This document shows, piece after piece, positions 1 to 64,000 of a DNA stretch of 64,000 nt. The DNA is from Beroe forskalii (lineage: Eukaryota > Ctenophora > Nuda > Beroida > Beroidae). The stretch lies in NCBI GenBank assembly GCA_011033025.1, contig WFMF01000091.1:310001-374000 (forward strand), given 5' to 3'. A program made the translations under genes and the position numbers. The first letter of the stretch is position 1; the number at the start of each line of letters is the position of its first letter. Below the pieces are notes generated by a model. It was not told where the DNA came from, made no database searches, and saw only the letters and a list, made by a program, of their open reading frames with translations.

Positions 1-190
1 GAATGAATGAATGAATGAATGAATGAATGAATGAATGAATGAATGAATGAATGAATGAATGAATGAATGAATGAATGAATGAATGAATGAATGAATGAAT
101 GAATGAATGAATGAATGAATGAATGAATGAATGAATGAATGAATGAATGAATGAATGAATGAATGAATGAAAATGAATGAAGGAAGGAAA
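1..190. repeat. (GAAT)n microsatellite
   Basis: A nearly perfect run of the tetranucleotide GAAT fills the first ~170 bases and then degrades to GAAGGAAA. It is simple sequence and lies downstream of the last DNAJA3 exon visible here, so it is presumably intronic to that minus-strand gene. Confidence 0.97.
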
Positions 191-194
191 AAAC

Positions 195-290
195 GGCACT
201 TATTAATCAACGGCAATCTTTATTAACAACGGTAACTCTATTAACGCTACCTTATTACCAACGGCGTCTCTGACAACGGTACAGAAAGTA
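195..290. repeat. Degenerate remnant of the 17-bp GGTACC repeat
   Basis: Several diverged copies of the motif TTAACAACGGTACC are visible between the GAAT run and the last DNAJA3 exon. They belong to the repeat family that is far more regular at 3386-4510 and 56386-56600. Confidence 0.6.
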
Positions 291-344
291 TGAATTGATG
301 GAATTTAATAATATACCCACACAAGCCCCCCCCCCTCCACTTAC

Positions 345-3300
345 CAGCAGGTATGTTGATGTCAGCCTCTTCCGACACAGTGGTAGTCCCCTTCCCGTGG
401 CACCCCTTACACTTCTGAGTGATGATCTGCCCCTGGCCCATACAGGTGGGACACTCCTGTTGAACGTGGTACCAACCCACCTGACTTACCACATGGGGAA
501 GGAGTGTGGTTTTACACTTTACATAACGCTACAGAGCTAAAGGAGGAAATCCAGGGTTTTTACCACCCACCTGACTTACTACCTGGGGTTGGGGCGAGGT
601 TTACAATTTACATAAAGCTACAGGGGGAAACCCAGGGTTTTCATACCGCTTGGTGTAGGAATGATGATTCAAAAAGCTACAGGGGTTTAAGGAGACTTTG
701 TACCGACTTTTGAGTGACAAACAACCGGATAAACTTTGAACAAATTGAAAGATTTACGGTCAATGATTATTTCCCAATGAATCTTGACCCACATGCCCGG
801 AGCCCTTACAGCGGTGACAGTTCCTAAGCCCTGATCCTGGCTCCCCCTTCCTCCCCTGACACCTGCTACAGGTGGCAGGGTAACTGAGTGTAACGTTTCT
901 CTGGGTCCCGTTACACGCCTCCAGGAACGAGATGTTCATCTGGTACTGAGGAGGGAGGGTGTGATACGGATGGGGATGTTTATTGTTTACCTTTTTAATA
1001 TCAAGGTTATACTCGACAGATAGGTCAGGGTTGCCGGAAGTTTGGGCACTGTCCTTGGTTATGGGATACACTTAATGGCGATAAACTGATAAGGATAACC
1101 CGTAAAAGAGATAAACAGATTGCAAAATGCAACAGCAGGTAATATCTACTGTAGCATAACCAGAGGGCGGTTTGATCAACAGAAGGTCTCTTACCCGTGT
1201 TCGTGATTGGTTTGCTGACTTTTGCCCTCCGCTGTCGGATCCGAATATTGACTCGAAGTCAAAGTTGCCTCCGAACGCTTGTCTGAACAGATCCTCTGGG
1301 TTCACCTGGAACAGGGCAAAGTGTGGGGAAGGGCATGAATGAGCACCATATCCAAAATAAATTAGTTAAGTTTATGCAATATGTACTATGTAGTATACAA
1401 TACCGATTTATGCCAATAGTCAATATCTATTTTGAACAAAAACAAGAAATATGTACCAAATACAATATCCAATCGCAGAAGCAGAATATCAAGGAATTCC
1501 CTCACCCAGAAGCCATTTCTTTGCACCATTCCCCGTTTATGTTGGTGCCAATTCCTCCGCCACCTCTTCAACGTACGCTTTCTAAACCTCTCAAGTCTAA
1601 TCTTCTCATCAAGTCTTATCCTCTCCTCGAAAGACGGTCCCGCATCGGGACCACTCTGAGTCCTCCTCCGTTTCCTGTTACGAGTCTGGTTATAGAAGAA
1701 ATCATGCTCTACCTTAGTTTGGTAGCTGTAGGAGCTCTGAGCGTTTCCGAAGGGGTTGCCGCCTCCACCGCCTCCGAAGGGACTGTTGGCACCGCCGGCA
1801 CCGTACGTGTCGTACTCAGATCTCTTCTGCTCGTCTCCAAGCACCTTATGTAAGGAGATGTTTTATGAGTGTAGATGATAAGGCATGGATAAACATTAAG
1901 CAATCCTAGGATAGACTGCGTCAGATCGACATTGATTTCCTTGGATTGTGTCAGAACGTTAGTCACGATTGATGACTCGTGAAGCATTGGGCCACACTCG
2001 TCAGCTTCAAGTTTGATCCTATCTAGATCGAGCCTATAAACAATTCCAAGCAAGATGAAAATGTGGATTGTTACTAACCTCGTATGCCTCGCTGATTTCT
2101 TTGAACTTTTCGGCTGAATCTGTGTCCTTTGCCACATCTGGGTGATGCTTTTTAGCCAACTGAAATAATGAGGAAGTGTACTAAGTTTGCTTTGATGACA
2201 GCGTTACAGATATCTAGTCTAAGCTATCTTCTGATTGCATATCCAATCATAAAGTGAAATTGCACAAAACGATAATCGACGATAAAACAATTGTCGCACG
2301 ATAATCGTTTCAAAAAAGGAAGGAAGGGAAGGAAGGGAAGGAAGGGAAGGAAGGGAAGGAAGGGAAGGAAGGGAAGGAAGGGAAGGAAGGGAAGGAAGGG
2401 AAGGAAGGGAAGGAAGGGAAGGAAGGGAAGGAAGGGAAGGAAGGGAAGGAAGGGAAGGAAGGGAAGGAAGGGAAGGAAGGGAAGGAAGGAGGAAGGCGAA
2501 GGAAGGAAGGAAGAAGGGAAGGAAGGAATGGAAGGGAAGGAAGGAAGGAAGGGAAGGAAGGGAAGGAAGGGAAGGAAGGGAAGGAAGGAAGGAAGGAAGG
2601 GAAGGAAGGAAGGGAAGGAAGGAAGGGAAGGAAGGAAGGAAGGAAGGAAGGGAAGGAAGGGAAGGAAGGAAGGAAGGGAAATAAATGAATGGAATGAATG
2701 AATGAATGAAGGAAGGAAGGAAAATGGAAGGAAGGAAGGAAGGAAGGAATAAGGAAGGAAGGAATGAAGGAAGGAATGAAGGAAAGGAAGGAATGAATAA
2801 TGGAATGAATGGAAAAGGAATGAAATGAAGGAATAAATAAGAATGAAGGGAATAGAAGGAAGGAAGGGAAGGAAGGAAGAAGGAAGGAAGGAAGGGAAGG
2901 AAGGAAGAAGGGAAGGAAGGGAAGGAAGGAAGGAAGGAAGAAGAAGGAAGGAAGGAAGAAGGAAGGAAGGAAAGGAAGGAAGGAAGGAAGGGAAGGAAGG
3001 GAAGGAAGGGAAGGAAGGAAGGAAGGAAGGAAGGGAAAGGGAAGGAAGGAAGGAAAGGAAGGAAGGAAGGAAGGGGAAGGAAGGAAGGAAGGAAGGAAGG
3101 AATGAAGGAAGGAGAAGGAAGAAGGAAGGAAGGAAGGAAGGAATGAAGGAATGAAGGAAGGAAGGAAGGAGGAAAGGAAGGAAGGAAAAGGAAGGAAGGA
3201 AGGAAGAAGGAATGAAGGAAGGAAAGGAATGAAGGAATGAAGGAAGGAAGGAAGGAAGGAAGGAAGGAAGGAAGGAAGGAAAAAGGAAAGGGAAGGAAGG

Positions 3301-6300
3301 AAGGAAGGAAGGAAGGGAAGGAAGGAAGGGAAGGAAGGGAAGGAAGGGAAGGAAGGGAAGGAAGGGAAGGAAGGGAAGGAAGGGACCGTATTTACAACGG
3401 TACCTCATTAACAACGGTACCTTCTTTACATCGGCACCTCATTTACAACGGTACCTCATTAACAACGGTGCCTTATTAACAGCAGTACCTTATCAACAAC
3501 GGTACCTTAGAGGGGTGGCCAACGCGCTTTTAGGCTCTTTTAGGCCCCACTTTCTAGGGCTCTTTTCAGATTATTTATATCCTTTGGAGCCTAAAAGAGC
3601 CCTATACTAAAATTGTTCTAATAATTGATTGCACAGCCCCAGATAGTCAAAATGCCATTTATATAGGTAGTCTGATTGAGTGCTTTCTTCAATGAGGTAA
3701 CAGTATTTCAACAATCCAGTATACTTTGAGGACACTATGGCTATTGATCCCGGAAAACTGTGGGAAAATGTTTAAAGGGCTCTTTAGGGCCCCAATTTCT
3801 AGGGCTCTTTCAGGTCACTGTCATCCTCTAGAGCCCTACAAAAATTTTATCGAATTTTTCCTAAAATGCAAAAAACCCAAAAATTAAGTCATTAAATGAT
3901 ATTTAAATAGAAAATAATTGTTTCGAGACGTTATTAGGCAACAGGCCACAAAATCTAATATTTTTACCCCAAAGGCCCTTTTAAGCTCTTTTAGGCCCCA
4001 CTTTCTAGGGCTCTTTTTGGATTTTTTATATCCTCGGGGCCTAAAAGAGCGTTGGCCCCCCCCCTACCTTATCAACAACTGCACCTCATTAACAACGGTA
4101 CCTTATCAACAACGGTACCTAATTAACAACGGTACCTGATTAACAACGGTACCTTATTAACAACGGTACCTTATTGACAACAGTACCTTGTTAATAACAG
4201 TACCTTGTTAACAACGGTACCTAATTAACAACGGTACCTTGTTAACAACGGTACCTTATTAACAATGGTACCTTATTAACAACGGTACCTTATTAACAAC
4301 GGTACCTCAATAACAAAGGTACCTTATTAACAACGATACCTTATTAACAACGGTATCTTATTAACAACGGTACCTTATTAACAACGGTACCTAATTGACA
4401 ACGGTACCTTGTTAACAACGGTACCTCAATAACAAAGGTACCTTATTAACAACGATACCTTATTAACAACGGTTTCTTATTAACAACGGTACCTTTTTAC
4501 ACCGGTACCTTATTACTTTACTAACGACATATTAAGCAACACAATTGAAAACTAACAAGCAAAACTAATGACTAGAGGGCGCTACACGTGGCTTTATATA
4601 TGCCACTGACACCACTCTGTACCCAATCAAGCATGACGAATAGCGTTACGTGCACATACCAACTCTATGACGTTGACACCACTTTGCACCATATGAAGCG
4701 TGACGAATAGCTACGTTTGCACATTCCACATACCAACCCTATGACGTTGACACCACTTAGCACCCAATCGAGCATGACGAAAAATGTTACGTGCACATAC
4801 CAAATCGATGACATTGAAAGCACACAAATTCATTACGATAAAAAGAGCCTTTTTTTTCTTTCTCTTTCATTTCATGCATCTATCATTCTTTCAAAATTGA
4901 ATTGATATGTGTCCTTGGCCACATCTGGGTGATGTTTCTTAGCTAGCTCAAATAATGAAAAAGTTTGCTTTGATGACAGTATTACATATATCTAGTCTAG
5001 GCTATCTTGTGATAGCATATCCACTCATCAGGTGACAGACAAGCAAGACCCAACTAAAATGCAGCTGTAATTTTGCTTGAATGATTTGAATGAAAGTTCT
5101 TCTAATTTCCACAAAGTTTCTACAAATACGCGCGTGATTTTGAATGGACGTCCTATAAATATCATTGCGCGTTACGTAAACAAACGCGAATTTTCTGGAA
5201 ATTTGCCACTGTCACAAAATGCCAAAACGGCGAATAGTCTGGATTTCAGGAGACAGAAGTCATATTGAACTTCGCGGTGGTGCCAGAGCTAGGAGGTGTC
5301 AGAGTAGAAAGTGACAGAAATAGCACCAGACTGCTGTGATCTGTTATAGTGAATTGGTGTCAGTGACTCACTAAGGATGTTGTCACGGTACAGTGGTGTC
5401 CGCGTGAATTGTTGTCATGGCTGAGCTCTTACATCATTCTCTGACACCCTTGGAATGGTGCCAGAGTATAAGTGAAGCTTTTCAATAGTTTGGTGCTGTC
5501 GAACTGAATTCATGCTACTTGGTACTGGTTGAGCATGATGACCTCTTGACACATCAGAGGTATTTATTGATGATGAAAACAATCAAGCCGCATATAATAT
5601 ACACAAACACCTTGGTAAACATAACAGGTCACAGACTATCAAATAACAGCAAACAACTGTTAAAATGGGGCACAAAACAAAAACAAAGTACGACCAACAA
5701 GCTCAAGTATCTTGCAAAACATCAAAACTCTTCCTATACTATCGTTGCACTATTTCATAATCTCAGTGCTTTGTAGCTGACCTTTTTTGAACACACGAAG
5801 TTTTGGGTTACAAAACAAGACGTTTCCTTCAGCTGATCCCTTGTATTTTGCAAATAAATTTGCACTCCTGGAATGACTTGCAACCCGTTTGATGCTGACA
5901 GTGACTATGAAGATGAACTAGGGAGTAGGAGATCCTCTAGTTCATCTTCCTGTCGTAAAGTATCGTTCAGTGAACCGAGGCGAGGGTCCATTGTACTGGA
6001 TGGAAGGAGAGGGTCTCTCTTCTCTATCCCGGAGATTAGTCAGAGGAGGAAAGGGTCTGTCTTTGCTCTGTTTGATGATCCTTTTGGGTAAGTGCCGTAC
6101 CTTCACTTTTTATTGGGTTAGGTTAGCAAGTTTTGCTTGAAGAAACGGTTCCTTGAATTTGATATCGTTTTGAATTTCAGATCGTTTTGAAGTTCCTCAT
6201 CCAGACATTTCTCTCAGTGACCACGGAGGACCACGACGCCTTACCCTCTCCATCCTCCCAGAAGAAAGTGACACCAGTGACACCAGCTCTGATGACAACA

Positions 6301-9192
6301 CTCTGACAACACCCACCTTCAAACACCTGACCACCCAACAAACCCTAGCCCTGCGTAAGAGAGTACTCTACCAGGGAGAATACCGCATTCTCAACATCTC
6401 AGTACTTGCTATCATATGTCTTATAGTGAGCGGAATCACCCTCCTCTCAGCGTGGCACTACACTAACACTAACTGGTGGGCGATGTACATCGTACTGGGT
6501 GTGGTAGTAGGGGGAGTGGTAGGGGTCTGGGTGGGAGTGAGTGGGTATCTGAGGTACAGGAGGGATCATAGGTTGGGTGGGTCCAGGAGCACTACAGCAG
6601 ACTTGATACTCAGGAGTAAAGCGAAGGAGGAGCAGGAAGAGGAGGAAAAGAGAATGGGTCCGGGAGAGAAGGAGGAGAAAGAAAAGGAAGGAGAAAGGAA
6701 AGTAGAGGATTGTGAGAAAATGACAGCTTCAGAAGGCGATCTGACAGTTATCAATATTGAAGAGGATATCTTTGGAGACGACTATGGAGATGATGATGTG
6801 TTTGAAGATGAAGAGCTAGCTACGAGTCCGTCTTCACTTATCATAGGAAACAGATGTACGAGCGAGCTTTGAAACTTTGGCATTTTGCAAGATACTTCCT
6901 TGATTATACCTGGCACTGTTTTTAGAATGGTAGACAAAATTGTACCACTCGAGGTCGCTAAAGAGTATCATTCTACTCCCCCTAGAACCACTCTTCTCAC
7001 CCAAGAACCACTCTTCTCACCCAAGAACCACTCTACTCCCCCAAGAACCACTCTACTCCTCCAAGAACCACCCAACTCCCCCAAGTGCCACTCTTCTCCC
7101 CCAAGTACCCCTCTACTCCCCCAAGAACCACTCTTCTCCCCCAAGAACCACTCTCCTCCCCCCAGGAACCACTCTACTTATCCAGGTACTCCTCTTCTCC
7201 CCCAAGTACCCCTCTACTCCCCCAAGAACTCCTCTACTCCCCCAAGAACCACTCTACTCCCCCAAGTACCACTCTACTCCCCCAAGTGCCACTCTTCTCC
7301 CCCAAGTACCCCTCTACTCCCCCAAGAACCACTCTACTCCCCCAAGAACCACACTTCTCCCCCAAGAACCACTCTCCTCCCCCCAGGAACCACTCTACTT
7401 ATCCAAGAACCACTCTACTCCCCCAAGTACCACTCTACTCCCCCAAGTGCCACTCTTCTCCCCCAAGTACCCCTCTACTCCCCCAAGAACCACTCTTCTC
7501 CCCCAAGAACCACTCTCCTCCCCCAAGAACCACTCAACTCCCAGCATACTCCCCAATCTACTCCCCGTTCCCACCGACCCTATTCCCTGTGACCCTACTC
7601 CTACCTGGTAGTAAGCCTTCTTGATATCCCCAGCTGAGCTCTTCTTATCCACTCCCAGCACCTTGTAATAATCCTTCTGAAGCTGCTCGGTAGTAGTGTG
7701 GAACTCCCTTACACAGCCAGCGTGGTTCAATCCTATGTTTTCACCTCTTCTGTGCCGAGCTGCAACGAGGAGATATGTGAGGACTACAGGTTCACTGTTA
7801 CGCAGGAGACATAGCAATAGTTGTATGGGGGGGAGTTTCACTGTCCCAATTGTCCCAATTTTCCCTGTCCCAATTTACTTTTTTTTGAGTTTGGGACTGG
7901 TTTTTGGGACAATTGGGACAACTGGGACATTTGGGACAATTGGGACAAACAAAAAGTTGGACAAATCAGTCATCTATCATTTTTACATTGATCAATGTTT
8001 TTCTATCATACCACTATGCTAATAAGTGCAAGTTTTGGTTGTGTGCTGCTATGTAACAAGCTGTAAGACAAAAAACACTACAATCCCCACTCAAAAACAC
8101 AATCATTTGAGCCCCAGTTGTCTCGGTCACTTTTGTCCCCAATTGTCCCCAAATGTCCCATTTGTCCCAAATGTCCCATTTGTCCCAGTCCGTATTCACT
8201 TTTGAGTCCCATTTGTTCCATTTTCTCTGTCCCATTTGTCCCAATTGTCCCATTTGTCCCAAATGTTCCAATTGTCCCAGTCCGAATTCACTTTTTTGAG
8301 TCCCATTTGTTCCATTTTCTCTGTCCCATTTGTCCCAATTGTCCCATTTGTCCGCGGAAGATTCTCCGCGGAATCAACAGCGGAATTAAGGCCGGAAGAT
8401 TCTCCAGCGGATACGAATATGAAACAGGGGGTGCACCGCCAGATGAGAAGGTCAGGAGATTTGGAAGCAGAGCAGGCTGTCAGGGTCATGGGGCCGGAAC
8501 AGGTGGAGCAGGAAAGGGAGGACTTCAGGATACCCCTCTGGAACAAGAAGTCTCTGGTGTGCTCATGCTTATCTGTAAAACCGTGGATCTCGTTGTACGA
8601 AAGACATGATTGAATGAAATTTGTGCTGTTACTACACTTATATATAAAAGTGCATGCGCTGATTGCATGATATTTCGTCTTCCATAAAAATTCCGCGCGG
8701 GATTCCGCGCGGAATTCCTGTTGATTCGCGGAGAATCTTCCGCTGTTGATTCCGCTGTTGATTCCGCGCGGAATTCCGCGCGGAATTTTACCACGGAATT
8801 CCGCGCGGAATTCCGCGATGGTGGTCGGGCTTCTTGGATACTGCCCCCATTTGTCCCAATTGTCCCAGTCCCAATCCACTTTTTCTTGAGTTTGGGACAA
8901 TTGGGACAGTGACACCCCCCCTGTATGGCAACGTCTGTAAAAACATGTGATTAACTTCCATATCGCTAAACACGTGAATCCTGCATTTAGGAGCGTAATA
9001 AAAATTTACCGGAATTCCAGATTTAAAGATAACCCTATCATTCTGAGGCAAATCACTAGGAATAGAGGCAGACTCACAGTGCAATGAGAAAGCAGCAGGA
9101 TGGAAGGACACAACACCAGCAGAGCTCCCAGTCCCAGACTTCACACAGGATGAGACAGCTAGTCTACCAATCTGACGTGTCACATATAACAT
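345..9192 (-). CDS. DNAJA3: DNAJA3/Tid1-like mitochondrial DnaJ co-chaperone, 3' end off window
   Basis: Type I DnaJ protein that stimulates mitochondrial Hsp70. Exons on the minus strand that join in phase: 7759-7605, 2159-2079, 1844-1713, 1305-1195, 945-793 and 480-345; the next exon lies beyond position 1. The 7759 exon has a good pyrimidine tract and CAG acceptor. A tentative first exon starts at the ATG at 9192-9190 and encodes an Arg/Ser-rich presequence-like stretch; a donor near 9116 would give the right phase. Seen in order: [17 protein letters not shown], as in human DNAJA3 (FHT, DYY, LG); the J domain with HPD; a Gly/Phe-rich linker; the [11 protein letters not shown] segment typical of mitochondrial DnaJ; and zinc-binding CxxCxGxG-type repeats. 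The C-terminal client-binding domain is outside the window. Introns are rich in repeats, and a plus-strand gene is nested in the 5.4-kb intron 7604-2160. Identity is firm; exon 1 is inference. Confidence 0.9.
2313..3390. repeat. GGAAG/GGAAGG-type purine satellite
   Basis: About 1.1 kb of GGAAGGAAGGGAAGG repeats, with scattered AATGAATG patches in the middle. All long frames through it are low-complexity artefacts (KGRKEGRK or LPSFLPFL). It sits in the large DNAJA3 intron. On the minus (sense) strand of that gene it reads as a polypyrimidine tract more than 1 kb long. Confidence 0.97.
3386..3509. repeat. 17-bp GGTACC tandem repeat, first block
   Basis: Irregular tandem copies of a 17-bp unit, ggtaccttattaacaac, each containing the palindrome GGTACC. 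The array is interrupted at 3510 by a MITE and resumes at 4065. Confidence 0.85.
3510..4064. mobile_element. hAT-like MITE with 7-bp target-site duplication
   Basis: Terminal inverted repeats of about 24 bp: aggggtggccaacgcgcttt at the left, and the reverse complement of gcctaaaagagcgttggccc at the right. It is flanked on both sides by TACCTTA (3503-3509 and 4065-4071), part of the surrounding 17-bp repeat, so the insertion is clear. Internally the motif ggccccactttctagggctc occurs three times, twice next to tttatatcc. No ORF of note. The GGGGTGGCCAAC-type terminus resembles hAT ends and an 8-bp duplication would be usual; 7 of 8 match. Confidence 0.8.
4065..4905 (-). mobile_element. GGTACC promoter-repeat element, copy 1 (minus strand)
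   Basis: Read on the minus strand: tandem ~62-bp units from about 4850 to 4620, each with inverted CCAAT-type gATTGGgt, the CRE-like half-site aaCGTCAt and a TATGTGCACGTAAC stretch; then TATATAAAG near 4600-4592; then GCGCCCTCTAGTCATTAGTT; a leader of about 70 bases; then about 27 tandem 17-bp GGTACC units from 4510 onward. The same order occurs at 56150-56610 on the plus strand. It looks like a Pol II promoter driving a short-repeat array. I recognise no known family. No protein is encoded. Confidence 0.75.
4908..5033 (-). pseudogene. Partial duplicate of the DNAJA3 HPD exon and its upstream intron
   Basis: This stretch aligns with 2120-2245. On the minus strand it carries an acceptor-like TTTGAG, then 39 bases (4946-4908) encoding [13 protein letters not shown], identical in protein to the first 13 codons of the true exon 2159-2079. 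The five base differences from the true exon are all synonymous. The second half of the exon and its donor are missing: the frame runs on as [11 protein letters not shown] and stops. It is a truncated copy, or part of an alternative exon. Confidence 0.8.
5270..5500. repeat. Degenerate GTGTCAGTGAC-type repeat
   Basis: Scattered ggtgtcagtgac, gtgccagag and ggtgtccg motifs recall the 22-bp repeat at the right end of the window (63760-64000). Too diverged to define a unit. No gene seen from 5034 to 5872. Confidence 0.4.
5873..6871 (+). CDS. Predicted two-helix membrane protein with acidic tail, nested in a DNAJA3 intron
   Basis: Not recognised. First segment 5873-6087: Ser-rich, with Arg-Arg-x-Ser motifs (RRGS twice, RRKGS) typical of basophilic kinase sites, ending at a strong GTAAGT donor. 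Second segment from the CAG at 6178-6180 to the stop at 6869-6871: a Ser/Asp-rich stretch, two adjacent hydrophobic helices ([20 protein letters not shown] and [20 protein letters not shown]), then a Lys/Glu-rich region and a very acidic C terminus. The obvious donor and acceptor are out of frame by one base: phase 2 is offered and phase 1 is needed, so direct joining gives an early stop. Either a splice site is misjudged, there is a sequence error, or the gene is broken. It lies opposite DNAJA3 in its large intron. That this is a gene is likely; function is unknown. Confidence 0.5.
6960..7555. repeat. 20-bp minisatellite cccccaagaaccactctact
   Basis: About 28 copies of a 20-bp unit with variants (aagtgcc, aagtacc, cttctc). 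Because 20 is not a multiple of 3, all three plus frames stay open and show the same 20-residue repeat ([19 protein letters not shown]), which is an artefact. It lies within 50 bases of the donor of the DNAJA3 exon 7759-7605, so in the sense RNA it is a purine-rich GGGAGTAGAGTGG array right after a 5' splice site. Confidence 0.95.
7839..8911. mobile_element. TGTCCCA-rich inverted-repeat element in DNAJA3 intron 1
   Basis: Perfect 20-bp terminal inverted repeats CACTGTCCCAATTGTCCCAA at 7839-7858 and 8892-8911; weaker inverted similarity extends outward into the GTATGGGGGGG flanks. Inside are two ~108-bp direct units of TGTCCC repeats (8130-8340) and two inverted GC-rich clusters of ggaattccgcgc (about 8345-8405 and 8692-8818). 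The middle (8410-8610) has mixed-composition sequence with short open frames that I do not recognise. No clear target duplication. Confidence 0.65.
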
Positions 9193-9194
9193 TG

Positions 9195-9365
9195 TGGAGT
9201 GCGCAGGTGCAAAGTGTAGGAGTGCGCGCAGTTGATACTGCACGTGTAATGTGTAGGAGTGCGCGCAGTGGATACTGCACGTGTAATGTGTAGGAGTGCG
9301 CGCAGTGGGTACTGCACGTGTGATGTGTAGGAGTGCGCGCAGTGGGAACTGCACGTGCACTAGAG
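9195..9365. repeat. 37-bp tandem repeat with CACGTG, upstream of the DNAJA3 start
   Basis: Four to five copies of agtgcgcgcagttgatactg followed by cacgtgtaatgtgtagg. Each holds a GCACGTG E-box-like core and a GCGCGC run. It begins right upstream (minus sense) of the candidate DNAJA3 initiator ATG at 9192, so it could lie in the promoter or 5' UTR. That role is inference. Confidence 0.8.
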
Positions 9366-9419
9366 AGTAATTGGTAGGAGAGCACGTGTGTGAGTTGTGT
9401 TAGCACGTGTGAAGGAAGG

Positions 9420-10038
9420 AGTGAGAGTCAAGTCATCATCCAACCGCCATTCACCTACTGTTAGAGGGATGCGTTAGAGAAGGGCAAAACTCAATTGATC
9501 GAGTTGAAAGGGAACAGAAAAAGAGGCATCTGTTTAAATAAGTTTCGTTATTTTATTTAGAGTTATTGATAGGAAACATCATTTTTCTAGATTGGAAATA
9601 AACGCAGTCAAGAATAGTGGGAACAAAAAATAAAGAAGGGAATTATACAGTTGATACTGTAAATAAATTAAAGTACAACATCTGATTTGTTTTCTGTCGT
9701 AGACAAATATCATATTTACAATTAATATTTACATCCTCTGTACTTCTGGTAATTTATAAACATAATTTATGGGCATTTGATATAGTATAGTATAAACATT
9801 CAAGAGTTTGGATAAACAATAATTGTATTCCTGTTAAAGTGTGAATACTTTGGTACCAAAAATTTTAAAACTGTTTCCCGTTGCATTGTCACCCTGGTGA
9901 AACTGAGTGCTTTTGTTCTAATCTACATGGAATGTAAAGATCAACACGAAATCCACTAGACGAAAACCACCAATTTTCAGCCCACTGCCCCATGGCCCCA
10001 CTTTACTGAGGACCTTTACCCCATCCAACTTGACCCTG
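9420..10038. other. AT-rich intergenic stretch
   Basis: No exon, repeat or RNA gene recognised. Contains the 3' side of the minus-strand ARM-repeat gene and the 5' side of DNAJA3, so it separates two genes on the same strand. Confidence 0.5.
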
Positions 10039-12046
10039 TCAAGACTTCGCCTCTGGGAGTGAGAAGCGAGAGTGGAGTATCTCCAGTCCCCTGAGATCTC
10101 GCAGTCTTTGTAAGAGAACCGGGTTGTTGGTAGCTAGCCGGGCTAGTGCGATGGCAGCGTTTTGTTGGATAGCAAGACCTTTGTCTGCCTTAGCGTGAGT
10201 TATCATGGTGTCCACTACATTCACCTCCATCTTCTTACATACTGTCTCTGGGGGTGGTGGGGCACATTAGAGAGGTGGAATTAAGGGACGATTGTAAGAC
10301 ACTGTAAGTCTTTCGATGAATTAACTGATAAACTTACTCTTTGATTAGATACGCTACGACTTGTAAAGTTCTATTAGAAACAGTGTGACTCTTATTGGGG
10401 CATCAAAGAACTAAATATAAAATACATGCTACGTATAAGACAGTACTTCTGTATGTATGTAACCACTACTAACCATCCTGGAAGCAGTGGGCACAGCACA
10501 ACGCAGCATTGGACAGTACCGCGGTAGCTTCCTTGGAAGATGTCTTGGTTATGGTGTGATCTGCCAGCATCTCTAACATGCTGTCCAGAATGTTGTACTT
10601 CACTACCCACTTTCTAGCCTGAAGTATAATCCGATATAATATCTATCTTCATAATAAGATATAAGTACTGTATATCGATATAAATGAGTTGAATTGAATA
10701 TGATTTTCATTTATCTTTTTAAATTAACGTGATTTTAATAGTGAATAATACGATTAAGTTCCTCCAAGAAAATAAAATTATTATGGTACAGTCACATGAT
10801 TTGGGGACATACCAATCTAGTTTGCAATCACCTGAACAGAAACAGCAGACGTTCTGGCCAGACGTTTGATGGCAGTGCTCAAACTCTCTGAATTGATGTC
10901 TTTCTGACTCCGAATAACTTTCAGTAGTGAGGAAAACTGACCCTGAATACAAGACATGTTTAATTCATTTCATAAATTGGCACGATTGGCACATTTCAAC
11001 TCAAATAAAACGGTTTAGGCCCCGTTATTCTGAAACTATATTAGCTAAAATTATATTTTCAAAAGAATGAAACCATCTTTCCCTTTGCCCCCACCTGCAA
11101 GAAACATACGATGCTTTATAATGTACCTTGTCCTCAGCTAGGAGTGTATTAGGGCACTTCTCCAGCACTCTGTTTAGCAGCAGAGGTGCCTTCTTGAACC
11201 TCAGATCAGCACAGAGGTTTACCAGTTGACTGCTAATCTCCACACCATGATCTACCACGTTAGTGCTTTCAAGTGTGAAGTTCATCCCAGCAGCTAAGAT
11301 GTCATCGATCATGGAATCTTTGTCTTGTTTGATGAGGAAATCTGAAAGGATTTGCGAACTTCAAATAAAATCATCAATCAATCACCATCAATAACGATAT
11401 TTAAAGCCTTATAATACTCTACTGAAGTAATAAATTAATGTTAAAAGTTGATTAAATCAGCTGGATGAACTTTAAGCAAAAGCTGACTCCTCACCTCTCA
11501 AAAGCAAACAAACACAGTAAATCATGTGATTGAAAATATGGTACCCACCTAACAAAGGGTGGAATATCGTCCAGAAAGACTTATCTAGATATTTTCGTGA
11601 TATAGGAGACATTGAAAGACCAGAGATGCCACCAATCCAAGTCTTTTGTTCAGCGATGTCGTCCTCAACTAAACGAGGGATATAATCTGATATAGATTTC
11701 AATAACATCACAGCTTCGGATTTGAAGCGTGATAGGAAAGAAGAGTTTCTGATTGCTCGACCAAGGATCAGTACAGTCATGGCTTTTGTACTTTTCTCAT
11801 CGAAACAAGCGAGGAAAATTTTCTTCATTAAATCATTTGAGAAGTATTCTAAGAAAGACTCCACTATTTCTTCACACTCTGAAAAGACAACCTTCTGCAT
11901 TAATAGTAGCACTAACATTCTGTATTGGTCTTTATTGGAATGTATTGTGAGACTTGCTGTTGGTTCACAATACAACCAGTGATGGAATGACAAAGGGTCT
12001 GTTTCTATAACGGATTTGAGTATGTTGAATAGATTGACATGTAATG
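10039..12046 (-). CDS. ARM/HEAT-repeat protein, C-terminal exons
   Basis: Five exons join in phase with GT-AG borders: about 12046-11549, 11341-11127, 10942-10832, 10618-10474 and 10247-10039 (stop). They encode about 390 residues of helical repeats: LVLLLMQKVVFSECEEIVES, LINR-type helices such as KKAPLLLNRVLEKCP, then QQNAAIALARLATNNPVLLQ near the end, typical of armadillo repeats. An in-frame TAA just before 12064 means the first listed exon needs an upstream partner. The protein is not firmly identified; the ARM C terminus of TTC12-like dynein assembly factors is one possibility I cannot verify. The 5' exons must lie further right, and the LTR element and minisatellite may sit in that intron. 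The exon at 30375-30175 is a candidate but its phase does not fit directly. Confidence 0.7.
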
Positions 12047-12325
12047 TATGTTCTGTATGCTTTTTCATTTATATTGCATAATATCCAGCTATCCATATGA
12101 ATGATCATACGAATAACCTGGACCAGAGAATTGAGAATGCGCAAATTATACTGTGCGCGTTCTCTCTTTCTAAACATAAAACGGCAAAAAATCAAAATTT
12201 TCGCCATAGTTCCCATCTTTAAACTGAATTCTAGGTATGTTTGCTAATATCTGGCGATTCAAACTATATTCCAAACGAAAGATGAGATTCTGAATTTTAT
12301 TATGCTCTTTATCTCATCACATAGC

Positions 12326-13155
12326 TGTTAGTACCCTCGCCTAACGGCTCATCTGGGCGAGTTAACTTAAACCAGAAACTTTCTTAAGTCCTTTACTTGG
12401 ATAAGTTCCAAATGAGGCTCTTCCCATGGAGCCAGTGCAGTCCAGAACACTTTATCAAATTTTCTTAAAACAGTGATTTTCTGCTCTAATGAACCTTGCT
12501 AATCCCACAGAAAGAATGATACGATAAGAGATAAAATTGCAACTTTGACCAAAGTTGTCATCAATCTTTCCTCAAATAGGTGCCAAAACCATCCTTATCG
12601 TGAACTTCCCGGGGTAATAATCCTGGCCAGAAAATGAGCCTCCAATCATGAAGCAGCCCACTTGTCACGTGACTTAGCTGACCAATCAAACTTACCCTTG
12701 CTTTCTCAGGGCAGTAGCCCTGATTGAAAACAGGTCAACCAATCACCTGCAGTCTCAATATTCAGATGACTTTGCTGACCAATTGAAAGTCCTAGTCCCT
12801 AAAAGTTTCAAATAGGTGTTATAATTGGGTGCTGAGATCGAATTATCTTCGTCGCAGAACCAATGTAGAACATACCAAAACACGGGAATTTTACCCCCTT
12901 TATAACACTCCTAATTTTCCAGAAATTCAGTGTCTTTGTTCTCTTTAGACTAGTCACTCGTTACCGTGCAACACAGCGGTGTGGGCCCTCTGGCCCCCAC
13001 ACATATGCGTTAGGAAATCCGTCCTTCTGCACGTTCTGGCCCCCACTCTTAGGGAAAGTCGTTCTCTCTGCTTTATGGTCCCACTAAGTCCCTAGCTTCT
13101 TATCTCCATAGTTAGGTTTAACCTTAAGGTCTGGGTTTTTACTGTTTAAGTGACT
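12326..13155 (+). mobile_element. 5' long terminal repeat
   Basis: Starts TGTTAGTACCCTCGCC and matches 17714-18544 over its whole length, with roughly a dozen differences by eye, most in the first half. The match ends at AAGTGACT, so the usual CA end is not seen. The region just after can form a hairpin (agtgactggga with tcccagtcact), and TGGGAAGAGGG could serve as primer-binding site. Confidence 0.85.
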
Positions 13156-14477
13156 GGGAAGAGGGATGAGCTCCTTATAATCCCAGTCACTAACAGGAGG
13201 CAGTGGGTCCGCAAGGATCTGGGGGCACGCAAAATCATTCTATAGTGCTGGAGAGATACTGAAGGGCTCCCGTGTCTAGCGAATCATGAATTAACATGAT
13301 ACTGTGGCACCTCCTAGTCGGCCGTGTTGTCGGGCTAACTGGGTTAGATGGTCACCCCCAGGCAAGTGGCACACGGTGGTACGTGGACGACAGTCCTCAC
13401 CTAAGCTGATGTAAACCCAGGCTTCAACCCCGATGATTAGGGATGTAATGGCGGATTGGGATATTTATTTGGTTCCGGGGTAAACTGAGAGATATTATGA
13501 AATGATATAAAACTTTGGGGGTTTACATCAGTGAACAGGCAAGGCAAGTGAAAACGGTCAAAGTTCATTGTTGTGAAAGCAAGTCCACTTTGGATCAGAC
13601 CGTCGGTGGAGACCAGGTGTGCCAACCCCATGCACTGGTATCTCTGTCGCTACAGACTGGGTCACTTGCCGGTAGGATCACTATGCTATAAAACCCTTGT
13701 GTTCTACAAGGTTGCGTGTCCTGCTCAATGTACAGTCGGGCCTACATAAGCTAAAAGCGACCTGGTCAGTAGGGCCAAACAGTGAGTAAGCGAGTGTAGC
13801 TATTGCGATCGAAGGAATTAAAAATTGAACTTCGAGAACCAATAGGCAGTACTGCGTACTGTGGAAGTGGGGTCGGCTCTGATTGCACCCGCCTTAGGGA
13901 TTTAGGAATTAAATAAGTAGGAATTAGGGCAGGCGGGAGATCGAAGACCAGAAGTGAGACGATTTTTTAAATTAAGCGAAATTTTGAATTTAACTTTCGA
14001 GGTGATTGATCAAAGCTACTTTATGATTCAGATTAATTTGTTTACTATTGATAGTTAATAATTAAGATTCCGAAATGACGCTTACAAGTTTACATTACAT
14101 TAGTTTTTAACAAAATATCACGTATTTAAATCTATTCTTCAATAATACTCTCAATTACTACTTGTTATTTAATATTCTAGAAGGTCAATTATACATTGCG
14201 ATGCTACACATGCCGCCAGAGGGGCCATACCGCTAAACGCTAAACGTTGCACTTTAACACAGTCAGTGCGCTCCCAGTGCACCTTAGGGATTTAGGGGAT
14301 GAAATTAAATCTATTGCAGTAGTAGAAACATTCTTGATAGAGTGATCATGACGTCTTCGTAGATGCTTGTTATTCGTATTTTTTCAAAACGTGGTCGAAT
14401 AGAAACTTCTATTTGAATTTTTAAATGAAATACAAAATTTTAAACTAAAATTTCTTTCATCAGCACAAAGTACTAAA

Positions 14478-15470
14478 ATGGCTGACGTTCCCGCGGCGCA
14501 AGCGCAAGGAGCTGGCGACCCAGCTGCAGCAGATAACGTAGCACCAAATGTTCCTCCTAGGGCCAACGCACGACTTCATCAAGGTAACTTGCAATTCATA
14601 CGTGCCCCACCAATTTTGAAAATGTCCATGGACTTGGATACGTATCTTCGTAGATTTCAATCGTACATCAACAGCATCGGCGCACAGCCAAATGAAATTC
14701 CTCACATACTAATCAACTCTCTTGACGATGACGTCATGATTTTTATTGAACGGCACCTCCAGGATAATATAACATACGACGAACTCACGCGCATACTCCG
14801 CCAAGAAATGGGCGTGGCACGCCTAAATCGCGAAGATTTTAAGGCGAAACTTCGTAAGACGTTACGTACACGTAATGAAGACGTCCGTGCATTCTATTCT
14901 AAGCTTTGGACCCTTGCCAAGAAAGCATACCCTGACAATCCTCAAGTGCGTGATGCCAATTTACGCGATTCGTTTGTCTCCAATTTTCAGGACTCCCAAA
15001 TTTCGATGAGATTACGTGAACGTAACGATTTGAATAATGAAGAGCTTCTTGATCTGGCAGTAAATCTATTGAACTGTAAAAACGCGTCCATAATACGGCA
15101 ATCTGAGGTTAATGCAGCTGTAACGGAAGATTTTGATTACTCTAACAACGATTTTCAACCTAGTTCTGATAACGAACAAGCAAGCAGGTCACAAACTGTC
15201 AATAACTCTAGCCTGGATCATGCTGAGCCAAATACTTCATGGCAATCAGGGAAATTGGATCAAATCATCGGCTTGCTTATCGATCTTGCTCTTTCCAATC
15301 AAACTGCACGTTCAGAAGGCCAGGGTCAGTCCCAAAACTATAATAACCAGCACTACCAAAATAATAGCTATGGAAATTACCGTCCTTCTGGACCTGGACG
15401 AGAGTCCGGCTGGCGACAAAATAGAAATGCAAATAGAAGTGATTTTTCGCAATATAATCAAAATTTTTAG
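14478..15470 (+). CDS. Gag-like protein of the LTR element, no zinc knuckle
   Basis: 330 residues. An Ala/Pro-rich N terminus is followed by a helical capsid-like core (about 45-210) with the Retrotrans_gag pattern: DLDTYLRRFQSYI, FKAKLRKTLRTRNEDVRAFY, LWTLAKKAYP, LRDSFVSNF. A Ser/Asn linker follows, then a Gly/Asn/Gln/Tyr/Arg-rich tail (about 280-330). There is no CCHC box; the basic disordered tail presumably does the RNA binding. Role by family: assembles particles that package element RNA. The frame is intact with no internal stop, and the LTRs are close, so the copy is young. No pol follows in any frame. Confidence 0.8.
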   Translation: MADVPAAQAQGAGDPAAADNVAPNVPPRANARLHQGNLQFIRAPPILKMSMDLDTYLRRFQSYINSIGAQPNEIPHILINSLDDDVMIFIERHLQDNITYDELTRILRQEMGVARLNREDFKAKLRKTLRTRNEDVRAFYSKLWTLAKKAYPDNPQVRDANLRDSFVSNFQDSQISMRLRERNDLNNEELLDLAVNLLNCKNASIIRQSEVNAAVTEDFDYSNNDFQPSSDNEQASRSQTVNNSSLDHAEPNTSWQSGKLDQIIGLLIDLALSNQTARSEGQGQSQNYNNQHYQNNSYGNYRPSGPGRESGWRQNRNANRSDFSQYNQNF

Positions 15471-17713
15471 ATTTGGCTTCTTGTCAGCAGGAAGCCACAC
15501 CCAAAATTCCAAAATTGAACTTCAATAAACTTGTCCATATTTTAATTTCTAATAACGCTATAAGCGACAGCTCGATTCATAACAAATCACATTCCATGCT
15601 CACGTCCTAGCTCATGATCGTACCCTTTCAGTATTTGCCAATTCAGTCCTTGACAATTCAGTATTTGCCAATTCAGTCCAAGCATTTCTACTTTTGACAT
15701 TTTTATAGTTCTTGTGACGCAATTCTTTCATAACATAGCATAGAAGTCTGAATACACTGATGACGTCATATAAATATAAACTGATATCATTTGCAGTCTT
15801 TAGAATCCATTTTACTTTTAACACAAACTATTCAGTTTTCTAACTCCATACCTGTGTTCGCTTATCCATTTTGGCCACGAGTTATTAGAATATACCGTAA
15901 TCCTGAATTGCAGTTATTCAGTCTTCTGTTCCACTTTCCAGAACTGATCGGTACCCTGAAAATAACTAATTTTAGCAAAATAGTAAAATACAGACACAGT
16001 GCTTTAGCTCTTTAGTGAACTCAAAAATCGTTTCTAACCGTCACAGGTCATAGAGACATTCACAATTCCCACGTGGCTAATAATTTTAGTGTAGTGTGCC
16101 CTTGACATAAACTGCCTAGCACTCCTCAGATACTTCTGCTTTCAATTTTAATGAAAAATTTATGACCGTCGACGCGCGCCTCAATCACCTAACAAACCTA
16201 TAAGAGTCGAGTATGCAGCAGTCCCCGAGGTGTTGACATTCAACGAGATCTATGATGTTCCTCCACTGGAACCAGTCAGACAAGCGGAGTGAGACAACCG
16301 GTGCCACTGTACCATACGTTCCTACACTGCCAGAGGAAACAGGTGAGTAATGAATGTGCAAACTGATTAACTGATTACCGGACTGATTACCGAAAAATAG
16401 AAAATTGTTGAATGTATGTGTTACAGTTTAAAAAAAGCATAAAATAAAATAAAAAATAAAAAATGAGAAAAATACCAATAAAGCTGCGGCCTTCATGATT
16501 ATACTTTTTATTTTATTATACAATTAAGAATAGTGGATGGAGTCATGCAATTCGAAAGTTCGTTCAAATCTATTCTCCAAATCAATTAATTTTAATAAAT
16601 TGAATGACTCCATGCCACATGATTTTAATTCATGTATTTAGCTGATTAGCTAACCGTTTTTTTAATTGAACAGCATACATCATAATAGTCGATTCAGTAA
16701 AACAACAATGATACTTGCCTAAAATTTCTATTATGTTGTTCAATTAATGCACACCCAGGTGCACTCAGTTTAAATTCTAATTACCTAATCAGGGTAATTA
16801 ACTACTTGGTATCGCAATACATTTTTTAAAAATAAAACCACAATACAATTCTTAGAATTTGTGCTACCAAGTAATTTGTACATGTCTCATCATTGAAATA
16901 ATAATCTTAATAACTTTTTTTATACAATTCTCTTATTCTCCCATCTAATTGCATGAATAAGTACAAAACCTTTTGAAATAATTTGAAAAAAGTATAGCAT
17001 TTAGATTTACTAATATATATTTCGGCCAAAATGCCATACTTTTTCTAAAATCCTATGCAATCAATCTTTAATCAACTTTTATGTTACCTTCTGTCTCCTA
17101 CATGTCTACCTAATACCTACATTGATTCTCAATTATCAATTACACTACTGCTAGTTTACTAGCTTTTCATGTTTAAACAATGACAAAAATGGTATGACAT
17201 ATTTTTACCTCATAAAGCTCTATAAGCTTTTAACCCAATGTCATGCAATTTTAGTCTCCTAATTCTGCATATATAATATAAGTAATTCTTTCTTCTATAC
17301 TTTTAAAATGCCATAGCATCAACCAGAACACTACGTTTTAGTGCATCGCACTAAAATACTACAAGTGCTGAAGGGCAGCACTCCAAAATTATAAATTTCT
17401 GTACACACTGTCTATACAAGACAGATACAAGATTGTTTACAATCTTGCAATGTGATGCTATGCCATTTTTATTAACAATCATATTAAATCAATATCTACT
17501 CAATCAATCTTTATGCTTTAATTTTGAAGGAGAGGCATAAAACTGGATGTAATCACATAATTTCCAAAAGCAACCTCTACTTCAAAATATTTTTATATCC
17601 AACTGAAACCTTAAACACAATTTTGAGCCCAAATTTCTGGAACCTCACACAGTGAGGTTGTCAAACAACAATGGAATTAAAAGCCGGTCTGGCTTTCAAA
17701 AAAACAAGGGAGA
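15471..17713 (+). other. Non-coding interior of the LTR element
   Basis: AT-rich, with no frame of note on the plus strand. A short patch at 16200-16290 reads EYAAVPEVLTFNEIYDVPPL before a stop and may be a relic of a lost ORF. Ends with the purine tract before the 3' LTR. Confidence 0.6.
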
Positions 17714-18544
17714 TGTTAGTACCCTCGCCTAACGGCTCATCTGGGCGAGTTAACTTAAACCGGAAACTTTCTTAAGTCCTTTACTTGGATAAGTTCCAAA
17801 TGAGGCTCTTCCCATGGAGCCAGTGCAGCCCAGAACACTTTATCAAATTTTCTTAAAACAGTGATTTTCTGCTCTAATGAACCTTGCTAATCCCACAGAA
17901 AGAATGATATGATAAGAGATAAAATTGCAACTTTGACCAAAGTTGTCATCAAACTCTCCCTCAAATAGGTGCCAAAACCATCCTTATCGTGAACTTTCCG
18001 GGGTAATAATCCTGGCCAGAAAATGATCCTCCAATCATAAAGCAGCCCACTTGTCACGTGACTTAGCTGACCAATCAAACTTACCCTTGCTTTCTCAGGG
18101 CAGTAGCCCTGATTGAAAACAGGTCAACCAATCACCTGCAGTCTCAATATTCAGATGACTTTGCTGACCAATTGAAAGTCCTAGTTCCAATAAGTTTCAA
18201 ATAGGTGTTATAATTGGGCGCTGGGATCGAATTATCTTCGTCGCAGAACCAATGTAGAACATACCAAAACACGGGAATTTTACCCCCTTTATAACACTCC
18301 TAATTTTCCAGAAATTCAGTGTCTTTGTTCTCTTTAGACTAGTCACTCGTTACCGTGCAACACAGCGGTGTGGGCCCTCTGGCCCCCACACATATGCGTT
18401 AGGAAATCCGTCCTTCTGCACGTTCTGGCCCCCACTCTTAGGGAAAGTCGTTCTCTCTGCTTTATGGTCCCACTAAGTCCCTAGCTTCTTATCTCCATAG
18501 TTAGGTTTAACCTTAAGGTCTGGGTTTTTACTGTTTAAGTGACT
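17714..18544 (+). mobile_element. 3' long terminal repeat
   Basis: Counterpart of 12326-13155. The sequence beyond 18544 (ttttcaattaagtt) has no similarity to the interior after the 5' LTR. A LINE fragment starts about 50 bases downstream. Confidence 0.85.
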
Positions 18545-18596
18545 TTTCAATTAAGTTAGATTTAAGTTCTTTATAGGTCCTTAGGGTTATCTTTGA

Positions 18597-19826
18597 TTAT
18601 CTATTAACCATAATAATTTGTTATACAAACTTGAAAACTATGGTATACGAGGTATAACACTTAGCTTATTAAAGAGTTATATGGCTAACCGCAAACAGTT
18701 AACCAATTTTAATGGAATGAAATCTGATCTAGAATCAGTTGTTTATGGTGTTCCACAGGGCTCTGTACTAGGACCTCTGCTTTTCCTTATATACATTAAT
18801 GATATTGTGCAATCATCAGCTCTTGGTCACTTTGTGTTGTTTGCTGATGATACTAATATTTTTGTTACTGGCCAATCTGAAAGAGAAGTTTTTGAAAAAG
18901 GCAATAAGCTTCTACAAGAGATCAGCCTCTACATGATGAGCAATCAACTACACATCAATACTGAAAAGTGTGTATATATGCACTTTAGACCTAGGATTAA
19001 TAATAGTGAAAGAAAAACATGTGCTAGAACAAGAGTTGTTGGGTGTGACCACACTTTGATGTTGAATGGATTTAAAGTTAAAAAAACTGATCGAGCTAGA
19101 TTTCTTGGTATAGTCCTTGATGAGAACCTAACATGGGATATGCATCTTGAGCATCTTGAGCAAAAATTGAACAGTTGTATCATAACTATTAAAAGAATCA
19201 AAAAGTTCATTCCGAATGACCACTTTAAGAAGCTTTATCACACTCTCTTTGAATCGCACCTTACTTATGGCATAACATCCTGGGGCTCCTGCTCCCCACA
19301 TAAAATTGACAAAATTTTTCCATTCAGAAACGGTGCCTTCGTCTTTTGTTTGGGAAAAGCTTAACTTTGACCATGCTGAATTTTATAAAACATGTGCTAG
19401 AGTCAGATCATATGATGATCAAATGCAACCAAAAAACTTTGTACTTGAACACACTAAACCATTATTTAAGGAACACAGCTTGCTCACTGTTCAAAATCTG
19501 CAGAAACTTTATTGCATGAATGAAATCTTTAAAAATTCAAAAATATAGGTATCCAATTTCTCTTTGTAACTTTCTAAAACCTCAATGTGATACCCCTAGG
19601 CAATGCAGGAAAAACCTGCTTTCATTGCCTAACTATCACCTACTCACCTCCAGGTACCAATTTTTATTTCATGGCATTGGTATCTGGAACAAAATTGTTC
19701 CTGCACTCAATTTCCTTTGTGATTTTTCTATCTCCTCAAGTTTCTTCAAAAATAAATGTAAAGAAATTTTAATGAAAAATCAGAACAATGGCAACTCAAT
19801 TCTTTGGGAGAAACACAACTTAAACT
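18597..19826 (+). pseudogene. Non-LTR retrotransposon reverse transcriptase, 5'-truncated and frameshifted
   Basis: Picks up in the middle of the RT domain: SINHNNLLYKLENYGIRG (the NH-LL-KL-YGI block), YGVPQGSVLGPLLFLIYIND, then the catalytic FADDT block, FLGIVLDENLTWDMH and SHLTYGITSWG. The frame breaks near 19310 and continues in two others (19306-19545, then 19520-19825), ending in the LTSRYQFLFHGIGIWNKI type of C terminus common in LINE ORF2. No endonuclease part is present. Dead copy; clade not resolved. Confidence 0.85.
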
Positions 19827-19829
19827 AGT

Positions 19830-21600
19830 TAGCAAAATCATGTTATACTATTGCCATACTAACTTCTTAGTAATTGTATTAAATCAGTTTTTTTTTAATT
19901 TTTAATAATTGTTCAATAGCTTGAAGAGTTGAATGAGTAACTTAATTCTCATACTTATTGTTAGTTTGGTTTAAGATCAATGGTTACTAACTAGGGGTTT
20001 GATATCATTACAACATTATTTTATTTGGATATCATGACAACAGTTTTTAATTTCTATATAATGTATCAATTATTCATATAATATGATATATAATTATTAT
20101 TTATAATTTCTGCTGTTTTCGTTAATTCAGCCTGTATTTTATTTATTTATTAATTTTAATTAAATTATTTCGTAATGCTATGGATATTTGGCAGCTACTT
20201 TATTTCGAAGTGCTATTTGATTTCAATTAAATCCAATTTAATCAACCTTGTTAAAGTTGTACCAAAGGGGATATTCAAGTTATTAGACAGATATTTCCCT
20301 CACCAGCAACGCAAAGCAATTGATATTAAGTTCGTATAACTACCTAAAACCTAAAATTTATTTGTATTAGGTTACTTAAATTATTACGTCATGTTACCTT
20401 ATTGATATTATAATGATATATGTATATTTGCTTTTATGTTGTATATATGGTTCTTATTTTTATACCTAGTTAGGTACTAACCTATTTATAATTCATCACA
20501 TTCATAATATGTTACCTAATTTTCATTGATGATGTTTGGTTGAAATGGTGTAAAATATAACATTCTATTGTTTTATTAACAACATTCTATTGTTTTATTG
20601 ATTCATCAGTTTGTTCTAACTTGAACTATGACGGGATGTGTTCTGATAGGTTCTTAGGGTGTTTTAGTAGGTTAGTACTAGTAGGGTTAAGTGTTTAGGA
20701 AGTTTCAGAATAGCTTTGCATTCGACGACAGACGACGATACCTGCATCTCCCTCTCCTCTCACATCTGCAGACTCCCTTGACAGCCGGCATAGCAGGCAC
20801 ATAGTGACCGATTGAGGCAGGCTTAATACGAGGCCGAAGTGCGGCAGTGCAGTGACCTGAAAGTTAACGCCCAGCACGACGGATCACCGTGTCTCCCTGA
20901 CCGGCCAGTGCAGCCAGTTAGAGCCGATGCCGAACTCTTCCCGCCAATTCCATCCCCTCGGCGGGATGGGGCGTGTCTCCCCGGCCTCTGGGTAGGTTCT
21001 AGTCTTTAATCGTACTTCATATACCATCAGTCTGATTCTTATCAGGAGCCATCAGTGTCATGATTTGATCTGTTCTCCATACTCCCATATAACCTTCCAA
21101 TTTCAGCAGCGTTTATACTCTTATACTATTGCTATTATCGTAGACCTAATAAGCCCATTCAACCAGGTAACTCACCGGTCTGCAAACATTTGGGGTTCTA
21201 GCTTTGCGTACGGATAACCTGATCACGAAGCTGTGCCATGTGAATGTCCTCCTGAGCTCCTGTGCCTCCAAACCAGTCCAATCCGATGCCTGACCGCCAT
21301 TAGTTCGAAGGACTCGATACTTGCTAAATTATTATATAGTTAATATATTTATTAGTTGATTGTTTATGCTTTTATTTGATCTTTATTATGTTTGTACTTT
21401 GATTTTTATTCTTTGATTTTTATGAACTCGTATTACGACTTCCCCTCCTGTTCCTTCCAAAACTATAAAATTACAAACTACGAAAGTTCAAAAGTCACAA
21501 TAAATTATTACGTTCTATAGTCCAGGGCCTATGGCCGGACTCGCACCCAAGCTCTATATCACTTGCAAATTATGGTCTTGGGGGTTGGTTACAAGGAGCC
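19830..21600. other. AT-rich intergenic stretch
   Basis: No exon or RNA gene seen. A local tract at 20690-21000 is GC-richer and unlike its surroundings, but no reading frame or known repeat is recognised in it. Confidence 0.4.
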
Positions 21601-21609
21601 CTAAAGTGG

Positions 21610-21790
21610 CCCTATCTTGTCAGACGTTGTCTGACCATTATTTCAGTGAAATAAGGGTCAGATGAAACTTTACGCGATATTTTTACGCCGCGCATGGGTA
21701 TAGAATATGTTCGTACGTGCGCGATGAAGCAATTACAGCATCGCGCGTGCGGTAAACGTACATAAATCTGGCAAATCGTGACAAATTTTG
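21610..21790 (+). mobile_element. Short foldback element related to the one at 31530-31745
   Basis: gtcagacgttgtctgacc, then a hairpin-like attatttcagtgaaataa, then gggtcagatgaaact and ttacgccgcgca. The same blocks appear in reverse complement at 31580-31740 (ggcgtaaaa, agtttcatctgacccc, ggggtcagacaacgtctgac), with a different, much larger hairpin in the middle. Confidence 0.5.
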
Positions 21791-21919
21791 AAACGAATGA
21801 AATTGCATGTGGGCGGGCTGCAGGCTGGCCATTAACCGGATTTGATGGTTTAAAATTATGGATATATGATGGTAGAGTTGGTTGAGTCAATTGTTAGGCA
21901 CTGTCTGAGCACTTTCGAC

Positions 21920-22290
21920 TTATCCCATATAAATTCGCCAGTAGTTTTAGGCAGAAATCCCGAGGTCAATTTTTCTGGTAGTTTGAAGAATCATTAACTC
22001 TGCCAAAATTTCTAACGTTCCAGTCCTAACCCAAAACAACAAATCAAGTCAATCTGACCCTTAACCTTTTGTCCTTAAAGCGCTAGTGCGCTTAATTATA
22101 TTTTTCTGAGTGACGTCATTGTCATTAATGAAGGGCAGCGCCTTATGGGAGACCTACCCACTTTCGAGTACCATATTACTCGGTAATTCGCCAGTAGTTT
22201 TAGGCAGAAAATACCCGAGGTCATGGGCACTTCTTGGCGGGTAGTTTGAAGAATTCGTGAACTCTGCCATTCATTTCACGTTCCAGTGCC
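21920..22290. repeat. Direct repeat pair, ~260 bp apart
   Basis: attcgccagtagttttaggcagaaa, then cccgaggtca, gtagtttgaagaat, aactctgcca and acgttccagt, occur in the same order from about 21931 and from about 22190. A two-copy local duplication of about 110 bp. Confidence 0.75.
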
Positions 22291-22529
22291 CGTTTCCAAG
22301 ATCAAAATCTGTACATTTTTGTGACAACTGCCCCTGCCACAGATTTATTTTTTTGACAAGAAGCCGTTACACTTACAGCACAGACCCATAACAAATAACA
22401 ATTTCATGGCTATAAAGTTGAAGGAAATATAAGATTTCAACTGGGATTTAATTTCATATTCTTAAATACATTTCATTGGGCAGCACCCAAATCTCTAAAT
22501 CGTCCACAGCACCAGATGCACGACAGTGT

Positions 22530-25500
22530 CACACTGCCATGAACCGCAGCACTATGTTTGGCACAGTGTCACACTACCATGAACTGCATCACTCTGTTTG
22601 ACACAGTGTCAGTTGTCACACTACCATGAACTGGAGCACTTTGTTAGACACAGTGTCACACTATCATGAACCGCAGCACTTTGTTGTGCAAACACTACCA
22701 CACTACCATGTTTTACAAAAATTATTTTCCATTAGCACCATTAGCCATTGGAGGCTGAGTTTTGACACAGTGAGTGACCTGAACCAGAGCACTAAGTTTG
22801 ACACAGTGTCACATTAGCCATGAACGGCAGCACTAGTGTTTGGCATGTCACACCACCATGAAAAATAGCCTCCACTATGGAGGACTATTTGACACAGTGT
22901 CACACTACCATGAACCGCAGCACTATGTTTGACACAGTGTCACACTACCATGAACCGCAGCACTTTGTTTGACACAGTGTCACTCAAGAATTGAACCATT
23001 AGCCTCCACGGAACAGTTCAAAGTCATTTTTTGAACTGCATCACTATGTTTGACACAGTGTCACACTATATGAACCAAATGGAGGTCACAGAAAAATCAT
23101 GAAAACACAGACACACATGTCACACAACCATGAACTGCATCACTGTTTGACACAGTGTCACACTATGAACCGCAGCACTATGTTTCACACAGTGTCACAT
23201 TACCATGAACTGCATCACTCTGTTTGACACAGTGTCACCCTACCATGAACTGCATCACTCTGTTTGACACAGTGTCACACTGCCACCATGAACCAGCAGC
23301 ACTATGTTTGACACAGTGTCAGTGTCACTACCATGAACTGCAGCACTATGTTTGACACAGTGTCACACTACCATGAACTGCATCACTCTGTTTGACACAG
23401 TGTCACACTACCATGAACTGCAGCACTACAGTGTCACAGTACACTACCATGAACCGCAGCACTATGTTTGACACAGTGTCACACTACCATGAACTGCATC
23501 ACTATGTTTGACACAGTGTCACACTACCATGAACTGTGGAGGCTATGTTTGACACAGTGTCACTAGTGGCCTAGTACCATGAACCTAGCATCACTGAGTT
23601 TGGCACACTAGTGTCACAGTGTAATGGAGCCATGAACTGCAGCACTCTGTTTGACACAGTGTCACACTACCATGAACCGCAGCACTATGTTTGATACAGT
23701 GTCACACCATGAACTGCATCACTCTGTTTGACACAGTGTCACACTACCATGAACTGCATCACTCTGTTTGACACAGTGTCACACTACCATGAACTGCAGC
23801 ACTATGTTTGACACAGTGTCACACTACCATGAACTGCAGCACTACGACACAGTGTCACACTACCATGAACTGCAGCACTGGCAGTGTCACACTACCATGA
23901 ACCGCAGCACTATGTTTGACACAGTGTCACACTACCATGAACTGCATCCTCTATTGACACAGTGTCACACTACCATGAACTGCATCACTATGTTTGACAC
24001 AGTGTCACACTACCATGAACTGCAGCACTATGTTTGACACAGTGTCACACTACCAAAGTTTGAAACTGCATACTTGTTTTTCACAGTGTCACACTACCAT
24101 GAACTGCAACACTTGTGTTTTGTACACAGAATCATTGATGAACACAGTGTCACCACTACCATGAACTGCAGCACTATGTTTGACACAGTGTCACACTACC
24201 ATGAACTGCATCACTATTTGACACAGTGTCACACTACCATGAACTGCAGCACTATGTTTGACACAGTGTCACACTACCATGAACTGCATCACTATGTTTG
24301 ACACAGTGTCACTACCATGAACTGCATGCACTATGTTTGACACAGTGTCACATTACCATGAACCGAGCACTTCTCATGACCATGAACCGCAGCACTATGT
24401 TTGACACAGTGTCACACTACCATGAACCGCATCACTCTGTTTGACACAGTGTCACACTACCATGAACCGTAGCACTATGTTTGACACAGTGTCACACTAC
24501 CATGAACCGCAGCACTTTGTTGTGTCACACTACCATGAATGTTGCTATGTTTGAACAGTGTCACACAACCATGAACCCAGATTACACACTACTACAAACC
24601 TCGACTATGTTTGACACAGTGTCACACTACCATGAACTGCAGCACTATGGTTGACACAGTGTCACACTACCTAGAACTGCATCACTATGTTTGACACAGT
24701 GTCACACTACCATGAACCGCAGCACTTTGTTTGACACAGTGTCACACTACCATGAACTGCATCACTATGTTCGACACAGTGTCACACTACCATGGACCGC
24801 AACACTTTGTTTGACACAGTGTCACACTGTCACACTACCATGTATATGTTTGACACAGTGTCACATTACCATGAACTGCAGCACTATGTTTGACACAGTG
24901 TCACACTACCATGAACCGCAGCACTATGTTTGACACAGTGTCACGCTACCATGAACTGAAGCACTATGTTTGACACAGTGTCTCACTACCATGAACCGCA
25001 GCACTATGTTTGACACAGTGTCACACTACCATGAACCGCAGCACTATGTTTGACACAGTGTCACACTACCATGAACTGCATCACTCTGTTTGACACAGTG
25101 TCACACTACCATGAACCGCAGCACTATGTTTGACACAGTGTCACACTACCATGAACTGCATCACTATGTTTGACACAGTGTCACACTACCATGAACTGCA
25201 TCACTCTGTTTGACACAGTGTCACACTACCATGAACCGCAGCACTATGTTTGACACAGTGTCACACTACCATGAACCGCAGCACTATGTTTGACACAGTG
25301 TCACACTACCATGAACTGCATCACTCTGTTTGACACAGTGTCACACTACCATGAACTGCAGCACTATGTTTGACACAGTGTCACACTACCATGAACTGCA
25401 GCACTATGTTTGACACAGTGTCACACTACCATGAACTGCATCACTCTGTTTGACACAGTGTCCTACTACCATGAACTGCATCACTCAGTTTGACACAGTG

Positions 25501-26260
25501 TCACACTACCATGAACCGCAGCACTATGTTTGACACAGTGTCACACTACCATGAGCCGCAACACTTTGTTTGACACAGTGTCACACTACCATGAACCGCA
25601 CTATGTTTGACACAGTGTCACACTACCATGAACTGCATCACTCTGTTTGACACAGTGTCACACTACCATGAACCACCGCAGCACTATGTTCAACACAGTG
25701 TCACACTACCATGAGCCGCAGCACTTTGTTTGACACAGTGTCACACTACCATGAACCGCAGCACTATGTTTGACACAGTGTCACACTACCATGAACTGCA
25801 TCACTGTTTGACACAGTGTCACACTACCATGAACTGCATCACTCTGTTTGACACAGTGTCACACTACCATGAACCGCACTGCAGTTCAACTTTTTGTCAC
25901 AGTCACACTGCCATGAACTGCAGCACTATGGTTGACACAGTGTCACATTATCATGAACTGTCACAGAACACAATACACTCACATGCAGCACTTTTGTTTG
26001 ACACAGTGTCACACAACCATAAACAGCATCACTATGCTGACAGTGTCTCACATTATCATCTCATCATAGTCACTATTTTTTGACAGTGTCAAACTACTGA
26101 CAACCCTGAACCGCATCACAATATAACATTTGACACAGTGTCACACTATAATTTACTATCATGAACTGCATCACTATGTTTGACACAAGGTTCACACTAT
26201 CAAGATACACATGCAGCACTATGTTTGACAGTGTCACACTGTCATGAATCACATTACTAA
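22530..26260. repeat. 40-bp minisatellite with GACACAGTGTC palindrome
   Basis: About 90 copies of a 40-bp unit: gacacagtgtcacactacc, then atgaa and one of two variant tails (ccgcagcactatgttt or ctgcatcactctgttt). The block 24600-25880 is very homogeneous; the edges are shuffled, with truncated units and foreign words such as tagcctccac. The unit starts with the 11-base palindrome GACACAGTGTC. Long frames (HSVTLP, DTVSHYHEL) are artefacts. Confidence 0.97.
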
Positions 26261-27923
26261 ACCAAGTGCTATTGTTCGAATGATAAATCATAAATGGATA
26301 ACGATCGACCATAAACCACGGTTCTCTCTATATTTTGTGAAGATGCCGGAATATAATCAAATAAAGATGAGGTGTATAGCTATCAGGTACAAATAGTTAA
26401 AATAATAAAAATGGTGCTGACCTGAGATATGAGAGGTTTGTGCTTGGTGCAGTGCGGGTGCGTCGGTGTATGAATGGAACTTTAGAATGTGTGTGGCTTG
26501 ATGAACATTATAAGTTGTTATCCTTTGTTACAAACGTCCATCAGTTTTCTGTCTTGTTTCCTATCTGTGTTGTTTCCTATCCGTCGAAACAGTTTCTACC
26601 GAGCACCGTTGTATACCGCGGTTCAGCGCATACTGCTCGTGGCGTCATCCAACGATAACTGCGTCTTATCGTTGCAGTCATGACTGTGGACTGCAGCTCT
26701 ATCCTGTAGAATAGAAATAATCTAGAGAGCTAATAAGGACCAATTAAACTGAAGTTATATGTAAAGGACTCCCTATATAACAGCTTTCATCGAATCATGA
26801 TAAAAATTCCAAAAACTTCATGTGTCTAAGTGCCTAACTCAGTGTAGATCCTTGCTGTACAACATGTTAAACAAGGAATCGAAACTGAGGGGCTCCGTAA
26901 AGGACATTTCTATTGTGGCGAATGTGATTATACAGCCAAGATTTAGGATAATAAGCCGAATCTGTTATCAAGCCCCGTGGGAGGAAGAAGTGCCAACATT
27001 CAACAAGGTACCTAAAGCTGCAGACGGCAGCAGGAAACAAACAATTATAAGAAATGTTTGCAGATTCTCTAGATCCCTAGATGATGATAAAAGGATATGT
27101 GAATAGATTTTTTTGATGCAGCGCGGTTCTAAAGAGCTATGACCAACAGTATAACTACTCAGCTGCTCTACTTTAGATGTAGATCCAGTTAAAAAAACGG
27201 GTAAGTTAGGTTTTGCCCACTCATCCAGCTCCAGAAAAAACGGGTGAGCACAGGACAAAGTTAGGTTCGATGTACTGCATGTTCCAGACACTCAGGTCCT
27301 ATGACTCTGACACCACCAACATCAGCCATCAATAGCACATCAGGCTATCAGGCACATTGAAATCGCGACCAGGGCCATCAAATGTATGTACAGAAGTGCC
27401 ATCAAGTATAAAAAGTGTCAACAGCAAATCAATGCATGTTGAGCCCATCATCTCTACCTAACATTCCCATTGACCAATTCTTCCTCAGCTTCTTTATCCT
27501 CTCTTCATTCCTCTAGATCAGACCATGACGTCTAAGTGTCCCATTCAGTTTGGACTTTGGATCCCAGAATATGGCTGAGTGGAGCAGAGGGGGTGATTCC
27601 GAATTGCCCTTAGTGAATCAGCCACCTTCTACAAAGGTGTGGGAAGTAGGTGCCCCTCCGATTCTCGCCTGGCTACGTACCGTTGGGTTTATGCCTCATG
27701 CGTGGGGCATGCGCAGGTCAGGGGATGTCATTTCCTCCTTCTTGCAAGCTTGCAGTCCTTCCTGAACACAACGCCCTCATCTTGCTCAAGTTAGGGATTC
27801 ATTGCTTCACTGCTTCATCATGTACACACTTTTCATTTGGTTGCACCTCTCTTATCTTAGCAATTATCTGATAACATTGCAACCGTGCTTTGCCTTTGTG
27901 CACATCGTGAAATACATTGAGAA
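26261..27923. other. Gene-free stretch upstream of LINE ORF1
   Basis: No convincing exon. Short frames at 26440 and 26822 show no recognisable domain. The last few hundred bases may be 5' leader of the LINE whose ORF1 starts at 27924. Confidence 0.4.
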
Positions 27924-28810
27924 ATGTCCACAATAGCTGAAAAGTACAAGTTCTCAGAGGTGGAGAGTGACGGAAGGACTTTTATCAGTGATGTTCTGGA
28001 GCAGAATAAAGTTCATCATGTAGAGAACGTGAAGATAGAGACCTTGATGCGTACTGGAAACAAGGATGTGTTAGCCAAGCAGCTCGTGAATGCTCTGTTG
28101 TTAATCGAGAGACAACATAATTTGATCGTAGATCAACGTGTTCATGCTGATGAGCTTAAGGAGGAGATGATCAAGTTGCAGAGGAATATGATTCAAATTC
28201 AACGCACTGATATTGATGCTGTCAGAAGAGGGATATGCGAGGACGTCATAGAAGTCGTGGAGGAAGCTGTCAAAGAGGGTGTACAAGACACTTTGAATGC
28301 GAGCGTTAACTCGTTAAGACTTACAGCGAAGAGCACAGTCTGGGAATGCTGCCACTTCTAGTGCCGGTCTGGCACAGGAAACCCTGAAGAAGGTTGTGAA
28401 GCCGGTGGCAGTGGAGCCGGAGGAGAAATGTGATGGTGTTCGGTCTCCCTGAAGAGGTGGGTGCTGGGAAGCTAGAAGACTCTGTCGATGCAGTGTTGCA
28501 GGAGCTAGGGGAGAAGCCTCGATTCGAAGCAGTACGTCTCGGCAAGAAGCGGGAGTCATTGGTGCGTCCAGTTCGAGTAGTGCTGTGCAGCGCTCAAAGT
28601 GCGAGGAACATCATCAGTAAGTCGAGGAACTTGCGTCACACGGACAGGTTCAAGAAGGTATTCCTGTCACCAGACAGGACTGTTGAGGAGAGAGAAAAGC
28701 ACAAGGGGCTTGTCTCGCAGCTGAAGAAGAGGATGGAGGAGGATCCGCAGAGTAAGCACTACATCAAAAATGGACATCTCATATATCAAATGTTTAACAG
28801 TAAACTGTAA
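27924..28810 (+). pseudogene. LINE ORF1 protein gene, two frameshifts
   Basis: Starts with a coiled-coil-like N terminus (LKEEMIKLQRNMIQIQ), runs through a short second frame (NAATSSAGLAQETLKKVV) and ends in a third frame with VMVFGLPEE, KPRFEAVRLGK, RPVRVVL and KVFLSPDRTVEEREKH. The latter blocks align with the ORF1 at 50054-51034. This is the RRM-like ORF1p arrangement of L1/CR1-type LINEs. Two one-base shifts between 28320 and 28430 break it. No ORF2 follows. Confidence 0.75.
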
Positions 28811-30174
28811 ACTTAAAGAACGACAAAATGCCGCGGACCAACAAAACCAAATCCTTTTTGGTTTTGGAAAAAATATTACAATCAACAGTTATAGGAAAAC
28901 ATTGTATTAAATAATTACTAGCAGGTACTGCAAGTTCAAGTTGAAACGAACGTATCGCAATAAAACATAATATGGTCGTAGTAAAAGTTAATGAAAGCCA
29001 TAAATCGAACTGACACGTGCGCTGACTGACGCGCGCGCTAACGGGCAGGTGTAGCATTATGCCATATATGGTATTCGATTCTGGCGAACGCTATTTTTAG
29101 ACGCAACATTCAAGACTGGCGATGTATCGTTGTCCATTATGTACGCGTGTACATATATATGTGAATTAAGTTTTACTACAAATGAATAATAACTTTCATC
29201 GGTCTTTAGGCATGATATTAGGGTACGCTCGGAAAGGGGAACGGACATTTCATCTCAGGACACTTCTGACTTCATCTCAGGACACTTTATCTCGCAATAT
29301 GTCAGCTCTACGCAAAGGTAAGGGTCTGGGTTAGGTCCAAGGTTAGGGTTTGGGTTAGTACCTGGGTTAGGGTTTGGGTAAGGGTTATGGTTAGGGTCAG
29401 GACAGGGAGATGAAGTGTCCTGAGATGAAATGTCGTGAGATGAGATGTCACCACGGCTGATCATGACGGCCATAAAGCTATAAAGTGATGAAACATTTCG
29501 GAATTGAATTTTCGAGACCAATGGTCCGCATTAGATTGTATTCCAACTTTGCAGCGTTAACCAGCATTTGTTAACATAGCATTTTGTGCTTTTGAGCAAT
29601 TTGATTTTTAATTATGCAGGATATAGATGCTCTAGATGGCCAATTTAACACCTTCTTGGGCATGAAAGTTAGTTAATTTGAAGTTCCATTACACTATTAA
29701 GGGCGTATTCTGGCCATCGAGGTCCAAGTCTAAAGAACTTCATGGACGTTGGTGGACGACTGGGAAGGATTCTTGTACGATTTAAAGATCTGCAGTAAAC
29801 TCCATATGACTCATGATAAAGAGCATGCCTCTAGTGAAAATTTGAAATTTCAAGCAGAATATGCGGTTAGGGGCTATCATACACGTGAAAACCGATCCCG
29901 TCAGCAGAATTACTTTAGAAAATTGTCTGTGACAATCATTTTGTGAACACGATATCATGATGCTATGGATTAGTACTAATATTAATAATAGTAGGATAAT
30001 AGGATCTGCATAATATATATTATCCAAGCGGGTAAAATAAAGCGGGTAAATTAACACTGAACGGCTGAAGAACGGTCAAAGAAAGCTGAAGAAAGTCAAA
30101 AAGGAAATGTAAATTAGACGGATAAATTAGACATATAGATAGGTAGTTTGTAAATATGTAAAAGTATGAATTAC
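28811..30174. other. Gene-free stretch
   Basis: Apart from the inverted-repeat element at 29245-29433, no exon, RNA gene or repeat is recognised. Confidence 0.4.
29245..29433. mobile_element. Small inverted-repeat element with telomere-like core
   Basis: Perfect 22-bp inverted repeats, acatttcatctcaggacact plus tc at 29245-29266 and its complement at 29412-29433, with further partial copies just inside and outside. The core from about 29310 to 29400 is irregular GGTTAGGG/GGTTTGGG sequence. Confidence 0.7.
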
Positions 30175-30375
30175 CTGGAATCCATTGGCGTCCTATAGTC
30201 GATGCCAGTGATCAGTTCCAACACTGGGATCAGCAGCTGTTGCTTCAGAGTTTCAGGAAACAAAGCAACTCCACTCACGCCACTCTGAAGCTCCCCAGAG
30301 ATCTTCCTGCTTGAGAGTGGCGTCTCCCCTTCATTCTTCCATAGGAGTTTTAGCCGGACACAGCAGGAGTGAAGC
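30175..30375 (-). CDS. Orphan exon, protein not recognised
   Basis: 201 bases open in one minus-strand frame between a CAG acceptor (30378-30376) and a GTAATT donor (30174 down). Peptide includes LHSCCVRLKLLWKNEGETPL and QQLLIPVLELITGIDYRTPM, which looks like helical-repeat protein. GC content and codon use stand out against the AT-rich flanks. It could be an upstream exon of the ARM/HEAT gene ending at 10039, about 18 kb away, but it ends in phase 2 whereas the 12.0-kb exon begins in phase 0 or after one base, so at least one more exon would be needed. Confidence 0.45.
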
Positions 30376-31520
30376 CTGGGAAATTAGGAAATTAAGACTC
30401 GATTGAACTAATATTGATTGAAATATCATTAGCTTGAAAAAAATCGAACGAAAATGTTTATTATATATCTCCTACATTATTGCGACAGACACACAGAACC
30501 ACGAACACATGAAATTATTTATACCTAAAGACTGAAAGATTATTAATACAGCAACATGCCTTATAACATCTCGTCTCAACATGAAAGTGATGTCAAATAG
30601 CAAGATCCTGGGAATTGGAAAAATAGCAATCCGCACTTTAAATTGACAGTTACTCAGTTATACGGTAGGTATAGCATAGGTATGCGGGTCTTTTCCATTC
30701 TGACGGACACAGAAATCGACCTGCATAACAGGTCAATCGTCCGAATATAGGGTTGGGAGAGCAACTCTAATTTATAACCGCAAGAGCCTTTTTAAATTGA
30801 AACCTCAAATGATTAATTCGTGTATGCGACAAAATTATCATTTGAGAATATTATAATCTAACTTCAGTTGATCAAGTGGAGGTGATCGATCGAATTAAAA
30901 TCACGCAATCGATCAATTTTGTCGATAGATCAACTTAATTTGATCTATCTATGGGTATAAATGATTTGGGAACTTCTCAATTGACGAAATAACTACCATT
31001 TGTCTATTATGAACAACTGGAGTACTTTGGGTATTGGTGATTCATATATTAAGTGGCTGATAGATCAATTTATTCTGTTCGTTCGACCTGTCATGCAGGC
31101 ACCTTACGGAGGCTCGATTTCATCTTTCAAATTTATATTTCATATGGGTTATGGCCATTGGCCAAGAATCACATCTTCTGAAGTATATACTCACGGTCAT
31201 TGAAATGATTCGACGAAGTTGACTGCACTAACAACAGATCATGAGAACTTGGAGTTCGGGTTGAAGATCCTCGGTGAAGTATTTTCAATTTATTTGACTC
31301 GAAGTTCATGGCACATGCTGAGAAATTCAAAAATGAAAGCACTTCATCTTCATTGAAAAACAATAATGTACACAAATGAACGTGATATATTGAGTAAGGC
31401 AATCAAAGCATGAAACCGAAAAAGGTGAAAAGAATTGATGAAGATGATTACGAAATCCTAAGACACACAACCACCAACTACCAACAAAATTATGAATTTT
31501 GACTGTCAGGAAAATTTCGC
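30376..31520. other. Gene-free stretch
   Basis: AT-rich with no recognised exon, RNA or repeat; contains several GATCGATC-type short palindromes around 30880-30960. Confidence 0.4.
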
Positions 31521-31525
31521 GGAGC

Positions 31526-31790
31526 TTATATAGTAGTACAAAATCGCGTTGGATAAGCTTCGTCGATGACTATTTCCAGGTAGTGCGCGGCGTAAAATGG
31601 TGCTAGTAATAAGCGAGGGGGACCAGCCGGTCCCCCTCGCTTATTACTAGCACAAGTTTCATCTGACCCCTTTCCGCCTTCGGCGGACGCGCGCGCTTCG
31701 CGCGCGCGCCCGCCGAAGGCTAAGGGGTCAGACAACGTCTGACAATTTCTGATTGGATTTTTGCCGCCGCGATTTTTTTGCTATACCCCC
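31526..31790 (-). mobile_element. Foldback element with a perfect 25-bp palindrome arm
   Basis: 31600-31624 and 31629-31653 are perfect 25-base inverted repeats with a 4-base loop (agcc). Next to it, ctgacccctt and aaggggtcag (about 31665 and 31722) enclose a second GC-rich hairpin made of ccgccttcggcgg and gcgcgcgcttcgcgcgcgcg. Outer blocks match 21610-21700 in reverse complement. It abuts the 3' end of the LINE remnant that follows. Confidence 0.65.
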
Positions 31791-31795
31791 ATATT

Positions 31796-33390
31796 TTAGG
31801 ATGCTGAACACAATGGTAACAGTTTTAGAGTCCTAGTTCTGTTAGTTTTTGAGTTATAGGATTTTCGCAATTTCATAGCTTTTTTCACAGTACAAATATA
31901 ATACAGGTAAAACAAAAAGGGCGTGGTTGCGGGGTGGAAAATTTTTACTTGCAACCAAGTAAAAACGTGTTTTTGTGTAATTATACAGTCCATAGCACCA
32001 TTTCCAGGTTTTTTAAAAAACATTTGCTCATAACATACACCCCTACTTTGAGATCTGCCTGTCAGGAAACTATGGAACCATTTTAGTGCCACTCCTCTGA
32101 TCCGTATCTCCTTGCTGAGGATCTCCAGTAGTTTGTTATGATCAACAGTGTCAAATGCTGCTGATAGATCAAGCATCATTAGAACTGTGGCAGATTTGTT
32201 ATCACATGCAATTAGTAGATCATTGGTAACTTTAAGTAAGATTGTCTCAGCTGATTGTTCTGGAATGTTCATGTTGTTTGAATCAAGATGATCATTTAGC
32301 CTAGATAAAACCGCATGCCCTATAAGCTTGCCAAGAAAGGAAATAGGGCGATAGTTCTTCAAGTCCTCATGATCAAGATTGATATCTTTCAAAGTGGGAA
32401 TGATATCTGCTATTTTTAGACCTTCAATTGAACCAGTTGACAGCGACTGATTAACCAATTGGCATAAAATTGGAATGAGGCCATAAAATTGGAAATGTTT
32501 TCTTTAAAAATGATTTCAGGTAAGAAGTGAGTAGGTGCACACTTAATGTCAGTTTCTTTGATGATTTCCCTGTCATCTCCAGTACAGGGTACAAACTCAT
32601 TCAAATAGCTGTCAGAGTACACTGATTCAGTCTTAATTTGGCAACAATGAATGGAGGGAAGGACTTCACATATCTTAAGAATTTTTTCATTGAAGTAGGT
32701 ATTCATTGAAATTCTTGCTAAGCTGAGGAATATCTGGTTCTGGGGGTAAGGTGTTTTCTTGCGTTCTGTCCAATTCTCTGTTGACCACATCATATACTGC
32801 TAGCATGTTGCCCTTATTTTTCTCTAACAGATTGCTGTAGTATTGCCTCTTCTTCAGATTTGTCATAATGGTAGTTTCTGCTCGAATTTCCTTAAATAGG
32901 GTCATGTGGTATTCATCTTTGTTCTTGTGCTTTTCAGCTTTTCTTCTCAGTTTTCTCTGGTTCTTGTATTCTGTGTCAAACCATGGGGCATGTGCAACAA
33001 AAGAAATAGTCTTTGGTGTAAGTGGAGCATGCAGATCAAGAACAGAGTTCATTTCATCAAAGAACTTCTTACAAGAGTCACTAAACTGAGGAAAGGTCTT
33101 TGAGTTTGAGGCAGCATTCATGATATCGGAAGACAGCTGATTTTTATCAACCCTCTTGAGATCTCTAGTAACGATAACTTTAGGTTTCTTCTGGGCAACA
33201 TGAAAGGTTTTGGTTGAGCAGAGCAAGGGAAAATGATCGCTGAGAGAGAAGTCACTTTTAACATGGAGAGTTTCATGGTCAAGAATGTTGCTATTATCAA
33301 ATAGGAGATCAATTGTACCTCCATTAATGTGGGTAGGCTGAGATATGACTTGATTAAACTCATAAGAAGAAGTTAATTGTTTTAATTCAG
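31796..33390 (-). pseudogene. LINE ORF2 fragment: endonuclease end and first half of RT
   Basis: Minus-strand reading starts in the APE-type endonuclease (NGGTIDLLFDNSN, then the SDHFPL motif with its catalytic His), runs through a long linker, and after frameshifts near 32700 and 32450 enters the RT domain (NYRPISFLGKLIGHAVLSRL, then DLSAAFDTVDHNKLL). It ends before the FADD catalytic block. A dead, 3'-truncated copy from a family other than the one at 18.6 kb (that one reads HNNLLYKLENYGIRG at the equivalent place). Confidence 0.85.
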
Positions 33391-33590
33391 ATGAATGCTC
33401 ATTTATTGACTCGCCTTAGTGTGGTAAGGGTCCTACAGTTCCTTATTCTTTATTTCGTCTATTCTTTCAGTTTTAGAAAGGGTTTTATTAACTTATTACG
33501 AGATCTATCAGTTTGTTATTTAATTTTGATAAGGGTATGTTATGCCTACGTGAAGAGGCTCGATGGTATATTTATTTATGCTGTCTAGAT

Positions 33591-34560
33591 TTAATAATAA
33601 TAATAATAATAACCAGTCCTATATATTGATATAAGAAGTATTTTCATATCTGATGTGCAAGAAAGTTGGGGCACATGGAGGCTGATGTGGCATCCTGATT
33701 GTGGGATGAAAACTGGTCGTTGTGGCATGAACCCTGTCTGAAGCTTCCAGGCTTTGTACCACATTCAATATCCCACAACCATTGGTTGATATGTCCAGAT
33801 TATGATAAGTAATCACAACTCAGCAAGAAAGTTGGGGCACATGGAAATTGGCCTGTTGGAAATTGAAACTTTATGGTGCATAGGTACAGCATATTGATGA
33901 ATACATTTTTAAAGGTCAGAAATCAGTTTCATACATTTTACTTAAAAACTCCCCATATTCTAAAGCCCCCCATATTTGTAGGTAATTGATATCTGCATGA
34001 GTAGGTTAATGAACCAACAGCCTAATGCTGTGCAGATGCCTTCTTTACATTACTACTTAACTTACAGTTAATTGCACAATACATGGGGAATTGATAGCAT
34101 GAGTAGAAATTATACATGATTATACATGAATTTTCCATCATCTTGCAAAAAATCCAAAAACTATAATAGAAAGCACAATGTGTCTGATTTTAAAAGATTA
34201 AAGCTGCTGTTGTGTTATAAGGTATGCAGTATTTTAAACACTGTTTATGACATCTCTTGTGTTGAGCAGCCCAAGTGATATCAGCATGTCATAACATAAA
34301 GGTGCGATATCTCACAGTAAGAGGCACTACTTTTTCTTGAGTGTACTACCCCTTTAAACTATCATCTATAATAGATAGATATGGTGCAGTCAAGATCAAT
34401 CTTAGTGTAATTGAATTGAATTATATGAATTGATGTCAAGTTTAAGTTTAATAGTCTTATGAATACATTTTCGCCAAAAGTCAAATTTTTCTGTTTAATA
34501 ACACCCATGAGATCATTGCTAGTAACTTCGTCACTCATGTGATTAATAGATAAATCAAAT
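33591..34560. other. Intergenic, with short (AAT)n at 33593-33612
   Basis: No gene seen. A short direct repeat, aagaaagttggggcacatgga, occurs at about 33659 and 33825. The last few hundred bases should hold the promoter or 5' UTR of the SNX gene, but I see no clear core promoter. Confidence 0.4.
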
Positions 34561-34569
34561 TTGAGATTG

Positions 34570-36144
34570 ATGTCTTCCAAAGCCAGGGTTTTATATGAAT
34601 TTGATGGACACAGTGAAAATAATGAGTTGAAGGTGTTTGAGGATGAATTAATTACAATAGTATGTGAAGATGCTGGAGAAGGATGGGTTGAAGCAATAAA
34701 AGATACTGGTGAACAAGGCTTAGTTCCAGCATCTTACATAGAATTCATAGATGTTGAGTATGAAGTTATGGAACCTCCAACACAATATACAGGACAGGAG
34801 ACAATTGAACAACCTGGGGTTGGTGGTGGTGGTGGTGCGGATGAATGGTCAGATTATGACTCAGATGAAGATACAAAGCATAACCGACCTAGTATGAGTG
34901 TTGATAATGAAGATGATAGTAGGGCAGGATATGGTGCACGCTCAAATAGTACCATGATGAAAAAAAGCATGAATAGATTCACTCCATATGTGAAAAGTGG
35001 AGCTGAAGACTTTATATTAGGTAAAGAGAAGGAACTGATTGCAGAAAATGAGCTGATTACTATCATATCACCTAATAATATTGATTTAACATGGCTGCCA
35101 AATTCCTTGATTACTGTTGAAATAACTGAACCCATTAAGAAACAAAAGTTCAAGGGGATGAAATCATTCATGTCATATCATATAACACCATCGACAACCA
35201 ATCTCACTGTGGAGAGAAGATATAAGCAGTTTGATTGGTTTCATGATAGACTAGAAGAAAAGTTCCCCTGCTTCATTATTCCACCTCTACCAGAGAAGGC
35301 TGTTGTTGGAAAATATCAACAAGATTTTGTGGAACAAAGGAGGGAAAAATTACAACTTTGGCTAAACAGGATAGGAAGACATCCTATAATTTCACACTCA
35401 AATGTAACAACACATTTTTTAACATGTAAAGATGAAAAAGAGTGGAAAGAAGGTAAGAGGAAAGCTGAACAAGACCGTACTGCGAGATCTGGATTCTTTT
35501 TGACTGTAAAAAGTGAAGCCCATCTTCCTGACACTCTTAGTAGTGAAAGCTATGTTGGGAGTTTTAGCACATTCAGTAAAAAGATGGAAGGGGCCCTTGA
35601 GAAGCTTGTTAGACAGAATGATGATTATGCAGCAAAGATGACTGGAGGTATCAAGCATATGTATTCAAAATATGGCCAAATATTTAAAGAAATGGGTGAA
35701 GTATTCGATACAGGCCCCCTTGGTGAATCAAAGCCTGTTACTGCTGCTTTGCTCAGCACTGGTAGGTGCTATCAAGAAATTTCAGAAGTTTATGAAAATC
35801 AACCAAGATTTGATGCTCATGTCCTCAGTGAAGCAGTTAGAGAATACCAAGGAATTCTAAGCTCAGTCCCAGACATGCTTCATGTTCACAAAGGTGCATC
35901 ACAAAAGGTTAAAGATTACACCCGTGGAGATGGTGATAAAGATGCTGATGAGGAGGAAAATGTGCTGCAACGGTATAGCACAATTTCAGGTGCAGTGATG
36001 GCTGAAATCAACCATTTCCACATTGAAAGAAATGCTGATTTCAATGCCATGATGAGGGATTATATCCATACTCAGATTGAGTTCCATAAAAACATTTGTC
36101 AAAAATTAGAACATGCTCTTTCTCAATTTCCAGAGCAAGCATAG
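34570..36144 (+). CDS. SH3-PX-BAR sorting nexin (SNX9/SNX18/SNX33 family)
   Basis: 524 residues in a single exon, from the ATG at 34570 to TAG. Domains in order: SH3 (2-62: ARVLYEFDG, ELITIV, GWVEA, GLVPASYIEFI); acidic low-complexity linker (GVGGGGGADEWSDYDSDED); PX (about 178-300: MSYHITPSTTNLTVERRYKQ, FDWFHDRLEEKFP, IPPLPEK, VEQRREKLQLWLNRI), which in the family binds phosphoinositides; BAR (about 325-524), a membrane-bending coiled coil. Family role: endocytic membrane remodelling with dynamin and N-WASP. Vertebrate SNX9, 18 and 33 are 570-630 aa; the linker is shorter here. The single coding exon resembles vertebrate SNX18 and SNX33, though a retrocopy cannot be excluded. I cannot choose between the three paralogues, so no symbol is given. 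Confidence 0.92.
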   Translation: MSSKARVLYEFDGHSENNELKVFEDELITIVCEDAGEGWVEAIKDTGEQGLVPASYIEFIDVEYEVMEPPTQYTGQETIEQPGVGGGGGADEWSDYDSDEDTKHNRPSMSVDNEDDSRAGYGARSNSTMMKKSMNRFTPYVKSGAEDFILGKEKELIAENELITIISPNNIDLTWLPNSLITVEITEPIKKQKFKGMKSFMSYHITPSTTNLTVERRYKQFDWFHDRLEEKFPCFIIPPLPEKAVVGKYQQDFVEQRREKLQLWLNRIGRHPIISHSNVTTHFLTCKDEKEWKEGKRKAEQDRTARSGFFLTVKSEAHLPDTLSSESYVGSFSTFSKKMEGALEKLVRQNDDYAAKMTGGIKHMYSKYGQIFKEMGEVFDTGPLGESKPVTAALLSTGRCYQEISEVYENQPRFDAHVLSEAVREYQGILSSVPDMLHVHKGASQKVKDYTRGDGDKDADEEENVLQRYSTISGAVMAEINHFHIERNADFNAMMRDYIHTQIEFHKNICQKLEHALSQFPEQA

Positions 36145-38337
36145 ACAGTGCCTCAAGTGGCAATATGTGTAGTTGGATGGCTAACTACCATCCATGTATT
36201 ATACTGATAGAATGATTCATGATTATATTGAACTCAATGAGATTTACTTAATTTTCATCTGATTAAAATTAAATAAGTACTTGTTAAGAAATAAGAAGGA
36301 TAGGTACGAATTTAAGATCATATTTTAAACACTTTGAACTGTTGAAAATTATGATCCAGAATCGTTCATTATGTGTTGGAGGAATTTTTCAAGTAAACAA
36401 TTATTCAAAATTGGTAAAAGCTCAGTGGAAAATCTATAAATAGAACATATTTTGAACACTATTTCGTTCATGTAAGTTTTATTGGCATTATTAATAAATT
36501 AAGTAAATTCATATCATACCTTCTGTAAACATTATAGCTTTTCATTTTATTGAGATTTAGGGATTTATCATGATTGATCATGACTTAGCTTTATAAACTT
36601 GTAAAACATGGCTTGATCACTTTAATATCATCATTTTATTAATATTGTGTTGAATAAGATGGTTGGTATGTTTAATGTAATAATATTTACCTTCTTTTGT
36701 GGGGTCCAAATATGAGAGACATGTATCAGCCTTAGTAGATAATACCTTCGGTTGACTGTAATATGACATTTGACATTAAATTTAATGTGGTTAACTGTTC
36801 AGAGCATAGATTTGGAATGATCATGATCAATGATTTCTGATGGTATTGATAGACTTATTAATAACACTTGAAGCTTGATAAAAAGTATCAGGTCCATTTG
36901 ATATGATAAGAATCATCAATTATCAATGTGAAAAAATCTGTTGCCATCAATTATTACTTCAAGTTCATTCAAGAATCACCAATCACAATGTAAATGATTC
37001 ATTAACTTTGTAAATCTTATCAACTGATCCATGAAATTTGTTCCTCTGGTTTATAGCATACATTACACAGAATTTTTGTGACAGATGTTTTTGAATGATC
37101 TGTTTTTATTTTTATGATCTTTATTCTTGATTCTTGATTTGATATTTCTGTACAACCTTAAATAGAGATATTTTAGAAAATGTAATCGTTGTCTTTATGT
37201 TATAATTTTTTGAAAATTGTTTACTTTCATATTATTTGCCTGTGACTGTTTCAAAAATAGAATCCGACTAGCTAGAGGTATTGTTAAATGAGATGATCTC
37301 AATATAATGATTCAAGGTAACAGGCACTAAGATTAAAAGTGTAGGTAGGTATTTTCCATATGATTTGATGACTCCATTGAAGTATTGGAATAATATATAA
37401 CATAGATTACCTTACATTAAATCACATTGCAAAGATAATAAATTCATCAATAAATTTTGAATACTATTCATCTATCAGTTAATACACTAATGAATGTTAT
37501 CTAAAAGATGAACTGATGGTTTCGGATAAATTTGGCTCAAAATAAAGCTTGGTACTAGTAGATAGATAATAGCACTAATTTAGTGATCCAAAACACTTTA
37601 AAAAGAAACACTTCAAAGCAAGCCAGCATACTACTAATATTAGCTGGAGTCCAGTTATTCTCATCTGTGTAGGGGGGGGGGAGGTCAACCTAGGGCGTAG
37701 CCAGGGGGAAGGCGACACAGGCGGCTGCTTCCCCCTTTTGGACAGAAAACGTGAAAATTTTGTTAACATGAGTGCTTTGAGCCAAGCAAAATAAGAAATT
37801 GACAGTTTTTAATGCAACTCACTGCCCCCTTTTCATAAATCTGGTTACGCCCCTGGGGTCAACCCCCAAACTTACGGTGGATATAAAAATCGCCAATGAG
37901 GGTTTAATTTTTGGGGGTTTACGGGGGTTTTATTGGGGCTTGAGGGGGATTATTTCTGATTGCAAGAATATCCTTTACACTTTTACAGTAAGGGTGCAGG
38001 AACTTTGATTGCTAATTGATGAGGCATGATCTAATTTGCTCTGTGCTGCATGTTTTTATATAATATCAAGCTTTGTTTTTAGCTCAAGTTATCCAAACCA
38101 TCAGTGCACCATTAACACCTTTTTGAACTTGAAACCAAAAGGGTTGGATTCTGAAACCCAAATTTTCGAATATATTTTAAAGATATTTCATCTTGTTTAT
38201 ATTCAGTAGAGTACTAGTAGAATGCTTTGATATATAAAAAAAATTGGAATTTCCTCAGGACTGAATTATGAATTCTAGCTATAACTGCTTAACTGATTGA
38301 TTTGCTCTCAACTGAAGACAGAAATTAGATCCAGTAA
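36145..38337. other. AT-rich intergenic stretch with one small MITE
   Basis: 3' UTR of the nexin gene probably runs into this region; no further exon is seen. A 166-bp MITE is at 37691-37856. Confidence 0.5.
37691..37856. mobile_element. 166-bp hAT-like MITE with perfect 8-bp duplication
   Basis: Termini tagggcgtagccagg and ctggttacgcccctg form imperfect inverted repeats. GGTCAACC is directly repeated at 37683-37690 and 37857-37864, the 8-bp target duplication expected of hAT elements. No coding capacity. Confidence 0.85.
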
Positions 38338-39816
38338 ATGGAATGTCAGATGATAGAAAACAAACATACATCACCAATAGATGATGTTGAAACATTATCA
38401 GAATTTTTACCCAAAAACGTGGATGATGCTCTTATATCCTATGTACCTTTTGAATTGAAAACCCATTCTGGTTCAAAGGTGCTGGTATGCCACGATATGA
38501 GTGGTGGCTATTTGGATGACAAGTTTGTAGATGGTTCTGATCATCCTCACTCGTATAATTTCTACCACTGGGCACAAATAGATATTTTTGTCTATTTTAG
38601 TCATCACCTTGTCACCATCCCTCCCTTGGTTTGGATAGATGCAGCTCATAAAAATGGGGTATCTGTATTAGGAACTTTTATAACTGAGTGGGATAAAGGG
38701 GCTGAAAACTGCAGTATCATGTTCAAATCTGTGGAATCATCAGTACACTTTGCGAAACAGCTTGCTGAAATTGCTGGCACATATAACTTTGATGGTTGGC
38801 TAGTTAATATTGAAAACACTCTATCATCAGAAGAAGTGGCAAACATACAAGTTTTCTTACAGGTTTTATGTGCAGAAATGAAAACTAAAAAGTCAAAGAG
38901 CTTGGTTATCTGGTATGATGCAGTTACATGTCAAGGGGAATTGAAATGGCAGGATTCAGTTACAGATCTCAATAGATGTTTCTTTGAATGCTGTGATGGT
39001 ATATTCCTTAACTATACCTGGAAAGATTGGCAGCTTCAATTGACTATGGACCTTTGTCTTGACAGAATCACTGATGTTTTTGTTGGTATTGATGTTTGGG
39101 CCAGGGGTTGTGTGGGAAAATTCGATTGCTTTCAAAGTACAGAGAAAATCACATCTTATGGATTTTCAACTGCCCTTTTTGCTCCAGCATGGTGTTATGA
39201 ACAGAATGTTGGTAGATTCCGTGATTTTATAAGGGATAATGATAAGTTTTGGGAATTATTGGTGCCAACTTGTCCCCCAAAACCCATTCAAACTTATTCT
39301 GGGAAAAACATTCATTCAAATTTTAACTTTGGATTTGGCATAAAGAATTTTGAATATGGATTTTTACTTGGCTCAGAGCCATGGTATAATCTTTCTAAGC
39401 AGGACAATCTTTATACTAACTTCTGCAATAACAAATGCTGCAAAATATCTATCAACTCAAGTGAAGCTTTTGAAGGAAGTACATCAGTGGAAATAAATAT
39501 CATTGATCAGGGATTTGAACTGTTAGATAAACTATTTTGTATCAATACAAACATCAATGAAAATAATGAAATATTGCTGGTATGCAAATGTGATGTAACT
39601 CTTGAAGGTCTTGAATTGATTCTATCTGATCACAGTGGTAAGAAACTAACTTTGAAACCGATTTTTAATATTCACATTGGTGGTAATTGCTGGCGCCAAA
39701 TTACTTATAGAACTCAATGTTCAAGCAATGTATCATGGATAGGACTTAAATTTGATAGCAATATTCTTATCAAAGCTCCTGTTTGTCTTTTAATTGGACA
39801 TTTTTCAATATCTTGA
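38338..39816 (+). CDS. ENGASE: Cytosolic endo-beta-N-acetylglucosaminidase (GH85)
   Basis: Hydrolyses the chitobiose core of free or released N-glycans in the cytosol. 492 residues, one exon; the ATG directly follows an in-frame TAA, so the start is fixed. GH85 features: YNFYHWAQIDIFVYFSHH and IPPLVWIDAAHKNGVSVLGT near the N terminus, then FDGWLVNIEN at 151-160, where E159 is the expected catalytic acid and N157 the residue that positions the substrate acetamido group. Later VGIDVWARGC and FAPAWCYE are typical barrel strands, and a beta-rich C-terminal domain follows. No signal peptide, as expected. Human ENGASE is 743 aa; this one lacks the long C-terminal part. Lying 2.2 kb after the nexin and 0.45 kb before the vWA gene on the same strand, it is also intronless. 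Confidence 0.93.
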   Translation: MECQMIENKHTSPIDDVETLSEFLPKNVDDALISYVPFELKTHSGSKVLVCHDMSGGYLDDKFVDGSDHPHSYNFYHWAQIDIFVYFSHHLVTIPPLVWIDAAHKNGVSVLGTFITEWDKGAENCSIMFKSVESSVHFAKQLAEIAGTYNFDGWLVNIENTLSSEEVANIQVFLQVLCAEMKTKKSKSLVIWYDAVTCQGELKWQDSVTDLNRCFFECCDGIFLNYTWKDWQLQLTMDLCLDRITDVFVGIDVWARGCVGKFDCFQSTEKITSYGFSTALFAPAWCYEQNVGRFRDFIRDNDKFWELLVPTCPPKPIQTYSGKNIHSNFNFGFGIKNFEYGFLLGSEPWYNLSKQDNLYTNFCNNKCCKISINSSEAFEGSTSVEINIIDQGFELLDKLFCINTNINENNEILLVCKCDVTLEGLELILSDHSGKKLTLKPIFNIHIGGNCWRQITYRTQCSSNVSWIGLKFDSNILIKAPVCLLIGHFSIS

Positions 39817-40270
39817 AACCTTCCATCACTACACAATTAATCCTGTCTTCATGTGAAGAATAGATAATATATACGTTCGCTGAAAAATATCATCACTTCA
39901 TTAGCATTCAGAGCACAAGGATGCATAAAAAATTGTTCAATTAGTCAATTGTCTTGAATGAACTGATAAAGGGGTGTCACTTTCCAATTTGTCCATAATC
40001 CTACAGTCTAGACATCCATATTAAGATATTTTGTGTGCATTTGTCATAGATAAATTATGATTTCAAATGATTTAGAAGATAATCTCTTTTTACTATTTAC
40101 TACCTAACTTACCTATCTATTAGATGCCATAACACAGTACTACAGTAATGCTGATGCTTAAATTTTAATTTTTCTCATAACTTTCATTCATTTCTAATGG
40201 TAATTATTGTTATTTAATAGTATAATTAATACATAGTTGAAATACTCATTTATAATCAAATCTTGAAGGC

Positions 40271-41095
40271 ATGCTGGCCGAGGTACTGACAGTGCTGCTT
40301 TTCCTGCTATCAGTGTTCCTCGTCAAACGAGTACATCTCAGCTACCGAACCACTCAAGATGATGTTTACATTGCCCAGTTCAATCCTACCAACTTTGATG
40401 ACATAAAGAAATATGTCAAGTGTACTGGGCTAAATAAGCTGAAGATAAATATCTATATCGACTTCACACTGAACAATGTTCGTGGAACAAAGAATCTACA
40501 CAAGATCCATAAGAATGATCTCAATGCCTATCAAAAAATCTTGACTTGTCTATTGAAGGGGCTGGGAAACAGTGATATCCCCATTGGAATATTTGGTTTT
40601 GGTGACATTGAAACTCAGGACACAGAAGTGTTTTCTGTGACTTCTTATCAGAACTGTGTGACTACAAATGACGCCATTCAGTACTACAACTCTACTGTAA
40701 GTGGTTTACAGATGAGTGGACCTCGAAGCTTTGTGCCTGCACTGAGACATGCTACAGATCAGTCCAGGATATCTGGCCAGCACCTCATCTTTATCATCAC
40801 CAGTGGCTTGCCAGAGAATGTGCAGCAGAACTTTGAACAGGTAGTTGATTCGAGTTGGAGTGATGTGTTAGTGACATTTATTGGTGTTGGAAGTGGGCCT
40901 TGGACTGGGATTTCTAGTATTACTCGATACTCTAGTGAAAAGAAGTTTTCAAATGCATCTTATTTGTTGCAGAACATGTATTCAGATGACATTGACTTTT
41001 TGAGGAATATTATGTTGACAGTTAAAGGTCTACATGAGAATTTCCTGGAGGATTCTAAATTAATATCAGAATCTGTTGAATCAAAGACTGACTGA
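40271..41095 (+). CDS. Membrane-anchored copine-type vWA domain protein
   Basis: 274 residues, single exon. An N-terminal hydrophobic helix (LTVLLFLLSVFLV, residues 6-18) acts as signal anchor. The rest is a vWA domain of copine type: INIYIDFTLNN (the metal-site DxTxN where classical domains have DxSxS), IPIGIFGFGDIETQD, GPRSFVPALRHA, LIFIITSGLPEN and VLVTFIGVG. Copines normally carry two C2 domains before the vWA domain (about 530-560 aa); here they are replaced by a membrane helix. RGLG ubiquitin ligases have the same vWA fold, but no RING is present. The domain assignment is firm; the cellular role is unknown. The downstream 41096-41640 stretch is AT-rich and empty. Confidence 0.8.
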   Translation: MLAEVLTVLLFLLSVFLVKRVHLSYRTTQDDVYIAQFNPTNFDDIKKYVKCTGLNKLKINIYIDFTLNNVRGTKNLHKIHKNDLNAYQKILTCLLKGLGNSDIPIGIFGFGDIETQDTEVFSVTSYQNCVTTNDAIQYYNSTVSGLQMSGPRSFVPALRHATDQSRISGQHLIFIITSGLPENVQQNFEQVVDSSWSDVLVTFIGVGSGPWTGISSITRYSSEKKFSNASYLLQNMYSDDIDFLRNIMLTVKGLHENFLEDSKLISESVESKTD

Positions 41096-41646
41096 ATTCA
41101 GCTAAGTTACAACTTATTATATAATGCAGTGTTCCCTCAGATTTATATGCCCCTCCATTCAAATTCAATTTTGTTATTTCATATTTATTGTATAACAAGC
41201 TGTTTATTTATACTGATAAAATGTTTTGTTTGATGGTGACCCAAGTTAGACCACGCCGTAGTTAGACTATGATTTAATTTGTGTAACTCCCAGACAATAG
41301 ATTAGTTTTAAAAAGTAAGTTATGCCTACAATAAGAGGTTGATAACATGTAATTTATGTTATGTGTTATCTTGATTGAATGATGATCATAATATAGTAAT
41401 ATGTAGGAACACAACACCTTCATATAGGTAATACAATATTAATAACCTAGGCAACGTTCAGGCTTTAGGATAATGCTATGTTATGTATCCTGGAATACTT
41501 TCATGATGATGCACATTATTTCATTAAGTTAACAAGATTAAGTATATAGTGGTGTTTTAAGTTATTAAAGTATTAAAAAGATTACAATTGAACTTAGAGG
41601 ATTAAAAAATTATTACCGATTTAAGTTTGTTTGATCATAATTCATT

Positions 41647-42050
41647 GCCTTATTGGCCTTTATTTAGCCAGCCTTTTTTTAACTGGCCCTATGGACAAAA
41701 CTCGAATCGTTTTTGAGCCATTTAAACAGGCCCCTTGGACAAACATTTTTCGAAAGCAGTTGCCAAACCAAGAATTTTTGCTCAAAAAAGCCTCAAAAAC
41801 CAACTTATACTAAGTAAATTGCATCGAAAGTCAAATCCTGGTCTAATATCATGATTAAGGTCATTATCTGTGTTATATAATGACGGTCAAATGAATTTAG
41901 TACATAAGCTGAGTAACAAAATTTTCATCTGACATAAATCAACTGGCTTTTATTAACTTAATCGGCCCTACTTCAACCGGCAATTTTTCAACTGGCCCTT
42001 TGGACAAAAATCTCAATGTCGTTTTTAAAATAAATAAGGGCCAATAAGGT
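41647..42050 (+). mobile_element. MITE of the CCTTATTGGCC family, copy 1
   Basis: Termini ccttattggcctttattta and taaataagggccaataagg are inverted repeats. Internal motif aactggccctttggacaaaa repeats near both ends. Flanked by ttcatt (41641-41646) and atttcatt (42051-42058), a likely target duplication. Same orientation and internal order as 59732-60147. Non-coding. Confidence 0.8.
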
Positions 42051-42236
42051 ATTTCATTATTCAACTAGGTATATAATTTCTAATTTCTGTTTTAATATAG
42101 TCTGAAAGTCTGTAGATTCATCATTATACTCCTCCCAAGCTTGTTTCAGCGACCTCGTAAGTTTGGTTATACGGTCTCCATTGAATTTCAGTGCACAAAA
42201 GCTTAAATAAAATGGAATTTGATTTTAAAGGAGCAC

Positions 42237-42500
42237 TCAAAAATCTACTTAAGCGTTGAACCCGGACGAGGGTCGTCAGACCTGAGTGGGAAGAAATACT
42301 GTTGTTTGGTCAAAGAATAGTCGGTCCCTGCTGTTTCAGGTCGGGGTATAATGCAGTTCCATGATCTCAGCTGTGACCGTATACATTCGATAATGAACTC
42401 GGCACGCCTCGTCCATTATCCAACTTACACAGTCTCGGCTGTCGCCTCGACCATGTAAGTTGCGGTATACGGTCACCACTTCGACATGTAACCGCTTATT
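42237..42500. repeat. Inverted-repeat cluster
   Basis: gtgaccgtatac (about 42370) and gtatacggtcac (about 42465) form a perfect 12-base inverted repeat; inside lies aacttaca with tgtaagtt. Outer blocks cgtcagacctgag and ctgaaacagcagggaccg are less clear. Possibly a small MITE. Confidence 0.45.
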
Positions 42501-42589
42501 ATTTGACTTGTAACTTGTCAATAGTTTATCAATTGTCAGACTAGCGTGCTGTTTTCTTCAGTATCAACTTATCAAAAGATCTGTACTCA

Positions 42590-42845
42590 TAGCTTCACCC
42601 CCCTAAGAAAGGGGGATGAAGATTTTGGTCAAGATAAAGTAGGTGGGGCTTGCCCCAATTTCAAAATTCAATGATTCTAAGGGGACTGGAACAGAAGGGG
42701 GAGTGAAAAAATTAAGGGGGGATTGGGATCTGGCAGAAGAATTTCAAAATTTGAGATGAAAATCCGTGGGAAATATTTTTTCTCAGACCCTCTGGCCTCT
42801 TGGGGCTGTGCCCCAGACCCCCGCTCCCCTTTTGTGAGACTTAAT
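42590..42845. other. G/C-tract-rich repeat-like stretch
   Basis: Runs of ccccccta and gggggat, ttggggctgtgccccagacc and similar. It looks like an interspersed repeat, but no ends can be defined. Confidence 0.35.
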
Positions 42846-43277
42846 TAATATGTCAGTCTTAATATGTCAGAAATTGAAGCATCACAGCGATATTATTGCT
42901 GTGATACTTCAATTTCATGCCATTTCAAAGGAATAACAGCTTTGTTTTTATTTTGTGCTGAAAATATTCCTGAGGCTTGATTTCATGACCTGAATTAACC
43001 AAATTAACCAAATTTATAATCTGACTTGCTGTGTCAGTCACATTACATAGTTAACATACTTTATTCTCGTCTTTAAGTATCTAGTTTCGGTTGATTTTTT
43101 TTTGTTTAACATGTTTTTGGTGGGGTTGCATTGGTCGAATTTTTGAAATGCAGGGGTCGGGTGCCTAATGGGGGGATGGGGATTTTGAAAGTTCAGGGAG
43201 AAGGTTTTGGCAAGGGGGAGTTGGAAAATTCAGGGGGGAGGGATTGGACCCAGGATGAAGCTATGTCTGTACTACCT

Positions 43278-43540
43278 GAGTGGCCAGGTAGCACAGTGGT
43301 TAAGGCGTCGTACTTTCAATCAAGAGATTAGTGGTTCGATTCCCGTGCTTATCGTGCTAAAGGTGAGAATTCTCACCTAAGCAGCCACACAGTTCACTCA
43401 GCCCAGCGGACAGAAAACTGTGCGGGAGGGTTAAATGAGGAGCTGCTCATTGCAGTGAAGTCTCGGGCGACTAAAGTATTGATTACACTTTCTTAACCGT
43501 CACTGGTTTGATTACACTTGAATCCTTCGATTCCTGTCAT
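43278..43540 (+). mobile_element. tRNA-derived SINE
   Basis: tRNA-like head: A box tagcacagtggttaaggc and B box ggttcgattcc at 43333-43343, correctly spaced for a Pol III internal promoter. It is followed by a non-tRNA body (gcagccacacagttcactca, tctcgggcgactaaagtatt). The cloverleaf is degenerate, so it is not a functional tRNA gene. The 3' end is not sharply defined; no A-tail is evident. Confidence 0.75.
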
Positions 43541-43877
43541 TGGCTGTTACAGCTGTTGGAATAAAAGTAAAACCTTCAAAATAAAAAATTGAAAATTTTA
43601 TACACTGAGATTTTTCCAATAAATATAAATATAAATATTCTAAATCTAGTGTAATACTACACTTTTCAGTAATAAACTTCAGTTTGAGTTCTGCAACTGA
43701 CTGGGAAACTTGTCTGTTGAAGTCACTAAATACTAAAATAGTAATTTCAAACTTCTCAATCACATACCTTACATGCCTAAAAGTATCTTCTTCTCAGGGA
43801 TGTAATTAGGCAGCATGAATTGACAGGAGTGTGGTTTGAAAGATTAGAGTCGTTGTAAACGTGTAAGTCGTCTGCAA

Positions 43878-44651
43878 ATGACTGTTTGTGGCTGTAAAGG
43901 CGTGAGGTACTGCTCTGCCTGTGAATCGTCAGACAGAGTCCTATCCCTCAAATTAGATTGTTTCACCCAACCAATCAATGATTTCCACAAGTTCTGTGTG
44001 CATTGTACTACAGCTTTGCCCTGTTCTCACAACCCTTCCTCAACATGCACTGACGATCTGACAGGGGTGTCCGTTTACCTAGACTTCATATCCGAAAATG
44101 AGGAAGTGGAACTCGTTGCAAACATAGACAACTCAGCCTGGCAGCCGTCTCAATCGGGACGTTTAAAACAAGACTATGGGCCTCGTGCAAACTACAAAAA
44201 ACAAAAACTCAAATTAGACAAATTCTCTGGTCTTCCGGCCTTCTCTAGCTTCCTCCGAGACAGACTCAATCAAGTGATCATTCTGAAAGACTTCATTCCA
44301 GTGGAGCAGTGTAATCTGCAGTACCACCCGGACCAAGGCTCCTCCATAGACTTTCACTTCGATGACACCTGGCTGTGGGGGGAGCGGCTGGTCATAGTGA
44401 ACCTGTTGTCCGATTCCTGCATGTTGTTTAACTATCAAGACGAGTATGTGAAGGTGCCCCTCCCCAGAAGGTCAATGATTGTGATGCGTGGGGAGGGCAG
44501 GCATCGGTGGAAACACGCTATTGCCAGGGAGGACATTGTAGACAGAAGAATATCTGTTACTTTCAGGGAACTTTCTGAATTGTTTTTAAAGGGGGATAGG
44601 AAGGAGGAGGGAGGAGAAATAATTAGAATTGCTGCTAATTTCGTGAACTAA
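43878..44651 (+). CDS. ALKBH4: ALKBH4 dioxygenase
   Basis: Fe(II)/2-oxoglutarate dioxygenase; in mammals it is linked to actin K84 demethylation and other substrates. 257 residues, single exon. The N-terminal CGCKGVRYC with further paired Cys is the ALKBH4 signature. Conserved blocks: SQSGRLKQDYGPRANYKKQK, FSGLPAF, PVEQCNLQYHPDQGSSIDFH. Iron ligands H160 and D162 (HFD) and H213 (RHRWKHAI); 2-oxoglutarate-binding Arg in RRISVTFREL. Length is close to the human protein (302 aa) minus the insert before the last beta strands. Start: ATG at 43878, preceded by no in-frame alternative that adds conserved sequence. Fourth of five intronless plus-strand genes here. Confidence 0.94.
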   Translation: MTVCGCKGVRYCSACESSDRVLSLKLDCFTQPINDFHKFCVHCTTALPCSHNPSSTCTDDLTGVSVYLDFISENEEVELVANIDNSAWQPSQSGRLKQDYGPRANYKKQKLKLDKFSGLPAFSSFLRDRLNQVIILKDFIPVEQCNLQYHPDQGSSIDFHFDDTWLWGERLVIVNLLSDSCMLFNYQDEYVKVPLPRRSMIVMRGEGRHRWKHAIAREDIVDRRISVTFRELSELFLKGDRKEEGGEIIRIAANFVN

Positions 44652-45026
44652 CTAGATGATGAACAGCTCTGTTCATAAACTCTGTTCATGAAGTTATTAG
44701 AGTATTAGGTAGTACAAAGTACTTAGGTTATGATTATAAGTTTTCACAGCATATCTATTTACTTATTTATTGATTTGTGGGGAATTATTCTTGAAATTTC
44801 ATTTTTATAGTTATGGTGTTGTATTATTGATGCCATCGGTACTGCATTGAACTTAAGTTTTACTAGCAACATTTTGCTGTAATGCCGAGATCTATTTATA
44901 TTCTGTCTCAACATTTTGACTTATATTTACCTTTATACAGTTCCTACGTGATAGTAGATTTAATAACATTGCGATATAATTATAATCTGAAATATCATAA
45001 CAGCCCTTGCTGTCAGGATATCAGTT
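44652..45026. other. Short intergenic region
   Basis: AT-rich; no extra features seen between ALKBH4 and the rhodanese gene. Confidence 0.5.
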
Positions 45027-45545
45027 ATGGCTGCACTAACTCGAAGATGTACGAGATTCGCTGCTCCGACTTTGTATCAACTGAGCTACAAACGCCCTCG
45101 CAATGTTTCCTATCATCTTGATGTACCCTTATTCTCCTTACATTCCTCCTTCTCCACCTCCCCTCCTGACCCACCCACCTCCCCTCCTGACCCACCCAGC
45201 ATCCCTAACACCCCACCCTCTATTGCTGACTACGACTTCAACCTGAGTCCCACCCAGCTACAGTCCCTACTCTCCTCGTGCCATGTTGTGGACGTCAGGC
45301 AGCCGGAAGAGCTGGTCCACGAGTTCCCCATGCTCCCAGGGGCTCAGAACATCCCGCTGGGAGATCTCAGTAGCGTCATAGACTCTCTGCCTGCTGACAA
45401 GGTGGTGTTCATCTGCAGGAGTGGGATGCGGAGCGTCACAGCCATCATCATGGGACTCCAGGCTGGCATGAACAAGCCCCGACATCTGGAGGGTGGCATG
45501 AGGGCGTGGAGCCAGGAATTCAGTGGGGAGAAGACAGGACAATGA
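45027..45545 (+). CDS. Mitochondrial single-domain rhodanese
   Basis: 172 residues, single exon. N terminus (MAALTRRCTRFAAPTLYQLS) is Arg-rich, lacks acidic residues and is followed by HSSFSTS, consistent with a mitochondrial presequence and cleavage region. A Pro/Asp/Ser linker (about 46-66) leads to the rhodanese fold: VVDVRQPEEL, GAQNIPLGDL, VVFICRSGMRS with active-site Cys130, and LEGGMRAW. Single rhodanese domains move sulfane sulfur from thiosulfate or persulfides to an acceptor; TSTD1-like proteins are the closest functional type, but I cannot assign an orthologue. GC-richer than the flanks. Confidence 0.88.
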   Translation: MAALTRRCTRFAAPTLYQLSYKRPRNVSYHLDVPLFSLHSSFSTSPPDPPTSPPDPPSIPNTPPSIADYDFNLSPTQLQSLLSSCHVVDVRQPEELVHEFPMLPGAQNIPLGDLSSVIDSLPADKVVFICRSGMRSVTAIIMGLQAGMNKPRHLEGGMRAWSQEFSGEKTGQ

Positions 45546-46425
45546 GAATTCGTCGTCAGAACTCACTGACTTAGATCCTCGTGTCATATTCTGGATTCAT
45601 ATCGAACAACTGCCAGATTACAGTATTAGGCTAGACTTCTATTAGTATGTTCAGACTTCTTGCATAGCCCTGATATTTGGCCATCGGATTCTGGTTTTTT
45701 CGGATAATTCAGAAATGTTGTTAAAAACTTTAGAAAGATAGAAGTAGACTTATAATACTTCAGAATTTGTTCTGACCCACCCTCCACCATAGTGAATAAC
45801 TATGAATATTCTCGCTACAGAACGTTATTAACCATTGTATGTTCGTTGTTAACCTGAATTCAGCAGTTGAGTAAGCCTTCTTTTCACATCATGACATTAA
45901 AACTTGCTAAGTTGTAACTTTCTCCTCCGATCCTGAATAATGTATGTAACTGGGAAGTGATTTGTGAGTTGTGACTGTTAACGGACATGTGCGCTGTAAG
46001 ATAATATCAAGATCTACACAGCTATCCACAAATTGCTACATGTAATTTCTGATAAATACCATTTCTCATCACATACCAGTCTCCTCATCATCTACTATCT
46101 TAATTATCTTGGCAGAGCGGTGGATGATAGTTTTTAAATGTATATTTTCTGTGCTGTTAAATATAATTTGAGAATTTAACTCAATCCTCCAATTGTCCGA
46201 ATATATTTTGATTTCGTCACACAACTTTTACAATAATAGAAATAAAACCAGGGAAGGGATTGATCCGAGGGAAATTGCAATTGTTGACGGGCATGCTTTC
46301 AAAGGGAGGAAGTAAGTATACCAAGACATTCTGTGTTTCACGGTGTTTTAAATCCACATTTTCCACCACTCTTCTCTAACACTTGACTTTTCTCTAGTTG
46401 TGTTTGGCAAATAATCAGCGCGGCT
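45546..46425. other. Intergenic, upstream of XPO6
   Basis: No exon seen. The 3' UTR of the rhodanese gene and the promoter or 5' UTR of XPO6 should lie here; a possible non-coding 5' exon ends at aagtaagta near 46313. Confidence 0.45.
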
Positions 46426-49400
46426 ATGACTGACGCCTTCCTTCTCAACCTGGACAACTTGCTCTCAGAGTTTTACAGCGCAACGTCAGACAACGCCAGA
46501 AAAGCGCAGATTGGTGAGTACGAGCTGAGTGGGTCTTGAAACTTACTGTAGCCTTGTCATGTTCAAGGGGAGAGGAAATGTAATCTGATACAACAGTTCG
46601 ATATGTCAGTTTGTTTGATGTAGAATATGGAGACGTAGGGGCGTATGGAATACTATCGCTAAATGATACAGTAAATGAGCTGTTGTCTGACTATTGTCTG
46701 ACTTATGTGAATCCCCCAATATACAAAGTAATGGATGTTGCCTTGACCCTTTGACATAAGAGGCATAAACTTGCTTAGTCTAGCCTGCCTTTAGATTTCT
46801 GAAATATGATTGTTGGAACTTAGATGCATGTTTCAAAACTTATTGCATCTGCTTATTGAACGCACCCACCAACTGTCCAACCATCAACTGTAACCAAATA
46901 GCGGAACTACTATCACTCAACCTCTTAGCCGTTCCTGTGTGTGTAATCACTGGGTATATATATAATATACTCTGTACTATTTTTAGGAAGTCTGTTGAAC
47001 ATTGGACAGTGGTTTCATGTTAAAACAGGCGCCTGGTATAATAATAAACACATTGTCGCAAGTTAATGTTATTATTACTGTGTAGTGTGTACCTCACCAC
47101 ATTACCTGGGCCTGTGTAGCAACAACAATAAACAAGCTAATTTTATGTAGTTACGCATGGTACTCCAGTAGCCCAAGCAAAGTCAGTATGCAACATTCGA
47201 GTGGACAAAGTTGCTCAACGGTTTTTAGTAGTTCCAACTATGCTAAATCGAAAAAAGTTGCTGCCCTTCGATGAATCGACGTCATGGGGTTGCTGACCAC
47301 GCCCATTTTTCCGCCCAGCGGAAAAGGGCCTACACCCATAACTTTGCTTCTGAAGGTCGTAGAGACTTCATTTGGGCTCAAACGAAACGCAATTGCCACG
47401 TTTATATACAATTGTCAATGAAAATAGGGCCTTAAATGCTCAAAAACCGAGTTATGGGCGGAAAACTGATTTTTGGCAGACGCGGTCAAAACTAAGGCAA
47501 TTTTCCGTAACTCAGTTCAGGAAGGTCATAGAGACTTCGTTTTGGGCTCAAAAGAAGCGCAATGGCCATGTTTATAAACAGTTGTCGATAAACATAGGGC
47601 CTAAAATGCTCACAAACCGAGTTATGGGCGAAAAACTGATTTTTAGCCTTCTCCGCTTGCTTATTCTTGGCCAAAGATGCATCTGTCAGTCAAATTTCCT
47701 TGTTAAATCTGATGCCAATCATTGTTAGGGACCTATCAGTAACACATTTCGGCCAAAGATTCATCTGTCGGTAGATTTTGATCTTGAAATAGGACATACC
47801 TTAGTACACTTAAGAACGGCGTCACTTAATTAGTGCGGTTTGGAAAAAACCGCACTAATTAAGTGTATAGTATTTAAGTGCGCATAAAATTAAGTGTATG
47901 CTAATTAAGTGAACAATTTTGTGAATTTTGCGTTTTTTCGATTTTGTTTTTTTTGGGACATGAATTTATCAATAACTATACTACCGGATTAGAATTTATA
48001 GGTACTTGTAGTTTGTAGTGGCCAAAACAATAAGTGTAATTACAAATCGAGCTGTATATCGTGACCCTTAGCTAAAACTTAAATAGTTAAAGAAAGAAAT
48101 TGTAATGGATACTATAACTTATTACTGTAGAAAATTTGATCTATTTTCATAATTGCTAAATTTTCGATTGTTGGTCCTATGAATATGATGTCCTGCAATC
48201 AGGAGGAAAATTTCAGATTCATTCAAATTTCCACATCGTTTTCTATCTCATAAAAAACCGCACTAATAAAGTGCTTCGATCTTAAAGTGCGCGCAAATTA
48301 CGTGATGCCGTTCTTAAGTGTACTAAGGTAGGTGCCAATCAGCCCGAATCAGCACCGATTCATTGCCAATAGGACTTAGGCCTTGATCAGTGCTGATCGG
48401 CGCCGATTGCAAGGTCAACATCTGTCCATCTGTCATTCAAATTTCCTGGGTAAATCTGATGCCAATCGTTGTTTGGGACCTAACAGCAACACATTTGTGC
48501 TTCAAGAAATGTTCTGTTTACTTGGAACGTCTCTCAATCTGGTAAAATATGTCCATTTTAGCCATACCCCTTTCTGGTTGAGGCATGTAACATGAACAGT
48601 AGCCTTAGACATCAGCATCTATTTGAGATTCAGTGTGCACTAAAATTAAGTGACTAAACCTTTGCGGACTGGTTCATGTCTATGAAGAGCAGAGCACAGT
48701 TTCAAAGATCTTTCTCAAGTTTCTCAAAGTCAACAAACTTCTGATATTTAATAATAATAATCCTGAATGTACGAAAGTAGGAATATTCTTTTACTGTCCT
48801 TGCATATTTGCAAATAACAGACAACAGTATGTGAAAATTGCAAACTGTAATTTAAGTATCCAGATGAATTCAAGCCTCTGACTACTCTGGAAAAAAGAGT
48901 TACTCTTTTATTTGTTTTAGAATGGGCCATTGCTCAGTGAATTCACCAATTGGTTAATTAAGCCTCTGTACTAGTGAAATATAGCTAATCTAGGCTGTCG
49001 AGATAGTGCTGTACACAATATGTTCATGAGCTTATAAGTTGAGGAGCATAGTTTCAAATGTACTCAGTGCTTTGTCTGTCTAGTGTACAAGATCCAGAAA
49101 TTGTCCTCAACCTATCCAGCCAGAAGCACAATAGGCAAGCAAAAGCTTACCCAAAACTGAGGAGGTAAGTGTTGTACTGTTTTCAGAGTAACTGATGAGG
49201 ACAGTGCTTCCAACAATGGCATATCACATGCCAAAATAGCAAAATGAGCAGTTAGCATCCTTGCTGTGTGCATCAATGGACGATAGTGGTATGATGGAAC
49301 AGCCTAATGAGATGGTTAACTGGCTTCATTTTTATGCTTATAAAAGGGTGGATTTGCTCGTCTACTTTTAATAGAGGCCAGGGATTGATCTTTAAAACTT

Positions 49401-52400
49401 TCGTATTTCATTGTATGTTTTGAATCTTATTTGATGCCCTGGCAGACAAAAAGATAAGGTATATTTGGGATTATGTTAGAATTAGGTGGAGAAAGAAGAT
49501 ATTAAGTAGGTACTGTATAAATTCAACCCTATACTGGGCCATCAGTTGTACGATCAATTGTGCATTAAGCATGAGGGACACTTAAGAGTCCATCATATAA
49601 ATATGACAATAAGGGGCGTCCGCAATGAGGGGGGAGGGTGGAGTCTGGCCACTGCGGACGCTTGCAGACATAGTGGGAGGGAGGTGTTTTTCCAAATGCG
49701 GATTGTCATATATCCCCAATTCCCTCGAAAGATATTTTGTTTTCAACTTTGATAGTGATTTAGTAATATATATATATATTACTCTAAATGCCTTGATCAT
49801 AGGCTCCGCCTAAACGTGCGGTAATGAAAGCAGATAAAACAAATCTAGAGAAAACAGATACCCTTCACTGCTCATGCATGGATCTCAAACACTAAACTGA
49901 ATAGTTCATAGTTTGGTATGTCATTTTTATGATGATCAGTCAGTAAATGACATCATCAGGCATCATTTTATCTGATCCATTTGTAACATTTAATGATTAA
50001 AAAACTGTTTATCCAAATCCATTGAGTTTAAACTAACTGATAGACCAATTACTTTAATAGTCCGAACTGTCTACCTCTGTCTCAGAGTATGCAGGCCTTC
50101 TAGCAGATGCTACCCTCTGGAAAGGAGGAGGGTGCGTCCTAGGCTTAGCTGCTGAAACTTCTTCCTGTTCAGCTTTAACCCTCTGCTCAGATGAGGCTAC
50201 TTCCACATTGTCCTCTGAACAATGAATCTCACCCCTTCTTATGAAGAATTTCTTCCTGGGATGTTCAGCTATTTTTTTCTTCAATTCCTGAACCAACTTT
50301 CTCCTCTCAGCCCGTTCTTCTGGTGTTTTATCCAAGCCAATGAATACATTACTATAGACTTGGTTCTGCTTCAGATTCTTAGCCACCTTCAAAACCTCGA
50401 ATACAGTTTCAGTCTTGTCCATTGTTACACGGACAGGCCTCTTGCCTTCAATCCTACCAAAGCGAGCTGCAACAAATCTTGGCTTGACATTGATGACATT
50501 GAATATCTCATCAACCTTTTCCTTCAAGTTTTCATCTGCTTCTTCAGGAACACCAAAAAGTATAACATTTTTCTCCCTCTCCTCAGATGCATTCTTCACT
50601 ATGTCTTTTACAGCAGTTTTGATGTTCCTGATAGTAAGATTTTCCCCAGCATCCTTCTTCACTGCATCACTATAGCTCTTCATCTCTGTTTTAATGGTGT
50701 TTTTGAGCTGGCTGTCTACCATTTTCTGAAATTGATTAATCTGATTTGTCTTACTGGACAATAGCTCATCTTGTAACTTTATCACCTTATTTCCAGCTTC
50801 CTTGCTCTCCTTTTGACTCAATTCAACTTCACTTACTGCATTCTGCAGTAATGCTACACATGCTTCAGTTCTCTCCATGACTTCCAAGATGATGTGAGCC
50901 ATTTTATCCTTGTCCATCTTATCCTTTAGCAATTGAACAGTTACAGTTTTATTTCTACCAAGCCCTTTAATCTTTTCCATGTGATTTAAGGAAAGAGCTA
51001 TCTCTTTCTGAACTGAATCGAAGAAAGAACCCATGGTAAGCTTATTAAAACCAGTAACAAACCGAATTCAGAGCTGAGTAGTGATTTCTTCTGGATCTTG
51101 TAGCTTCAGATCACTTCGTCACTTTCTCCCCTTAGGGGGTGTCATTGGACATACGTCTACCTACTCAAATTTGATTGTATAAACTAAGTGAAACTTTTAC
51201 CAAAATGAAGGTGAATGTAGTAGACCTCACATTTTATTCATAGGAATGACTCAGATCTTACCCAAAATTCTAGATAAATCTCCAGGGCAATTACCGAGCA
51301 ATTCGGGGAATACACCTCCGCTGAATCTTCATGGAAGATTCATGAGCATAAGGGCCGGCAGGTCCACAGAAGTAGAACTTCCATTTCCATGGAAGGAGAC
51401 TCGAAGTTTCAGGGAACAACACTAATCGCCCATAATTACTCGAGTCAGAGTTCACCGAATCCCCCTCACAACATTTTGAAGGTCTGAGTCGTTGTCACAC
51501 CATATTATGATATAGAAATGATAGCTGACAAAAAGTCATCACTACATCAGGGGTAGTTCGAGAGAAGGGATCTGAGACTGAATTCTGGCTTAATATTGAA
51601 CATGAATCATTTGATAAAGCCAGAATTCTGATCAGGATAGCCACCAAATTGAAGGACAACTAGAAGTTACTATTTTGTATCAAGCATATTGAAGGAAAAT
51701 TCAGAGCAATTATCCACCACCTCACTAATCCATGAGAGGCCCTTTTCATCTTTTCTTGGAAACGGGCGAGACAGAGTCGACTAGGCTGTGACGCAAATCG
51801 AGGGGGTACACCCCAGCGCACAGAGGAGAGAAGTCAGTTTTTGTTTTGCAGTCAGGCTTTTCGGGATCTGAGTGATCCCCGTGGAACGGTGGGATCGAGC
51901 TGGGACAGAGCAGGTTGTATGCAGGTCCTACTCGGAGCTTCACGGCCATTGTGCCCTGTTGCAATGAGTAGGGGCATCCGACCTGTGACCCACTGATGGT
52001 GCACACAATCCCTCCTAGCTTGCGAGGTATGGTCATACCAGAGTACCTGCTCGCAGCTTTCAGAGTATTCTCGTTTTCGAGCACCTCAGTGTCTGTCACA
52101 TCTCCTTCTCCCTGTTCCCACCAGGTAAAATGTTTCTTATATTCTAGATTCATTGTTGAGACCATCTCCGTAGAAGATTCATACGTTATTATGGCACTAC
52201 TATTTCGTATATTTATAGCCAATGAAATTGTACCGTTATCTATAGAGAATTATTCGAACACTTTTCCCCGGGATCTTATATCGTTGTTTCACTGCTTCCA
52301 ATGAATCAATCGACTCTTGGTCAAACCTAAATAGTTTATTCTGGGCCGACTGACAACCAGAGCACTTATAAAGGTAGAACTGAAACTTTATCTCGAGAGA

Positions 52401-55400
52401 TGATTTAGCTCATCCTCTATCTCAAACGCCATACCTATACCTACCTGATATCTACCAAAAACTTTTTCCAAACAAATTCCTACTAGGTATATACTCTTAA
52501 CTACGAAATCCCCGGAATAACACGGATGTCAGCAGTTAAAAAATGTTTGTTGATTTTACGGATATTTCACTAGAAATTGTGAAATTTCTTGCCCAAAATT
52601 GATTACTGAAAAGATTTTAATAAGGAATAATGAGTTACTCATTTTCTTCCTTGGAGCTTCCAAGGCAGCAAGGGTCCTTGTATCTTTTTTTGGAGTTGAG
52701 GTATGGGCACTGGGCAACCAAAACGTTCCTACATTTGGCATTGCATTATAACTAGGTTGAGAAATTTGAGAATGATCTTTGAAACTGTGCCCTGCCCTAT
52801 ATGGACATGAACCAGTCTTCAATCATTTAGTGTACAGTGTACACTGAATCTCAAATAGATGCTCATGACTAAGGCTACTGTTCATGTTACATGCCTCAAC
52901 CAGAAAGGGGTATGGCTAAAATGGACATATTTTACCAGATTGAGAGACGTTCCAAGTAAACAGAACATTTCTTGCAGCACAAATGTGTTGCTGTTAGGTC
53001 CCCAACAACGATTGGCATCAGATTTACCCAGGAAATTTGAATGACAGATGGACAGATGTTGACCTTGCAATCGGCGCCGATCAGCACTGATCAGTGCCTA
53101 ATGCCTATTGGCAATGAATCGGTGCTGATTAGGGCTGATTGGCACCTATTTCAAGATCAAAATCTGCCGACAGATGCATCTATGGCCAAAATGTGTTATT
53201 GATTGATAGGTCCCTAACAATGATTGGCATCAGATTTAACAAGGAAATTTGACTGACAGATGCATCTTTGGCCAAGAATAAGCAAGCGGAGAAGGCTAAA
53301 AATCAGTTTTTCGCCCATAACTCGGTTTGTGAGCATTTTAGGCCCTATGTTTATCGACAACTGTTTATAAACATGGCCATTGCGCTTCTTTTGAGCCCAA
53401 AACGAAGTCTCTATGACCTTCCTGAACTGAGTTACGGAAAATTGCCTTAGTTTTGGCCCGCGTCTGCCAAAAAATCAGTTTTCCGCCCATAACTCGGTTT
53501 TTGAGCATTTAAGGCCCTATTTTCATTGACAATTGTATATAAACGTGGCAATTGCGTTTCGTTTGAGCCCAAAATGAAGTCTCTACGACCTTCAGAAGCA
53601 AAGTTATGGGTGTAGGCCCTTTTCCACTGGGCGGAAAAATGGGCGTGGCCGTAGCAACCCCCATGACGTCGATTCATCGAAGGGCAGCAACTTTTTTCGA
53701 TTTAGCATAGTTGGAACTACTAAAAACCGTTGAGCAACTTTGTCCACTCGAATGTTGCATACTGACTTTGCTTGGGCTACTCTAGTATAGCATCACTGAT
53801 CACACTGAGGGGTATAGCTGTACTTTGTAAACATTCCATTGTACATCAAGTAGCTGTTATTATAATAGGATACTTTCCAAAATACTTATCATCTCAAATG
53901 ATCACTCTCTAAAATGCTCACTTGCTAATACCTACTTATGTTGTTTCAGAACTTGACCTTCACAACCTAAAGAATGCTGACAACTGTTGGGAATGTTGCG
54001 TTCACCTCCTCCAACAGTCTCAATCCCAATACTCGCAATGGTGGGCCCTTTCCACACTCGAGGTATGATGATTAGCTGTTGTTTTTCAATGTTTTAGATG
54101 TATATCTTTGTCTGTTTTTTGGTTTTCGTTTTTGGCCTGTGTATTTCTGCTTTTTGCTTTACTTTCAGTTTCATGTTTGTTTGATGTTTTAATAGCTGTA
54201 CATAAATTCTTATGTGTGTACGATTTCCGTACTATTGAAGTATTGAAGCGTGATTTAACCACCGGTATTCAATACCCGATTCTCCTCATTATCAGGGTTA
54301 TTGTACAGGGTAGCTGCTGTACACATACGGTATGCAGTGGTGGTTTAGAATTACCATTCCATTGCTTAGTGTCATCTTACTTTACCAGTCCTTCAAAATA
54401 CTATGCTAGATTTTCTGTATTAGGAAAACCTGGAAATTGGTGGTTTTCTCGTTAACTTAGACGTACAGCGCGGAAACTTTCTAATAATACACACGCGCGT
54501 TCTATCTCTGTGGATTGTGGATTTTAGCTATCAAAATGTGACAAAATTAAATTTATCTGATTTAATGACAGCTAGTCGAGTCGGACGATAAATCGACTGT
54601 CACATTAAATGTCTTTTTGAGATGGCATTAAATCGTACTAGTCGGTTCCCGTCCTACGGACGGCGAATGAGGGCAGCCGCATGAGCTAAGGGCCATTAGC
54701 AACTCCATAGCGAAGGAATTTTGAAAAAATTCGAAAAATCTATTTTTTTGCGAAAAAAGGGCGTGGCCTCCCACGCCCTTAAGGGTGACCCAATAATTCG
54801 GACAAAATTCTCAAAACTTTGATTCATCATAAGCAACTCGATGGCGAAGGAATTTTGAAAAAATTCGAAAGTTTACTTTTTGCGAAAAAAAGGGCGTGGC
54901 CTCCCACGCTCCTCAGAGTGACCCAATTATTCGGAAAAAATTCTCAAAATTTTTATTCATCATAAGCAACTCAATGGCGAAGGAATTTTGAAAAAAATCG
55001 AAAGTTTAATTTTGCGAAAAAAGGGCGTGGCCCCCACGCCCCTCAGGGTGACCAATAATTCGGACAAAAATTCTCAAAATTTTTATTCATCATAAACAAC
55101 TCAATGGCGAAGGAATTTTGAAAAATTCGAAAGTTTAATTTTGCGAAAAAAGGGCGTGGCCCCCAACGCCCCTCAGGGTGGCCGAAAAAATCTTTCATAA
55201 TTTGTCTGATTCACTATAAAGTTTTTGCAACACGATGAAAAAAGAATTTCGTTGCCTACTTGAAAACGAATCGCCAGCCATAAATAAATAAATAAATAAA
55301 TAAATAAATATATATATATTAACAACACGCATTATATATAGTAAGATAACAAGAAGTTGATCTGATTTATTGTTGATTGACTGCATGAGAAGCTCAGTCG

Positions 55401-58034
55401 ACAGAAATTTGAGCTCATTTCATTCGCAAGAAATAAACATACCCATAAGAACAATATGATTGCGCAGCCACTCAACTCCTTTGTCAGTAATTCTTATTTT
55501 ATCTTAATCAGTAATTCTATAAAACTATCTGCTGGTTCTGCGCTTTCAAGGCGTGGTGAAAGTGAGAACAATGCTCTAAATTTGAATGAGAAATGACGCT
55601 ATGATGATCAACTTATACTTTGATAATTAACTCATACTTCACTCGACAGGAGCACATCGCAAAGAAATGGTCGACGTTGTCAGACAAGTATCGACAAGAT
55701 CTCCGAGAGTTCCTGTACTTGGGAGCTCTGCGGGAGAACCAGATACAGTTCATAACGGTGAAATGCATCAAAGTGTTCGTTAACATCGGAATCAGGCAGT
55801 GGGCTGCAGACGACACCTTCTTCAAGCAGATTATGCAGGTACCTGTTTAATGTGTGGCTTTCTATGTTTGTATGTACCAACAAAGTCCCTGAGTGATTCT
55901 GATTTGAGTAGGAACAGTCGTCGATGAAGCCAGGGGTAAGGCAGAGCAGGCTTAGCCTCACCTGGAGGAGTCCTTGCCTAACCTCTTATTCTCTAAGAAA
56001 CTTGGTATTCAACAGTGATGTTTGTTTTGTTCAAGTGAGGCATGATTATACAGATCACACAGACCAAGGGGTGAAGTTTCAAAACCTAAATCAGTGATAT
56101 ATCTATGGGTATCAGTTGTGTCTCACGCTAGGCTCACTAGCTTGAGTGGTTTCAACGTCATAGATTTGGTATTTGCACGTTACTTCATTCGTCATGTCTG
56201 ATTGGGTGCTAAGTGGTGTCAACGTCATCGCGTTGGAATGTGGAATGTGCATACGTCGCTGTTCGTCATAGATGACGGAGTGGTGTCAGCCATCATATAT
56301 AAAGACGTGTGCTGCCCCTCTCGTCATTAGTTCAATTCGTTTTCTTGGTGTTCAACTTGCCTTGTTTAACGTGTTGTAAATAAAGTACCGTTGTTGTTAA
56401 GGTACCGTTGTTGTTAAGGTACCGTTGTTGTTAAGGTACCGTTGTTGTTAAGGTACCCATGTTGTTACCGTTGTCAATAAGGTACCGTTGTTAACGTCGT
56501 ACCGTTGTCAATAAGGTACCGTTGTTAACGAGGTACCGTTGTTAATAAGGTACCGTTGTTAACGTCGTACCGTTGTTGCTGAGGTACCGCTGTAATTAAC
56601 GTCTAACGTACCTTTTATAATAAGGCGATATGTGCCCTGACCTTAAATCTTTGCTACGTTGCTGGTGCAGTAGAGACAGTTTGAGAACGGAATAAACCGT
56701 GTACTGTATGTTTATTTATTTCATGATGAATTGTATTCCGTCGTTACGTCAGCCAAAGCCCAATATTCGTGTTTCAGTTTGTGACGAATCCTTCCCTGCC
56801 TACCTCCCAAGAAACAGGCATATCCATGCTCCAAGTGCTCTCAGAAGAACTAAACCGTCCTCGAGTGGACATCCACTGGGACGTGTACCAGGGAAGCAAA
56901 GACAAGCTAAACGATCAGATCCCAGCCATCCTCAGCTCCCTAACTTCCCTCCTCGACAAGATGTCAGGCGCTACCCTGACCCCACCTGCTGCTGCTCTGT
57001 GTAGCAGCATCTTGCAGTGTCTGGCACACCTCTTCTCATGGGTCTCCCTGACCGACATCCTGACACCAGCCCTCCTCACCACCGTCTTCCACTGTGCTAA
57101 GCAGGGTCTAGCAGGGGCAGGGGGTGGTGTGGGGGTGGGGGTTCACGCCATGAGCTGTATTAACGAGATCGTGAGACGGAACCTAGTGCCGGTTCAGGTA
57201 GAGGAGTTCGTACTGCAGCTGTTCCAGCAGACACTCCTGCTCCTGACCAGTGTAACGCAAGGGGACCTCGACACCATCGACACCGGGTCAGTACCTCAGG
57301 GGAACGGAAATTAATCATTATTTTTTCAATCTTTATTATCTCTATTTTTAGGAAGAAGAATTTAATGATTAACGTGGTTTGGGCTGCACAAATTTTACAA
57401 TTTTACTCGACAGAACGATGAATTTGCATGAAATAAGCTGAATTTGACCACTCCGATCACCGGGTACTTGAAGAAGCTGATAGAGTTTCTGAACCTATTC
57501 ACAGCTGGGCACCTCCGACGGGTTGAGTCCAACTCCTCCTTTCCCGTCCTAGAGTTCCTGTCCCTGCTGTTCACCTTCACCGAGCGTCAGACGGACGCTG
57601 ACATGTTCAGCGGGACGGTGGATATGTGTAGTTCCTGGGTGGACTTCCTGCTCTCCGTGCAGGGCTCCCTCTCCCCGGATGGAGCGGTGCCAAGGTAGCA
57701 TATCGCTATAGATTCGGTACGGTTTCGGTTCGATTAACCGACTGGTGACTAATTCTCTAAACGGTTTATTGCAAAATCAATGTATTCGTTCACAGTTTTG
57801 GTTGGCTAAATACGCTCGGTTTACCAGTGTTGCGGTTTTGTTAACCGGTTGTTTCCTAGGTACGGGGAGGCACTGACGACACTGACCCAGCTGATCGTAG
57901 CCAAGGTCTGCTACCGCACTAACGGGGTCATGTTGGAGGATGTGGATGACACCCTCACGGAGAGCGAAACCAAGGAGATCTGCCACACTGAGTGGGATCT
58001 GTTCCTTGGAAAACTTACTCAGCTCCTCAGCAAG
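46426..58034 (+). CDS. XPO6: Exportin-6, first six coding exons
   Basis: Importin-beta-family receptor that exports profilin-actin from the nucleus with RanGTP. Exons: 46426-46513 (MTDAFLLNLDNLLSEFYSA), 53950-54062 (WECCVHLLQQSQ, WWALSTLE), 55650-55838 (EHIAKKWSTLSDKYRQDLRE, WAADDTFFKQIMQ), 56778 to about 57290 (GISMLQVLSEELNRPRVD, CLAHLFSWVSL), 57438-57694 (HLRRVESNSSFPVLEFLSLL) and 57860-58034 (ESETKEICHTEWDLFLGKL). Phases agree; the 57286/57290 donor choice is uncertain, phase 0 favours 57290. Conserved order against human XPO6 is clear (AHLFSW, HLRRxES, FPVxEF). About 400 of the roughly 1100 residues are present. Remaining exons are not found up to 64000, so the GPCR gene at 60.2-62.6 kb would sit in the next intron, or the gene is broken here. 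Confidence 0.92.
47161..48640 (+). repeat. Left arm of a ~950-bp inverted repeat (with MITE inside)
   Basis: Reverse complement of 52837-53787. Starts tactccagtagcccaagcaa and ends agattcagtgt. Inside are two diverged tandem ~145-bp units (caaaaaccgagttatgggcg, gggcctaaaatgctcac) and two copies of aatctgatgccaatc with gacct. A 530-bp MITE interrupts it at 47799-48328. Confidence 0.85.
47799..48328. mobile_element. Mariner-like MITE nested in the inverted-repeat arm
   Basis: Perfect 22-bp terminal inverted repeats (ccttagtacacttaagaacg plus gc at 47799-47820; complement at 48307-48328), continuing with one mismatch to 27 or more bases. TA flanks both ends. The other arm of the large inverted repeat is uninterrupted here (gaaataggtgccaatcag), giving an empty-site comparison. 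Just inside is a 19-base palindrome (47823-47841 with 47847-47865). Non-coding. Confidence 0.85.
48641..50040. other. Interior of the inverted-repeat structure, left part
   Basis: No gene recognised. An AG...GTAAGT-bounded stretch at about 49083-49165 is open in one frame but matches nothing I know. Confidence 0.4.
50054..51034 (-). CDS. LINE ORF1 protein, intact frame
   Basis: 326 residues. A coiled-coil N-terminal half (VELSQKESKEAGNKVIKLQD) is followed by an RRM-like middle (NVILFGVPEEADENLKEKVD, FVAARFGRIEGKRPVRVTMD), then a basic C-terminal domain (KTPEERAERRKLVQELKKKI, HPRKKFFIRRGEI). Same layout as the broken ORF1 at 27924-28810. Such proteins bind and chaperone the LINE RNA. No ORF2 follows on the minus strand below 50054, so this copy is internally deleted or 3'-truncated. 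It may start at the ATG at 51034-51032. Confidence 0.75.
   Translation of the reverse strand: MGSFFDSVQKEIALSLNHMEKIKGLGRNKTVTVQLLKDKMDKDKMAHIILEVMERTEACVALLQNAVSEVELSQKESKEAGNKVIKLQDELLSSKTNQINQFQKMVDSQLKNTIKTEMKSYSDAVKKDAGENLTIRNIKTAVKDIVKNASEEREKNVILFGVPEEADENLKEKVDEIFNVINVKPRFVAARFGRIEGKRPVRVTMDKTETVFEVLKVAKNLKQNQVYSNVFIGLDKTPEERAERRKLVQELKKKIAEHPRKKFFIRRGEIHCSEDNVEVASSEQRVKAEQEEVSAAKPRTHPPPFQRVASARRPAYSETEVDSSDY
51740..52310 (-). other. Open frame of unknown nature upstream of the LINE ORF1
   Basis: A 158-codon minus-strand frame (52222-51746: ITYESSTEMVSTMNLEYKKH, KLGGIVCTISGSQ) of moderate complexity, with no recognised domain. It may be LINE 5' leader or cargo of the inverted-repeat structure. 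Confidence 0.3.
52837..53787 (-). repeat. Right arm of the ~950-bp inverted repeat, uninterrupted
   Basis: Inverse of 47161-48640 without the nested MITE. Small differences are scattered throughout. Together the arms bound a 6.6-kb structure lying wholly in XPO6 intron 1. Confidence 0.85.
54690..55190. repeat. ~125-bp tandem repeat, four copies
   Basis: Each unit holds agcaactc(g/a)atggcgaagg, aattttgaaaaaattcgaaa, gcgaaaaaagggcgtggcc, cacgcccctcagggtgaccc and attcggacaaaattctcaaa. Lies in XPO6 intron 2. A short (AAAT)n and (TA)n run follows at 55280-55320. Confidence 0.9.
56150..56620 (+). mobile_element. GGTACC promoter-repeat element, copy 2 (plus strand)
   Basis: Same order as copy 1: CCAAT-type gattgggtgctaagtggtgt with caacgtcat; TATATAAAG at about 56295-56303; gtgctgcccctctcgtcatt and agttc about 30 bases after the TATA; a leader of about 70 bases ending gtaaataaag (AATAAA inside); then about 11 units of ggtaccgttgttgttaa or variants. 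It lies in XPO6 intron 3. In both copies the element points the same way as its host gene. Confidence 0.75.
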
Positions 58035-59731
58035 GTAAGATGGGTTATGAATTAGATAGGAAGATACAATTTTTGGGGTATACGCAATTAGAGGCAGTTG
58101 TATAGCAAGCCTCATCAACTTGATGTGTTCCACTCAACAATGAATAATACAAATCTTTGCCCTGTTGTAAAAGCACAGCAAGCCTCATTACCTCCCATAT
58201 AAGGAATAATGTGCCGTGCTTTTGATGTAATTATCTCGTGACCTCCCTCATGTAATGTGATTACATTTGTGTTGTAAAAGATCACGTGTCCTATCATGAG
58301 GGTCATTATATACTGCCTACAGCTGCTGACAAGTTTCATGCTGCTCTCGTATTTCTCACAACCCAGGGGAAATATCAGTAGCATGAAAAACCCGGTTTCG
58401 GCACTGAGAATCTCCGTGTTTTGAATGGAGGGAATTTTTGAACAGAATTCCGCGGGAATTTAAGGAAGTTCAATGCCGCTGATTATACCGTACGATCAAC
58501 CTATTATCACATTACATTATAATTAGTTGCCTACACAAACACTGGAATACACTTTCATACTAGCTTCTCTTGCTCACAATACAATGAGACAATGGTTCAC
58601 GTTTGGGCACTGAGAATCTGTGACTTTGAATGGAGGAATTTTTAGTGAGAAATTTTGAGAATACAAGGATTAATTCCGACGCATACGTGCTGATGCTACT
58701 GTTAGCATTACTATTTAGCCATTAACTACCTATTATAGACCCCTGCATAGTGCATAATTTATAAAATCCCATAGGCAGGTTATGAGTTTGTATCATAAGA
58801 AATCGATTGGTGATTGGTGAAATTCCGACATTTCTATATGCTATAATAAGCGTGTGAAATAATTCTGTGGTTAGTCCTGCTACATCATCACGGGGGGGGG
58901 GGGGACTGATCACAGGGGAGAGCGCTCAGTAGGTATAGTGTGAAATTATAGTGTAAAGTATCAATATGAGAATAAAGTACGAGTTTTTGTTGCATTTAAA
59001 AAGTACAAAATGTCCCTATATTGTATTAATTATGAATATTGCATTAATTATGTTATGTAGACTGCTTGAAAACTTACACCCAACAATATCATTATTATTA
59101 AGTATTATTATTAAGAAAGTACAATTGCAGCCTTCCAGCTGCTGTCTTTCATTCAAATTCAAAATATAGTATTTAATTATCTACCTATCTGTAAAGTCGA
59201 TTAGGTACCTATTTGACAGTTTGACTATGCGATCTATCGTAAGATCTTAGTTATAATTTGAAAATGGCACGTGAATTCCTCTGGCTTTTGGTAAGAATTT
59301 GCGAACGGGGTGGCGCGTAGCGCCGCCGAGTGAGCATCGTATTAGCAGGCTCACCGCCCATCGGGCCTGCTAACATAAGATAATATTCTTAACCCAATAA
59401 CCCAGGCTAATTTTTGGGCTAATGCAAGTTTAATGGAACATAGGGAACACAAGTCATAACACCGCTTAACAATAACAGCAATACAGCATATGAAAAATAA
59501 TAGATACAATATTATCTAAGTAACAATCAAATATCAATACTAGCTGAAACGAAAACCTTCCTCAAATTGTTCATCTATTTAAAGAAATTGTTATCACAAT
59601 TATGAAGTATGAACTTCAAATAGTCAAATACTCAAAAATCTATTGTTATTGACAACTTAGATGTATTATAAATATAAAATAATGCCATCTCTTTTTGAGC
59701 TGTGCAACCGCTTCGACTTCGTCTCGGCGTT
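58035..59731. other. AT-rich stretch between XPO6 exon 6 and the GPCR gene
   Basis: No further XPO6 exon is recognised. A G9-plus run lies at about 58893. At 59341-59373 ttagcaggc and gcctgctaa form a hairpin in a GC-rich island. Confidence 0.5.
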
Positions 59732-60147
59732 ACCTTATTGGCCTTTATTTAGCCGTCTTTTTAACCGGCCCTTTTTTTAACCGGCCCTATGGACAAAAAT
59801 CGAATCATTTTTGAACCGTTTTAGCCGGCCCTTGGGCGAAAACTTTTCTAGTGACTGGTCACCAGATCAAGGATTTTATGCTCTAAATTGGCCATTAAAC
59901 CCCTTATACTTAATAAATTGCACCAAAAGACCCAAATCCCGATCTGATATAATGATTTAGGTCATTGTCATGTTATATAATGACGTTCAAGAGAATTTAA
60001 CTCTGCATAAGGCAAGTCATAAAAGTTTCATTTTACCTAAATTAACCGGCCTTTAGTTTGACCGGTCCCACTTTAACCGGCCCTTTGGACAAAAATCTCA
60101 AAGACATTTTTGTCCTTAAGGGCCGGTTTAATAAAGGCCAATAAGGT
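59732..60147 (+). mobile_element. MITE of the CCTTATTGGCC family, copy 2
   Basis: Termini accttattggcctttattta and taataaaggccaataaggt; repeated inner motif aaccggccctttggacaaaa. Aligns along its length with 41647-42050 in the same orientation (ttatataatgacg, taaattgcac). It lies about 100 bases downstream of the GPCR stop codon. Confidence 0.85.
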
Positions 60148-60244
60148 ATCAGGGTATCTGCAAAGCTCTCAAAGTGATAAGGTATTGATTTATCATAAAC
60201 TTCTATTGGATTCTGCAAAGTCTGTTGCATCATACCACTGTTAA

Positions 60245-62581
60245 TCATGTCCGACGTTTCTCTGCAATGTCATTTAGTTCTATCTCCTCTGTTTTCTTCT
60301 CATTACCATCCTTGCAACATGAGCACCACTTGCTTATAGCTGAAGCGTTCACCAGATCAGAGTTAAACACTGGGTTGAGGAGACTATTGACTGGTATTAT
60401 ACAGATTGCGGTTATTTCAAACCAGATCTCAGGAACGTTTTCCCTCGTGAAGTTGTAGTAAATCATTGTACCGATGATGATCAGCCACGATGCAAGTTTT
60501 GTACCGATTATCAGTGATACCTTTACCTTGAGTTGAAAATCTTTGTCGTCCTGACCTGCTGGATTGATTTTCCGTCGAGATTCTGTAAAGACATATAAGA
60601 TTATCACATAAAACACAGTGATGCAAATCAATAAAATAGAAATGCTGGTAATGTAGACTATTTTGTAAACTTCAAGAGATTCTCTGTACCCAAATATATC
60701 ATTGATACACACTGGTGACCAGCTGTAAAAGGAAAGCTCGGTGTAATCAAAATATGATGGCCGATTGGTTACTGATCTCAGTGCCTTTAATGTCTCATAA
60801 ATTGCCACATCAGAATCATTTAGATGGAAATACTGACGGTATATCCGATCGATATGGGCAGAGTGGTCATCAGAACTTGTCATGATGAATGGGTTAGCCT
60901 GCGAGAACATGATTTTAATCCGGAAAATATCCTGGATGCTTCCCAGAGGAATGACTGGAACAGCAGAATGGACTAGGTTTAAGGCAGCTGAAAGTGCCGA
61001 TATTGCAACTATTGCTCTTACTGAAACGCCTGGCGAGTAAGTTATGACACATTTGTAAGCCCGGGTGCAACTCATTAGGAAGACTGTGACAAGAGAGCCA
61101 TGACTTGAGATGCTGTACAGCACTCCCAGACATTTGCACACCCACCCAGACCGCCAGGCATGGTCAAACATGCAGTAGTTTCCAAAGAATTTAACATTTG
61201 CAATGATGAGTACCAGTAAGTAAACTCCTAGAAGTCCATCATAGAGGCAAATCTGTACTTTCAGTATCCTATCAATTTTAACGTGTCTTGGGGCGTCTGA
61301 CCATTTCAATCTAACCTCCTTTATAGCGGCCAGAGAGTTCATTAGCAGATTAAAGCAACATGTTAGGACCAACCAAATAAAGATACCATGGTTTCTAATA
61401 ATGAATTCATCTGACGAGAATACTCCTCTTGAGCAGTTAGAACACTCATCAAGACCGTTTTTACAATCCTTAATACCATCACAAATCTTGTTCGCAGCCA
61501 CCCACGAAACTTCTATCTCAGAGGAGTTTTGATGTGGTTGCTCAGAAGAACAATAAACTCTCCCCAAACAATTTATTTCGTCTGATTTATCTGAACAATC
61601 ATATTTCCCGTTACAAATTTCGTAAGGGGATATTGATTTACGTCGGTAAGTGAAATTATCAAAATCATGCCAATAAATTTTTTCAGGGCTAGTGCAGTAA
61701 AATGCTAAGGAAATAGGTCTCCAATTGCTATAATCAAAGTCAATATTCTTGCAAAGTGATGGTGATATCAGACCTTCGCACATCCTTAAGCAATACTCTG
61801 TTGTATTAGATATCCAGAATATCCCTTGGCCATGATCAAAGGGCACTTCTTTAACCAACTTTCTTGCACATGAAAGCGTCTTATTTTGTACACCGTTATT
61901 GATCAGTAAAGAGGTTACATTTTCACACAACTCATCAGCATCGCAGGTAACATTATGGGCTTTTTCTATGGTCCCAAAAGTCCAGTTATCAAAATATAAT
62001 GCGTGACATAGGGCGTATTTAGATACTTGTACATAAACAGGTCTTATCTTACTATTAGGTTCAAAATCATGCCCCCCATCCTTATCGCCAACTCTAGATT
62101 TGGCTAATATTCCATCACAAATAAGCTCATCTGATCGATCTAAGCAGTCATATATCCCATCACAAGCCTGTCTTAGCTCAACACATCCGATGCCATCTGC
62201 ACAGTAAAACTCTTCAACATTGTCATGGCAACCACACTCGTCAGTTAAGCAGTGGTAAAAGTGGTCACAAGTGTCTTCTTCTCGTATCAAGCATGACCAG
62301 CTGTCAGAGAGGCACTCCGCAACTTCACTTTCAGATGATGTCCCACCTGAACAAGCAATACTGTTCGGACGAAACGGACATCCTTCGAAATCTGTCCCCG
62401 TTGGGTCGCCCAAGAACGTTCTTCGTGGATCGTAAATACGGACATCAATTCTGTTACAACGATGGTACACTCCGATATGCGGGAACGTTATTTTGGCGGC
62501 TTCATAATTTAGATACCTAGTTCCCTGCCCCAGTTTTGGCTCATATATTAAGAAAATTAAGATGAGAAGACTAATATCCAT
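60245..62581 (-). CDS. LDL-receptor class A GPCR (rhodopsin type, relaxin-receptor-like without LRRs)
   Basis: 778 residues, one exon. A hydrophobic signal peptide (residues 1-20) starts it. LDLa modules at about 127-155 (FYCADGIGCVELRQACDGIY, DCLDRSDELIC), 298-338 (ICNGKYDCSDKSDEINC, with a long insert) and 343-383 (KICDGIKDCKNGLDEC, less regular). Several N-glycosylation sites lie between. Seven-helix domain about 400-745: CTRAYK replaces the E/DRY motif at the end of helix 3, and NSLLNPVFNS stands for NPxxY in helix 7, as in LGR and relaxin-type receptors. Those receptors also carry leucine-rich repeats; none is seen here. The tail is short and Cys/Lys/Glu-rich. Likely a cell-surface receptor; ligand unknown. 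Intronless, opposite in strand to XPO6. Confidence 0.88.
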   Translation of the reverse strand: MDISLLILIFLIYEPKLGQGTRYLNYEAAKITFPHIGVYHRCNRIDVRIYDPRRTFLGDPTGTDFEGCPFRPNSIACSGGTSSESEVAECLSDSWSCLIREEDTCDHFYHCLTDECGCHDNVEEFYCADGIGCVELRQACDGIYDCLDRSDELICDGILAKSRVGDKDGGHDFEPNSKIRPVYVQVSKYALCHALYFDNWTFGTIEKAHNVTCDADELCENVTSLLINNGVQNKTLSCARKLVKEVPFDHGQGIFWISNTTEYCLRMCEGLISPSLCKNIDFDYSNWRPISLAFYCTSPEKIYWHDFDNFTYRRKSISPYEICNGKYDCSDKSDEINCLGRVYCSSEQPHQNSSEIEVSWVAANKICDGIKDCKNGLDECSNCSRGVFSSDEFIIRNHGIFIWLVLTCCFNLLMNSLAAIKEVRLKWSDAPRHVKIDRILKVQICLYDGLLGVYLLVLIIANVKFFGNYCMFDHAWRSGWVCKCLGVLYSISSHGSLVTVFLMSCTRAYKCVITYSPGVSVRAIVAISALSAALNLVHSAVPVIPLGSIQDIFRIKIMFSQANPFIMTSSDDHSAHIDRIYRQYFHLNDSDVAIYETLKALRSVTNRPSYFDYTELSFYSWSPVCINDIFGYRESLEVYKIVYITSISILLICITVFYVIILYVFTESRRKINPAGQDDKDFQLKVKVSLIIGTKLASWLIIIGTMIYYNFTRENVPEIWFEITAICIIPVNSLLNPVFNSDLVNASAISKWCSCCKDGNEKKTEEIELNDIAEKRRT

Positions 62582-63037
62582 GAGTTAAGTCCATGGAATC
62601 TTAGGAGCATACGTTGAGAGAATGAGAGCACTCTAAGGTAGCATTGAAAACGCAACTTATTTATGCGTGAGCAAATTGAGTAATTGGACCTCGTATGAAA
62701 ACGCAGAACAAAGGGTTCGCTTGTGATTAATATTTAGCTCCACGACTTATTAAGAAGCTAAACCCATTGTTTCAATCTATTTTTGTTCGATTCAAAAGAC
62801 TTGACGCAGTTACCACTAGCACTAAGTCACTATTTATTCTTGTCTTATATTGAGCCATTGTTTCATTGGTTTGATTATTTCATAATTATGAGCATTGAAC
62901 ACATAGCAAGACATAGCTTGCCCCTGAGAAAGCTATTGTTTTACACTTTGGGTGCGTGCAGAAACTAAATGAATAGATTATTTTCTTTCTCTGCGAGAAT
63001 AGAATCATCCAATCCTCAATCTTTGGTGACATGATGG
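62582..63037. other. Short intergenic region
   Basis: 5' side of the GPCR gene; no clear core promoter or other feature recognised. Confidence 0.4.
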
Positions 63038-63721
63038 TCATGTCAGTGACCCCCCGCGGTCCTCTTTAGAGGACTTCGGAGTTAATGATTCCGTGGAAAA
63101 ATAACCAAATGCTACCCATGTCATGGCTTTTTTGGGTAGAGGTGGAACAGAGCATCGAGTTCCTAGCCGGATGTGTTCGTAGGACTTCAGTTGGAGGTCA
63201 TTGGGAGCAATACCTTTGAGAATCTTCCAAACCTGTATGATGATGTATCTTTCTCGGCGTCTCTGGATTGACATCAGATCTAACTTCTTTAGGCGTTCCC
63301 AATAACTGAGACCTTTGCAGCCGGATATTTGACGGGTGAAGGCTCTTTGTGGTGATTCTAGACTTTGGATATCACTCGTTAGTGTGGGGTTACATACTGG
63401 ACAGGAGTATTCCAGTCTGCTTCGAACAATGGACTTAAAGAGGGTAAGCATAGTGTTGCGGGATCTGTCTGAGAAGACGCTAAGCACCCAGTTTGCCATT
63501 TTGGTCGCACTCTCGACAGCAGTCTTGACCTCAGTCGACTTCTTCAAGTCAGGGGTGAGCATTATGCCAAGATCTTTAACACGTCTTGCTGCCGGGAGGA
63601 TTTCTTGACCGGATGAAGTGGTGTACTTGGTCCACTGGGATGTGAATGGAAGCTGCTGGAGAAGGTGCCTTCTAGGTGTTCCGTAGGTGAGGAGCTCGAA
63701 TATGTTTTCATGAAGTAGCAT
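63038..63721 (-). pseudogene. LINE ORF2 C-terminal fragment
   Basis: 227 codons open: VKDLGIMLTPDLKK, NTMLTLFKSIVRSRLEYSCP, LESPQRAFTRQI and RRRERYIIIQVWKILKGIAP, the region after the RT catalytic core in CR1/Jockey-like ORF2. Neither the RT core nor the endonuclease is present, so it is a 5'-truncated insertion, typical of LINEs. Frame intact over this length, hence fairly young. Confidence 0.8.
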
Positions 63722-63744
63722 GTTAGTTGCTACGGGCCAATCGA

Positions 63745-64000
63745 TGACATCAAACTAGTGTCAGTGATACGTCAGACTGGTGTCATTGATACTACAGACT
63801 GCTGTCAGTGATACGCCAGACGTTCATTAGTGATACGTCACACTGGTGTCAGTTATAATACAGAATGGTGTCAGTGATACGTCAGACTGGTGTCTATGAT
63901 ACGTCAGGCTGGTGTCACTGTCAGTTATACGTCAGGCTGGTATCAGTGATGCGTCGGACCGGTGTCAGTGAAACTTTAGACTGGTGTCAGAGAAACGCTT
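63745..64000. repeat. 22-bp tandem repeat ggtgtcagtgatacgtcagact
   Basis: About eleven imperfect copies running off the right edge. Each holds TACGTCAG, a CRE-like core. It starts within 30 bases of the truncated 5' end of the LINE fragment. Confidence 0.88.

Follow-up and report, generated by a model that had tools for sequence, protein, structure and literature searches.

Two copies of the same compact unit lie in a 64,000-nucleotide stretch of the Beroe forskalii genome (the window, C1036:310001-374000). In each, repeated upstream modules are followed by a TATA box, an initiator-like site, a short leader and a 17-bp tandem array centred on GGTACC. The locus raises the question whether this unit belongs to a family of mobile DNA and, if so, how such a family moves. 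The initial annotation had described a dispersed, protein-less unit with a promoter and had suggested a Pol II-driven retroelement or a solo-LTR-like unit. The genome searched comprises 216 Mb in 1134 contigs, and the searches support a protein-less, promoter-bearing dispersed unit. The family is real, its parts are well linked, and its behaviour is like that of a mobile element; as far as tested, it does not resemble a retroelement. The features of the window copies are listed in Table 1.

Table 1. Parts of the element and associated features in the window
Feature	Position	Strand	Remark
Copy 1, 5' segment, subfamily A (GAATGATAGATGCATGAAATG...)	4813..4897	-	
Copy 1, three upstream modules of ~70 bp with TGACG and CCAAT-type motifs	4618..4823	-	
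Copy 1, TATA box TATATAAAG	4592..4600	-	
Copy 1, initiator-like CATTAGTT	4563..4570	-	A at 4569, 31 bases from first T of TATA box
Copy 1, leader, from start-like site to array	4516..4569	-	
Copy 1, 17-bp array, first block	4065..4515	-	
Nested element with terminal inverted repeats (GGCCAACGC...)	3512..4060	-	splits copy 1 array; foreign to the element
Copy 1, 17-bp array, second block	3382..3509	-	beyond nested inverted-repeat element
Copy 1, (CCTT)n microsatellite	2316..3383	-	3' of array
Copy 1, 3'-end segment (CGATTATCG...GTGCAATTT)	2257..2318	-	truncated
Flanking direct duplication of ~170 bp, 5' member	4873..5034	-	includes part of DnaJ exon; ends near element 5' end
Flanking direct duplication of ~170 bp, 3' member	2083..2256	-	starts at element 3' end
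Copy 2, 5' segment (GCCAGGGGTAAGGCAG...)	55927..56143	+	subfamily other than that of copy 1
Copy 2, two upstream modules	56144..56277	+	
Copy 2, TATA box	56296..56304	+	
Copy 2, initiator-like site and leader	56325..56372	+	initiator A at 56326
Copy 2, 17-bp array	56373..56623	+	
Third fragment	1..285	-	no recognised promoter; array remnant ~192-285, (ATTC)n 1-189

Copy 1 sits between the coding parts of a DnaJ gene (frames and Pfam, by eye), and copy 2 precedes an exon of an exportin gene, the Xpo1 domain being among the scanned frames (Pfam, by eye). A third array trace had been noted at 195-285. It is present, at about 192-285, but it is not isolated, since a 3'-end segment lies on the same strand about 1.7 kb further, outside the window (C1036:308246-308487). 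Rfam models gave no match of any family at the gathering score in the 64-kb window; below that score, 22 matches were obtained in eight loci, mostly to miRNA models, and none was used. One sub-threshold match, to the histone 3' stem-loop (29.5 bits, gathering score 34), lies in locus L044 upstream of the element.

Pattern searches were run with the promoter core (exact and with at most two mismatches), with GGAACGCGCG and with two adjacent array units, about 100 places being listed per search. DNA similarity searches scored 40 candidates each, so that the linkage counts given here are lower bounds. The exact core pattern TATATAARGNCRTGYRCTGC occurs at 110 sites in the whole genome, compared with none for the reversed controls; with up to two mismatches there are 252 sites against 11, and the exact two-unit array is found at 839 places against none. 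When the window copies were used as queries, 98 and 224 matches were obtained, each from 40 scored candidates. Forty loci (L009 to L048), chosen by similarity to the window copies, were fetched by place, and the order deduced from the two window copies (modules, TATA box, initiator, leader, 17-bp GGTACC array) was the same in all 40 of these similarity-picked loci. Starting from the array, 13 of 20 distinct loci have a promoter upstream on the same strand (hand count over 100 listed places). Seven have none among the matches listed (C1:250545, C3, C44, C46:7020, C55:34479, C84 and C154), and at C44 and C46:7020 the 3'-end segment lies downstream on the same strand. The possibility had been raised that promoter and array would prove unlinked elsewhere; they are linked, and their order is kept in the fetched loci.

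The promoter is highly regular. All 42 copies contain TATATAA and at least two CGTCA motifs, 41 contain ATTGG (inverted CCAAT) and 34 contain an exact CATTAGTT. The modules are about 70 bp long and number two to four per copy, with more in a few copies; they carry TGACG, a CRE/bZIP-type motif, and CCAAT-type motifs. Counted from its first T, the TATA box lies 30 bases ahead of the initiator A in 18 copies and 31 in 20 of the 39 measured, the 39th value being a spurious upstream match. AATAAA is located at +60 to +120 in 21 of the 42 copies. The leader, previously put at about 70 bases, is nearer 50-60. Strong conservation of the TATA region was confirmed (mean identity 0.94 in subfamily A and 0.93 in subfamily B at -70 to 0, 19 copies each), but it is not evidence of present selection, because similarity decided which copies were chosen and because four duplicated pairs show no consistently higher identity in the element than in its flanks.

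Within the array, positions 1-12 of the unit (GGTACCGTTGTT) are 90-97% conserved, compared with only 74-82% at positions 13-17 (1583 units), a contrast that stems partly from two common unit types. On the other strand the conserved part reads CAACGG, which resembles a MYB site. In 1451 units, transitions at the two CpG positions amount to 4.3% and 3.0%, those at three non-CpG C/G positions to 0.9-2.0% and those at the first G to 4.5%; CpG transitions are about 1.5-5 times the three non-CpG ones and not above the first G.

The array had been regarded as the 3' end of the unit. Instead, fuller copies (L013, L017, L042, L048 and others) run on from the array through (CCTT)n, a 15-bp GATC array and further segments, including CCCTAA-like sequence in some and a stretch rich in CGATTATCG repeats. 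In the more complete copies the 3' segment terminates in ...AATCCAGAGATTTTCCACTG, and the conserved 3' end is about 60 bp long. The middle of this 3' half matches a separate, far more abundant repeat (1389 first-look candidates), which makes the element a mosaic; for this reason the last ~290 bases were used to determine linkage. The genome search with this query gave 53 candidates, of which the best 40 were scored, yielding 77 matches, and 40 distinct places were entered. Twenty-six of them stop at query positions 281-284 (hand count), defining a sharp 3' end. The nearest listed promoter lies upstream on the same strand within 4 kb at 18 of the 40 places and on the opposite strand at none. 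C436:490030, scored as downstream, also lies about 1.65 kb after another promoter, which brings the count to 19. The other 21 places have no promoter within 6 kb among the matches listed.

At the 5' side several boundaries were found. With the upstream part of L041 as query, 22 of 39 other main places begin at query positions 178-208 (about -401 to -371), and with the pre-module segment of copy 2, 24 of 41 other matches begin at query positions 60-73 (both hand counts). Further 5' segments are present in subfamilies A and B1. These subfamily-specific starts indicate that one promoter-array core has been joined to several 5' segments. The motif GGAACGCGCG was considered as the 5' end of the element and rejected: it is common genome-wide (1240 sites against 241 reversed), in L037 and L040 it is part of another repeat, and none of the 39 other main places scored extends into the CGCG-box stretch of L041 (query 1-160). 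Target duplications had been sought at this point in 12 copies and none was found, a result that concerns a position later rejected as the 5' end. A fold-back architecture was rejected as the rule; L036 and L027 have inverted partners, and L018 carries a short inverted array.

How the copies are embedded in the genome was examined from their flanks. Long flanks contiguous with the element are common only to a few pairs (L014/L024, L031/L048, L032/L045, L033/L040, L009/window and L044), which look like segmental or tandem duplicates; the remaining flank matches are patchy and part of other repeats. Copies lie in or beside unrelated genes, among them those for PRMT5, an aminotransferase, an aldehyde dehydrogenase, 2-oxoglutarate dehydrogenase and a polyprenyl synthase (partly by eye). 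No empty site was found, and the case for insertion therefore draws on the flanks and gene contexts. No match for a long flanking duplication was obtained in 37 of 44 records. Seven records have one: L009, window copy 1, both L044 copies, L016, L027 and L043. In L016 the match consists of the element's own modules, and in L027 and L043 it is weaker and displaced. A direct repeat of 110-174 bp, with members at or near the element ends, brackets window copy 1 and its duplicate L009, and one of 807 bp with 99.4% identity brackets the second L044 copy; these long repeats look like tandem duplications. Tandem copies of the element itself are present in L016 and L044.

Filtering left 378 sense and 367 antisense open frames with a minimum length of 60 amino acids, and the 130 longest on each side were scanned for protein domains (Pfam); four duplicate copies were dropped, and genes were assigned to loci partly by eye. 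At E <= 0.001, with the domains of one gene grouped and with zf-RVT, zf-CCHC and one below-cut-off DUF5775 match omitted, 12 gene matches are in sense and 4 in antisense orientation (two-sided p = 0.077, 130 frames per side), so that the sense excess near copies is a hint only. The copies might have turned out to extend into a known LTR or LINE family; in 42 copies, read with 2-4 kb of flank, the element has no LTR or LINE coding part as a shared neighbour. Helitron-type proteins are encoded in the genome (20 domain matches, including Helitron_like_N), and none of the 20 matches lies near a listed element copy (by eye).

The upstream side of the element is marked by a zone rich in CGCG and GCGC. 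In 42 copies these motifs reach 17-28 per kb at -600 to -300, compared with 1-5 per kb in the stretch from -1500 to -700; the first 100 bases past the array have 10.5 per kb and the sequence beyond them 0.7-7.3. Of the 42 copies, 34 have at least four motifs in the 450 bases from -700 to -250, five in those from -1450 to -1000 and ten in the 450 bases just after the array. With one member of each duplicated pair removed, the corresponding counts are 29, 5 and 8 of 37. The eight copies below four motifs are L012, L016, L017, L018, L037, L044, L047 and window copy 2. Among the 30 of 42 copies whose subfamilies could be placed, the peak follows the subfamily's 5' end: it lies at -450 to -300 in A (17 copies), at -600 to -400 in B2 (6 copies) and at -350 to -200 in B1 (7 copies), where the count rises again at -500 to -450.

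Between most copies the zone cannot be aligned (mean identity 0.34-0.43; some shared 5' segment contributes to the upper value), whereas the promoter parts reach 0.88-0.94 in subfamily A (19 copies) and 0.72-0.93 in subfamily B (19 copies). In four duplicated pairs it is 0.91-0.97 identical, like their flanks. Since the zone is unalignable between copies yet kept in duplicated pairs, it is not one fast-drifting ancestral stretch. This leaves two possibilities: insertion on a fixed side of CGCG clusters in the host, or CGCG-rich DNA of its own carried in by each copy. Part of the zone in L037 and L040 is an abundant repeat of about 412 bp (93-99% identity, about 40 scored places), the zone is common to L033 and L040, and GGAACGCGCG occurs in it in several copies. 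Median CpG observed/expected ratios are 1.10 for the promoter and 1.17 for the zone, compared with 0.76 and 0.74 for the far flanks (44 rows); the whole window has 0.59. The differences between the zone and the far upstream region (p = 1.1e-5) and between the first 500 bases after the array and the far downstream region (p = 0.009) were tested by Wilcoxon tests on 44 rows, duplicates included. These ratios fit little CpG decay in the element and a germ-line DNA that may be little methylated.

Taken together, we give an even chance to the reading that the unit is a dispersed non-autonomous element moving at the DNA level, that it carries a Pol II promoter and lies in a fixed orientation next to CGCG clusters, and that it is closest to, though perhaps not one of, the Helentron/HINE elements. 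We infer movement as DNA, the choice of target and transcription of the element. A borrowed enzyme, Helitron-type or other, would move the element in trans and would join its 5' end next to CGCG-box clusters, thereby fixing its orientation. In the germ line the promoter might then hold the locus open and low in methylation, and the array would expand or contract by slippage or unequal exchange. We favour movement as DNA, with a borrowed enzyme, because the modules, although they precede the start site, travel with each copy, and because Helitron-type proteins are present in the genome. Several observations count against this reading: no empty site was found, no inverted repeat points to a particular enzyme, none of the Helitron-domain matches lies near a listed copy, the CGCG-rich DNA may have come with each copy, eight of 42 copies fall below the motif count, and CpG transitions in the array exceed those at the three non-CpG positions.

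The termini bear on the class of such an element. The earlier statement that there is no clear terminal repeat holds: neither an LTR nor a terminal inverted repeat was found in the copies examined. That the element is a Helentron-type non-autonomous element (HINE) with rolling-circle mobility seems rather unlikely to us, even though it has tandem arrays, a 4-base microsatellite and a conserved 3' end of about 60 bp, occurs in tandem copies in L016 and L044 and shares its genome with a Helitron_like_N protein. Canonical Helitrons end in CTRR at the 3' side and carry a hairpin about 10 bases before this end. Here a constant CTRR end is absent (CTGG, CTGT and CCGT in three copies), and the stem of 11 pairs in L013 (z = -2.7, 5 of 200 shuffles as good) is some 50 bases away from it. 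A HINE has a palindrome near its 3' end, and for that class the stem may count in favour; folding of the terminal 59 bases by themselves did not exceed that of shuffles (z 0.94). Subterminal inverted repeats, about 11-12 bp in Helentron/HINE elements, were within shuffle range in all four copies with a 3' end. Target duplications, expected at the true ends had the unit inserted with one, were absent in three of these copies (L013, L017 and L046), whose junctions share no word longer than chance, as a HINE would have it; the fourth, L044, has a 9-base candidate that speaks against a HINE. It consists of ACACGTACG at both junctions, a match as long being found for 4 of 300 random locus words. 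If 8-9 bases are duplicated, the enclosed ends read GACGCA...TGCGTC (by eye), a possible 6-base inverted pair seen in L044 only. Such a trace would be left by a non-autonomous DNA element that moves by cut and paste, duplicates a few target bases and has very short inverted ends; we judge it very improbable, because the other three copies have neither the duplication nor TGCGTC at their ends, and one positive in four tests at such a level can arise by chance in CpG-rich DNA. LTR retrotransposons and solo LTRs have TG...CA ends and a target duplication of 4-6 bp. The 3' ends here read CCACCG, CCACTG, CCACTG and TTCCAA, with no constant CA, and the exact 5' base is uncertain by about 20. The published anatomy of a HINE is alike in general plan, but its microsatellite does not follow a 17-bp array as it does here, and the part of the account available to us mentions no TATA promoter for it (PMC7492417).

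Two further explanations concern the promoter. A retroelement, whether a solo LTR, TRIM-like or another Pol II-driven unit copied through RNA with the array as its expandable 3' part, would account for the textbook TATA/initiator promoter with its enhancer-like repeats, for AATAAA in half of the leaders (21 of 42) and for the sharp 3' end. It is improbable nonetheless: copying through RNA is unlikely because there are no terminal repeats and the modules, upstream of the start site, would be missing from a transcript yet move with the copy. The 3' end beyond the array and the lack of a shared coding neighbour in the fetched flanks also argue against it, and the suggestion of a retroelement or solo LTR made at the outset is not supported. 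We give equally little credence to a host family of regulatory or non-coding RNA genes, spread by segmental duplication and kept for function. Such a family would explain the segmental duplicate pairs (L014/L024, L032/L045 and L009/window), the CpG retention, the conservation of array positions 1-12 relative to 13-17 and the more frequent sense orientation of nearby gene matches. Against it, long contiguous flanks are common only to few pairs, copies are found within the introns of unrelated genes, identity in the four pairs is not consistently higher in the element than in the flanks, and a sense excess of 12 to 4 has a two-sided p of 0.077.

The preferred reading of a DNA-level mobile element can be extended, tentatively and as a rather unlikely version, to a portable CpG-island-like Pol II promoter. 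Here the element would insert in a set orientation at the edge of a host CGCG-box cluster, its promoter-array body would be unmethylated in the germ line, and copies in host genes would be kept mostly in sense. If so, it would supply start sites and binding-site arrays across the genome. A protein-less family in which a complete Pol II promoter reads into a minisatellite would show how promoters and binding-site arrays spread. The one-sided CGCG zone deserves direct testing, as adjacency on one side would make the target choice of a non-autonomous element directly testable from genome positions.

Several known systems share parts of this organisation. Solo LTRs and TRIMs combine enhancer repeats, a TATA box, a start site and AATAAA in a short non-coding unit. 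The element described here has the same parts; unlike them, it shows no LTR ends and no full-length partner, and an array and further segments follow downstream. The retroelements TRE5-A of Dictyostelium and Ty3 of yeast insert on a set side of tRNA genes, and a comparable one-sided insertion is proposed here for CGCG clusters. The nearest published anatomy is that of HINE elements, although we do not claim membership. In the Pacific oyster, Cg_HINE consists of a left module with a microsatellite, a tandem array and a right module of about 60 bp with a palindrome, and it inserts at TT without a target duplication (PMC7492417); the case is cited in a review on tandem repeats derived from mobile elements (PMC9659126). 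The two are alike in that non-autonomous units are dispersed in the genome and contain tandem arrays, a short microsatellite and a right module of about 60 bp. The element differs in that no subterminal inverted repeat was detected, in that the array precedes the microsatellite and in its TATA/initiator promoter, enhancer-like modules and several unrelated 5' segments. In the literature searched, no title describing an element with a promoter and a 17-bp array was found. Helitrons of Caenorhabditis are reported to have spread heat shock elements, which are HSF-1 sites, and are transcribed (PMC6927752; PMC6765114). Compared with these, the Beroe element carries CRE/bZIP- and CCAAT-type motifs in place of HSF-1 sites, and its assignment to a class of mobile DNA is tentative; it resembles them as mobile DNA that spreads transcription-factor sites.

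Head-to-tail tandem copies of the element were found at L016 and L044, two loci fetched from elsewhere in the genome, and at C952:7195-9036. Since the duplicated stretch at L044 is 99-100% identical, the duplication at this locus is recent. L044 also contains a match to the histone 3' stem-loop model (1295-1341), which scores 29.5 bits and thus lies below the gathering score of 34. Copy 1 is flanked by a duplication of about 170 bp of a DnaJ exon region (members at 4873-5034 and 2083-2256), and the same arrangement is present at L009, a locus with a DnaJ paralogue at a distance of 130 kb.

Repeats in the window
Feature	Position	Remark
Element with terminal inverted repeats (GGCCAACGC...)	3512-4060	Interrupts the array of copy 1
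CGCG boxes followed by a stretch closely resembling the central part of the element's 3' half (TTAAAGCGCTAGTGCGCTT...GTGACGTCATTGTCATTAATGAAG)	21673-22150	Without 17-bp array
40-bp satellite	22523-25958	Follows the preceding stretch
22-bp array (TCAGACTGGTGTCAGTGATACG)	63750-63997	

At locus L011, the DNA directly 3' of the 17-bp array is 97% identical to the interior of the inverted-repeat element that interrupts copy 1. The stretch immediately 5' of the TATA box (TGGTGTCAGTGG) is similar to the unit of the 22-bp array. For a repeat of about 412 bp at L040:1835-2246, a first look gave 204 candidates; the roughly 40 places that were scored match it at 93-99% identity, and it apparently represents a young family.

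The middle of the 3' half, the part after the array, occurs as inverted pairs at C170:986774-987259, C174:150839-151519, C514:211393-212139 and C680:373042-373491, much as one arm of some abundant inverted-repeat element would.
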